In this document: positions 1 to 40,091 of the stretch, piece by piece | Position numbering within the stretch: the stretch's first letter is position 1 | Layout of the letters: every line of letters starts with the position of its first letter | Virus record (IMG/VR): IMGVR_UViG_3300036830_000453 | Coordinates: 1 to 40,091 of that record | Source of the DNA: a virus | Strand: one strand, 5' to 3' | Length of the DNA stretch: 40,091 bases | Notes under the pieces: generated by a model | Databases searched by the model: none | What the model was told of the DNA's origin: nothing | Seen by the model: the letters and a program-made list of their open reading frames with translations, nothing else | Made by a program: the position numbers and the translations under genes

Positions 1-182
1 CAAGAAGTCGATGTATTGAGGCGATATTTATCGCATAGCTAGCGCATTGAAACCCCTCACTTTTATCAACACTTAAGAGGTTCGACCCATGACCGTAGCA
101 GCCTGGATCCGCGGACTCCCCGTCGGTGTCGTTCAAGCCATCAAGGGCGCGTTCGACTACCCCTCATCGCAAGCGCTCGTCG
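1..182. repeat. terminal overlap, left copy
   Basis: These 182 bases reappear at 39910-40091 with a single difference (C at 118, T at 40027). The repeat starts inside the last codons of the 39347-39928 gene and ends inside the 89-511 gene. I read it as the assembly overlap of a circularly permuted or circular genome of 39,909 bp. A physical direct terminal repeat is possible, but both edges lie within coding sequence, which is unusual for T7-type repeats. Confidence 0.9.
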
Positions 183-511
183 CCACCGGCAATTCCCAAG
201 CAACCGCACTGCCCCTGCCGCGCGACTTCAACGTCTTCAACACGGTGAGCGCGAGCACCGGCGCCATCCTCCCTTGGGGCGCGGACCAGCAACCGACCGG
301 AAGCGCTGCGGGACAGACCGGATTGGTCGAGATCGGGGACACCATCACGGTCGTGAACAACCAGGCCGCCCAGGCGCTGCTCGTCTACCCGCAGCTCGCC
401 GGCACCGTGCAAGGGGCGGGCGCAAACGCCGGCTTCTCCATCGCCGCGAACAAGCAGGCGGTGTTCTCCTACATCGGCCTCGGCAAGTGGGTCGCCAATC
501 TGTCTGCGTAA
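89..511 (+). CDS. small virion-associated protein, putative
   Basis: A 140-residue protein with an AAGAGG ribosome site seven bases before the ATG. The C-terminal two thirds look all-beta: GDTITVVNN, ALLVYPQ, then an alanine-rich stretch and AVFSYIGLGKWVANL at the end. This arrangement is common in short phage proteins that lie next to structural genes and may decorate heads or fibres, but I cannot assign a role. It is the second gene of the late operon, after the basic protein at 39347-39928 across the contig junction. A second, truncated copy of its first 94 bases lies at the right end of the window. Confidence 0.75.
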   Translation: MTVAAWIRGLPVGVVQAIKGAFDYPSSQALVATGNSQATALPLPRDFNVFNTVSASTGAILPWGADQQPTGSAAGQTGLVEIGDTITVVNNQAAQALLVYPQLAGTVQGAGANAGFSIAANKQAVFSYIGLGKWVANLSA

Positions 512-580
512 GTTCCTGTTCCACGTGAAGTAATTCGCCGCTTCGCCCACCTAAGACGTGGAGAGCGGGAGGTCCGATCG

Positions 581-1849
581 ATGAAAGTCCACGCGTATAA
601 AAAAGTCGAATTGTCCAAATTGAGGCCTTGGGACGGCAACCCGAGGCTGCATTCGCCGGAGCAGATAGCCCAGATCGCCGCCTCGATGCAGGAGTTCGGG
701 TTCACGAATCCCTTGCTGATCGACGAGCGTGGCTTGCTGATTGCCGGGCACGGCCGCTTGCAGGCGCTGCAGGCCTTGGGGCAGAAGAGCGCCGGGGCGA
801 TCGAAGTCAAAGGCCTCTCCAAAGCGCAGAAGACAGCGCTGCTGGTGGCCGACAACAAGCTGGCGCTGAACGCCTCGTGGGACATGGCGGCGTTGAGCTC
901 GATCTTGAGCGAGCTCGATCACGCGAACTTTCAGATGGACCTCACCGGCTTCACCGCGCCGGAGATTGAGTCGATTCTGACCTGGAGCCCGGACGGTATC
1001 CAAGGCGGCAAGACCGATCCCGACGCGGTACCGCCGGCGCCGGAGACGGCCGTTTCGAAGCTCGGGGACATTTGGCTGTGCGGCAAGCACCGCATCGCCT
1101 GCGGGGACTGTACGGATTCACAGCTGGTCGCCAAGCTGCTCCAAGGCGGCATCAAGCCGCAGCTCATGGTCACCGACCCACCGTACGGGGTGGAGTACGA
1201 CCCGGACTGGCGCAACAACAGCGTCCGAAACAACGGCAAGAAGATCGGCGGCCGCGCGGTGGGCAAGGTCAAGAACGATCACCAGGCCGACTGGCGCGGC
1301 GCTTGGGTGCTCTTCCCGGGCGACGTCGCATATGTCTGGCATTCCGGCCTGCACTCGGCCGAGGTCGCCGAAAGCCTGCACGCGGCCAACTTCGAACTGC
1401 GATCGCAGATCATTTGGGCCAAGAACAACCTGGCCATCAGCCGCGGCCACTACCATTGGCAGCACGAGCCGTGCTGGTACGCGGTGCGCAAGGGCGGCCA
1501 GGGCCAGTGGGCCGGGGACCGCAAGCAGACGACGCTGTGGGAAATCGACAAGCCGATGAAGAGCGAGACCGGGCACTCGACGCAAAAGCCGGTCGAATGC
1601 ATGCGCCGTCCGATCGCGAACAACTCGAACCCCGGCATGGCGGTCTATGACCCCTTCTTGGGCTCGGGCACCACGGTCATCGCCGCGCACCAGATGCAGC
1701 GGACCTGCCTCGGCGTTGAGCTGAACCCGAGCTACGTCGACGTGGCGGTGCTGCGCTGGCAGGACTTCGCCGGCGCGGTCGCCAAGCGCGAGAAGGACGG
1801 CGTCTCCTTCGCCGATGCGCAGGTGGCCCGTGCCAAACAAGGCGCATAG
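581..1849 (+). CDS. ParB-domain / DNA methyltransferase fusion
   Basis: A 422-residue DNA methyltransferase with an N-terminal ParB/Srx-like domain. Residues 10-95 carry ParB features (SPEQIAQIAASM, LIAGHGRLQAL). Residues 160-415 carry the methyltransferase: catalytic motif IV DPPYG at 199-203, HSTQKP near 332-337, and the AdoMet-binding motif DPFLGSGTT at 357-365. Motif IV before motif I is the beta-class order, seen in N6-adenine and N4-cytosine enzymes. The ribosome site is GGGAGG. It directly precedes and overlaps the small terminase. Such fusions are common in phages and are thought to methylate phage DNA, either against host restriction or in connection with packaging. The target sequence cannot be read from the gene. 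Confidence 0.9.
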   Translation: MKVHAYKKVELSKLRPWDGNPRLHSPEQIAQIAASMQEFGFTNPLLIDERGLLIAGHGRLQALQALGQKSAGAIEVKGLSKAQKTALLVADNKLALNASWDMAALSSILSELDHANFQMDLTGFTAPEIESILTWSPDGIQGGKTDPDAVPPAPETAVSKLGDIWLCGKHRIACGDCTDSQLVAKLLQGGIKPQLMVTDPPYGVEYDPDWRNNSVRNNGKKIGGRAVGKVKNDHQADWRGAWVLFPGDVAYVWHSGLHSAEVAESLHAANFELRSQIIWAKNNLAISRGHYHWQHEPCWYAVRKGGQGQWAGDRKQTTLWEIDKPMKSETGHSTQKPVECMRRPIANNSNPGMAVYDPFLGSGTTVIAAHQMQRTCLGVELNPSYVDVAVLRWQDFAGAVAKREKDGVSFADAQVARAKQGA

Positions 1850-2201
1850 GCCGAGCGACACGCAGCGTACCGAGGTCCAGGCTTACGCTGCGGTCGGGAC
1901 GCCGCACCACGATATCGCCAAAATCGTCGGCATCGACACCAAGACGCTGCTCAAGCACTACCCGGACGAGCTGACTTTGGGCAAGTCCCGCGCGAACGCG
2001 ATGGTGGGCCGGGCGCTGTTCACCGCCGCCACCGCCCCGGGCAAGAAGCAATCGATCGCCGCGGCCATCTTTTGGTTGAAGGCGCAAGCCGGCTGGCGCG
2101 AGAAGATTGACGTCGAGCACTCGGGGAGCTTCACCGTGGTCGACCGGGATCCGACGCAGCGGCCGCCTGGCTATAACGCCAAGCGCCGCAAGACCGGGTG
2201 A
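1815..2201 (+). CDS. terS: terminase small subunit, putative
   Basis: A 128-residue protein with an N-terminal helix-turn-helix-like segment (HHDIAKIVGIDTKTLLKHY) followed by a long helical region containing KAQAGWRE, typical of small terminase-like DNA-binding proteins next to TerL. It would recognise the packaging site and load the large subunit. The first ATG lies inside the end of the methyltransferase gene. An in-frame GTG at 1830 (VPNKAHRPSD) may be the true start, because it gives the N-terminus usual for this type. The stop overlaps the GTG of the large terminase. The call rests on position and the HTH, not on a diagnostic motif. Confidence 0.7.
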   Translation: MRRWPVPNKAHRPSDTQRTEVQAYAAVGTPHHDIAKIVGIDTKTLLKHYPDELTLGKSRANAMVGRALFTAATAPGKKQSIAAAIFWLKAQAGWREKIDVEHSGSFTVVDRDPTQRPPGYNAKRRKTG

Positions 2202-3670
2202 ACCCCAGTCCGGTCGGCCGCGAGGTCGACCCCTACGGCGGCTGGTACACCGAGCCGCACCAGGACAAGCTGTGGAACTACCTGGTCGCCGGCGGCATTC
2301 GCGCCTGCACGGTTTGGCACCGCCGCGCCGGCAAGGACGATGTCTCGCTGCATTGGACCTGCCGCTGTATGTGCCGGCGGGTCGGCAACTACTGGCACAT
2401 GCTCCCCCAGGCGGAGCAGGCCCGCAAAGCGATCTGGGAGGCGATCAACCCGCACACGGGTAAGCGGCGCATCGATGAGGCCTTCCCCATCGAGCTGCGC
2501 AAGCGCACGCGCAACAACGAGATGATGATCGAGTTCAAGAACGGCTCGATCTGGCAGGTGGTGGGCAGTGACAACTTCAACGCCTTGGTCGGCTCTCCGC
2601 CTATTGGCATTGTGTTCAGCGAGTTTTCGCTCGCAGACCCTGCGGCGTGGGCTTATTTGCGGCCAATTCTCAAAGAGAACGGCGGCTGGGCGATCTTCAT
2701 CTACACCCCCCGCGGCCGCAACCACGGGCTCTCGTTGTACGAGTCGGCTAAGCGCGCTCCTGGCTGGTTCCACCAGGTGCTCGACGCCACGCAGACCGAA
2801 ATATTCAGCGCCGCCGAGCTCGAGGAAGAGCGGCTCGAGCTGATCCAGCAGTTCGGCCAGGAAATAGGCCAGGCCTTCTTCGACCAGGAGTACATGTGCT
2901 CCTTCGACGCGGCCATCATCGGCGCGGTGTACGCCAACGGGATCCGGGCGCTCGAACACAAGGGCCGCATCTGCCCGACCGCGTACGACCCGGCCTTCCC
3001 GGTGCATACCGCCTGGGATTTGGGCTTCTCCGACGCGACCGCGATTTGGTTCTTTCAAATTGTGCCCGGGCCGATGATCAACGTTATCGATCACTACCGC
3101 AGCTCGGGCCAAAAGCCGGTGCATTACATGGAGCGGCTGTACGGGCAGGAGATCGTCTTCAGCCCCGAGGGCAAGATTTACCTGGGCGACCCTATCAAGG
3201 ACGCCGCGCACCGCATGGCCTACCAGTACGGGATGCACTACATCCCGCACGACGGCGCGCACAAGACCTTGGCCGCCGGCGGGCGCAGCTTCGGGGATCA
3301 GGCCTACGATATGGGCGTGACGATGGAAGTGATCCCGGCCACCAGCACCTTGAACGGCATCGCCGCGGCGCGCCGGACGTTGGAGTTCTGCCAGTTCGAT
3401 ATGGAGGCGTGCGCCACGGGCTTAGAGGCGCTGCGCAGCTACCACTTCAACTGGGATCCGAAGACCAAAATTCTCTCCGACGCCCCGGTGCATGACTGGT
3501 CGAGCCACGATTCGAAAGCCTTTGAGATCATCGGCCAGGTGTGGCAGCCTCGCCTGCAAGATAAGCCGCCGGAAAAGGCGCGATTTTTGAACGAGGCCAC
3601 CGCCGATGAGGTGTTCTGGCCGAAGCACGGCGGTGGGAACAAGTGGAACAAACGCGCGGACCGAATTTGA
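2198..3670 (+). CDS. terL: terminase large subunit
   Basis: A 490-residue packaging motor with ATPase and nuclease halves. The ATPase half shows a deviant Walker A, WHRRAGKD (residues 40-47), a Walker B GIVFSEF (137-143) with catalytic Glu, and a coupling motif IFIYTPRG. The nuclease half shows the acidic clusters AWDLGFSDAT (272-281) and, near the C-terminus, HDWSSHDSKAFE. It drives ATP-dependent DNA translocation into the prohead through the portal and cuts the concatemer. It starts at a GTG that overlaps the TGA of the preceding gene (GTGA), so it is coupled to TerS. Confidence 0.95.
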   Translation: MNPSPVGREVDPYGGWYTEPHQDKLWNYLVAGGIRACTVWHRRAGKDDVSLHWTCRCMCRRVGNYWHMLPQAEQARKAIWEAINPHTGKRRIDEAFPIELRKRTRNNEMMIEFKNGSIWQVVGSDNFNALVGSPPIGIVFSEFSLADPAAWAYLRPILKENGGWAIFIYTPRGRNHGLSLYESAKRAPGWFHQVLDATQTEIFSAAELEEERLELIQQFGQEIGQAFFDQEYMCSFDAAIIGAVYANGIRALEHKGRICPTAYDPAFPVHTAWDLGFSDATAIWFFQIVPGPMINVIDHYRSSGQKPVHYMERLYGQEIVFSPEGKIYLGDPIKDAAHRMAYQYGMHYIPHDGAHKTLAAGGRSFGDQAYDMGVTMEVIPATSTLNGIAAARRTLEFCQFDMEACATGLEALRSYHFNWDPKTKILSDAPVHDWSSHDSKAFEIIGQVWQPRLQDKPPEKARFLNEATADEVFWPKHGGGNKWNKRADRI

Positions 3671-3981
3671 AGGCGGTCACGACCCGCCGGCCGATGGAGC
3701 CTATCCCGCAGCCCTTGAACCCGAACGAGTCCGGGCGCCAATCGAAGGACCCGAGCGTGAAGCTCATGACCTACATTGGCCGCCTGCAGCGCACGCCGGT
3801 GAAGGACGAAATCATCGTGCTCCCCGAGGATGTCGCGGCCGAGGCGCTGCAGGTAGTCAAGGACCAGGGCTGGGCGCGCGTCGTTCACCCCGAGGACCCC
3901 AACGCTTTCATGTTTTGCCGGCACTGGGTCTGCCCGCCGCCGGTGGCAAACGAATCGAATCCGCCGCCCAAAGCGGCATAA
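3643..3981 (+). CDS. hypothetical protein
   Basis: A 112-residue protein that I do not recognise. The usable start may be the ATG at 3643 inside the terL gene, the TTG at 3667 that overlaps the terL stop, or the ATG at 3694. The middle segment (EIIVLPEDVAAEALQVVKDQ) looks like a short folded domain, and the tail is proline-rich. It lies between terL and another small protein in a tightly packed operon. Confidence 0.65.
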   Translation: MEQTRGPNLKAVTTRRPMEPIPQPLNPNESGRQSKDPSVKLMTYIGRLQRTPVKDEIIVLPEDVAAEALQVVKDQGWARVVHPEDPNAFMFCRHWVCPPPVANESNPPPKAA

Positions 3982-3993
3982 CAGGGGATAGCA

Positions 3994-4335
3994 ATGGCGA
4001 AGGTAAGAATCGAGCCCACCGTCGGGCGTGTGGTGCATTACTACCACCGGGATCCGGCGCACGACGATCCGGAAACCGAGGCGCAAATCATCGGCCCGCA
4101 GGCGGCGCTGCTTTGCGGCGTGAACGCCGACGGCACCATCAACGTGGCGCACTTCGATGAGCAGGGCAATTGCCGCCCGGCCACCAACGTGCTGCTGCTG
4201 CAGGACGAGGACGCGGAGCCGGACGAGGAGACCCTCAACTGGGCGGAATGGATGCCGTTCCAAAAGGGCCAAGCGCAGAAGACCGAGGAACTGGAGAAGG
4301 CCGTCCGTGGCTCAGGATCTAGTTCCAAGGACTGA
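3994..4335 (+). CDS. hypothetical protein, beta-rich
   Basis: A 113-residue protein with the N-terminal pattern PTVGRVVHYYHRDP, then ADGTINVAHFDEQGN and an acidic tail ending in Ser/Lys. Short proteins with a VGRxVHYY start are frequent near phage packaging genes, and their function is unknown. The upstream sequence AACAGGGGATAGC is a ribosome site identical to the one before the gene at 38120. Confidence 0.75.
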   Translation: MAKVRIEPTVGRVVHYYHRDPAHDDPETEAQIIGPQAALLCGVNADGTINVAHFDEQGNCRPATNVLLLQDEDAEPDEETLNWAEWMPFQKGQAQKTEELEKAVRGSGSSSKD

Positions 4336-4852
4336 GCGCGCTTGCGTTCCGAGAGATCAATTGCCGGCGCAGTTGCAGTCGTATCCGCCTGCGCTGCGCT
4401 GGCATCCCTTGACGGTTCTGTGGTGGGAAAGGCTGGTGAACTCGCGCTGCGAGAGCTTCCGGGCCCCGTCCGGCCGGGAGTATTTCCCAGTGCCGCCCGC
4501 GGCCTTCAAGGAGATCGGCCTGGACCTGATCGCCATAACCGGCCTTACCCCGTGGATCCGGTTGCCCAAGAATCTAATCGGCTACGGACCGGCCGACGAA
4601 AGTCACACCATGATGTTCGCGGGCAAGTGGATCGTCCCCGAGCTGGCGGTAATCGACGCCGATGATGCACTCGGAGCTGATCGAGTGGCGCATCTGCAGG
4701 GTGAAGCGGGCGCGGATCAAGGGCGAGCGATCGCCCGGGACGTGGGAGTTCCACTCGGAAGGCGCGCAATCGACCTTCGGCCTGACGCGGGCCAAGAAAA
4801 TACTGAAGGTGCTGGGGCCGGGCTGGGAAATCCGCCACTCGAGCACGTTTGA
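4307..4852 (+). CDS. hypothetical protein with long 3' overlap
   Basis: Starts at a GTG inside the preceding gene and could encode 181 residues. Residues 1-120 look like a normal protein (for example LTVLWWERLVNSRCESF and TMMFAGKWIVPELAVID). The last 60 residues have the Gly/Ala/Arg-rich look of a shadow frame and overlap the convincing 70-codon gene at 4662. Either the gene really overlaps by 191 bases, or an indel near 4650-4665 hides its natural end. Confidence 0.5.
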   Translation: MAQDLVPRTERACVPRDQLPAQLQSYPPALRWHPLTVLWWERLVNSRCESFRAPSGREYFPVPPAAFKEIGLDLIAITGLTPWIRLPKNLIGYGPADESHTMMFAGKWIVPELAVIDADDALGADRVAHLQGEAGADQGRAIARDVGVPLGRRAIDLRPDAGQENTEGAGAGLGNPPLEHV

Positions 4853-4874
4853 ACCACCGACCGAGGAGAAGTAA
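4662..4874 (+). CDS. small hypothetical protein
   Basis: A 70-residue basic protein with strong G/C preference at third codon positions throughout, which makes this the coding frame here. It contains a compact segment LTRAKKILKVLGPGWEIRH. It has no good ribosome site, so translation probably depends on coupling with the overlapping upstream frame. Its TAA abuts the ATG of the next gene. Confidence 0.65.
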   Translation: MMHSELIEWRICRVKRARIKGERSPGTWEFHSEGAQSTFGLTRAKKILKVLGPGWEIRHSSTFEPPTEEK

Positions 4875-5189
4875 ATGGGCGGCCCAGGCGCATTAGAAAC
4901 AGGCAATCCGATCCAGGTCACGGGCACCGGCGCCGCGCAGCAGGTGCTAGCCCGCGACTGCCAAATCCTCGGCTTTCTCTACAACTCGGGCGGCGCAACG
5001 CCGACGCTGTCGATCAATGATTCGGCCAGTGTGGCGGGCGTGGCTGCAGGCAACGCGAAGCTCACGGCCATGCCGCTGTCAAGCGCCACCCTCGGGGTCC
5101 CGCCCTTCACCCCGTTCCCGGCCGACATGCTGGCCGGCTTGAACATCACGCTCACGACCGGCGCGATCGTCACCTTCTTCCTCCAATAG
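4875..5189 (+). CDS. small virion-type protein, putative
   Basis: A 104-residue Gly/Ala/Thr-rich, beta-prone protein (PIQVTGTGAAQQV, LGFLYNSGGATPTLSIND) with a GGAG ribosome site. Sequences of this kind often decorate phage particles, but no diagnostic motif is visible. It sits immediately before the portal gene. Confidence 0.7.
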   Translation: MGGPGALETGNPIQVTGTGAAQQVLARDCQILGFLYNSGGATPTLSINDSASVAGVAAGNAKLTAMPLSSATLGVPPFTPFPADMLAGLNITLTTGAIVTFFLQ

Positions 5190-5192
5190 CCC

Positions 5193-7934
5193 ATGGCGAA
5201 GAAGGCGGATCCGAATCGGCGCGGGGACATCGACGCCGAGGTGGCCTATTGGAAGGACGAGATCGACACCTACGAGCGGATGTTCGACAAGTTCCTGCGC
5301 CGCGGCCGCAAGATCATGAAAAAATACAAGGACGTCCGCACGCCCAGGGAGGAGGCGATCACCCGGTACAACATCCTCTGGGCCAACACCCAGACCCGCT
5401 TGCCCGCGCTCTATGCCCGAAACCCCAAGGTCGTCGTCGAGCGCCGCTTCCGCGACAAGGACCCCGTCGGCCGCGTGGCCTCCGAGGTTCTCGAGCGGTC
5501 GATTCAGTACACCCTTGATCACTGTAACGATTCCTGGCAGACCAACCGCCAATGCGTGCTCGACTTCGAGCTGCCAGGCCGAGGTACTGTCTGGGTGCGC
5601 TACGTGCCGCATTTCAAGAAGCAAGAACTTGCAGCGGCTGATGCAGAGCGTCGTCCGGCAGACTCGGGCCCTGCAGGTACCGTTGCTGGCGGCGAGCCCG
5701 ACCCCGCCTCCCTCCAAAGCTCCGAAGCCCCCGGGGAAACCGCCCAGCCCTTGACGGTTGGCGCGGAGGGCAAAGTCCCAAAGCTCGATCAAATTGGCGC
5801 CGAGGGCGTGCAGGTCTCGAACGTCTCGCCCGACGAGGTGGCCGAGGAGACCATCGAATACGAGGAGACCAAGCTCGACTACGTGTACTGGGAGGACTAC
5901 GGCCATTCCTGGGCCCGGGTCGATGATGAGGTCCGCGGCAAGTGGCGCCGCGTGTACATGGACCGCGAGGAGCTGGAGCTGCGCTTCACGAACCTCACCG
6001 AGGCGGAGATTGCCGGCATCCCGCTCGACTGGTCGCCGAAGAACCTGACCGACACGAAGGTGCCGCAAACCCGCAAGAAGGCGATCGTGTACGAGATCTG
6101 GGACAAGCGCCGGCGCGTGATCCTTTGGATGGTGAAGACCTACCCGAAGCTGCTCGACAAGCGCGACGACAAGTTGGGGCTGGACGGCTTCTTCCCCACG
6201 CCCCGGCCGCTGCTGGCGAACCTGTGCAATGACGACCTGGTGCCGACGCCGAATTTCAGCTTCTACCAGGACCAGGCGAACGAGATCGACGAGCTCTCCA
6301 CCCGCATCGTCTCGATCACCAAGGCCTTGAAGGTCGCCGGCGTGCGCGATGCCAGCGCCGAGGCGCTCGATCGATTGCTTTCCGAAGGCGTGGAAAACGC
6401 CCTGGTGCCGGTCAATGGATGGGCTGCGATGAAGGAGAAGGGGGGCCTCGCGGGAAGCTTTGCCCTCCTGCCGATGGAGGAAATTGCCGATACGCTGCAG
6501 AAGCTGCGCGACCAGCGCACCGCGTTGATCGAGGACGTCTACCAGCTCACCGGCATCTCCGACATCGTCCGCGGCATGAGCGACCCGAACGAGACGGCCA
6601 CCGCGCAGCAGCTCAAAGGCCAATTCTCGATGGTGCGCATCGAGGACGCCCAGACCGAGGTGCAGCGCTTCTGCCGGGACGAGATTCGGATCATCGGCCA
6701 AATTGTGGCCGGCTACGATATCGAAACCTTGAAGCAAATCTGTGGCGTCAAGCTCTTGACCGCCATGGAGAAACAACAGATCCAAGCGCAGCTCGCTGCG
6801 CAAGCCCGAATGCAGCAAATGGCGCAAGCGCAGGCCGCGATGTCATCCCCTTCGCCGCCTGCCGGTGCGCCACCCGGGGTGCATCCAGGAGCCCCGGGCG
6901 CTGCCCCGCCTGCTATGCTTCCGCCTCATACAACGTCGCCGCCGCAGCCGGGTCCTTCGGGACCGCCGCAGGGCGCACCGGGTATGCCGCAAGCGGGTCT
7001 CCCGCCTGCCGCCGGTGCCGTCCCTGCGGTCGGAGCGCAGCAGGCGCCACAGCCCGGCGGTCAAATGCACCCCGGCGCACCTTCCCAGCCGATGACGCCG
7101 GCGCCGGGCCAAGCCCCGCCCAGCCCTGAGAAAATGCAGCTGCTCGAGCTTCCCACTTGGGAGGAGGTCGAGGCGCTGCTCAAGAACCCGGTCTTACGCG
7201 AGTTCCGCTTGGACCTGGAGACCGACTCGACCATCCGCATGGACGAGGAGGCCGAGAAGCTGGCGCGCATGGAGCTGATCAAATCGGTCGGCGAGTTCGT
7301 GCAGCAAATGGTCCAGGCCGGCGCCGCCGCCCCCGAGATCCTGCCGATGTTGGGCGAGCTGCTGATGTTCGGCATCCGCGCGTTCAAGACGGCGCGCGCG
7401 GTCGAGCAAACCTTCGAGGACATGATGGAGGCGCTCGAGAAGGCCGCGAAGCAGCCGAAGGGGCCGCCGCCGGAGGTCGCCAAGGCGCAGGCCGAGGGGC
7501 AAATCCAAATGCAGCTCGAGCAGATCAAGGGCAAGGTCACGCTGCAGGTCGCCCAGGGCGAGCAGCAAGCCCAGGCCCAACAGGCGCAGCAGGAAAACCA
7601 GCTGGAGTCGCAACGGGACCAGCTCAAAGCGCAACTCGATGCCCAAACCGCGCAACACGCCGCGGAGATCAAGGCCAAGACCGACCAGGTCATCGAGGAG
7701 CTGCGCGCGCGCTTCGAGGCCGAGAAATCCCAGTGGGAGACGGCCGCCAAGGAGCGCATCGCCAAGCTCGAGGCCGACACCGAGCTCAAGATCGCCGGCA
7801 TGAAGATGGCGCACGAGAAGGAGCAAAACGAGCAGGGCCGCCGCCACGAGCAGTCGATCACGCGGATGAACCAGTCCCACGATGAGAAGATGGGCAAAGC
7901 CGCCGCGGCCGACAAGGAGAAAAAGGCCGCATGA
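5193..7934 (+). CDS. portal protein
   Basis: A 913-residue protein that would form the dodecameric DNA entry ring. The first 560 residues look like a portal: RYNILWANTQTRLPALYARN near residue 60, a linker around 150-190, then GISDIVRGMSDPNETATAQQ and IIGQIVAGYDIETL near 450-520. Residues 560-645 form a Pro/Gly/Ala-rich linker. Residues 645-760 are helical, and 760-913 are a Gln/Ala/Glu-rich, highly charged coiled coil. Position after terminase and before scaffold and capsid supports the call. Most portals are 500-750 residues, so the C-terminal extension is notable. Confidence 0.85.
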   Translation: MAKKADPNRRGDIDAEVAYWKDEIDTYERMFDKFLRRGRKIMKKYKDVRTPREEAITRYNILWANTQTRLPALYARNPKVVVERRFRDKDPVGRVASEVLERSIQYTLDHCNDSWQTNRQCVLDFELPGRGTVWVRYVPHFKKQELAAADAERRPADSGPAGTVAGGEPDPASLQSSEAPGETAQPLTVGAEGKVPKLDQIGAEGVQVSNVSPDEVAEETIEYEETKLDYVYWEDYGHSWARVDDEVRGKWRRVYMDREELELRFTNLTEAEIAGIPLDWSPKNLTDTKVPQTRKKAIVYEIWDKRRRVILWMVKTYPKLLDKRDDKLGLDGFFPTPRPLLANLCNDDLVPTPNFSFYQDQANEIDELSTRIVSITKALKVAGVRDASAEALDRLLSEGVENALVPVNGWAAMKEKGGLAGSFALLPMEEIADTLQKLRDQRTALIEDVYQLTGISDIVRGMSDPNETATAQQLKGQFSMVRIEDAQTEVQRFCRDEIRIIGQIVAGYDIETLKQICGVKLLTAMEKQQIQAQLAAQARMQQMAQAQAAMSSPSPPAGAPPGVHPGAPGAAPPAMLPPHTTSPPQPGPSGPPQGAPGMPQAGLPPAAGAVPAVGAQQAPQPGGQMHPGAPSQPMTPAPGQAPPSPEKMQLLELPTWEEVEALLKNPVLREFRLDLETDSTIRMDEEAEKLARMELIKSVGEFVQQMVQAGAAAPEILPMLGELLMFGIRAFKTARAVEQTFEDMMEALEKAAKQPKGPPPEVAKAQAEGQIQMQLEQIKGKVTLQVAQGEQQAQAQQAQQENQLESQRDQLKAQLDAQTAQHAAEIKAKTDQVIEELRARFEAEKSQWETAAKERIAKLEADTELKIAGMKMAHEKEQNEQGRRHEQSITRMNQSHDEKMGKAAAADKEKKAA

Positions 7935-8296
7935 AAACGTGTCTATTTTGGCTGCTCTTCGCCGGCATCCAGGCTGTAAACGCGATTTTGTTCATCCCCG
8001 GTGTATTTATCTGTCTATGGCCGGCGCTCGCCCGAGTGACCTGGATCTATTGGAACTCTGACGACCCGCCGACCGGCTGGCCGTGGGCGCACGCCTATAT
8101 TTGGCTGGCGTTCCGGAACAACGTCGCCAACCTGCGGCGGGTGTGGGGTGTCTCGGGGGCTGGCCGTCCGCTGCTGTATGACTGGTGGGGCGGCACGCCG
8201 GACGATATCCACTCCGGCCACTACTACAAAATCGGCTGGGAGTCGGGCGATCCGTTCGAGCCGGTGATCAGCGCCGGCGCCGGCCGCGGCTACTGA
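7931..8296 (+). CDS. small membrane-anchored protein
   Basis: A 121-residue protein whose ATG overlaps the portal stop (ATGA). Residues 5-35 form one or two hydrophobic segments (FWLLFAGIQAVNAILFIPG), followed by a tryptophan- and proline-rich stretch with NSDDPPTGWPW and FRNNVANLRRVWG. Phages of many types encode short proteins with a membrane N-terminus and an RNxxxN stretch. Function is not known. Confidence 0.7.
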   Translation: MKTCLFWLLFAGIQAVNAILFIPGVFICLWPALARVTWIYWNSDDPPTGWPWAHAYIWLAFRNNVANLRRVWGVSGAGRPLLYDWWGGTPDDIHSGHYYKIGWESGDPFEPVISAGAGRGY

Positions 8297-8691
8297 TGCC
8301 GCTCTACGATTGGAAGTGCGGCCACTGCGGCAAGCAGCGTGAAATCCTCCGCTCGGTGCGCGAGGCCTTGGAGCCGGTGTTCTGCATCTGCGGGGTGCCG
8401 ATGACGCAGCAGCTCTCGGCGGCCTACGTGCAGGGCGATATTGCCCCGTACAAGGCCTTGACCGGCGACAAGATGGGCCAGTGGATCACCAGCCGCAAAG
8501 CCCACCGGGAATTTTTGAAGCGCAACCGCTTGGTCGAAGTGGGCAACGACAAGCCCAAGACCCAGCCTATGCGCAAGATCCACACCGACCGGAGCAGGCG
8601 CGAACTGCGCGAGCAGATGCGGGCCCAGGTACGGAAAATCCTCAAACCCGACACCAAGCGTGGCGGACTCATCGAACGAAAGAAGGCGTAA
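8296..8691 (+). CDS. FmdB-like zinc-ribbon protein
   Basis: A 131-residue protein beginning MPLYDWKCGHCGK, the classical opening of the FmdB-type putative regulatory zinc ribbons. A second Cys pair (CICGVP) near residue 33 completes the knuckle. The rest is basic and helical with several RxxR clusters. Its ATG overlaps the stop of the membrane protein (TGATG). Zinc ribbons of this type often lie between portal and scaffold genes in phages. The role is not established, but binding of nucleic acid or protein is plausible. Confidence 0.75.
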   Translation: MPLYDWKCGHCGKQREILRSVREALEPVFCICGVPMTQQLSAAYVQGDIAPYKALTGDKMGQWITSRKAHREFLKRNRLVEVGNDKPKTQPMRKIHTDRSRRELREQMRAQVRKILKPDTKRGGLIERKKA

Positions 8692-8692
8692 A

Positions 8693-9934
8693 ATGGCACG
8701 ACAAGCACAGGTGACCGCGGACGATGTAGGCGGCACGGGCGGGGATGATGAAGCGCCAGAACTCACAATCCGCGAGCAGATCGAGTCCGCTCGCGACGAA
8801 GTCATCGACCGGCAAGCCGGCGAGCGCGACGCCCCCGAAGGCGGTGGCGAGCAGACGGGCCCAGTCCGTGACGACTCGGGCCGCTTTACTCGCCGAGCGG
8901 CTGCAGAAGGCGGAACGGAAGGTACGCCTCGCGTACAAGCAGCTGCACGTGATCCTGCTGCGCCTGGCGGAGCTGCCGATGGCGGAGCAGCTGCAAATCA
9001 GCCGGGACCTGGCGGCGCACCCCAACAAGGCGCTGCTCCCGCTGGCAATGCAAATCCGAGCCCGGGCGCAAACGCCGACATAGCCCCTCAAGGCTGGACG
9101 CCGCAGATGAAGGCCGAGTGGCCGAAGTTGCCGGCGCCGGTGCGCGCGGAGATCACCCGCCGCGAAGGGGAAATGCACAAAGCGCTCACCGTCCAGGACG
9201 AGCAGCGCACCTACGGGCGGCAGTTCGCGGAAATAAGCCAGGCGAACTCCGATGTGATCATGCGCGCCGGCGTGCATCCGTTGCGCCTGTACCAGGACTT
9301 CCTCGGCATCATGAAAGTGCTCGGGGGCAACGACAACAATTCCAAGGCGGCGCTGCTACGCGACGTCGCCCTTCGCAACGGCCTCGACATGCGCTCCCTG
9401 CTGGGAATGCCGCAGCCCCCGGCCGGTGCCCAACCCAATCCTCGTCCTCAGCCCGGCGCAAACGGGCAACCACCTGCAGTTGTCATCCCGCCGCACATCG
9501 AACAGATGGCGCAGCAATGGGCCCAATTTCAGGCGGATAACCAGCGCCAAGCTCAGGAAAAGGAGTACCGAGAGCAGCAGGAAACCTACCAAGAGATCGT
9601 CGACTTCCGAGCCCAGCCCGACGCGCCCTACTTCGATGCAGTGAAAGACCAAATGGTCGCACTCCTGCAGGCGGGGGCCGCGAGCACGCTCAAGGACGCC
9701 TACGATCAGGCCACGTGGGCTCGCCCGGATATCCGCGCACTACGTCAGCAGGCAGAGCAAAAAGCTACTCAGGACGCCGAAGCCAAGCGGCTGCGGGTCC
9801 AAAACGCGAGAGCCAAGGGCGGCAGCGTCCGCGGCGGGTCAGGCTCCGTAGCCTCCGGCGGCGGCGATGGCGCGAACCGCTCTCTGCGCGAAGAGCTTCA
9901 ACACAATTTTGCGGACGCGCGAAGCCGCGTCTAA
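8693..9934 (+). CDS. scaffold-like head assembly protein
   Basis: A 413-residue protein directly upstream of the major capsid gene, the normal scaffold position. The ATG at 8693 has an AGAAGG ribosome site and is preferred over the ATG at 8660. Residues 1-135 are acidic and then Ala/Gly/Pro-rich. Residues 135-235 are helical (WTPQMKAEWPKLPAPVRAEI is a frequent phage scaffold opening). A Pro/Gln linker follows, then a charged coiled coil and a basic Gly/Ser tail ending in a short helix (SLREELQHNFADA) that could bind capsid subunits. In this view it templates the prohead and leaves before or during packaging. Confidence 0.75.
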   Translation: MARQAQVTADDVGGTGGDDEAPELTIREQIESARDEVIDRQAGERDAPEGGGEQTGPVRDDSGRFTRRAAAEGGTEGTPRVQAAARDPAAPGGAADGGAAANQPGPGGAPQQGAAPAGNANPSPGANADIAPQGWTPQMKAEWPKLPAPVRAEITRREGEMHKALTVQDEQRTYGRQFAEISQANSDVIMRAGVHPLRLYQDFLGIMKVLGGNDNNSKAALLRDVALRNGLDMRSLLGMPQPPAGAQPNPRPQPGANGQPPAVVIPPHIEQMAQQWAQFQADNQRQAQEKEYREQQETYQEIVDFRAQPDAPYFDAVKDQMVALLQAGAASTLKDAYDQATWARPDIRALRQQAEQKATQDAEAKRLRVQNARAKGGSVRGGSGSVASGGGDGANRSLREELQHNFADARSRV

Positions 9935-9958
9935 CCCCACTTCCAGAGGTAAAACCAA

Positions 9959-10942
9959 ATGGCCTTAATCAATCCGTCGGCCACGGTCACGGAAATCGTG
10001 ACCACGACCTTGCGCAACCGCACGGGCAAGCTCGCCGACAACGTCACCAAAAACAACGCCTTGCTGTACCGCCTGCGGGCGCGCGGCCGGGTCAAGCCGG
10101 TCACCGGCGGCCGAACCATCGTGCAGGAGCTGAACTACCAGGAGAACGGCACCTACAAGCGTTATTCGGGGTACGAGGTGCTCAACATCTCGCCGAGCGA
10201 CGTGTTCACCGGGGCGGAGTACAACTATGCCCAAGCGGCGGTCGCGGTCTCCATCAGCGGACTCGAGATGCTCCAAAATTCTGGCGAAGAGGCGATCATC
10301 GATCTCCTCGAGGGCCGGATCGAGAACGCCGAGCAGACCCTCACCAACAATATCGCCCTCGACACCTACTCCAACGGCACCGCCGATGGCGGACGTCAGA
10401 TCGGCGGTATCCAGCTGCTGGTCAGCCTTACGCCGAGTTCTGGCATCGTTGGGGGAATAGACCCCTCGGTGTGGGCGTTCTGGCGAAATGTGGCCTTCTC
10501 CGGCATCACCAACGGTGGCGCCGCGGTGTCCACGGGCACGATTCAGACCTACATGAACCGCGTCTACCTGCAGCTGGTGCGCGGCGCCGACGCCCCGGAC
10601 CTGATCGTCGCGGACAACAACTTCTACCGCTATTACCTCGAGTCGATGCAGGCGCTGCAGCGCGTGCAGAACGAGGAGCTGGCGGAGCTGGGGTTCCAGA
10701 CGCTCAAGTACATGAACTGCGACGTCGTGTTGGACGGCGGGTTCGGGGGCGGGGCGCCGGTGAACACGATGTACTTCCTGAACACGAAGTACCTCTTTTT
10801 CCGCCCGCACGCCGATCGCAACTTTGCCCCCTTGGGCGATGAGCGCTTCGCGGTCAACCAGGACGCGATGGTCAAGCTCATCGGCTTTGCGGGAAACCTC
10901 ACCACCAGCAACCGCTTCCTGCAGGGCGTGCTCGCGGCCTAA
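9959..10942 (+). CDS. major capsid protein
   Basis: A 327-residue shell protein. It starts MALINPSATVTEIVTTTLRN, carries the N-arm / E-loop type segment GGRTIVQELNYQENGTYKRY near residue 50, and ends with an Ala/Gly/Thr-rich strand region as in HK97-fold capsids of short-tailed phages. The size fits. A good ribosome site (AGAGG) precedes the ATG. Position after scaffold and before tail adaptors supports the call. A 49-base gap separates it from the next gene. Confidence 0.88.
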   Translation: MALINPSATVTEIVTTTLRNRTGKLADNVTKNNALLYRLRARGRVKPVTGGRTIVQELNYQENGTYKRYSGYEVLNISPSDVFTGAEYNYAQAAVAVSISGLEMLQNSGEEAIIDLLEGRIENAEQTLTNNIALDTYSNGTADGGRQIGGIQLLVSLTPSSGIVGGIDPSVWAFWRNVAFSGITNGGAAVSTGTIQTYMNRVYLQLVRGADAPDLIVADNNFYRYYLESMQALQRVQNEELAELGFQTLKYMNCDVVLDGGFGGGAPVNTMYFLNTKYLFFRPHADRNFAPLGDERFAVNQDAMVKLIGFAGNLTTSNRFLQGVLAA

Positions 10943-10991
10943 CGGCCGGCGGCTCCTTGCGGTAATCCGGTTCTCATAAGAGGGTTTTTCA

Positions 10992-11684
10992 ATGGGTAAA
11001 GTGCAATTTCTGGCGGCTCAGGTGCCGGCCAACCCGACCTACAATTGGTCGTTCTTGGACCCGATCATCGGCGTACTCGACATCGGGTTCGTTTCCACCG
11101 ATGCCCCGGGCCCGGGCCCCGCTGCGACGGGTTTGCAAAACGTAGCCACCAGCGTGCTGCCGCGGCCGGTGTTCGAGCCCATGTTGGGGCAGATCCTCCG
11201 GGCGTGGGAGCCCACCTTAGGCTTCGGTGAGTTCATCTACCTGGCGGTGCCCGTCTCGACGGCGGTGCCCTTGGGGACGGTGTGCTCGTACGAGTTCGGG
11301 CCTTCGGGCACGCAGTACAGCTACGTCATCATGCCCGCCGGGGCAACCTCGCTGAACACCGGCGCGCCGGTGGCGGTGTGCATCGCCTCGACTGTGAATA
11401 ACAGCGGCGCGGGCATCACCAGCAACGCGGCCAGCGTGCAATACGCCTGGTTCCAGTGCGGCGGGGCGACCCAGGTCCTGAAGACCAACATTCAGGTGGC
11501 GCCGGTGGCGACCGAGCAGGGTGCGGGTGTCTACATGTCGGCAACGGCGGGGCGTATTTACACGACCGCTTCGGCCGGCAAGCAGATCCTCGGAGCCCGG
11601 CTTGCCAACCAGACGACGGTCACGAGTACCTCCAGCTGCGTGCTGGTGTACTTGAACGGCCGCCCGAGCATGGAAGGCAAGTAA
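10992..11684 (+). CDS. virion protein, possible decoration protein
   Basis: A 230-residue beta-prone protein rich in Gly, Ala, Ser, Thr and Val with few charges. It contains repeated short strands (GFGEFIYLAVPVSTAVPLG, TQYSYVIMPAG, AWFQCGG) and has a conventional start with AAGAGGG upstream. Between the capsid gene and a glycosyltransferase, a head decoration or minor capsid role is the natural guess. If the particle is glycosylated, this surface-type protein would be a candidate acceptor. No family is recognised with certainty. Confidence 0.7.
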   Translation: MGKVQFLAAQVPANPTYNWSFLDPIIGVLDIGFVSTDAPGPGPAATGLQNVATSVLPRPVFEPMLGQILRAWEPTLGFGEFIYLAVPVSTAVPLGTVCSYEFGPSGTQYSYVIMPAGATSLNTGAPVAVCIASTVNNSGAGITSNAASVQYAWFQCGGATQVLKTNIQVAPVATEQGAGVYMSATAGRIYTTASAGKQILGARLANQTTVTSTSSCVLVYLNGRPSMEGK

Positions 11685-13783
11685 TGCTCCACGTCGCCTG
11701 TGTCAGGCAGGGAGAGGCGTTCGGCGTCGAATACGTCGAGCGCCTCTTCGACATGGTGCGACGCAATCTGCCGGATGGGTTTTCGGGTCGGTTCGTGTGT
11801 CTCACGGATCGGCCCGACGACCTTAAGGAGTTCGGGGGGATTTGCACCACGAACCAGGCCGAGACCCTTCCCGGCTGGTGGGCGAAGATGCAACTATTCG
11901 ACCCGGCGATGCAGGCCACCTTGGGCTTCGAGAAGGGCGATCGGATATGGTATTTCGACCTCGACACGGTAATTGCTGGTCCTTTGGACAAGTTGTTCGA
12001 GTACCCGGGGGCGTTCGGAATTTTGGAGGACGTCTACCGACCGGGCGGCTTCCAAAGCTCCGTGATGAGCTGGATAGCGGGCACGGCGCTGACGTGCTCA
12101 ATTTGGGAGGAGTGGGCGAAGCGCAAGCAGCCGCGCTCGCCCGGCGGTGACCAACAGGTCCTCGAGCAATTCTGGAAGGGGCCGCCGGGAATAGACCCCG
12201 CGAACGGCCTCGAATTCGGCTGGCTGCATGCCCGCATTGGCGGGGCGCCCTGGCCGCCAGATTTCCTGCAGCAGCTCTACCCGGGGAGCTTGCGATCGTA
12301 CAAAGTCGATTGCGTCTGGGGCGTTCCGAAAGGCACCAGCGTCGTGTTCTTCCACGGGCGGCCGCGTCCACACGAGGTGCTCACCGGCTGGGTGCCCGAA
12401 CTATGGAAGGTAGGCGCGGCGAACTCGGCGCAGATCTTCGAGGTGGGCACGGTCGACCAAACCAAGGTGGTGGCGAACATCGCCGACGCCCTGACCCACG
12501 ACTACGCGAACCTCGCGCAAAGCGAGCCGCACGAGAAGTGCGCGATCATTTGCGGCGGCGGCCCCTCCCTGGCCGACCACCTGCCGATGATCGGCGCCAT
12601 GCAGCGCGGCGGCGCGCTGGTGTTTAGCTGCAATAACGTCGACGGGTTCCTGCGCGATCGAGGAATTTCGCCGAACTTCCACGTCATGATGGACGCCCGC
12701 GAGCTGCACGCCGAGTGGGTGTACGAGGGCGGCATCAAGCTCTACGCCTCGATGTGCAACCCGAAGACGCTGGCCGCCGGCGCCGAACTTGGCGACTTGA
12801 CCATCTGGCACCCGCTCACCCAGGGCGTTGAAACCGTGATCGATCGCAAGGCCCTGCTGGTCGGCGGGGGCTCCACCGTCGGCACCCGGGCGATGGCCTT
12901 GGCGTACGTCATGGGCTTTCGCCGCCTGATGTGCTTCGGCTTCGACTCCTCCTACCGCGACGGCAACCATCACGCCTACGGCCAGGCGGTGAACGACACC
13001 GACCGGGCGCTTGACTGCGTCGTTGGCGGGAAGCGCTTCAAGGCGGCCCCGTGGATGGTCAAGCAGGCGGATGATTGGAAGGAGCTCGCGCAGGCCCTGA
13101 TGGGATTAGGCTGCGAGATCTCGGTCACCGGGGACGGGCTCATTGCCGCGGTGGTCGCCGGCATGAATTCGGCCACGGTCGAGATTGACGGCTTTGAGTG
13201 GCCGAGCCAGGACACCCAGGCGCGCCAGAGTATCCTCGGGAGCCTGCCCGATTTGGAAAAGTACATAGGTCTTTGTACCCATAGACGGGTGGCGGTCCAG
13301 GCCGGCGGCAACGTTGGGGTGTGGCCGAAGGAGCTCTCCAAACACTTCGCCGATGTCTATACGTTTGAGCCTGACGCGCTTAATTACGGTTGCCTGGCAC
13401 GCAACGTGCGAGAGCCGAATGTGTTCATGCGGTTCGCGGCACTGGGGGAGCTGGAGGGCCTGGGTGCCATCGCCCGCGACCCGCAGAATTGTGGCGCGTC
13501 CGCCGTGGCTCAGGGGTCGGAATTCCCGGTCATTACCCTGGACTCACTTGAACTAGCCCACGTCGACCTGCTGCAGCTGGACGTCGAGGGCTTCGAGCTG
13601 CAGGCCTTGAAGGGCGCGGCCGCCACCATCGCGCGCTGCTCGCCGCTGATCGTGCTTGAGCTCAAGGGCCTGGGCGAGCGCTACGGGTACACCGATGATC
13701 AGGTCGATGCGTGGCTCAAAGAGCTGTCTTATCAACGAATTGGCGTCGCGCACCGCGACGTGATTTACAAGAGGGTGATGTAA
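11684..13783 (+). CDS. glycosyltransferase / DUF115-like / FkbM methyltransferase fusion
   Basis: A 699-residue three-part protein. Residues 1-250: a GT-A-like glycosyltransferase with WYFDLDTV (89-96) holding the DxD metal/nucleotide-sugar motif, and a FFHGRPRPHE segment at 222-231. Residues 280-500: a DUF115/MAF-like domain with CAIICGGGPSL (286-296) and VMMDARE, related to motility-associated sugar transferases. Residues 530-690: an FkbM-family methyltransferase with QAGGNVGVW (539-547), FEPD (561-564) and LQLDVEGFE (630-638). The ATG overlaps the upstream TAA (TAATG). Sitting inside the head module, it could add and O-methylate a sugar on a virion protein or host glycan. Which one is inference. 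Confidence 0.85.
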   Translation: MLHVACVRQGEAFGVEYVERLFDMVRRNLPDGFSGRFVCLTDRPDDLKEFGGICTTNQAETLPGWWAKMQLFDPAMQATLGFEKGDRIWYFDLDTVIAGPLDKLFEYPGAFGILEDVYRPGGFQSSVMSWIAGTALTCSIWEEWAKRKQPRSPGGDQQVLEQFWKGPPGIDPANGLEFGWLHARIGGAPWPPDFLQQLYPGSLRSYKVDCVWGVPKGTSVVFFHGRPRPHEVLTGWVPELWKVGAANSAQIFEVGTVDQTKVVANIADALTHDYANLAQSEPHEKCAIICGGGPSLADHLPMIGAMQRGGALVFSCNNVDGFLRDRGISPNFHVMMDARELHAEWVYEGGIKLYASMCNPKTLAAGAELGDLTIWHPLTQGVETVIDRKALLVGGGSTVGTRAMALAYVMGFRRLMCFGFDSSYRDGNHHAYGQAVNDTDRALDCVVGGKRFKAAPWMVKQADDWKELAQALMGLGCEISVTGDGLIAAVVAGMNSATVEIDGFEWPSQDTQARQSILGSLPDLEKYIGLCTHRRVAVQAGGNVGVWPKELSKHFADVYTFEPDALNYGCLARNVREPNVFMRFAALGELEGLGAIARDPQNCGASAVAQGSEFPVITLDSLELAHVDLLQLDVEGFELQALKGAAATIARCSPLIVLELKGLGERYGYTDDQVDAWLKELSYQRIGVAHRDVIYKRVM

Positions 13784-14692
13784 ATGAACGAAGGCATGAC
13801 CGAATTTTCCCCGCCGCACCACATTGGCAGCCGCGACGTGCATATGCGCCCGGGCTCGCAAAACCAGCGCCAGACGGAGGGCGGGGGCACCGTCTCCTAC
13901 GGCCTCGATGACGGCATGATCGTCGAGTTCTTCCCGCAGCAGGTCTTCCTCGAGGCGATCTCGAAGAACTTGGGCCATCAGATTTTCCAGGAGCGCATCT
14001 ACACGCGCATCGTCATGCCCGGCAACCGCAACACGGTCTGGGTGCACGAGACCAAGGGCGTGATCTACGAGACGGTGGTCGACGACGAATCGGGCGAGTA
14101 CCACACCGTCTGGGACCTGCAGGAGGTCTGTGACAACGGCGATGCGCCGGAGCCGAACAAGTACCCCAACGCCTGGAAGCGCTTCATGAAAAAGGGCATC
14201 TCGGCCGACACCGGGATTCCGATCGAGCAGTGGGGCGTGGTCAGCCGCTCCTACGCCGAGTCCTTGAAGGTGAACAACATCCACACCGTCGAGGCCTTGG
14301 CATCGCTCTCCGACCAAACCGCCCAGTCGATCATGGGGGCAGTGAAGTACCGGGACCTGGCGCGCGCGGCGCTCGATGACTTGAAGCGCACCGCGATCGT
14401 CGCGAAGGAGCAGGAGCGCGCGACGCGCTTCGAGGAGCTGTCCGCCACGCAGGCCAAGCAGATCGAGGCGCTCCAGCAGCACGTGCTGGCGCTGCAATCG
14501 AAGTTGAACGGCAGCGAGGGGCCCGCCGCCCCGGGCCGCATGGTCGGGACCGCGCCGGTGGTAGCGACCGAGATTCGCAAGATGTCGAAGGCGAACGCCG
14601 CCAAGAAGCACCGCATCCCGGACGCCGATGAGGCGCCGGCCGGGCCGGAGCGCCGCCAGGGCAAGCCGCCGCAGCTCAAGCAGACGGGTTAA
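13784..14692 (+). CDS. phage structural-region protein with coiled coil
   Basis: A 302-residue protein starting one base after the fusion enzyme's stop. Residues 45-155 include FFPQQVFLEAISKN and VMPGNRNTVWVHETK. Residues 150-205 contain GIPIEQWGVVSRSYAESLK and HTVEALASLSD, a short helical segment often seen in proteins next to phage capsid genes and resembling a helix-hairpin-helix. Residues 205-250 form a coiled coil, and the C-terminus is basic and disordered. Function is unknown. It is probably a virion or assembly factor. Confidence 0.65.
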   Translation: MNEGMTEFSPPHHIGSRDVHMRPGSQNQRQTEGGGTVSYGLDDGMIVEFFPQQVFLEAISKNLGHQIFQERIYTRIVMPGNRNTVWVHETKGVIYETVVDDESGEYHTVWDLQEVCDNGDAPEPNKYPNAWKRFMKKGISADTGIPIEQWGVVSRSYAESLKVNNIHTVEALASLSDQTAQSIMGAVKYRDLARAALDDLKRTAIVAKEQERATRFEELSATQAKQIEALQQHVLALQSKLNGSEGPAAPGRMVGTAPVVATEIRKMSKANAAKKHRIPDADEAPAGPERRQGKPPQLKQTG

Positions 14693-14715
14693 ACCGCTTC
14701 ACTGAAGGAGACGCC

Positions 14716-15711
14716 GTGTCACTTCTCACCATCGTGCAGGGGGCCTTCAGCGAGGTCGGCTTCGGCAGCCCAACGCAGGTGGTGGGCAACCCGGACTTGA
14801 CCGTCCAGCAGGCGCAAGGCCTGGTGAACCGCGCGGGCCTGGAGCTTCGCGATGCCGACAACGCGGCCGATTATTGGCCGAGCATCCGCAAGCAATTCCT
14901 GTTCAACCTGCTGGGGATTGGCCCCTTCACCGGCACCTTCACCCCGAACTCGAACGTCATCACGAACGTGAACTTTACGGGCTCGGGGACGGGGTTGGCC
15001 GGCGTGCTCGCCAATTGGCAGGCCTCGAGCACGTACCTGCTAAACGATACCGCGGTGGTCTCGGTGAATGTGGGCGCCAAGACCGTCACGCTCAACCAAA
15101 ACGCCAATCTCACCACCACCCAGGGCGTACAGGTCGACAACCAGCTCGCCTTCGGTCAGGAGGCCTATCCGCAGCCGGCGGACTTGAGCTATTTCATCCC
15201 GCAGACCGGCTGGGACCGCAACTTTCGCTGGCAGCTTTTAGGCCCGGTCGACGCGCAAGAGTGGCAGGTGTTGAAGTCCGGAATTTCCCCCGTGGGACCG
15301 CGGCTTCGCTATCGCCTGATGGGCAATCAGATCTATGTGAACCCCGCCCCCTACGTGCCGACCGGCCAGTCCTCGCCTATTTCGGACCTGTTGGTCATGG
15401 AATATGCGAGCCTGTTTTGGGCTTCACCCGCCGGCACGGTGAACCCCACGCAACCAACGCAGACGCTGATGCAGTTGGATACCGATATTTGCTTAGCCTT
15501 CCCCGAGGACCTCATCACCAAGTCCTTGAAGTGGCGAATATTGAAGGCCAAGGGCATGGCCTACGCGGAGGAATTCTCCGAGTACCAGGACTCGCTCGAT
15601 CGGACCAGCGGGCGTTTCACCATGCCGCGCAACTTGCCGCTCAATGCCCGGGCGAGCGGTATCCGCCTGCTCTCTTCGCAGAACGTGCCCGACACCGGGT
15701 TCGGTAGTTAA
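14716..15711 (+). CDS. head-tail adaptor, gp4 / tail-tubular-A-like
   Basis: A 331-residue protein with a GTG start and GAAGGAG ribosome site. The opening (LLTIVQGAFSEVGFG, then VQQAQGLVNRAGLELRD) and the C-terminal half (PEDLITKSLKWRILKAKGM, YAEEFSEYQDSLDR) follow the pattern of adaptor proteins that close the portal in short-tailed phages. A beta-rich insertion (residues 75-150) is unusual. It would attach the tail hub to the portal ring. The next gene starts directly at its stop (TAAGTG). Confidence 0.65.
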   Translation: MSLLTIVQGAFSEVGFGSPTQVVGNPDLTVQQAQGLVNRAGLELRDADNAADYWPSIRKQFLFNLLGIGPFTGTFTPNSNVITNVNFTGSGTGLAGVLANWQASSTYLLNDTAVVSVNVGAKTVTLNQNANLTTTQGVQVDNQLAFGQEAYPQPADLSYFIPQTGWDRNFRWQLLGPVDAQEWQVLKSGISPVGPRLRYRLMGNQIYVNPAPYVPTGQSSPISDLLVMEYASLFWASPAGTVNPTQPTQTLMQLDTDICLAFPEDLITKSLKWRILKAKGMAYAEEFSEYQDSLDRTSGRFTMPRNLPLNARASGIRLLSSQNVPDTGFGS

Positions 15712-17337
15712 GTGAGCCTCGCCGCGCGGGCGACGGCCGCGGAGTCGCGCAAGGCCCCGGTCGTCAAGACCTATCGCCAGATCAGCCCCGTCGGCGGGCT
15801 GAACACCAAGGACTCGCTGGCGGCGATGCCCGAGCAAGACGCGGTCATCATCGACAACCTGTTCTGCCAGCCCACCTGGGTCGAGCTGCGCGGGGGCAAG
15901 AAGCTGCTGGCGACCTTCACCGGGAACCCCGAGACCTTGATGGCGTACAACGCCTTAGGGTCCGGGGCCGCCACGCTCTTTGCCTGCGTGAACAACGCGG
16001 GCACCCGCAATATCTACCGCGTCGACAACGCCGGCGGCGGAGCGGTCGGTGCCGCGGTCGTCTCGGGGCTCGGGTCGACCAATATCGATTACAACCAATT
16101 CGGCACGGGGAACGGGAATTTCCTGGTGCTGGTCAACGGGGTGGACTCGCCGATTATCTACGACGGCACCACCTGGCAGGTGGTCACCGGCGTCTCGGCG
16201 CCCTTCGCGTGGACCGGCTTCGGCAGCCTCTCGAGCTTATCGCAGGTGGCCGTATACAAGCAGCGCCTGTGGTTCGTGCAGGCGAACACCTTCAACGTCT
16301 ACTACCTGCCGCAAAACGTGGTGGGCGGGGCGCTGACGCTGCTCAATATTGGCCCGAACTTCAAGCTGGGCGGCTCGATCGCCGCGGTGATCACCGTTTC
16401 GATCGACAACTCCGCCGGCACCAACGATTACATCGCCTTCGTCTCGACGATGGGCGAGGTGATCATGTTCCAGGGTTTCGACCCGGCCAGCGTCACGACC
16501 TTCTCCGTCGCGGCGCACTTTCGCATCGGCGCGCCGATCGGCACCGGGCGGCAGTGCTGGCAGAAAATGGGCATGGATGCGGCCATCATTTGCCAAGACG
16601 GCTTGATCCTGCTCTCCGAGGCGATGCTGACCGACCGCAGCCAGCAGAAGTTGACCCTCTCGGACAAGGTGCGCTATGGGGTTAACCAGGCCATCCAGCT
16701 CTACGGCACGAACCTAGGCTGGTCGCTGCTGCTCTACCCCGCCGGCAACAAGCTGGTGCTGAACGTGCCGACCACGGGCAACCGCACCACCAGCTATCAG
16801 TACGTCATGTCGACGCTGACCGGCGCGTGGGTCACCTGGGGGCAGCTTGCGAGCCCGTTGAACCTCTCCTGCCAGGAGAACTACAACAATCAGTGGTACT
16901 TCGGCTCGCCCGGGGCAGTGTACCAGGGCGATACGGGGCTCTCGGACAACGGCGCGCCGATCACTTGGAACGTCGAGCAGGCCTTCAGCGAAATGGGCGC
17001 CGAGAACGACCAGAAGCGTTGGACCCAGTCCGCCCCGTTCTTCGTGGCCTCCGGCGGCATTTCAGTCGCGCTCACCATGAACGTCGACTACAACTCGGTG
17101 CAGCCCGCGGGCTTGATCCCGCTCTCGCAGTCGGGTGGCGCGCAGTGGAACGTGGCCCTTTGGACCACGCCCACCTTCTGGGCGGATGCGCAGCAGATCG
17201 TCAAAAAGTGGATCGGCACCAACGAGGTCGGGACCGCGGGTGCTATGTATATGCAGGGTTCGGCGATGGGGGTGACCATGAAGTGGATGATGACCAAGCA
17301 CCAATTTGAGGTGGGCGGCACGTTCTATGGGCCGTAA
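15712..17337 (+). CDS. tail hub / DNA stabilisation protein, beta-propeller-like
   Basis: A 541-residue beta-rich protein with a GTG start abutting the upstream stop. The N-terminus contains SPVGGLNTKDSLAAMPEQDA and VIIDNLFCQPTWVELRGG, the usual start of podovirus tail-hub proteins of the P22 gp10 type. The body has repeated blade-like units (IYRVDNAGG, IIYDGTTWQVV, LWFVQANTFNVYYLP). It would plug the portal-adaptor channel and carry tail fibres. The call rests on pattern and position. Confidence 0.65.
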   Translation: MSLAARATAAESRKAPVVKTYRQISPVGGLNTKDSLAAMPEQDAVIIDNLFCQPTWVELRGGKKLLATFTGNPETLMAYNALGSGAATLFACVNNAGTRNIYRVDNAGGGAVGAAVVSGLGSTNIDYNQFGTGNGNFLVLVNGVDSPIIYDGTTWQVVTGVSAPFAWTGFGSLSSLSQVAVYKQRLWFVQANTFNVYYLPQNVVGGALTLLNIGPNFKLGGSIAAVITVSIDNSAGTNDYIAFVSTMGEVIMFQGFDPASVTTFSVAAHFRIGAPIGTGRQCWQKMGMDAAIICQDGLILLSEAMLTDRSQQKLTLSDKVRYGVNQAIQLYGTNLGWSLLLYPAGNKLVLNVPTTGNRTTSYQYVMSTLTGAWVTWGQLASPLNLSCQENYNNQWYFGSPGAVYQGDTGLSDNGAPITWNVEQAFSEMGAENDQKRWTQSAPFFVASGGISVALTMNVDYNSVQPAGLIPLSQSGGAQWNVALWTTPTFWADAQQIVKKWIGTNEVGTAGAMYMQGSAMGVTMKWMMTKHQFEVGGTFYGP

Positions 17338-17866
17338 GTTCGTGATGGCCCACGAGGACGAGCGGGTCGCGGAGTTCGTCTGCAAGCACAACGCCATGGA
17401 GCTCGGCGACTCGCCCTACACCGCGATCGGCCAGGGCGATGCGATGGGCAATGTGATAGGCGGGGTGGTGTTCAACAATTTCACCAAAACCGATATCCAC
17501 CTGCACGTCGCCGGGGTGGGCCGCTATTGGCTGTCGCGCCGCTTTTTGGGCGAGTGCTATCGCTACGTGTTCATGCAATTGAAGTGCGCGCGCAACACCG
17601 TGCTGATCGACGCCGCCAACCAACACTCGATCGATTTTTGCGAGGGGCTCGGCTACGTCTACGAAGGGACGCTGCGCCGCTATCTTGCCAACGGAAACGA
17701 CTGCCACGTCCTCGGGATGTTGCGCGAGGAGTGCCGCTGGCTCAAAGCAGGAGAACTGACCAATGGTCTTAAATCAACCCCGCCCCCTTCCGTCTCCCGG
17801 CTCCGGCAGCGGGAGCGCACCGCCCTACAGCAAACCCCAGCCCAACGGCGCAGCACCGGCTTATAG
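17327..17866 (+). CDS. GNAT-like acetyltransferase
   Basis: A 179-residue protein. The ATG at 17327 overlaps the tail hub gene and is a better start than the ATG at 17306. The GNAT fold is suggested by the hydrophobic strand NVIGGVVFNNF, a central helix after YWLSRRFLGECYRYV, and the typical C-terminal motif ANQHSIDFCEGLGYVYEG, where acetyl-CoA-binding and aromatic residues lie. Similar proteins occur in tail regions of short-tailed phages. The substrate is unknown. The last 35 residues overlap the next gene and look like a shadow-encoded tail. Confidence 0.75.
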   Translation: MGRKFVMAHEDERVAEFVCKHNAMELGDSPYTAIGQGDAMGNVIGGVVFNNFTKTDIHLHVAGVGRYWLSRRFLGECYRYVFMQLKCARNTVLIDAANQHSIDFCEGLGYVYEGTLRRYLANGNDCHVLGMLREECRWLKAGELTNGLKSTPPPSVSRLRQRERTALQQTPAQRRSTGL

Positions 17867-18161
17867 CGGCGCGCCGGGGGGCGGACCTCCGGGCGGGATG
17901 GTGGGCGGCATGCGGCCGGGGATGCCTGCGCCGAATATGCCGATGGGCCCGCGTCCCGGCTTTGTGCCCCCGACGCCCGGAATTTTGGGAGCCCCGGGAA
18001 GTCCCGGTGCGCCTGGCGCCGGCGCGCCGCCACCGATGATGACCGGCAACCAGGGCATGCCGCCCGGCGGTCCTCCCGGTGTGGGCGCCCCGCAAGGCGG
18101 CCCGAACCCGCAAATGATGGCCGCGGCCCTGCAGCGCTTCAACCCGGCCGGAATGAGGTAA
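17763..18161 (+). CDS. Pro/Gly/Met-rich low-complexity protein
   Basis: A 132-residue protein made almost entirely of Pro, Gly, Ala and Met in collagen-like and PGM-type runs (GMRPGMPAPNMPMGPRPG). It ends in a short ordinary helix (QMMAAALQRFNPAG). A good GGAG ribosome site precedes the ATG. It is followed closely by candidate ejection proteins. It may be a small virion protein or a disordered linker partner. No function can be assigned. Confidence 0.65.
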   Translation: MVLNQPRPLPSPGSGSGSAPPYSKPQPNGAAPAYSGAPGGGPPGGMVGGMRPGMPAPNMPMGPRPGFVPPTPGILGAPGSPGAPGAGAPPPMMTGNQGMPPGGPPGVGAPQGGPNPQMMAAALQRFNPAGMR

Positions 18162-18166
18162 GCCAA

Positions 18167-19195
18167 ATGGGTAAGCCATCGCCCCCGACCGCGCCGGACC
18201 CGTACGCCACGGCGGCGTCGCAGTACCAGTACGGCACGGAAGCGGCGGACTATTCCTCGGCGTTGAACGATGTCAACACGAGCGGACCGACCGGCAGCAC
18301 CAACTATGCGATCACCGGCTATGACCCGACCACCGGCGCGCCCATTCGCACGCAGACCACCTCGCTCTCGGCGCCCGAACAGGGGATATTGAACAGTTCC
18401 CAAGGCGTACAGCAGGGCCAGCTCAACACCGCGGGCAACTTGCTGAACGAGTTCAACACCGAGAGCGGCCAGGGCGAGCCGAACATCAACCCGGTGCAGT
18501 ACAGCGTTGCGCCGGCGGGCCCGACCACGGGCACCATCGCCGCGGCGCCCGGGATCGTGAACACCAACGATGCCTACACCAGCGGGCAGAGCACGGCGTT
18601 GGCGGGCGAACTGGCGGCGATCAACCCCTCCCTCGATGCGCAGCGCGAGCAGTTGGACTCCTCCTTGCGCAACTCCGGCGCCCACCCGGGCGATCCGGCG
18701 TACGACAACGCGATGTCGCAGTTGGACGCCTCGCAAACGCAGCAGCGCACGCAGGCCGCCGGCGCCGCCATCACCGCGGGCAATACGCTGCAGAACACGC
18801 AATACGGGGAGAGCGCCAACACCAACTCGCAGATCTTCGGGGAGAACACCCAAGAGGCGCAGCTTGAGAATTCGCAGCAGCAGCAGCTGTTCGGGGAAAA
18901 TGCGACCAACGCGAACCTCAACAATTCGGCCGGCACCACCGACTTGGCCGACTGGAGCAACAAGCTCGGCATCCCGTTGAACGAGCTGTCCGCGATCTTG
19001 GGCGGCAGCCAGGTCTCTAGCCCCTCCTCGATCAGCCCGACGGGCGCCAGCGTCTCGGCGCCGGATATCATGTCGGCCTTCCAGAACCAGTACGCGGGCC
19101 AAATGGCTGGCTACAACGCCGCGGTCGGCACGCAGAATTCCGAGTACGGCGATCTAGCCTCGCTCGGCATGCTGGCCTACCTCGCCGCTGCTTAA
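18167..19195 (+). CDS. putative internal virion / ejection protein
   Basis: A 342-residue protein rich in Gln, Asn, Ser, Thr and Ala with almost no basic residues after the N-terminus. It starts MGKPSPPTAPDPYATAASQY, a frequent opening of small virion proteins ejected with the DNA. Residues 130-270 are helical with repeated NTQ and NSQ units. Location between tail hub and fibre genes fits an internal or ejection protein. No specific family is certain. Confidence 0.6.
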   Translation: MGKPSPPTAPDPYATAASQYQYGTEAADYSSALNDVNTSGPTGSTNYAITGYDPTTGAPIRTQTTSLSAPEQGILNSSQGVQQGQLNTAGNLLNEFNTESGQGEPNINPVQYSVAPAGPTTGTIAAAPGIVNTNDAYTSGQSTALAGELAAINPSLDAQREQLDSSLRNSGAHPGDPAYDNAMSQLDASQTQQRTQAAGAAITAGNTLQNTQYGESANTNSQIFGENTQEAQLENSQQQQLFGENATNANLNNSAGTTDLADWSNKLGIPLNELSAILGGSQVSSPSSISPTGASVSAPDIMSAFQNQYAGQMAGYNAAVGTQNSEYGDLASLGMLAYLAAA

Positions 19196-19209
19196 GTTAA
19201 GGAGATTCG

Positions 19210-19521
19210 ATGCTCACCCAAACACCGGCGACGCCGATGGGCATGACCTCGACCGCGCCGCAGCCGGTCAAGCCGCTGCAGCCCGGCGCATTCAACGCGC
19301 AGTCGCCCGGGCTCAACGACAGCGTGCAGCAGGGCCTGCAGCCGCTCATGCAGGCGCTCATGAAGCAAAAGATGCAGGCGAAGCTGCAGGGCAAGTTGCC
19401 GGGGACGACTCCGCAACTTCCAGGGACGACCGCGCAGTCCTTGGGCGTTGGCACCGGGGCCGGCGATGCCGGAGCGCCGCCGCTTTCCCTTGGTGGCTCA
19501 CCCGGGCCGATGTTGGCGTGA
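19210..19521 (+). CDS. small Pro/Gln-rich protein
   Basis: A 103-residue protein with an excellent AAGGAG ribosome site. A central amphipathic helix (LQPLMQALMKQKMQAKLQ) is flanked by Pro/Thr/Gly-rich disordered ends. Its stop overlaps a GTG that starts the next 55-codon gene (GTGA). Probably a virion-related small protein. Function is unknown. Confidence 0.6.
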   Translation: MLTQTPATPMGMTSTAPQPVKPLQPGAFNAQSPGLNDSVQQGLQPLMQALMKQKMQAKLQGKLPGTTPQLPGTTAQSLGVGTGAGDAGAPPLSLGGSPGPMLA

Positions 19522-19685
19522 TCCAGGACCAGCGCTTGATTCAAGCGCTACGCCAAGCCAAAGCGCGGCGCTATACGCCGAAGCGTGATATCCCGCCCGG
19601 CAAGGGCACGAACGAGGCCGGCCCGCCGCCGGAAACCAACCCCCCGCCAAATGGCTGGCCGCAGGACGGAGACTACAGTGGCTGA
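19518..19685 (+). CDS. 55-residue linker gene
   Basis: A short ORF from a GTG that overlaps the preceding TGA. The product begins MIQDQRLIQALRQAKARRY, a basic helix, then becomes proline-rich and ends in WPQDGDYSG. Its stop lies eight bases past the GTG of the next gene, so it fits a coupled chain. The even spacing with both neighbours is the main support. Confidence 0.5.
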   Translation: MIQDQRLIQALRQAKARRYTPKRDIPPGKGTNEAGPPPETNPPPNGWPQDGDYSG

Positions 19686-21459
19686 TCCGAGTCAATCGCT
19701 TCTGCAAAACGTACCGCCGGGCATGGACCCGATCGAGTACGCGAAGATGGTGCGCCAGCAGCAGGTCGCCGAAATGGCGTTGAACGCTGCCGCGACGCCG
19801 ATCTCGGTGCAGCAGCCGCAGGGCTCAAACCGCGGCTTCTACCAGGCTTCGCGCGTCTCCCCGGTCTCAGGCCTCGCGAAGTTGGCCGAGGCGATGATTG
19901 CCAAGAAGGGCCTCGACACGAGCGCGCAGAACCAGGCGGAAATATACGCCCGCGGCCTGCAGGCCTTCAGCCCGAACGGCGGTCCGCCCCAGCCGCCTTC
20001 CGCAGCTCCGTCCCAGGACGGCGGCACACCGGGCGGCGCCGGCGCGAACGATGCAGGGCAACCCGGATCCACGGTGAACCCGCCGCAGCCTACGACCACC
20101 GGCGGCAACCCCTTGAACCCGATCGGCGTGCCGGCAAAGCCGCTCTTTGACCTGTACCGCACCGACCCGGCGAAGTACCTCGACGCCATCAAGGGGACGC
20201 CCGAGTGGCAGACGATGCTGCGCGCCTACGGCGGCAACGTGACGGCCGCGCAACACGCGCTGCAAGCCGAGATGGCCAAGAAGGGCTCGCTCGAGATGCG
20301 CGCCGGCGGGGAGACGGGCATTCCGGACGGCCAGGGCGGCTATAAGTTCATCCGCACGCCGAACTTAGGCCCCAACCAGGAGTACACGCGGGATGCGAAC
20401 GGCAACGTCGCCGAAACGCACCTGATTCCCGGCGCCGCGACCGCCGAGCAGCAGGAGGAAACGGCCAAGAAGACCGGCGAGAATATGGGCGAGATCCACG
20501 ATCTGCCCACCGCCGGCGGCGGCTCGCGCGTTCAGTTCGGCCTGGGCGGTATCCCCGGTGCGCCGCAAAGTCCCCCCACACCGGCCGCGGGAGCGCCCCA
20601 AAGTCCCCCTCAAGGGGGCGCGGCCGGCCCACCGCCAAACAGGTACTTCCCGCCCATCCCGGGAGCGCCTGGCGCGCCGCCGCCGCAAGGCGCTGCGCCA
20701 CCCAAACCCGCAGGCCCTACGGTTCCCCCCAACGCGGCCGGCGCCGCTCCCACAGCCCCTCCGGGGGTTACACCGGGAATTTGGCGCGGCGTTCCGCAGC
20801 GCCCGAACACCAGCGCCTTGGGCGAGGACCCGTACGTCGCCGGCACGGTCAAGAAGATGGTCGACAAGAACGACGAGCTCTCCACCAAGTACGGCTCGGA
20901 GGCGGACTTGGCGGACCAGCGCATCGCCTTCAATAACGAGGCCTTGAAGGTGCTCTCGACCGCGACCACCGGCCCTATGTACGACACCATCAACACCTTG
21001 AAAAAGCGCGCGGCGGAGCTGAATTTGCCCACGGGCTGGCTGCCTGGGGGCGATGTCAACTCCACTGACGAGCTGAAAAAGTACCTGCTGCGCAATCCCC
21101 TGCTGTCCCTAAAACCCACCTTCGGTGGTCGGCCGGCGGCGAGCGAGTTCCAGATCCTCGCGAACGATGCCTCGCCCTCCCCGCAGATGATGTCGGGCGC
21201 CATCCAGCGCCTGGTGCAGCTCGATACGCAATCGGCGCAATTCTCAAAGCAGCGGGCGAGCGATTACGCCTACTACCATGATCATTTGAACGGCAACCCC
21301 ACGCGCTTCGAGAGCTATTACGCGAACAAGGTGCCGTTCGCTTCCTGGCTCGATAAGAATGCGCCGGCACCGGGCGCGGCTGGCTCAACCGCGAAGGACG
21401 CAGCGCCCTCGGCTGCGGACATCGAAGCCGAAATGAAGCGCCGGGGCCTTCTGAAGTGA
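19678..21459 (+). CDS. putative large internal virion protein
   Basis: A 593-residue protein from the GTG at 19678, with GGAG seven bases upstream. The longer frame from 19585 has no comparable start. Residues 1-100 are helical (PIEYAKMVRQQQVAEMALNA, KLAEAMIAKKGLDTSAQNQ). The middle (100-380) is dominated by Pro/Gly/Ala linkers around a folded segment. Residues 390-570 are a long helical domain. It ends with EAEMKRRGLLK. Candidate ejection or tail-internal protein by size, composition and position. Confidence 0.6.
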   Translation: MADPSQSLLQNVPPGMDPIEYAKMVRQQQVAEMALNAAATPISVQQPQGSNRGFYQASRVSPVSGLAKLAEAMIAKKGLDTSAQNQAEIYARGLQAFSPNGGPPQPPSAAPSQDGGTPGGAGANDAGQPGSTVNPPQPTTTGGNPLNPIGVPAKPLFDLYRTDPAKYLDAIKGTPEWQTMLRAYGGNVTAAQHALQAEMAKKGSLEMRAGGETGIPDGQGGYKFIRTPNLGPNQEYTRDANGNVAETHLIPGAATAEQQEETAKKTGENMGEIHDLPTAGGGSRVQFGLGGIPGAPQSPPTPAAGAPQSPPQGGAAGPPPNRYFPPIPGAPGAPPPQGAAPPKPAGPTVPPNAAGAAPTAPPGVTPGIWRGVPQRPNTSALGEDPYVAGTVKKMVDKNDELSTKYGSEADLADQRIAFNNEALKVLSTATTGPMYDTINTLKKRAAELNLPTGWLPGGDVNSTDELKKYLLRNPLLSLKPTFGGRPAASEFQILANDASPSPQMMSGAIQRLVQLDTQSAQFSKQRASDYAYYHDHLNGNPTRFESYYANKVPFASWLDKNAPAPGAAGSTAKDAAPSAADIEAEMKRRGLLK

Positions 21460-23045
21460 CCGACCTCTCGCAGCTCTCGGACGCCGACCTGCAGGCCCTC
21501 GCGGCCAAGCAGCAGGCGCCGTCCGCGCTTTCGAGCATGAGCGACGATCAGTTACAGGCGGCCTATACGGCCGCGCATCCCGCGCCGGCCATGGTCACCG
21601 CGCCGGACGGCCAGCAGTACGATGCGAGCAACGCGGACGAGCTGAAACATTTCGGCGGCATGGCTGCGCGGGTTGGCACCAAGATCGTGACCGCGTTGCC
21701 TTTCATGGCCATGGATGCCGGCGTCGGCACGCGCAACGCCCTGACCGGCGAGCATTACACTTTGCCCTCGGCGGATCTGAACGCCGCGATGGATCGCTAT
21801 TTCGGCACCCCGCAGGGGAAGATCGAGAAGGCGACCGATATTCTTGGCCCCATGGTTGGAGGCGCCGCCGCGACGGGCCTGCCCGGGGCCGCACGCACAC
21901 TGGCCGGGGGGGCAGTCCCCGAACTTGGGTCATCGCTTGGGGGCACTGCAGGGCCCTTGTCGGAGATCCCCTCGTCAGTGCTCACGCCGGACCAGACCAA
22001 AGCGCAGTTTACGGCTCAATTGCTGAAGCGCTGGCAGTCGGAAGGCGGCGTGGTGCCACCGTCCGCCTCGAACCCCACAGCTGTCAACGCAATCATCGAA
22101 AGCACCGCCGGAAAACTCAAAACCCAGCACGAGGCGAGCGCGGAGAACGCCGATGTGGCGAACCGCCTGGCCGCGCGCGCGGTCGGATTGAACGAGGATG
22201 CGCCCCTGACGGCGGGCGCCCTGGCCGCGGTGCGCCGGCAGGCCAGCGCCGGCTACACGGCGGTGCGCAAGGTCGGCAACATCTCGACCGACGATCAATA
22301 CTTGCAGACCTTGGCCGATGTGAGCGACAAGTACACGCAGATGGCCTCCGCCTTCCCTGGGTCGAAGCCCTCGCCCATCCTCGCCGAGATCGATACGCTG
22401 GCGCAGCCTAACTTCCCGTCGGGGCCCGCGGTCGACAAGATCAGCGCTCTACGCGACGCGGCGAGCGCCGCCTACAAGGCCGGCGATAATATGCTTGGCG
22501 CCGATTACAAGACGCTGGCCACCAACCTAGAAAACCAGATCGACCGGGCTATCTCGAGCAGGCCGGACGTCTCGCCCGACGTGGTCAAGAACTTCCGGGC
22601 ATCGCGCCAGTTGATCGCGAAAACCCACAGCGTCGAGGACGCTCTCACGGGGCCAACGGACGCGCCGAACGTGAATGCCGCCCGGCTCGCCAATAGCGGC
22701 GATCCCCTCACGGGCGAGCTGAAGTTGATCGCCGATATGGCCAAGCAGGCGCCGAAAGCGATGCAGGACCCCAACAAGATCGGCAGCCGGGTGAACCACC
22801 TCGACGCCTACGGCTCCGGAATGGCCGCACTGCTCGCGGAGCACGCGACGGGATCGCCTTGGGGACTCGCGGCGGCGGGAATATTACCCGCAGCGCGGTG
22901 GGGCGCGAACAAGTACCTGTTTTCGAACATGGGGCAGGCGGGCGCGATCCCGGCGGCCGCTGCTTCGAATGGCCCGATGAGCGCGCGCAGCGCGGCACTC
23001 GCCCAGGCCCTCGCAAACTTCAACCAAGCGCCGTCCTCGCAATGA
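21456..23045 (+). CDS. putative internal virion protein with tandem SD-LQA motifs
   Basis: A 529-residue protein with a GTG start overlapping the previous stop. The N-terminus has two copies of a short helix motif, LSDADLQALA and MSDDQLQAAY, common at the front of phage internal or ejection proteins. Residues 120-160 form a glycine/alanine-rich amphipathic segment (ILGPMVGGAAATGLPGAART) that could contact membranes. Residues 180-440 are helical, and a second Ala/Gly-rich stretch follows. Its 3' end overlaps, convergently, the 53-residue membrane protein gene on the other strand by 26 bases. Confidence 0.65.
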   Translation: MTDLSQLSDADLQALAAKQQAPSALSSMSDDQLQAAYTAAHPAPAMVTAPDGQQYDASNADELKHFGGMAARVGTKIVTALPFMAMDAGVGTRNALTGEHYTLPSADLNAAMDRYFGTPQGKIEKATDILGPMVGGAAATGLPGAARTLAGGAVPELGSSLGGTAGPLSEIPSSVLTPDQTKAQFTAQLLKRWQSEGGVVPPSASNPTAVNAIIESTAGKLKTQHEASAENADVANRLAARAVGLNEDAPLTAGALAAVRRQASAGYTAVRKVGNISTDDQYLQTLADVSDKYTQMASAFPGSKPSPILAEIDTLAQPNFPSGPAVDKISALRDAASAAYKAGDNMLGADYKTLATNLENQIDRAISSRPDVSPDVVKNFRASRQLIAKTHSVEDALTGPTDAPNVNAARLANSGDPLTGELKLIADMAKQAPKAMQDPNKIGSRVNHLDAYGSGMAALLAEHATGSPWGLAAAGILPAARWGANKYLFSNMGQAGAIPAAAASNGPMSARSAALAQALANFNQAPSSQ

Positions 23046-23181
23046 CGACGATGGCGAAGGTGACGACCAGCGAGACTGGCAGGTAGCACACCGCCAGGAA
23101 GCCGGCGATGGGCGAGAGCAGCCAAAGCCCGACTAGCAGGATGACGCTCCAAAGGAGCCATTGGCGAACGAGGATTTTCAT
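23020..23181 (-). CDS. 53-residue two-helix membrane protein
   Basis: A minus-strand ORF from ATG at 23181. The product has two predicted membrane helices (residues 8-28, LLWSVILLVGLWLLSPIAG, and 31-47, CYLPVSLVVTFAIVVIA). A GGGAGAG ribosome site precedes it, and its ATG overlaps the TGA of the HNH gene (ATGA). It could be a holin-like or other small membrane protein, or cargo of the endonuclease element. It is antisense to the virion operon. Confidence 0.65.
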   Translation of the reverse strand: MKILVRQWLLWSVILLVGLWLLSPIAGFLAVCYLPVSLVVTFAIVVIARTALG

Positions 23182-23720
23182 AGAACTCTCCCTGACCGGC
23201 GCTTGCCGGATAAAATTCGCGAGACCATTGAATTGTTGATGCCGAACTGGGTGGCGATGTCCTGTTGGGTCATGACCCCCTTGAGGGCCTTGATCGCTTC
23301 AATTTGGGTGGCAGAAAGCTTCCGCTGGTGCTGGTGTCGTTCGCGGTCGATGACGTCCTGCATGTTGTCGATGTGCGTGCCGAGCCGCAGGTGGGCTGGA
23401 TTGACGCATGGCGGGTTATCGCACGAATGGAGCACGTAGACGCCCTGCGGGACCGGACCGCGGGCCATCTCGTAACTATAAACGTGGGCTTTTTTTAGCC
23501 CCTCTTCGGCGCGGAACTGACCATAGCGCTGGGTGCCCTGAGCGGACCGCCATTCCCAGCAACCGGAAGGCAACACCACGTACTTCGCCTCGAATCGTTC
23601 GCGCTTGGAAGGGCGCACCGGGAGGGTACCAGCGTGGTGGGCCTGCGAGTAATGACTGCGACATAATCCGACGGCAACAGTGGGAACTGTGCCACATATT
23701 TTGCAAGGTGTTTTAGCCAT
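23178..23720 (-). CDS. HNH endonuclease with C-terminal HTH
   Basis: A 180-residue free-standing endonuclease. Residues 6-25 hold a C-x2-C...C-x3-H zinc-type cluster. The HNH core includes CWEWRSAQGTQRYGQF and the beta-beta-metal motif VLHSCDNPPCVNPAHL (96-111), with His98, Cys100, Cys105 and His110, then GTHIDNMQDVIDR. Residues 136-175 form a helix-turn-helix (MTQQDIATQFGINNSMVSRI). This is the layout of phage homing HNH enzymes that cut phage DNA and spread themselves. It lies opposite to the surrounding late operon, right before the tail fibre gene, which fits a mobile insertion. Confidence 0.88.
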   Translation of the reverse strand: MAKTPCKICGTVPTVAVGLCRSHYSQAHHAGTLPVRPSKRERFEAKYVVLPSGCWEWRSAQGTQRYGQFRAEEGLKKAHVYSYEMARGPVPQGVYVLHSCDNPPCVNPAHLRLGTHIDNMQDVIDRERHQHQRKLSATQIEAIKALKGVMTQQDIATQFGINNSMVSRILSGKRRSGRVL

Positions 23721-23903
23721 GAGAGGAGTGTATACCGTGATGCGCTTAAGAGTCCATTTACGCCCGTTTGGGGGGATTTAGCTACGCCGTGGGCTGCGGG
23801 AGTTTACACGCGCGGATACCCGTCATGGTCTGCTGATGCTGCGTCAAATTTACCAATAAGTGCGACCAAATTCGACACCGAGGACAATGACTTCGCGGCG
23901 GGC
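23721..23903 (+). other. out-of-frame 5' region of the tail fibre gene
   Basis: A strong ribosome site (GAGAGGAG, 23721-23728) is followed by GTG 23737 and ATG 23740, but that frame stops at 23779-23781. The tail fibre frame is open from 23667 and encodes fibre-like sequence here (TPWAAGVYTRGYPSW, NLPISATKFDTEDNDFAAG), yet has no ATG, GTG or TTG until 23904. One extra G in the run GGGGGG (23770-23775), or a -1 ribosomal shift there, would join the good start to the fibre frame. Confidence 0.6.
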
Positions 23904-25271
23904 TTGAACAATTGCCTGACCAAGGACGGCCTCTCGACGCCCAACACGCCGATGACCTGGGGCCTCTCCAACGGTCAGGTGCTGAACTTGACGCGCGGCT
24001 CTGACGGCGTCGGGTTCGGCATCGCGCGCACGGGTGGTTCGAACAACCCGGCGCTGCAATTCATACTTGCCGACAATACTGGCGTCGGCATCGGTTTCTC
24101 CGGCACGCCGTGGATGACTTTCGTGCAAGCGGGCGGCGTGACCTTCGCGCAACCCGTGGCCTTCGCGGCCGGCTCCGGTGTCAGCGCTGCATTCCAGGGC
24201 GTCGCCAACGCGAACACGGTCACGATGACCGGATCCTCGACCTCCGGGCAATCTTTCGGCTTGAGCATCAACGCCGGCACGACGTCCGCCGACTATGCGC
24301 TACTGGTGCGCAGCCAGTCAGGTGGTGCGACTTTCTTGGAGCTGTTCGGCGATGGGCATGGATCGTTAGGCCCCAGCGCGCTGCTCGGACTCAGTTGGGC
24401 GGCGACGGGGGCTTACACCCTGACGGCTCCCACCCCTGGAAGCGCGAGTGATCGAGCGTTTTTCATTTCCGGATCCGGCTCCGGCGATGCGCGGGTAGGA
24501 ATTGGCACGGCCAGCGCCGGCAATGCTCAACTCAATCTCGACACCTTCGGTGTGCAAAATTGGGTCTTGGGGAATACCCGGAGCGATGGTTCCTTCCGCC
24601 TCTCAGCCTCCCAAGCCCTAGGAACGACCGATCGGCTGATAGTGACCCCAGGCGGCAACTTCACTACGCTCGCGCCGTCCAGCGGCACGCCGCTGCTGAT
24701 AAATCGAACGGGCGATGGGGACTCGTTGGTATTCGCCAAGAGCGGCACCAATTTCCTGGACATAGGCTCGGGTAATAATTTCCTGGCCGGTCAGGCCGAA
24801 ATGTTCACCTTCGGCACCATTCCGCTGGGGATCGGGAGCTCCGGCGCAGCCGCTGTTCACCTGTATTCCAATTCCCTGCTCGCGCTGACCATTGATACCT
24901 CGCAAAATATCAATATCAATAACGGCGCTGGCAGCCTCTCGCCGGTCTATGCGGGCATCCCGCAGAACAGCCAGGCCGGGACGACCTACGGCCTAGTCCT
25001 GGCGGACGCCAACAAGCATGTTTTCCTCACCAATGCCGGCGCGGTCGCGGTCACCATTCCAGCCAACGCCAGCGTCGCCTATCCCGTCGGCACGGCTATT
25101 ACGATTGTGAGTAATAGTGGCGCCTCAAGCACGATTGCCATCACTACGGACACCTTGGTCTGGGCGGCCGGCGGCGGTACGGGCACGCGGACTCTCGCCT
25201 CCAAAGGGCTGGCGACGATCATCAAAGTTTCAGCCACCGCTTGGTGGATTTCCGGGACCGGCCTCTCTTGA
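23904..25271 (+). CDS. tail fibre / appendage protein (N-terminus uncertain)
   Basis: The open frame gives 455 residues from a TTG at 23904, but coding similarity continues upstream to at least 23778. The body is Gly/Ser/Thr/Ala-rich and beta-prone (GFGIARTGGSNNPALQF, TFAQPVAFAAGSGVSAAF), as in trimeric phage fibres. The C-terminus (AVAVTIPANASVAYPVGTAI, then WWISGTGLS) is a recurrent fibre tip domain. It probably recognises the host surface. The intact protein most likely starts near 23740 and needs a frame change at a six-G tract. Confidence 0.75.
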   Translation: MNNCLTKDGLSTPNTPMTWGLSNGQVLNLTRGSDGVGFGIARTGGSNNPALQFILADNTGVGIGFSGTPWMTFVQAGGVTFAQPVAFAAGSGVSAAFQGVANANTVTMTGSSTSGQSFGLSINAGTTSADYALLVRSQSGGATFLELFGDGHGSLGPSALLGLSWAATGAYTLTAPTPGSASDRAFFISGSGSGDARVGIGTASAGNAQLNLDTFGVQNWVLGNTRSDGSFRLSASQALGTTDRLIVTPGGNFTTLAPSSGTPLLINRTGDGDSLVFAKSGTNFLDIGSGNNFLAGQAEMFTFGTIPLGIGSSGAAAVHLYSNSLLALTIDTSQNININNGAGSLSPVYAGIPQNSQAGTTYGLVLADANKHVFLTNAGAVAVTIPANASVAYPVGTAITIVSNSGASSTIAITTDTLVWAAGGGTGTRTLASKGLATIIKVSATAWWISGTGLS

Positions 25272-25933
25272 GCGCGAAACTGAAATCCCCCCACGTACGG
25301 CGCCGCCGCTCGCGGGTCCGCTGGGTGTTGAAGGCGCGCCGCCGTGGAATGATTTGGGCCGGCATCGCGCAGATGCTCATTGCAGCCGGCGGCATCGCAC
25401 CGACTTTAGTCACACACGTCACCCCAGGATCGTTTACCGAGACGATCCCAGCCGGCGCGGGGTCATGCGTCGTCGAGGTATGGGGCCCGTCCAACATCGG
25501 CGGGACTGGAGCTGGCACCGGATGCGCGGCCACCGCGGGCGGCGGCGGCGGAGCTGGCGGCTACGGTCGCACCTCTCTCGGCGTCGTTGGCGGACTGACT
25601 TTCAGCTACACGGTGGGCGCGGCCAATGGCGCACTCTCGAGCGTCTCCTCCGGCACCCAGGCGATCACGACGATAACCGCGAATGGCGGCGCCGTCGGCG
25701 GCAATGCGCCCGCCGGTCTGGGTGGTGCTGGTGGAACGTGCTCGGGCGGCACGCAAGCTAACACCACGGGCGGCGCCGGAAATCCTGGATCCGGCATCGG
25801 CGGCAGCGGTGGCTCTCCAATTGCGGGCGTCAACGCGAGCCTGGGCAATCCTGGCGGACATGGCGGACTGAGCTCGGGGAACACTGGGCGCACGGGCGGC
25901 CAAGTAGGCGGCGTAGCCTTTTTCTACACATGA
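25268..25933 (+). CDS. glycine-rich tail protein / adhesin-like
   Basis: 221 residues from a TTG that overlaps the fibre stop (TTGA). A later ATG at 25349 would give 194. The N-terminus is very basic (RRRRSRVRW), then a hydrophobic stretch (WAGIAQMLIAAGGIAPTL). The C-terminal 120 residues are a low-complexity Gly/Ala/Ser/Thr region with GGGGGAGGYG and many GG-x-G repeats. This composition resembles polyglycine-type adhesin tips of tailed phages. It follows the fibre gene, which supports a receptor-contacting role. Confidence 0.65.
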   Translation: MSAKLKSPHVRRRRSRVRWVLKARRRGMIWAGIAQMLIAAGGIAPTLVTHVTPGSFTETIPAGAGSCVVEVWGPSNIGGTGAGTGCAATAGGGGGAGGYGRTSLGVVGGLTFSYTVGAANGALSSVSSGTQAITTITANGGAVGGNAPAGLGGAGGTCSGGTQANTTGGAGNPGSGIGGSGGSPIAGVNASLGNPGGHGGLSSGNTGRTGGQVGGVAFFYT

Positions 25934-26265
25934 TCCGCTACCGCTGGTACCGCTCGGGCGCGCTGTTCGGCATGCGCTACGACTACGAGCACGGCGATTG
26001 CCTGCCGCCGCATTCCCACGATCGGGCGAACGAGCACAACGTGATCGTGCTCACCGGCATGGTTGCGGTTGAGCTGCCAGGCGGCCAGAAAAAGTATGCG
26101 AGCCACGGCGACATCGTTGACTTCGACGGCAGCCAGCGGCACACCATCCGCTGCCTCTCGCGCTACGCCACCACGCTGAATATGTGGCTTTACGGCATCC
26201 CCGAGGGCTACGATGCGCTCCCGGCAAGCGAACATGAGGGGATAATCGAGTGCCACAAATCCTGA
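25930..26265 (+). CDS. cupin-like small protein
   Basis: A 111-residue protein whose ATG overlaps the upstream TGA. It has a small cupin pattern: PPHSHDRANEHN (residues 26-37) with His28, His30 and Glu35 as likely metal ligands, then LTGMVAVELPGG, and HGDIVDFDGSQRHTI (59-73) with His71 in the second motif. Small cupins bind metals and sugars or act as isomerases or dioxygenases. In a phage tail cluster it may be a host-glycan or fibre-related enzyme. The specific activity is unknown. Confidence 0.65.
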   Translation: MIRYRWYRSGALFGMRYDYEHGDCLPPHSHDRANEHNVIVLTGMVAVELPGGQKKYASHGDIVDFDGSQRHTIRCLSRYATTLNMWLYGIPEGYDALPASEHEGIIECHKS

Positions 26266-26543
26266 TCCCGGAGGTCTCGAAGCTTGAGCTCTCCGCCAAA
26301 ACAGTCGCCGCTATTTTCAACGCCCTGGCCGAGCTGCCCTACAAGATCGCGCAGCCACCGCTGGCCGAGATCGAGGCGCAGCTCATGAAGCAGCAGCCCG
26401 CGCCGCCTGCAAAACCGCCGGGAGAGCCGGCGCTCAAACCACCCAAGGGAGCCAAGTCCAATGTCCAGCCCATCCAACCAAGTAGGCCCCGAGATAACGG
26501 CGACCGAAGCGGCGCTGAAGGCCAAGCTGCTGGCGGAAATTAA
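26250..26543 (+). CDS. hypothetical protein
   Basis: A 97-residue protein from a GTG with an AGGGGATA ribosome site. Residues 1-50 are helical (LSAKTVAAIFNALAELPY), and the rest is Pro/Lys-rich. The last third overlaps the next gene out of frame, so the true end is less certain. I do not recognise it. Confidence 0.55.
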   Translation: MPQILIPEVSKLELSAKTVAAIFNALAELPYKIAQPPLAEIEAQLMKQQPAPPAKPPGEPALKPPKGAKSNVQPIQPSRPRDNGDRSGAEGQAAGGN

Positions 26544-26646
26544 CGCCGGCAAGACCTTCTGGTCCGAGCATCGCGGCGCCATCACCCTCGCGGCCGGCGC
26601 AGCACTCGGCGCGGGCCTGGTGTTTCTCGGTCACAAGGTGTTTTGA
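26461..26646 (+). CDS. 61-residue protein with C-terminal membrane helix
   Basis: An ATG with GGGAG upstream starts a 61-residue protein: an N-terminal soluble helix followed by one hydrophobic C-terminal segment (ITLAAGAALGAGLVFLG, residues 41-57). It stands directly before the hydrolase gene, so a lysis-accessory or virion membrane role is possible. It is one of several small membrane proteins in this region. Confidence 0.55.
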   Translation: MSSPSNQVGPEITATEAALKAKLLAEINAGKTFWSEHRGAITLAAGAALGAGLVFLGHKVF

Positions 26647-26647
26647 G

Positions 26648-27073
26648 GTGATCTCCGTCTCCCGCTGCGCTGCGCTCTTTGGCTGCCGCGAGGGCTTCGG
26701 CAAGGCTAACGCGGTGCCGACGCTCGACAATAACCCGGGCGATCTGCGCCATGCTCCAGGGGCGCAGCACGAGCCGGGCGACCCGGATGGCATCGGACAC
26801 TTCGCGACGCCGGAGGAGGGCTGGGATGCGCTCACCCGTCAACTGGGTCTCTATGCGACGCGCGACAAGCTCACGATCGCGCAGGCCGTGTACCGCTTCG
26901 CGCCGCCCAATGAGAATCACACGGGCGACTATTTGCAGTTCATCGCCCAGCGCCTGCCAGCCGACCCCGGTACGTTGATGTCGGTCGCCCTGACAATCGG
27001 TGATCCCATCGCGGAAGACGGCGAAATCGCGAGCGCGACGCCCATCCCCAACCCGGCAGTCCAGCAGGCGTGA
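26648..27073 (+). CDS. peptidoglycan hydrolase, putative endolysin
   Basis: A 141-residue protein from a GTG. The core has DNNPGDLRHAPG (27-38), a long insertion, GHFATPEEGWDALTRQLGLY (50-69) and APPNENHTGDYLQFIAQRL (85-103). This NNPG(N/D)LR ... APPxENxT pattern belongs to small muramidase/transglycosylase-like phage proteins that are either endolysins or virion-associated lysins. Neighbouring holin-like genes favour an endolysin. No signal peptide is visible. Confidence 0.65.
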   Translation: MISVSRCAALFGCREGFGKANAVPTLDNNPGDLRHAPGAQHEPGDPDGIGHFATPEEGWDALTRQLGLYATRDKLTIAQAVYRFAPPNENHTGDYLQFIAQRLPADPGTLMSVALTIGDPIAEDGEIASATPIPNPAVQQA

Positions 27074-27324
27074 GCCGCGCCTGGGCGATATTCCTCGCCC
27101 TCCACAAGAAGCTCGACACCTATTTCGCTTACCTGGTCGCCGCCTCCACGGCAGCCCAGGCCGGCTGGTCGGACTTCGAGGTGTACGTGCCCAACAAGCT
27201 GCGCCATTGGATCATCGGCACCGCTGCGGTGATCGTATTTGCCGGCCACATCGTGAAGGCGGTCAAGGAAGTGAACGCCATGCTCAACGCCCAGGACGCG
27301 CCGCCCGATGCCGCTGCGAGATGA
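27070..27324 (+). CDS. holin-like membrane protein
   Basis: An 84-residue protein from a GTG overlapping the hydrolase stop (GTGA). It has an amphipathic or weakly hydrophobic N-terminal segment (YFAYLVAASTAAQAGWSDF) and one clear membrane helix (HWIIGTAAVIVFAGHIV, residues 46-62), then a charged tail. Size, topology and place right after the hydrolase suggest a holin. The evidence is topological only. Confidence 0.5.
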   Translation: MSRAWAIFLALHKKLDTYFAYLVAASTAAQAGWSDFEVYVPNKLRHWIIGTAAVIVFAGHIVKAVKEVNAMLNAQDAPPDAAAR

Positions 27325-27682
27325 CGAGGAATTCCGCCTAAGCACCGACGATACGATGCGGCGGCTTCGCCAAATTGCGCAGGCCCCGGGCGAACTTAAG
27401 TGGCGCCTCGAGCTGGTGGCCACCCTCGAGCGGATGCGGGTCACCAACCAGGTGCAAACCCGCGGCATCATCCAGGTCTTGAAGCGCATGCGCCGCGACA
27501 TGTCGCACTTGGCGCCGGTGAAATTGGCGCTGCTGATCAACGCCCAGGTCGATGAGAAGTTGAAGCCCCGGGACAAAGACGTCGGCCGGTTGTGGAAGGC
27601 CGCGGTCTGGCTATTGGAGAAATTCGCGACAATCGCCATCGGCGTTGTGTGCACGCTGATAGGCTTGAAGGCGATGCACTGA
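27308..27682 (+). CDS. membrane protein with C-terminal anchor
   Basis: A 124-residue protein. Residues 1-100 are charged and helical (RLRQIAQAPGELKWRLELV; IIQVLKRMRRDM). Residues 103-121 are a C-terminal membrane helix (FATIAIGVVCTLIGLKA). It lies between the holin-like gene and another membrane gene in the lysis region. Tail-anchored topology could suit a lysis regulator or second holin. I cannot separate these. Confidence 0.55.
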   Translation: MPLRDDEEFRLSTDDTMRRLRQIAQAPGELKWRLELVATLERMRVTNQVQTRGIIQVLKRMRRDMSHLAPVKLALLINAQVDEKLKPRDKDVGRLWKAAVWLLEKFATIAIGVVCTLIGLKAMH

Positions 27683-27693
27683 AGGGGCCAAGG

Positions 27694-28035
27694 ATGAACC
27701 GAACGGACTGGATATTACTTGGGGTCGGCACCACGGTGGGGCTGCTGCTGCTCGTGCTCGCGCTGATCGTTCACACCCGAAAAAAGCTGGAAGCGGCCAT
27801 CGAGGCTGACCGCAACCAGCTAGACGTCATGAGTCAGAGTACGGAGTCCGAACTTCGCGTGGTGAAGGCGACGGGCTGGCGGGTGGAGACGTTTTTGCAC
27901 CGGCTTTTTCCCGAGTCTTGGTGGCCACGATCCGATACCCCCGGTACAGGCAGCTCGCCGGAAACGCCTGTCCCGAGCGCGGCAGCGGCATCTTCAGGAT
28001 CTGATTCAACGCCTCCGGGGCCAGATTCACCTTGA
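27694..28035 (+). CDS. N-terminal membrane-anchored protein
   Basis: A 113-residue protein from the ATG at 27694 (AAGG upstream). Residues 6-27 form a membrane helix (WILLGVGTTVGLLLLVLALI), then a charged helix, then a Pro/Ser/Thr-rich tail. The last 70 residues lie opposite the minus-strand gene at 27827-28135. That gene has the better codon pattern there, so the C-terminal tail may be non-functional read-through. It is the last plus-strand gene of this block. Confidence 0.5.
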   Translation: MNRTDWILLGVGTTVGLLLLVLALIVHTRKKLEAAIEADRNQLDVMSQSTESELRVVKATGWRVETFLHRLFPESWWPRSDTPGTGSSPETPVPSAAAASSGSDSTPPGPDSP

Positions 28036-28135
28036 TGTCGGTGGTGTCGGTTGGCCGGTTCGCCTTCCGCCAATCGACGATCTTGTCGATGATCGCCTTG
28101 TCCGGGTTCTCCCTCGGGTTGTTACTTCTTACCAT
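27827..28135 (-). CDS. hypothetical protein, end of early block
   Basis: A 102-residue basic protein with a good GGAGG ribosome site. The first 75 residues have the codon pattern of real genes and include NPDKAIIDKIVDWRKANR and EALNQILKMPLPRSG. The C-terminus is Pro/Ser-rich. It overlaps the convergent plus-strand gene by 209 bases and the upstream 53-residue gene by 14. Not recognised. Confidence 0.6.
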   Translation of the reverse strand: MVRSNNPRENPDKAIIDKIVDWRKANRPTDTTDIKVNLAPEALNQILKMPLPRSGQAFPASCLYRGYRIVATKTREKAGAKTSPPASPSPSPREVRTPYSDS

Positions 28136-28283
28136 CGCGTGCCTCCTTTTTGGCCTTGCGCGCCGCTACCGACAGGGCAGCCAGGCGCTTGTAAAACTCG
28201 TCCGATCGGCGCTTGGTGGCGCCCTTCGCGCTGCCGCCCTTCGCCCCTGATGTGATGAAAACCTGCGGATCGATTTTCTTCAT
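28122..28283 (-). CDS. 53-residue basic protein
   Basis: Starts at ATG 28283, overlapping the stop of the 234-residue gene (ATGA). The product is strongly basic with an N-terminal MKKIDPQVFITSGAKGGSAK and a helix ending in KAKKEARDGKK. It may bind nucleic acid, which is inferred from charge only. Confidence 0.6.
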   Translation of the reverse strand: MKKIDPQVFITSGAKGGSAKGATKRRSDEFYKRLAALSVAARKAKKEARDGKK

Positions 28284-28984
28284 CGCAGTGCGCGCGCGCC
28301 GACCTTGGGCCGCGAGAACACCTTGATGCCCGGCACCGCCGCCTCGGCCGTCTCCTTGTTTTTGAGGGCCCGCACGAGCTGGCCGATCTTCGCCAGATCG
28401 ATCGTCATCATGGCGCGCGGGATGAGCGAGGCGTCGACCACTTCGAACTCCCACTGCTCGGAGAAGGACACGCCGGCGGCCTTGATGGGCGCCAACTCAG
28501 GCGGCGCCGGCACCACCGCATCGGCGCGCGCCACCAGCTCCTCCGCCTTGGCGGTATTGCCTTTCGCGGCCGCAGCCCGGGCGCGGCGCTCAAGCTCCTC
28601 GCGGTTCTGCCGGGCCTTCTCGTCGGCCTCGCGCTTCTGGCGCTCGACCTCCTTGCGCTCCTTGTCCTGGAACGCGGCGAGCTTGTACTTGTAGGCCTGC
28701 TCGGCCTTGACCAACGCGGCCACCGGGCCCCGAAACCAGTCGTTGATATTGCGCAGCGCCGTGTTCAGGGGGCCGGTGACGCTGGTGCGCCGTTCCTCCA
28801 GGCGCTTCTGCAGGTCCTTGATCTCGCGCAGGCGCTCGGAGCCGGCGACGAAGGCGTCGCGGTCGACGCAGTCAAAGCCCTCGGCGATCGAGAGGATGTT
28901 GGGGGTGCGATCGGCGAGCTGCTGCGTGCCGGCGTCGATAGTAGCGAGCGCCGCGGTGGGCGGCGCGTTGTGAAAAGAATCCAT
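28280..28984 (-). CDS. coiled-coil phage protein of recombination modules
   Basis: A 234-residue protein. Residues 45-165 are a long charged coiled coil (FQDKERKEVERQKREADEK). The C-terminal domain holds WEFEVVDASLIPRAMMTID and AVPGIKVFSRPKVGAR. This C-terminal pattern, ending in PGIKV, is common in phage proteins encoded near Erf or RecT annealing proteins, and its role is not known. A 17-bp palindrome lies 39 bases before its start codon. Confidence 0.7.
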   Translation of the reverse strand: MDSFHNAPPTAALATIDAGTQQLADRTPNILSIAEGFDCVDRDAFVAGSERLREIKDLQKRLEERRTSVTGPLNTALRNINDWFRGPVAALVKAEQAYKYKLAAFQDKERKEVERQKREADEKARQNREELERRARAAAAKGNTAKAEELVARADAVVPAPPELAPIKAAGVSFSEQWEFEVVDASLIPRAMMTIDLAKIGQLVRALKNKETAEAAVPGIKVFSRPKVGARALR

Positions 28985-28989
28985 CGGTG

Positions 28990-29187
28990 TTACTCCAGAT
29001 TATTGTTGCGGGCGGGCACATTAACGCAAGGCCCTTGCGTCTTCAACGGGTCGAGCACGGTGTGCTTTAACTCATCGAAGTAGAAATCGAGGTCGCGCAG
29101 GATGGCTTGGCGCTCGAACCCCTCCGGGGTCGCCGAGAGTTTCGCGGTGAGCGCAAGAATGCGAGCGAGGCAGATACGCGGGTGCAT
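28990..29187 (-). CDS. 65-residue hypothetical protein
   Basis: From ATG 29187. Helical N-terminus with ICLARILALTAKLSATPEG and an acidic middle (DLDFYFDELKHTV). Its C-terminal coding region contains the palindrome at 29024-29040. The longer frame from 29238 lacks a better start. Function is unknown. Confidence 0.55.
   Translation of the reverse strand: MHPRICLARILALTAKLSATPEGFERQAILRDLDFYFDELKHTVLDPLKTQGPCVNVPARNNNLE
29024..29040. promoter_or_regulatory. 17-bp palindrome, copy 1
   Basis: ACGCAAGG-C-CCTTGCGT, a perfect inverted repeat. Nineteen bases (29022-29040) are identical to 29748-29766. It lies 39 bases before the start of the 28280-28984 gene, inside the end of the upstream gene. 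Likely an operator. A hairpin acting in the mRNA is the alternative. Confidence 0.6.
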
Positions 29188-29285
29188 AGGGGTCTCCAGG
29201 GGAAGGTGCCGAGGGCGTAACAGTGAAAGGCGCCCCAAAGGTGGTGCGCGTGTAGCCAGGTGACGATGGCCGCGAAGGTACTCAT
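29067..29285 (-). CDS. small overlapping protein
   Basis: Its ATG overlaps the stop of the 62-residue gene (ATGA). The first 33 residues (STFAAIVTWLHAHHLWGAF) fill the otherwise empty 29188-29285 stretch. The remaining 39 residues run antiphase through the 65-residue gene and look like a shadow. A short Trp/His-rich peptide is probably real, but its end is doubtful. Confidence 0.4.
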   Translation of the reverse strand: MSTFAAIVTWLHAHHLWGAFHCYALGTFPWRPLCTRVSASLAFLRSPRNSRRPRRGSSAKPSCATSISTSMS

Positions 29286-29470
29286 GGGCTGTCGTTCAGC
29301 TCGAGCCCGACGTTCGGGCCTGAACCATCGTCGCTGAGGCGTTTCGCCCGAGCCCCCAGCAACGCGAGCAACTCGCTTTCCGCCCGCTGGACCGCTTGCT
29401 CTTCGGTTTCGCCGGGGCGCACGGGGACGCTGCCCTGGATGACACCGCAGAATTGCGCCCGCTTACTCAC
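29282..29470 (-). CDS. 62-residue hypothetical protein
   Basis: A GTG at 29470, overlapping the end of the 84-residue gene, is the best start. The longer frame to 29587 is a shadow. The product begins MSKRAQFCGVIQGSVPVRPG and continues with the charged helix EEQAVQRAESELLALLG. Function is unknown. Confidence 0.5.
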   Translation of the reverse strand: MSKRAQFCGVIQGSVPVRPGETEEQAVQRAESELLALLGARAKRLSDDGSGPNVGLELNDSP

Positions 29471-29717
29471 GTTCGATGCTCGCTGCCTGGAAACCGCACG
29501 CGCCGTTGGCGCGCATGATTCGCGCCGCGTCTTCGGGCGAGAGCCACAACGCTTTGGTCGCATCCTCGGTCCAACACGTGGGGTCATCGCCTACCTCGAG
29601 CCAGCCCGAGTCGTACGAGTGCAGAAACGCGCCGTCGGTTGTGACAATGCGCACGTGCCCGGCCGGGTGCCCCTTCGCGGAGCGCTTACCTTTGGGTTTA
29701 AAATTGATGTTCGCCAT
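29463..29717 (-). CDS. 84-residue hypothetical protein
   Basis: A clear ribosome site (GGGAGA) precedes the ATG. The basic N-terminus (INFKPKGKRSAKG) is followed by VRIVTTDGAFLHSYDSGWLE and SPEDAARIMRANGACGF, the look of a small compact domain. First gene of a minus-strand unit that diverges from the spanins. The palindrome copy 2 lies 32 bases upstream. Confidence 0.6.
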   Translation of the reverse strand: MANINFKPKGKRSAKGHPAGHVRIVTTDGAFLHSYDSGWLEVGDDPTCWTEDATKALWLSPEDAARIMRANGACGFQAASIERE

Positions 29718-29747
29718 AACGTCTCCCTGTTTAAATTGAGCCTAATC

Positions 29748-29766
29748 TAACGCAAGGCCCTTGCGT
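29748..29766. promoter_or_regulatory. 17-bp palindrome, copy 2, in divergent intergenic region
   Basis: The same TAACGCAAGGCCCTTGCGT as at 29022-29040. It lies in the 71-base gap between the minus-strand gene ending at 29717 and the plus-strand spanin gene starting at 29789. A divergent operator is the simplest reading. No clear -35/-10 pair is visible beside it. Confidence 0.6.
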
Positions 29767-29788
29767 TGTATAGCGACGGAGTTCACAT

Positions 29789-30298
29789 ATGACGGCTGTT
29801 TTAACCGCCCTGAAGGCCGTGTGGGCCTGGAAGTGGCAGATCGCCCTCGTCCTGGTCGCCCTATTGGCCTGGGGGCGCGGTAAAGAACTCACGGGCGTTC
29901 GCGGGCAATTGGCCGCGGACAAGGCTACCCTGGCCCAGGTAAAGGCTGACGGGGCCGCACAGGCGGCCGCGGACGCGAAAATCAACGCAGCGGCGAAGGC
30001 GGAGACCCATGCAGTCCAGACACAACTCGATTCCGCGTTGGAAGCTCACCGGCTTACTTCTGTGGCTCTTGCTGAACGGGTGCGCGACTACGAGGCCTGC
30101 ACCGTTGCCGGTGCCCGTCACCTGCCCGGCGGACCCAACCCCGCCGGACTTCAGCAAGGGGGCGGCGGCGGCGGACCAAACCCAAGCAGCGCTCGACCAA
30201 TTAGCGACGCTCTTGCCATCGTCGTCGGAAGCTGCCAAACCGTCGTCGACGAATTCCGCGCCTGCAGCAAGTGGGCCCAAACCGTAAAGTGTCACTAG
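29789..30298 (+). CDS. i-spanin (Rz-like)
   Basis: A 169-residue protein with one N-terminal membrane helix (WQIALVLVALLAW, residues 16-28), then a charged/Ala-rich coiled coil (LAADKATLAQVKADGAAQAA), the topology of inner-membrane spanins. An Rz1-type lipoprotein gene is nested inside in another frame, which is diagnostic for the pair. It would span the periplasm and fuse the inner and outer membranes in the last step of lysis. The C-terminal third, which shares DNA with Rz1, is Gly/Pro/Ser-rich. Confidence 0.85.
   Translation: MTAVLTALKAVWAWKWQIALVLVALLAWGRGKELTGVRGQLAADKATLAQVKADGAAQAAADAKINAAAKAETHAVQTQLDSALEAHRLTSVALAERVRDYEACTVAGARHLPGGPNPAGLQQGGGGGGPNPSSARPISDALAIVVGSCQTVVDEFRACSKWAQTVKCH
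30009..30287 (+). CDS. o-spanin (Rz1-like lipoprotein), nested
   Basis: A 92-residue lipoprotein encoded within the Rz-like gene in a different frame. It has a basic N-terminus, a hydrophobic signal (LTGLLLWLLLNGC) with lipobox LNGC and Cys25 as the lipidated residue, then a proline-rich segment (PAPLPVPVTCPADPTPP). It would sit in the outer membrane and pair with the i-spanin. Fully nested Rz1 is a known arrangement. Confidence 0.85.
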   Translation: MQSRHNSIPRWKLTGLLLWLLLNGCATTRPAPLPVPVTCPADPTPPDFSKGAAAADQTQAALDQLATLLPSSSEAAKPSSTNSAPAASGPKP

Positions 30299-30308
30299 AG
30301 GAAGCACC

Positions 30309-30512
30309 ATGGCCGACCCCACCCCAGCTGCGCCGGACCCCGGCTACATCCAGCGCCTCATCAACGGGCTGAAGTCGATCGGCAACACGCTCAGTCCGCG
30401 GGCCAATCCACAGGTACCGTTGAACGCGAACGACCCCGCAACGGCAGAAGGCAAGGGCGGCGCGGCGCGCAAGAAAACGCTGGATCAGCAGATCGCTGAC
30501 GCCGGCGGCTGA
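30309..30512 (+). CDS. 67-residue hypothetical protein
   Basis: Follows the spanins with an AGAGGAAG ribosome site. It begins MADPTPAAPDPGYIQRLING and ends with KKTLDQQIADAGG. Its 3' part overlaps a minus-strand gene convergently by 122 bases. Function is unknown. Confidence 0.55.
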   Translation: MADPTPAAPDPGYIQRLINGLKSIGNTLSPRANPQVPLNANDPATAEGKGGAARKKTLDQQIADAGG

Positions 30513-30627
30513 TCTCCTCCCGGCAGAACGTGCGGAAGGCCTCGCGGCCGGTCAGCCAGCTCTCGCAGTTTTTGAGCAGCCGGATCCGGCGTTTCAGCAC
30601 CCAGCGCACCATTTGGTCCTCGGTCAC
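30391..30627 (-). CDS. 78-residue basic protein
   Basis: The GTG at 30627 overlaps the stop of the upstream gene (GTGA), so it is preferred over the TTG at 30639. The first 40 residues (WVLKRRIRLLKNCESWLTG, FRTFCREEISRRR) are basic and helical. The rest runs opposite to the convergent plus-strand gene and is Arg/Pro-rich, probably read-through. Function is unknown. Confidence 0.5.
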   Translation of the reverse strand: MTEDQMVRWVLKRRIRLLKNCESWLTGREAFRTFCREEISRRRQRSADPAFSCAPRRPCLLPLRGRSRSTVPVDWPAD

Positions 30628-30854
30628 CGCTTGTACCAAAACAGCGGATGCACCCGCGCGTCGACCGGGATCTCATCGATCGGCCAGCGCAGGCAATCCA
30701 AGTGCCGGCGGTACGGCCGCTTGCGGTTCACCCTAAGCGCCTGCACCAGGTAGGCGGATCCGCCAGGGGTCTTCAGGTAGTCGCCGGCGCGCAAGTCTCG
30801 AGCGCCGTCGTAGTACAGCTTGCACGGGCTATACGGCGTGCGCCGGAGTGCCAT
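30624..30854 (-). CDS. 76-residue hypothetical protein
   Basis: A compact protein with RAGDYLKTPGGSAYLVQALR and a tyrosine/arginine-rich end (HPLFWYKR). The GDYLxTPxGSAYLV element, small size and place in a chain of overlapping early genes are common for phage proteins of unknown role. It overlaps the upstream gene by 26 bases. Confidence 0.65.
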   Translation of the reverse strand: MALRRTPYSPCKLYYDGARDLRAGDYLKTPGGSAYLVQALRVNRKRPYRRHLDCLRWPIDEIPVDARVHPLFWYKR

Positions 30855-31272
30855 CGAACCAACCCAAATCCAGCGGCGCCGCCAGCATCCACAGGTGCCG
30901 TAAATTCGCGCAGTTCACGATGTCGCGATCGCGCGGGTAGATTTCCACCGCGTACCAATCCCCAAACCCCGCCTGCCTCTTGCACTCCATCAGCTCGTCC
31001 CACGAAACATTCTCGTCCCAGTGCCCATCCTCCTTCAGCGTGACCCGTGAGATCGATAGCTGGCGCGTGTCGATCCCCTGGAACACCGGCGCGTCGAAGA
31101 GCTGGACCAAAAAGGTGCTGCTCTCCCAACACTCGGTCGGGTGCATCGCGCGGTTCGCCGGCCAGCGGTCGCGCGGTATTGGCGTGAGCACCTTCGGCCG
31201 GCGCTTCGCTTCGGACCGGGAGAACGCGGCCATCGCCTTGCGCTGCAATCGGTTGAGGTGCTGGTACGCCAT
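30829..31272 (-). CDS. phage protein with WDEL...GFGDWYAVEIYP signature
   Basis: A 147-residue protein. The second half holds VSWDELMECKRQAGFGDWYA and VEIYPRDRDIVNCANLRHLW, a signature of a widespread phage family that I believe is catalogued as a DUF (possibly DUF7694). The N-terminus is basic. Its function is not known. It lies between the TGT-like gene and small early genes. Confidence 0.75.
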   Translation of the reverse strand: MAYQHLNRLQRKAMAAFSRSEAKRRPKVLTPIPRDRWPANRAMHPTECWESSTFLVQLFDAPVFQGIDTRQLSISRVTLKEDGHWDENVSWDELMECKRQAGFGDWYAVEIYPRDRDIVNCANLRHLWMLAAPLDLGWFDGTPAHAV

Positions 31273-31276
31273 AAAG

Positions 31277-31897
31277 TCACCCGATCAGTTCGAAGTTGCG
31301 TTGCTCGCCGGTTGAGGAGCACCAGCGGCGCGCGCAGGCGTGCATTTCCACCCGGTCCATCATCACCAGCGCGCGGATCCGCTTCGAGGTTGGGGCGTAG
31401 GGCCCGTTCCACCTCGAGTCAAAACCCACATTGCGCGAAACGTTGGTCGAATCCGCCGAGGCCAACGGCAGGTGCGAAAAGACGTCCGGATCCAGCATGC
31501 GCAGGCCGTGCAATTTGGTGCGCGGCATGCCCTCCTCGTCGCAGACGATGTCCATCATCTCCGCTATTCGAGCCCACCACTTCGGCGTTCGCAGCTTCGC
31601 GAATTCGCCAGACGATCCCAGCGCCACGCGCGGGTAGTCCTCCACCAGCTTTGCCAACCGATCGAGCGACTCATGCATGTGATACACCGGGACGCAGCGC
31701 TCCGGGATCGGCCAGTCATAGAGCAGTTCGTCGTTGGCCTCCTCGTCGCCGTCGATCACGTCCGGGATGACCGCCCACTCCACCGCCGGGTGCTTGAGCC
31801 ACGCCCCACACCACTCGGCGTAGCCAGCGAAATCGTGCGTTTTCTCGGCCTTCCACGCCGAGAATGAGCCGTTATCTAAAACGACGGACTGGCACAC
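31277..31897 (-). CDS. TGT/DpdA-like protein, apparently frameshifted
   Basis: 206 residues from a GTG. Signature segments are VVLDNGSFSAW, AVIPDVIDGDEEANDELL, VPVYHMHESLDRL, RVALGSSGEFA, TKLHGLRMLDPDVF and LPLASADSTNVSRN. The conserved Asp residues, HGLRML helix and SADS strand suggest a TIM-barrel related to tRNA-guanine transglycosylases and the phage DpdA type, which swap guanine for 7-deazaguanines in DNA. The family match is from memory of patterns and is not certain. The missing N-terminal 25 residues lie upstream in another frame. No preQ0 synthesis genes are seen here. Confidence 0.5.
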   Translation of the reverse strand: MCQSVVLDNGSFSAWKAEKTHDFAGYAEWCGAWLKHPAVEWAVIPDVIDGDEEANDELLYDWPIPERCVPVYHMHESLDRLAKLVEDYPRVALGSSGEFAKLRTPKWWARIAEMMDIVCDEEGMPRTKLHGLRMLDPDVFSHLPLASADSTNVSRNVGFDSRWNGPYAPTSKRIRALVMMDRVEMHACARRWCSSTGEQRNFELIG

Positions 31898-32015
31898 CTC
31901 CGCGGCGATGTCGATCTGTTCGGGGTGCGCGAAGGAGACCCATGCCGTGGCGAGCTGCGAAGGCGCGGGCCATGTCCATTTCCGGCCACATTGGTAGCCC
32001 GTGGTAGCGAATCAC
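31898..32015 (-). pseudogene. out-of-frame N-terminal part of the TGT-like gene
   Basis: A GTG at 32015 (GTGA overlap with the upstream 34-codon gene) opens MIRYHGLPMWPEMDMARAFA, then ARHGM. In the next frame the sequence continues VSFAHPEQIDIAAEVCQ into the 206-residue gene. The break is at CCC 31939-31941 (GGG on the coding strand). One G fewer would join both parts into about 244 residues. This is either a real inactivating mutation or an assembly error. Confidence 0.6.
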
Positions 32016-32116
32016 TGGCGCGGCCGCGGGTCCCGATAGTTGTGACCGCGCCGGCTGGGCAATCGCAATGCAGTGCGCCGCTCGTGCTCCTCGGTTGTTT
32101 CCGCCTCGAAACTCAC
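32012..32116 (-). CDS. 34-residue coupled micro-ORF
   Basis: It starts with GTGA overlapping the Gp49-family stop and ends with GTGA overlapping the first codon of the TGT-like N-terminus. The product is short and Glu/Arg-rich (MSFEAETTEEHERRTALRLP). Its only support is the exact coupling on both sides and the otherwise empty 97-base gap. Confidence 0.4.
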   Translation of the reverse strand: MSFEAETTEEHERRTALRLPSRRGHNYRDPRPRQ

Positions 32117-32439
32117 CCGCCGCTACCGACGGTATTCTTGCCGGCGCCGGCGAGGAAGGTCTTCAGCAAGTAGCCCTCCAACGCCCAAATCTTGTCGCGG
32201 GCCCGGTCGCGTGCGATCTTGCGCCCGAGCTCGGCGTTGAAGTTCTCCGGGCTGGCGCAGGCGCTCTCGCCGGTCACCGTGAACCCGTTGGTCAAGGTCA
32301 GGCAGCAGACGGTGAGCTGCGAATTTGGGAATACGTGGTAATCCTCGCCGACGATGCGCGAGTCGACGATCTCCGGCGTCACCCGCGCGGCGGTCAGGCC
32401 CTTGGCCCGGATCTCATCTTCGATTTGACGTTCGTTCAC
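32113..32439 (-). CDS. Gp49-family phage protein (N4 gp49 / Sf6 gp66)
   Basis: A 108-residue protein with VTPEIVDSRIVGEDYHVFPN, SQLTVCCLTLTNGFTVTGES, ACASPENFNAELGRKIARD and ARDKIWALEGYLLK, the full-length signature of the phage Gp49/Sf6-66 family (PF13876). The function is unknown, but the family is widespread in early regions of tailed phages. It overlaps its upstream neighbour by 26 bases. Confidence 0.9.
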   Translation of the reverse strand: MNERQIEDEIRAKGLTAARVTPEIVDSRIVGEDYHVFPNSQLTVCCLTLTNGFTVTGESACASPENFNAELGRKIARDRARDKIWALEGYLLKTFLAGAGKNTVGSGG

Positions 32440-32626
32440 TCGACTTCCCCTTCGTGGTTGGTGGCAGGTTCTCTCGCAGGAAATTGGCGACCACGCAGAT
32501 GCACTCCTCGCAGTGGTAGCGGTCGTGCATGCCGCGCAGCAGGCGCAAGGCCTCGGCGTGCTTGGCCGTGCTCGGGGCCGGGCGGCCGTTGAAAAAGGTA
32601 TCCATCATCTCGGCGATGTCGTTCAT
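32414..32626 (-). CDS. 70-residue hypothetical protein
   Basis: Helical N-terminus (NDIAEMMDTFFNGRP), a Cys/His cluster MHDRYHCEECICVVANFLRE that could bind metal, and a basic tail. Its ATG overlaps the stop of the zinc-knuckle micro-gene (ATGA). Function is unknown. Confidence 0.65.
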   Translation of the reverse strand: MNDIAEMMDTFFNGRPAPSTAKHAEALRLLRGMHDRYHCEECICVVANFLRENLPPTTKGKSSERTSNRR

Positions 32627-32766
32627 TGTTTCCCCAGGGGCAGTGCTCGCTGGCGCAGATTATGGCTGCGGATGTAGCGCTCCAAGCAAATCGGCGCGCA
32701 CCAGGTCACCTTCGACGCGGCGAAGGACGCCGGCAGGAAGCGGCCGCAGTGCTGGCAGCGGTTCAT
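32623..32766 (-). CDS. 47-residue zinc-knuckle protein
   Basis: Starts at ATG 32766, which overlaps the J-domain gene stop (ATGA), and ends overlapping the next ATG. The product begins [15 protein letters not shown] and continues WCAPICLERYIRSHN, giving two Cys pairs (CxxC and CxxxC) of a small zinc knuckle. Both edges are coupled, and the codon pattern is normal. It may be a small RNA- or protein-binding factor. Confidence 0.65.
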   Translation of the reverse strand: MNRCQHCGRFLPASFAASKVTWCAPICLERYIRSHNLRQRALPLGKQ

Positions 32767-33362
32767 CCCAACAGCGCGTCGCGGGCCTGGGTCACCTTCT
32801 TGAATTGCTCCTCATCGCCACCGTTGTCGGGGTGGTGCTGGGAGGCTAAGCGCCGGTATGCCGCCTGGACATCGCCCTTGCTGGCGCCCTCGGGCACGCC
32901 GAGGATGCGGTAGGCCGACTCAGGCGCCGGGAGCGCGGTAAAGCCGGTGAACGCGCGATCGAGGATCTCCGCGCCGCCGTAGCGTTCGATCGCCCGGAGC
33001 GCCTCGAGCGTATTGGCGACCGCGGCCAAATTGTCCGGCACCCGCGTGTACTGATCGATCGCCATGCACTGCGCGCGCTGGCGCTTGTCGGTCCAGTACA
33101 CGGCAACGCCCGGATCCGAAACCTGGATCGAGCCCGGGCGCGAGCCTAAGCTCGGGCGCACGTTGGTGGAGATGATGACCCCCTCGTCCTTCACCCCCAT
33201 CAGCAAAAGCACGGCATAAACCCGGTTCACGCCGTCGTCGATCTCGACCCGCCGGCCCGCGCCACCACCGCGGCTGCCGCCGGCGCGAAAGGCGCCGTCG
33301 CGGCGGACCACGGTTCGCTTCCAGCCTTGCGGCCAGGTCAAGGGGTAGGCCTTAGCGCTCAC
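32763..33362 (-). CDS. phage J-domain protein (DnaJ-like)
   Basis: A 199-residue protein. Residues 1-45 ([12 protein letters not shown], then a Gly/Arg-rich stretch) are common to phage J-proteins. Residues 45-145 form a separate N-terminal domain. Residues 148-199 are a J-domain with [17 protein letters not shown] and the catalytic HPD at 177-179. J-domains stimulate Hsp70 ATPase. A phage J-protein could redirect host DnaK for replication or assembly. It lies beside CsrA in the early operon. Confidence 0.88.
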
Positions 33363-33552
33363 GCACGTACTCCGGCCAGCGGGCGTTGCGCTCGGTCTGC
33401 TTGCGCTGCGCCACTTCCTCCCTATCCACGGTGACGTTCTTCGGCGCCTTGATCCCCAAGCGCGCCTGCGCGCCGTTCACCGCCATCACCGTCACCTGCA
33501 CATCGTTGCCGATGCACACCGTCTCGCCCACCCGCCGCGTTAGAATTAGCAT
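33352..33552 (-). CDS. csrA: CsrA-family RNA-binding regulator
   Basis: A 66-residue protein from ATG 33552 with an AGGAGG ribosome site. The longer frame to 33669 is a shadow. It starts [20 protein letters not shown] and ends with [12 protein letters not shown], the CsrA fold with the RNA-contacting Leu4, Arg6 and Arg44. CsrA dimers bind GGA motifs in mRNA leaders and block or promote translation. Its own ribosome site (CAGGAGG) carries such a GGA. Phage CsrA could retune host carbon and motility programmes or the phage's own early mRNA. Confidence 0.93.
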
Positions 33553-33724
33553 CCCAAACCTCCTGTTTAACCATCCGTTGTTCGAGCAGCTCGCGCTCCC
33601 CGCAAAGCGGGCAAGTAAACCACTCCCGTTGAAACAGAACCCGCCGCCGCGGCGTGCTCTCCTCGACAAATTCGGTCGCCTTGTGATTGCCGGCCGCCAC
33701 GAAGCCGCAAAACGCGCACTTCAT
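33422..33724 (-). CDS. zinc-ribbon hypothetical protein
   Basis: 100 residues from ATG 33724, which overlaps the upstream stop. Zinc-ribbon pairs: KCAFCGF (residues 2-8) and [17 protein letters not shown] around residue 40. The last 40 residues overlap the csrA gene out of frame and look like a shadow-coded tail. Function is unknown. Confidence 0.6.
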
Positions 33725-33960
33725 TCGCTGCACGCCGGGTTGTGGGGGCAGCTCGACTTCCCCAGGCAATCGCTGGGGCTGTGGCAAAACGATGGGCAGC
33801 CGCTTTCCTGCACCTGGATCCCGGCCGGATACGGCAGGGTGCCCAACACCGTGACCGGGTCGCCGGTGATGTGTTCGGCCACCGTCTTGGCCGCGAGCGC
33901 GTCCTTGGCTTCGATCGAGGCGTGGTGATCGTTCGGGAACGCAAGCCAGAAAAAACTCAT
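33721..33960 (-). CDS. 79-residue hypothetical protein
   Basis: From ATG 33960 with GGAAGG upstream. N-terminus SFFWLAFPNDHHASIEAKDA, then a Cys/Ser/His-rich end (CPSFCHSPSDCLGKSSCPHN) that could bind metal. Both boundaries overlap neighbours by ATGA. Function is unknown. Confidence 0.65.
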   Translation of the reverse strand: MSFFWLAFPNDHHASIEAKDALAAKTVAEHITGDPVTVLGTLPYPAGIQVQESGCPSFCHSPSDCLGKSSCPHNPACSE

Positions 33961-34124
33961 GTTTCCTTCCCCATTTCCTTCTTGAAGCGCTCCCAGGACT
34001 CCAGCACCTTCGGGCACTCCAGCGCGTGCAGCTCGGGCAGGTCGGCGCATAGGAAGCCCAAGAACATCACCACGAATTCCTCGCTATGGACGAGGTCGGC
34101 CGGCGGCTCGGTGCGCTTGGTCAC
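33957..34124 (-). CDS. 55-residue hypothetical protein
   Basis: GTG start at 34124 overlapping the upstream TGA. The longer frame to 34262 is a shadow. The product has FVVMFLGFLCADLPEL, then a charged helix (VLESWERFKKEMG). Function is unknown. Confidence 0.55.
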   Translation of the reverse strand: MTKRTEPPADLVHSEEFVVMFLGFLCADLPELHALECPKVLESWERFKKEMGKET

Positions 34125-34309
34125 TTGCGTTCTCCCAGGATGACCACGTTGTCGCACTCCAAGTGGATCGAGCGAATTTCCCGCTGCGTGGCGTGCTGCG
34201 CCGGCCGCGATGCCTGCGCAATCCTGGTCGACTCGGCCAACGCCTCGCCGATATCGGCGCACGCGACGTAGATGACCGCCTCCAAGGTCTTGCAGGCGTA
34301 GAGCTTCAC
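34121..34309 (-). CDS. 62-residue hypothetical protein
   Basis: GTG at 34309 overlaps the Erf stop. The product opens MKLYACKTLEAVIYVACADI and ends with SIHLECDNVVILGERK, a compact alpha/beta protein. Function is unknown. Confidence 0.6.
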   Translation of the reverse strand: MKLYACKTLEAVIYVACADIGEALAESTRIAQASRPAQHATQREIRSIHLECDNVVILGERK

Positions 34310-35397
34310 GCGAGCTTTCCCTGCAGCGGCGGGGAGTCGGGGTTGCGCGGCTTCGGGCCCCGCGGGCCTTTGTTCTCGGCCGGCGCGACGACGTCCTTCA
34401 GCGTGCGGTACAGGTCCGGGTGGCCGTCGCGGATGGCGTTCCAAACCCGCGTGCCGATGAACTCGTTCCCCTTGATCTCATCCCAGATCTGCACGATGCC
34501 CGTGCGCCGCCCCTCGGCGAGCGCCTCGAGCAGCTCGTCGCGGTAGTCGACCACCTTGCCCTCCATGTCGGCCAGCTCCCGTTCGGTGTACTCTTTCACC
34601 GGCGCCGTCGACAACTTAGTGGCCGGCTCCTTAGCCGCCTCGGCGACCGCCCGCTTACCCTCCTCCCGTGTCTGGCGAGGGGTCTGCGGGCGGGTAGAGC
34701 CCTGGGCCCTTTGGGCTCCGTCGCGCACGGTGAAGTCATCCCCTCCGCCGTGATTGCCATCGTTGTCATCGTCGGCCGCGACGCCGAATGCGAGCGTGGC
34801 GCCCATGCGTTTGGCATAGGTCACCGCCGCCCCGTACGCTTGCGCGTTGGGGTCGGTCTTGAAAACGAAGATCCCGTCGTCATCGACGACCAGGCCCTTG
34901 TAGCGCAGGCGCGTAACCACGAAGTGGTCCCAGCTCTCGCCGCGCAGGCGTATTTGCACGAACTGCCGGAAGCTGATGGCGTATGCGTTCAACGCCGGCA
35001 CGCAGGCGGCGAGGATCGTCTCGAGCGGCGCATAGCTGAATTTGTAGGCCGGGGGCTTGTAGCCGTCGGCGCGCTGCTTCGGGAACACCTCAACCGTGCG
35101 TGAGCGCAGGATCGGCGTGAACGCGCGCTGTGCGGCCGCGAAGGCGTTATCGAAGGCGACCTGCAGGTCCGGCGGCGGGATCATCGCGAGCGCGATCTCC
35201 CGGTCCTTGGCGCGGAAGTATTCGGCCAACGTGTCGCGCTCATCGGTGGTCAATTCCGCGGCGCTCGTATCGTCTTGGGCTTCGGGCACTGTCTCTCCTG
35301 GTGGTCGGTAGGGCTTGAGCTTCGCCGGCCCATGCGGTTTATTGGTTTTGCCGCCGGCCGCAACGATCGGTGTGAGGTCCGGCAGGGGTTCTTCCAT
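34306..35397 (-). CDS. Erf-family single-strand annealing protein
   Basis: 363 residues from ATG 35397. A TTG at 35406 is the alternative start. After a disordered, Pro-rich N-terminus, residues 85-230 show the Erf pattern: AFAAAQRAFTPILRS, KFSYAPLETILAACVPALNA, then DPNAQAYGAAVTYAKRMGAT and the acidic ADDDNDGNH. The C-terminal third is charged. Erf-type proteins anneal complementary single strands and help circularise or recombine phage DNA. First gene of the minus-strand early operon, diverging from 35478. Confidence 0.8.
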   Translation of the reverse strand: MEEPLPDLTPIVAAGGKTNKPHGPAKLKPYRPPGETVPEAQDDTSAAELTTDERDTLAEYFRAKDREIALAMIPPPDLQVAFDNAFAAAQRAFTPILRSRTVEVFPKQRADGYKPPAYKFSYAPLETILAACVPALNAYAISFRQFVQIRLRGESWDHFVVTRLRYKGLVVDDDGIFVFKTDPNAQAYGAAVTYAKRMGATLAFGVAADDDNDGNHGGGDDFTVRDGAQRAQGSTRPQTPRQTREEGKRAVAEAAKEPATKLSTAPVKEYTERELADMEGKVVDYRDELLEALAEGRRTGIVQIWDEIKGNEFIGTRVWNAIRDGHPDLYRTLKDVVAPAENKGPRGPKPRNPDSPPLQGKLA

Positions 35398-35433
35398 AAC
35401 GTCCAAGACTACCGGACGAACGCCCGGCAGTTC

Positions 35434-35471
35434 AAGTCCATTTGACTTATAAATATTTCAACCGCTAGACT
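35434..35471 (+). promoter_or_regulatory. early promoter with operator-like inverted repeat
   Basis: TTGACT (35442-35447), 18 bases, TAGACT (35466-35471), a fair sigma70-like pair. AAGTC-N5-GACTT (35434-35448) overlaps the -35 box, and AAATATTT (35451-35458) lies in the spacer. The GTG at 35478 is only six bases past the -10 box, so the transcript could be nearly leaderless. The 80-base gap between divergent operons also needs a leftward promoter, which I cannot define. Confidence 0.55.
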
Positions 35472-35477
35472 GGCCCC

Positions 35478-35726
35478 GTGCTTACCAAAGTCAGCGAAAT
35501 CCAGACCATCACCGATGAATTGCGGCTATACGTCCGCTACTCACGGGGCTGGTGGAAGCGCATCGCGGCCCAGTCCGGCTGCCGGTACCACACCCTCAAG
35601 CGCTTTGCCGAGGACCCCACCTACGACCCGAAGTGCTCGGACGCCGCCAAGGTGCATGCCTGGTTCTTGGAAAACGGGGTGAAGGAGAAGGGCCCGCAGG
35701 GGCGCCTGAAGCGCGTGCCGGCTTGA
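35478..35726 (+). CDS. small HTH DNA-binding protein, putative regulator
   Basis: An 82-residue basic protein with the helix-turn-helix-like segment WWKRIAAQSGCRYHTLKRFA (residues 25-44) and a C-terminal helix (KVHAWFLENGVKE). First gene rightward from the divergent control region, the classical place of a Cro-like or early repressor. GTG start. Its stop overlaps the next TTG (TTGA). Confidence 0.65.
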   Translation: MLTKVSEIQTITDELRLYVRYSRGWWKRIAAQSGCRYHTLKRFAEDPTYDPKCSDAAKVHAWFLENGVKEKGPQGRLKRVPA

Positions 35727-36040
35727 CTGACGGCGCACCCTGCTACGTGTACATCGTCCAGCAATGGGAAGGTGACGGCATCCGGGGCCCGCTGAAGATC
35801 GGCATCGCCGAGGACCCCGATTTGAGGCTGGCCGAACTACAGTGCGGCAACCCGCGGCGCCTGAGCGTCATTGCGCGATTTCCCTTCCTCTCGCGCGAGC
35901 TGGCCTTTGCCCGCGAGCAATGGCTTCACCGCAAGTTCCACCACCTCAATATCCGAGGCGAGTGGTTCCACGGCAAATTGTACAAAAAGCTCCGAGAGGA
36001 GCGCTTCGCGCGGCCCGAGCCGGCGCTGGAGACGGTTTAA
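35723..36040 (+). CDS. GIY-YIG / T5orf172-like protein
   Basis: 105 residues from a TTG that overlaps the previous TGA. GIY-YIG superfamily features: YVYIVQQ then LKIGIAEDPDLRLAELQCGN (where KIG replaces YIG) and FHHLNIRGEWF, with Glu in the last motif. This T5orf172/MUG113 type is frequent in phages as a small nuclease or DNA-processing protein. It may act with the VRR-NUC enzyme of this arm. Catalytic competence is not proven. Confidence 0.75.
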   Translation: MTDGAPCYVYIVQQWEGDGIRGPLKIGIAEDPDLRLAELQCGNPRRLSVIARFPFLSRELAFAREQWLHRKFHHLNIRGEWFHGKLYKKLREERFARPEPALETV

Positions 36041-36275
36041 GCCCCTCGCTACGGGCTCAAATATCTGGCGGGCGTGGGCGGTGCAAATCCGTTTCAGGGG
36101 TAAGGTCCGGGGCGCCTTTAAGTCCGGGCGGCAGAACAGGCATACGGCACACCTTGAGGTGTGAGCCGCTCGAGCTTTTTGGCGGACACGCCAGGGGGTT
36201 AGGGGGGCTCTTAGCTCCGACTCCCTTGGGCCGAAGGCAAAGAAGATCGATCACTTCAATTTAGGGGATATCTCG
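36041..36275. other. 235-base non-coding region with hairpins
   Basis: No ORF with codon support. It contains several perfect short stems: CACACC-TTGA-GGTGTG (36148-36163), GGCG-GACA-CGCC further down, and a GCCCC.../...GGGGT pairing that resembles a tRNA acceptor and T-arm without D or anticodon arms. It ends with the ribosome site TTTAGGGGATATCTCG before ATG 36276. Possibly a structured leader, processing site or small RNA. Confidence 0.5.
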
Positions 36276-36707
36276 ATGACCAAATCTCTCGCTCAAATCG
36301 AGGAGTCGGTTGGAACGACTCTGCTCAAGGCCTTGCTGCTCGAACTCAAAATGCAGAGCCCGCGCTTTCAAACCATGGACGAGGAAAAGCAGCAGGTGGT
36401 CATCGACCGGCTGCGCGGCCAGGTGGCCGAGGAAATCAAGAACGTGGTGGCCGCGGTGTCCGCGCGCTCCTTCGCCAGCGTCAACGCCAAGATCGTCTCC
36501 GTGACCTTCAAAGAAGGCGTGAAGGTGCAGCTGGAGATCGCCGACAAGAGCGAGGGGGCGCACGCGGTTGCCGACTCGGTCGGGGGCGCCGTCATGCTGG
36601 TGCTGGCGAACCTCGAGGAATTCACCGGCGGGATGGCCGAGAGCGTAAAGCCCACCGCCAAGCAGCGCGATGCCTTCAAGGACGACGGCGATGCGCGAGC
36701 CGATTAG
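36276..36707 (+). CDS. hypothetical early protein
   Basis: A 143-residue protein after the structured leader, with an AGGGGATA ribosome site. It is an alpha/beta protein: LLKALLLELKMQSPRF, VIDRLRGQVAEEIKNV, SVTFKEGVKVQLEIAD and VGGAVMLVLANLEEF. This layout recurs in phage early regions with no known role. Overlaps the next gene by 17 bases. Confidence 0.7.
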   Translation: MTKSLAQIEESVGTTLLKALLLELKMQSPRFQTMDEEKQQVVIDRLRGQVAEEIKNVVAAVSARSFASVNAKIVSVTFKEGVKVQLEIADKSEGAHAVADSVGGAVMLVLANLEEFTGGMAESVKPTAKQRDAFKDDGDARAD

Positions 36708-37053
36708 CGACGCGCAGTTTATAGGCTGGACCCTGCTGATCGCGGCGGGGTTCTTTTGCGCCGGCTATTCGGTCTGTGCGGATTACTTCCGCTTCAGGCG
36801 TTTGGGCCAGGCCTTCGAAAAGGGGTATCAACTTGGAAAACAGCACGGATACGAGCAAGGGGAGCGAGCCGCCCGATGGGACGCCGCCAACCGAATCCAC
36901 GCCGAACTCGACGCCCGGGCCGCGACCGGCTTCCATCGTCTCGCTCAACAAATTACCGCCGGCGCTGACGGCCAAGCGCAAGGAGATCCGCAAAATGATG
37001 GAGCTGCGGTGCCAGGAGCCGGGCTCGCCGATTCCCCCAAAACTCGCCATTAG
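36691..37053 (+). CDS. membrane-anchored hypothetical protein
   Basis: 120 residues from ATG 36691. One membrane helix (FIGWTLLIAAGFFCAGYSV, residues 10-28), then a charged helix (YQLGKQHGYEQGERAARWDA). The C-terminal half shares DNA with the next gene in another frame. Both frames have good codon patterns between 36833 and about 36950, which is unusual. Confidence 0.6.
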   Translation: MREPISDAQFIGWTLLIAAGFFCAGYSVCADYFRFRRLGQAFEKGYQLGKQHGYEQGERAARWDAANRIHAELDARAATGFHRLAQQITAGADGQAQGDPQNDGAAVPGAGLADSPKTRH

Positions 37054-37249
37054 CGCCGCCGATTCGGTGTTCTTCCTGGCCCTGATTCGCGTCACGCACC
37101 GGGTGCTCGCGGGCAAGCCTGCGTATCCGGACGCGGAGACCTTGACCGAGGACATAGCGCGCTCGGCGGAGTCGATCGAGACCTGCGTCATGGTGATGGC
37201 GGAGGAAGTGAACCCGCCGGAAACGCCGGTTATCCAGCTCGCCCGATGA
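36833..37249 (+). CDS. hypothetical protein, overlapping start
   Basis: 138 residues from a TTG with AGGGGTAT upstream. The earlier ATG at 36776 has no ribosome site. Residues 1-40 are Pro/Thr/Ser-rich and disordered. Residues 45-138 are helical (TAKRKEIRKMMELRCQEPG, LTEDIARSAESIETCVMVM). Its stop overlaps the next ATG (ATGA). Function is unknown. Confidence 0.6.
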   Translation: MENSTDTSKGSEPPDGTPPTESTPNSTPGPRPASIVSLNKLPPALTAKRKEIRKMMELRCQEPGSPIPPKLAISAADSVFFLALIRVTHRVLAGKPAYPDAETLTEDIARSAESIETCVMVMAEEVNPPETPVIQLAR

Positions 37250-37485
37250 CCGAGCCCACCAAAAAGGCGGCCGTGGCGATCGACCACTGGAAGCTCCCGA
37301 TCTTCAAGAAGCATCTGGACGCGGCCGGCTACAAATACGAGGAGCCGGTCAACCTTACCACCGACGCCAAGAACCTGATTTTGCAGGTCCACTACGAGTG
37401 GGTGCATAAACTGCAGCCCGTCATCGAGGCGGCGCAGCGCGAGTGCGCCCGTGAAAAAAAACGCCTGACGCGGGCCCATGAATGA
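37246..37485 (+). CDS. 79-residue hypothetical protein
   Basis: Coupled by ATGA at both ends. It contains IDHWKLPIFKKHLDAAGYKY and a helical C-terminus (LQVHYEWVHKLQPVIEAAQR). A common style of small phage early protein. Role is unknown. Confidence 0.7.
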   Translation: MTEPTKKAAVAIDHWKLPIFKKHLDAAGYKYEEPVNLTTDAKNLILQVHYEWVHKLQPVIEAAQRECAREKKRLTRAHE

Positions 37486-37946
37486 GCAAATTGGTCCTCG
37501 TCTCAGGCCTGCAGTGCCTGGAGCTGCAGATCCCAAACCGCAGCATGCGCGGCCCGTTCTCGATCAACATGGACTGCGGCTGGGTCGACCGCCGGTGCTT
37601 GAAGCGCCACGCCCGACGCCACGCAGCCAGGGTGCCCCATGAGGTTAGCTTGGCCGCGTTCTTTGCTAGTCCCGAAGGAGGAGGACGAGGCGAAATACCT
37701 CACGGAGTGGGCCCACTATCGAGTGTGGAATGGGCTGCGTTTATCGAGGATCTTGATCGCTATACCCAACGGTGCCTATCTGGGCGCCGATGCCAAAACC
37801 CGCGCCATCACCATGGGCAAACTCAAAGAGAGAGGCGTGAGGCCCGGCGTCTTCGACTACTTGCTACCCGTGCCGTGTTGGCGCCTGAAATTACCGGGGC
37901 TCTGGGTCGAGCTGAAACGTACCAAAGGCGGGGTCGTCAGCGATGA
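37482..37946 (+). CDS. hypothetical protein overlapping VRR-NUC gene
   Basis: ATGA start. The first 55 residues look normal (SKLVLVSGLQCLELQIPN, then Arg/His-rich). Beyond 37639 the frame runs through the VRR-NUC gene and is Arg-rich low-complexity sequence, so the natural protein may effectively be the N-terminal third. Not recognised. Confidence 0.45.
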   Translation: MSKLVLVSGLQCLELQIPNRSMRGPFSINMDCGWVDRRCLKRHARRHAARVPHEVSLAAFFASPEGGGRGEIPHGVGPLSSVEWAAFIEDLDRYTQRCLSGRRCQNPRHHHGQTQRERREARRLRLLATRAVLAPEITGALGRAETYQRRGRQR

Positions 37947-38127
37947 GCAGAAGGAGTTCGAGGCCGACATGATCGCCTTGGGCTGGAAGACTCAGGTGTG
38001 CAAGGGCTGGGTGCAGGCCAGCGAGTGCATCGATCGATATTTGGATTTGTGCGGCGGGACTTCGAAGCCGATCGGCAACGCCCGCCCGGGAACTTTTCAA
38101 CCACCAACAGGGGATAGCGATGAATGA
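37639..38127 (+). CDS. VRR-NUC domain nuclease
   Basis: A 162-residue protein of the PD-(D/E)XK superfamily, VRR-NUC type. Key segments: IAIPNGAYLGADAKT, the RPGVFDYLLPVP catalytic strand with Asp, GLWVELKRTKGGVVSDEQKE carrying ELK, and a final MIALGWKTQVCKGWVQA. Phage VRR-NUC proteins act as Holliday-junction or branched-DNA nucleases, which suits recombination-dependent replication and packaging with Erf. Confidence 0.87.
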   Translation: MRLAWPRSLLVPKEEDEAKYLTEWAHYRVWNGLRLSRILIAIPNGAYLGADAKTRAITMGKLKERGVRPGVFDYLLPVPCWRLKLPGLWVELKRTKGGVVSDEQKEFEADMIALGWKTQVCKGWVQASECIDRYLDLCGGTSKPIGNARPGTFQPPTGDSDE

Positions 38128-38458
38128 AGCGCAATCGAATTACTTGCACGCCGGCGCCGGGCGGCCGTTGTCGGATACCCGGGTCGGCACCGGCACGTTG
38201 GGCACGGCGCCAAAAAATAGCCGCCTCGAGGAAGCGGTCAACCGGCGCATGAGCCAGAACAAAACGCTGAACGAGCTGGCCGCGCGCGCCGAGCACCTGG
38301 CCGACAAGTGGTGCGGCGCGCAGCCGCAAGACGGGGCTGAGCGCTCGAATATCCCGAACGCCGGCTCGCTCATCGGCGCCCTCGAACTGCAGAACGACGA
38401 GGCCCATTCCTCGATCACGCGCCTTACCATCGCGCTGGACCGCCTACAGAACTTGTGA
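38120..38458 (+). CDS. 112-residue hypothetical protein
   Basis: ATG overlaps the VRR-NUC stop. The ribosome site AACAGGGGATAGC is identical to that before 3994. The N-terminus is Gly/Ala-rich. Residues 35-112 are helical (MSQNKTLNELAARAEHLAD, SITRLTIALDRLQNL). Function is unknown. Confidence 0.65.
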   Translation: MNEAQSNYLHAGAGRPLSDTRVGTGTLGTAPKNSRLEEAVNRRMSQNKTLNELAARAEHLADKWCGAQPQDGAERSNIPNAGSLIGALELQNDEAHSSITRLTIALDRLQNL

Positions 38459-38916
38459 GTCGAAGGCCTCGCACCAGCATCGAGATTCCGCCGGTCATCA
38501 TCCGGCCGAGCGACCCGGAAGTGTTGCGTCGGATCACCCGGCGCAACGCCCAGGACCCGCGCCTCGAACCGACCGACCGGCACATGCAGCGCTGGGTGGT
38601 TTCCCTCTACGGCGGCATCGACGGGGGGGTGCGCAACATCCCCTACGATGATTCCCTCAAAGTCTCGCGCTTTCGCTTAAGCCCGCTCCCGGACGATGTG
38701 GCCTTGGCGACCGACTCGGTCGTTGCAACCGCTCCGTCCTATTGGCAGCGCTTCGTGCACAACTGGTACATGACCAGCAAACCGCTCGAGGTGATCGCCA
38801 AGGAGATGCGCTGCGAGCGGCGGCAAATTTACACCGAGCGGCAGCTGGTGCTCTCGTATTTGCTGGGGCGCCTGACCCAGGCCGGAGTGCGAATAGCGTC
38901 GTATCGCTTGCGGTAA
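38455..38916 (+). CDS. HTH regulator, putative late-gene activator
   Basis: A 153-residue basic protein from a GTG overlapping the previous TGA. Residues 98-140 form a sigma-region-4-like helix-turn-helix (KPLEVIAKEMRCERRQIYTE, RQLVLSYLLGRL), as in RinA/ArpU-like or Q-like late regulators. It is the last gene before the late promoter and long leader, the classical late-activator position. The activator call is inferred from position and HTH. Confidence 0.6.
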   Translation: MSRRPRTSIEIPPVIIRPSDPEVLRRITRRNAQDPRLEPTDRHMQRWVVSLYGGIDGGVRNIPYDDSLKVSRFRLSPLPDDVALATDSVVATAPSYWQRFVHNWYMTSKPLEVIAKEMRCERRQIYTERQLVLSYLLGRLTQAGVRIASYRLR

Positions 38917-38919
38917 AAG

Positions 38920-38949
38920 TTGCAATCGTGCGCACAGAAGCTGTATATA
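38920..38949 (+). promoter_or_regulatory. possible secondary promoter
   Basis: TTGCAA (38920-38925), 18 bases, TATATA (38944-38949). Weaker -35 than the main late promoter 90 bases downstream. It could add a second start for the late operon. Confidence 0.4.
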
Positions 38950-39012
38950 AACGCCCAGGCTGGCCTTCGCCGCCGGTCCGCTTCCATCGATAAGCTGTTG
39001 CCGGGGCCTTGT

Positions 39013-39041
39013 TTGACCGCAAGGCCCTCGCCTTTTATACT
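39013..39041 (+). promoter_or_regulatory. late promoter, sigma70-like
   Basis: TTGACC (39013-39018), spacing 17, TATACT (39036-39041): the best promoter in the window, pointing into the structural operon across the contig junction. Its spacer contains CGCAAGGCCCT (39018-39028), and 14 of 17 positions match the palindrome at 29024 and 29750. The 11-mer also occurs in coding sequence at 12845, so that link is tentative. Confidence 0.7.
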
Positions 39042-39063
39042 CTGTGCCAACGCGCAAGAGCGT

Positions 39064-39080
39064 GGCCCCACGCGGGGGCC
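39064..39080 (+). other. strong GC hairpin in late leader
   Basis: Stem GGCCCC / GGGGCC with loop ACGCG, 23 bases after the late -10 box, so very early in the transcript. No T run follows, so it is not a standard terminator. A pause or antitermination element is possible. Confidence 0.45.
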
Positions 39081-39346
39081 CGGGCACACATAACAGGCGG
39101 TGTTCCGAACGGCGGGTGCGGCAGGCAAGCTACCTGGCAAACCCCGTCTCTTGAGTGCCCCCTCTCTCGAAGATACTCCCGCAGCCGGACTCGGTGGCCT
39201 AACCGGCCGGCCGGGGAGCTTTACGCCGCACGTGTGCTTTCCAGGTAACGCCGCACAGCGCTGCAGCGCACCTTTGCAGAAGGCCTTGCGCTGCGGAGTA
39301 GGAAAAACCCTGATCTTTTTGTAAGCCTTCAACCGGAGAAACCCCC

Positions 39347-39928
39347 ATGTCAGCGAGATTCACCCAAGGCACCAATGAGCGCAGCACGCGCGTCGTCACG
39401 CAGCGGAGCCCGGTGCGTACCGCGCGCGGCTCGGGTCGCGGCAAGGCCGGCGGCATGCCCGGCTACATCAAGACACGGACCGACTCCTCGAGCGGCGGCC
39501 TTGCGAGCTCGAAGCCGGTGGGCCCGCGCTTCAACGTCGGCATGACCAGCGCCTCGACGAACAAGACCGCGGCGATGCGCGCGCAGGGCGCCTACATCGG
39601 CAAGAAGGGCGGCGGGTCCGCCTCGAAGAAATTCGACGCCGGCAAGTTTCGCGGCTCAAGCGACAAGAGCTACCGCGCCACTTCGATGGGCGCGCCGGGT
39701 AGTGTTCGCACCATGGGCCAGCCCAAAGCCCCGCCCTCGCGCGCCGCGAACGAGAAGGAAGGCGCGAGCGTTGGCCGCTCAGGTTCCCGCCGCGCCGTCT
39801 CCGGCGGTGGTGACTTTGGTGCGAACAAGCTACCCCCGGGCGGAGCGAAGGCCGGAGCCGGACGCGGGACGATGGAGTCCTTACGAGGCCGGGCCACCAT
39901 GGGCTCGGGCAAGAAGTCGATGTATTGA
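39347..39928 (+). CDS. basic Ser/Gly-rich protein, first late gene
   Basis: A 193-residue, highly basic protein of low complexity (RGSGRGKAGGMPGYIKTRTD, KKGGGSASKKFDAGKFRGSS). It has no hydrophobic core and no known domain. Its charge would suit DNA or RNA binding or a packaged internal protein. It starts the late operon, and its stop is followed by the 89-511 gene across the contig junction. Confidence 0.65.
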   Translation: MSARFTQGTNERSTRVVTQRSPVRTARGSGRGKAGGMPGYIKTRTDSSSGGLASSKPVGPRFNVGMTSASTNKTAAMRAQGAYIGKKGGGSASKKFDAGKFRGSSDKSYRATSMGAPGSVRTMGQPKAPPSRAANEKEGASVGRSGSRRAVSGGGDFGANKLPPGGAKAGAGRGTMESLRGRATMGSGKKSMY

Positions 39929-40091
39929 GGCGATATTTATCGCATAGCTAGCGCATTGAAACCCCTCACTTTTATCAACACTTAAGAGGTTCGACCCATG
40001 ACCGTAGCAGCCTGGATCCGCGGACTTCCCGTCGGTGTCGTTCAAGCCATCAAGGGCGCGTTCGACTACCCCTCATCGCAAGCGCTCGTCG
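39910..40091. repeat. terminal overlap, right copy
   Basis: Same as bases 1-182 except T at 40027, where the left copy has C at 118. In the 89-511 gene frame this changes CTC to CTT, both Leu, so the protein is unchanged. Confidence 0.9.
39998..40091 (+). CDS. truncated copy of the 89-511 gene
   Basis: The first 31 codons of the small virion-associated protein, cut by the end of the window. Identical at protein level to the start of the gene at 89. It is a product of the terminal overlap, not a second gene. Confidence 0.85.
   Translation, partial: MTVAAWIRGLPVGVVQAIKGAFDYPSSQALV

Follow-up and report, generated by a model that had tools for sequence, protein, structure and literature searches.

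The locus described here raises the question of why a phage carries a large glycan-type enzyme in the middle of its head operon, and which molecule this enzyme modifies. The window (the whole stretch of DNA that was analysed, 40,091 bases) is that of an Mx8-like podovirus. In the initial annotation, the gene at 11684–13783 was read as a 699-residue polypeptide that joins a DxD glycosyltransferase (GT), a DUF115/MAF-like domain and an FkbM methyltransferase, and that is coupled to a virion gene at 10992–11684 and followed by structural genes. Both statements were borne out: the three parts match PHROG 1962, PF01973 and PF05050, respectively, the upstream gene matches phrog_29386 and overlaps the enzyme gene in a TAATG sequence, and the stop codon of the enzyme directly abuts the ATG of the next structural gene at 13784. 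The features of the region are as follows:

9959–10942, plus strand: major capsid protein (MCP), the anchor of the survey (phrog_9953, E = 1.1e-125; 50% identity to Mx8)
10992–11684, plus strand: DEC, predicted capsid decoration (cement) protein of 230 aa, candidate glycan acceptor (phrog_29386 and AF2 model)
11604–11639, plus strand: Ser/Thr-rich loop of DEC, residues 205–216 (..QTTVTSTSSC), candidate O-glycosylation site (column test)
11682–11686, plus strand: TAATG overlap of the DEC stop and the enzyme start, read from the sequence as translational coupling
11684–13783, plus strand: three-domain enzyme (GT8-like, Maf/MptE-like, FkbM), 699 aa, one uninterrupted open reading frame
11684–12418, plus strand: domain 1, GT-A glycosyltransferase, GT8/glycogenin-like, residues 1–245 (phrog_1962, PDB profile, Foldseek)
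11957–11965, plus strand: DxD of domain 1, DLD at residues 92–94, invariant in 19 homologues
12422–13180, plus strand: domain 2, Maf/MptE-like (PF01973, the former DUF115), residues 247–499 (Pfam, PDB profile, Foldseek)
12554–12568, plus strand: GGGPS motif of domain 2
12968–12985, plus strand: HHAYGQ motif of domain 2
13181–13780, plus strand: domain 3, FkbM-type SAM methyltransferase (Pfam match at 13355–13735; phrog_8156, E = 9e-23)
13784–14692, plus strand: p50 homologue, structural, which closes the slot (phrog_20268, E = 1.6e-10; aligned with the p50 position of Mx8)
14716–15711, plus strand: p51 homologue, tail/adaptor (phrog_6013, E = 1.5e-36)

The identity of the head module is confirmed by the matches of the MCP, the adaptor/tail gene at 14716 and the portal. 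The MCP of the window matches those of Myxococcus phage Mx8, Bradyrhizobium ppBjS10J-1 and Stenotrophomonas BUCT555, whose genes follow one another in a common order of MCP, small structural gene, p50, p51, p52, GNAT and p54. In Mx8, ppBjS10J-1 and most relatives, DEC and p50 adjoin with nothing between them, so the site of the enzyme is an insertion slot. The GNAT acetyltransferase kept between p52 and p54 in Mx8-like phages is found at 17306–17866 of the window (phrog_4470) and may acetylate a virion protein. Elsewhere in the window, positions 581–1849 encode a 422-aa ParB-like/DNA methyltransferase fusion (phrog_498, E = 1e-137), and the portal (5193–7934, 913 aa) is of an extended form, with a C-terminal part (residues 772–895) that matches the minor head protein family phrog_1786.

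In a PHROG profile search, residues 5–243 of the enzyme match the PHROG 1962 glycosyltransferases with an E-value of 4.9e-28. Compared with the PDB, the profile of domain 1 finds glycogenin and other GT8 enzymes (E = 2e-8), and the Foldseek search with the AF2 model finds glycogenin 6eqj (E = 2e-8). Together with the conserved DLD, the fold match identifies domain 1 as a GT-A fold with a DxD metal site; its DxD, GGDQ and HG motifs are invariant or nearly so among 19 homologues, with D92, D94, G155-D156-Q157 and H224-G225 strictly invariant. PF01973 matches residues 263–426 (E = 1.7e-20, far over the Pfam cut-off), and GGGPS, D337, D421 and HHAY.Q of domain 2 are likewise invariant or nearly so in the 19 homologues. 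The profile of this domain places the flagellin glycosyltransferase Maf (5mu5, E = 1.2e-12) before archaeal MptE (8sd5, E = 6e-5), and Maf 5mu5 is also the best Foldseek hit of the domain (E = 1.8e-9). For the model of the entire enzyme, in which most of domains 1 and 2 is confident, the Foldseek order is Maf first and glycogenin next. Since PDB profile and AF2 model both put Maf first, domain 2 is classified by sequence and model as Maf-type, and the Pfam name ‘MptE-like’ is misleading. The third domain is assigned from profiles (PF05050 at residues 558–684, E = 7.5e-14, 52.7 bits against a gathering score of 22.7), the model of the FkbM part being poor, with pLDDT below 50 across much of 495–641. 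Full-length homologues with 55–62% identity are present in L165 and L013, and FkbM is fused to the same GT–Maf partner in L013, L165, L042 and others. The dN/dS values against L165, which are approximate because dS is near saturation, are 0.30, 0.33 and 0.17 for domains 1, 2 and 3, so that all three domains evolve, within this approximation, under purifying selection. These values and the full-length homologues show that the frame is not a chance one. The C-terminus of the L014 enzyme, which was considered as a further close FkbM-type enzyme and rejected, is cut and weakly matches the MT24 type.

The upstream neighbour, DEC, matches the PHROG virion structural protein family phrog_29386 with an E-value of 2.4e-12. 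When its AF2 model (pLDDT 74) was compared with the PDB by Foldseek, the first 15 hits were all phage or archaeal-virus capsid entries, with probabilities mostly above 0.9 and E-values of 0.01–0.4. They come from HFTV1, FCWL1, TW1 (capsid stabilising protein), Sf11, phi29 (head fibre base and prohead) and BB1, and where named they are decoration, stabilising or head-fibre-base proteins. The model-based assignment of DEC as a capsid decoration protein is thus good, but given the range of these E-values it is not certain. A single-protein scan with DEC as the query gave no match; DEC is too divergent for peptide patterns.

The distribution of the enzyme was surveyed in two ways. An MCP-anchored search of viral contigs yielded about 150 loci, and a Maf-type enzyme was present in 28 of the 137 complete slots. 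As a guard against circularity, the second search used the domains of the enzyme itself. In total, 96 Maf-domain enzymes that are non-redundant at 95% identity were collected from viral contigs and MAGs, 78 of them represented by sequences from the enzyme-anchored scans. In all 88 non-redundant loci with enough flanking sequence, the enzyme is preceded by MCP/DEC and followed by p50/p51. The single locus flagged as deviating, L294, has a longer slot, but its enzyme is likewise located between DEC and p50. The scans returned the best 80 loci each with a query profile made from slot enzymes, so remoter copies may exist elsewhere, and GT-only matches occur in other contexts as well. The closest full-length homologue (59% identity, MCP 93%) occupies the same slot, and the 39-kb contig that carries it is part of an uncultured Rhodopila MAG, a hint of an acetobacterial host; among 300 genomes of the family of this MAG, the enzyme was found in that MAG alone. 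Three tblastn queries with the Maf-like domain against 50,697 sequenced phage records gave no match, and the enzyme class therefore seems almost restricted to phages that have not been cultivated. In relatives without a Maf-type enzyme (L138, L139, L141, L143, L149, L150, L061, L072 and L075), the slot is filled by other genes, which have no Pfam match; ten slot genes of this kind were counted. In the slot gene L205:5162–6115, a region that resembles methyltransferases is joined to a DUF120 (CTP-dependent riboflavin kinase) domain, and in L011 (Tetraselmis viridis virus S20, for which an algal host is listed), tailed-phage head genes are found near a GT and an FkbM-like region that are encoded by genes of their own.

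The initial annotation had named homologues with the three parts as unrelated genes in random places as an outcome that would speak against its reading. The survey gave the opposite picture, with a single address for all flanked loci. The fusion is not a one-off either: the window-type order GT–Maf–FkbM is present in ten non-redundant genomes, alongside 86 enzymes of sister architectures that include a few cut or rarer forms. The latter comprise GT–Maf–MT24 (34 of 96), GT–Maf with a separate FkbM gene (18 of 96), GT–Maf alone (15 of 96) and Maf without a recognised GT (12 of 96). The Maf-like domain is the constant part, and the capping modules vary: FkbM, Methyltransf_24 or 25, hexapeptide acyltransferase or sulfotransferase. 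A tree of the GT–Maf part requires five or more switches between the fused FkbM and MT24 types. Hexapeptide acyltransferases lie in the slots of L082 and L086, and further methyltransferases are also found in slots. The enlarged slot of L294 (5227–11881) contains a GT, a GT2, a UDP-glucose/GDP-mannose dehydrogenase and a sulfotransferase–Maf fusion and amounts, judged by its gene content, to a small glycan locus within the head operon of a phage. Because the slot neighbours and fusion partners are glycan genes, a glycan role of the slot enzyme is very likely. Some enzymes (L003:5290–5991 and L166) carry an extra N-terminal region of ∼230 aa before GT–Maf, which has no Pfam or PDB match and by eye looks like another transferase.

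Which protein the enzyme acts on is indicated by its co-inheritance with the neighbouring genes. In the same 87 genomes, enzyme presence requires 4 changes on the DEC tree, compared with 14 on the MCP, 15 on the p50, 14 on the p51 and 16 on the p52 tree. Distance alone does not account for this, as p50 flanks the enzyme equally closely. Convergent composition does not account for it either: after the loop was removed and all Ser and Thr residues were masked, the DEC tree required 5 changes and the masked MCP tree 18 (108 genomes). Tree-based change counts were used in place of partial Mantel tests on sequence divergence, in which the values for enzyme–DEC (0.76) and enzyme–p51 (0.75) did not single out DEC, late genes co-diverging generally. 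Co-inheritance of DEC and the enzyme could also arise without a functional partnership if a recombination boundary lies between the enzyme gene and p50.

A second link is provided by residue composition. The Ser+Thr content of DEC is 22.4% in genomes with the enzyme (n = 104) and 17.3% in those without it (n = 63; p = 1.7e-13), and it is higher in carriers in every MCP cluster that contains both states. The corresponding values for carriers and non-carriers are 15.1 and 14.7% for MCP, 8.8 and 9.2% for p50 and 15.0 and 14.9% for p51, i.e. no difference, and 15.6 and 16.2% for p52, slightly in the opposite direction. Within DEC, the excess is concentrated largely in the loop at 205–216 and peaks at residues 201–220; Ser or Thr is present in carriers versus non-carriers in 94 versus 12% at position 209, 75 versus 10% at position 212 and 89 versus 38% at position 215. 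The loop motif is missing in six enzyme carriers, and many Ser/Thr residues are present there in 12 non-carriers. The independent changes behind the difference in DEC composition are few: across the seven supported independent pairs on the MCP tree, the DEC loop trait changed with the enzyme in 5.6 and against it in 0.2 (median p = 0.03). The controls were nearer balance, with same/opposite counts of 1.7/1.2 for p50, 2.0/1.5 for p52 and 2.7/0.8 for p51, the least balanced of these. On the DEC tree, the independent-pairs test had three supported pairs, a number with which significance is unreachable.

The host surface is a frequent target of phage GTs, and the enzyme could accordingly alter O-antigen, flagellin or an S-layer to block superinfection or to convert a lysogen, with DEC as an accidental neighbour. 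The relatives of the GT domain include P1 PmgQ and P7 HdmD, whose target is unknown, and the characterised relatives of the Maf domain act on flagellin (PMC11339370). However, the enzyme is found exclusively in the structural block beside DEC, its presence tracks DEC rather than MCP, p50, p51 or p52, and the change in Ser/Thr content is confined to DEC; host-surface modification is disfavoured relative to DEC glycosylation, and we regard it as unlikely. The initial annotation had left the choice between a virion protein and the host surface undecided and had put forward the small neighbour as the acceptor. The first of the two targets is the one favoured by position beside DEC, co-inheritance and Ser/Thr content, and the proposal of this acceptor is supported by these genomic tests. 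The enzyme could also glycosylate a virion protein other than DEC (MCP, p50 or a tail protein), its link to DEC being one of position only, since neighbouring genes recombine jointly and p50 is as near as DEC; known phage glycoproteins, as far as cited in PMC11256854, include major capsid proteins (Che8). This possibility has little probability in our estimate, as the Ser/Thr content of MCP, p50, p51 and p52 is not raised in carriers and the equally adjacent p50 does not track the enzyme. That domain 2 is a true 6-hydroxymethylpterin pyrophosphokinase (MptE) of nucleotide/cofactor metabolism, in line with the name of the Pfam model and with a fold match to the M. jannaschii HPPK (8sd5, Foldseek E = 3e-7), is extremely improbable. 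This reading was rejected because the profile match to Maf is far stronger and includes the HHAY.Q region, whereas that to MptE ends short of it, and because of the gene company: the domain is fused to GTs, methyltransferases and a sulfotransferase, and a UDP-sugar dehydrogenase and acyltransferases occur in the same slot.

DEC glycosylation by this enzyme can be compared with known systems. In flagellin, a repetitive structural protein, Ser/Thr residues at the surface receive nonulosonic acids from Maf proteins (PMC11339370). Maf genes are grouped in flagellin loci with those for GTs, FkbM and further methyltransferases (PMC5109656); FkbM and other methyltransferases are also found in enterobacterial flagellin islands (PMC4875605). 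The central domain and fold of the Maf flagellin glycosyltransferases (PF01973/Maf_flag10; Magnetospirillum 5mu5; C. botulinum, Aeromonas, Campylobacter) are the same as in domain 2. Canonical Maf has a degenerate Rossmann-like N-terminal and a helical C-terminal domain (PMC11339370), whereas the phage domain is flanked by a GT8-like GT and an exchangeable methyltransferase. Moreover, the Maf locus is a flagellar/flagellin one, whereas the phage enzyme lies in a head operon in all loci with flanking sequence, and its candidate acceptor is a capsid decoration protein. By analogy, the enzyme would work like a Maf system although it lacks two defining Maf features, the flanking domains and the flagellar locus, and the phage slot resembles a flagellin glycosylation island in compact form. 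In mycobacteriophage Che8 and its relatives, virions are glycosylated by phage GTs and the capsid glycans are covalent (Freeman et al. 2023, as cited in PMC11256854). Phage-encoded GTs that modify the capsid surface are what is proposed here as well, from genomic correlates; the acceptor cited there is the major capsid protein, whereas the candidate here is DEC. In the F1 phage Maravista, GTs are near the 3′ end of the genome and structural genes on the left arm, unlike the enzyme in the head operon. The Che8-type system was compared with the Maf-like domain through the tblastn search of the phage collection alone, without a match. The PHROG 1962 GTs of P1 (PmgQ), P7 (HdmD) and Pelagibacter phage Mosig are homologous to domain 1 (∼30% identity) and cover this domain alone; P1 PmgQ is a stand-alone gene annotated solely with ‘putative morphogenetic function’. 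Relatives of the enzyme have already been deposited from metagenomes, as shown by matches to UniProt entries named ‘MptE-like [uncultured Caudovirales phage]’ (e.g. A0A6J5PVH5, 700 aa, 506 model columns, 35% identity), and no description of their slot, acceptor or module exchange was found in the literature searched. The open-licence literature yielded no paper on a Maf-type enzyme in a phage, its GT8/FkbM fusion or its pairing with a decoration protein. Phage virion glycosylation as such is already known; the architecture is unreported and its genomic address is fixed.

We consider it likely that the enzyme O-glycosylates DEC and that the FkbM domain methylates the sugar, a reading drawn from sequence comparison. 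It agrees with the nearest relatives of the two transferase domains, a protein glycosyltransferase of flagellin for the Maf-like domain and the self-glucosylating glycogenin for the GT. The enzyme would be a phage-encoded virion glycosylation enzyme, probably produced late together with the head proteins. The Maf-like domain, the glycogenin-like GT or both may place a sugar on Ser/Thr residues of DEC, presumably mainly in the loop at 205–216, and whichever GT does not act first would lengthen the glycan. Among the part of the window genes that was scanned, no enzyme making CMP-nonulosonic acid was seen, so the donor would have to be supplied by the host or be a different sugar. The FkbM domain would then O-methylate the glycan. 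Because the Maf-like core is constant among relatives and the capping module is exchanged, the slot may be a capsid-surface diversification cassette of presumed benefit to the phage. The fixed place behind the DEC gene and the inheritance together with DEC indicate that these phages most likely sugar-coat their own heads. We also lean, somewhat less firmly than for DEC glycosylation itself, towards a broader view in which DEC and its own Maf-type enzyme travel between genomes of Mx8-like phages as one unit while the caps are swapped (two methyltransferase types and acyl, sulfo and uronic-acid type genes); the head could thereby vary its sugar coat in much the way in which bacteria vary the glycans of flagellin. 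Glycosylated heads are known in few phage systems, and which enzyme acts on which acceptor is mostly a guess. In the present case, genomic position, shared inheritance and residue composition point jointly to the enzyme, to the protein that it would modify and to a loop as the candidate site. If correct, DEC glycosylation would extend Maf-type protein O-glycosylation from flagellin to viral capsids, and the slot would hold a natural library of exchangeable capping modules.
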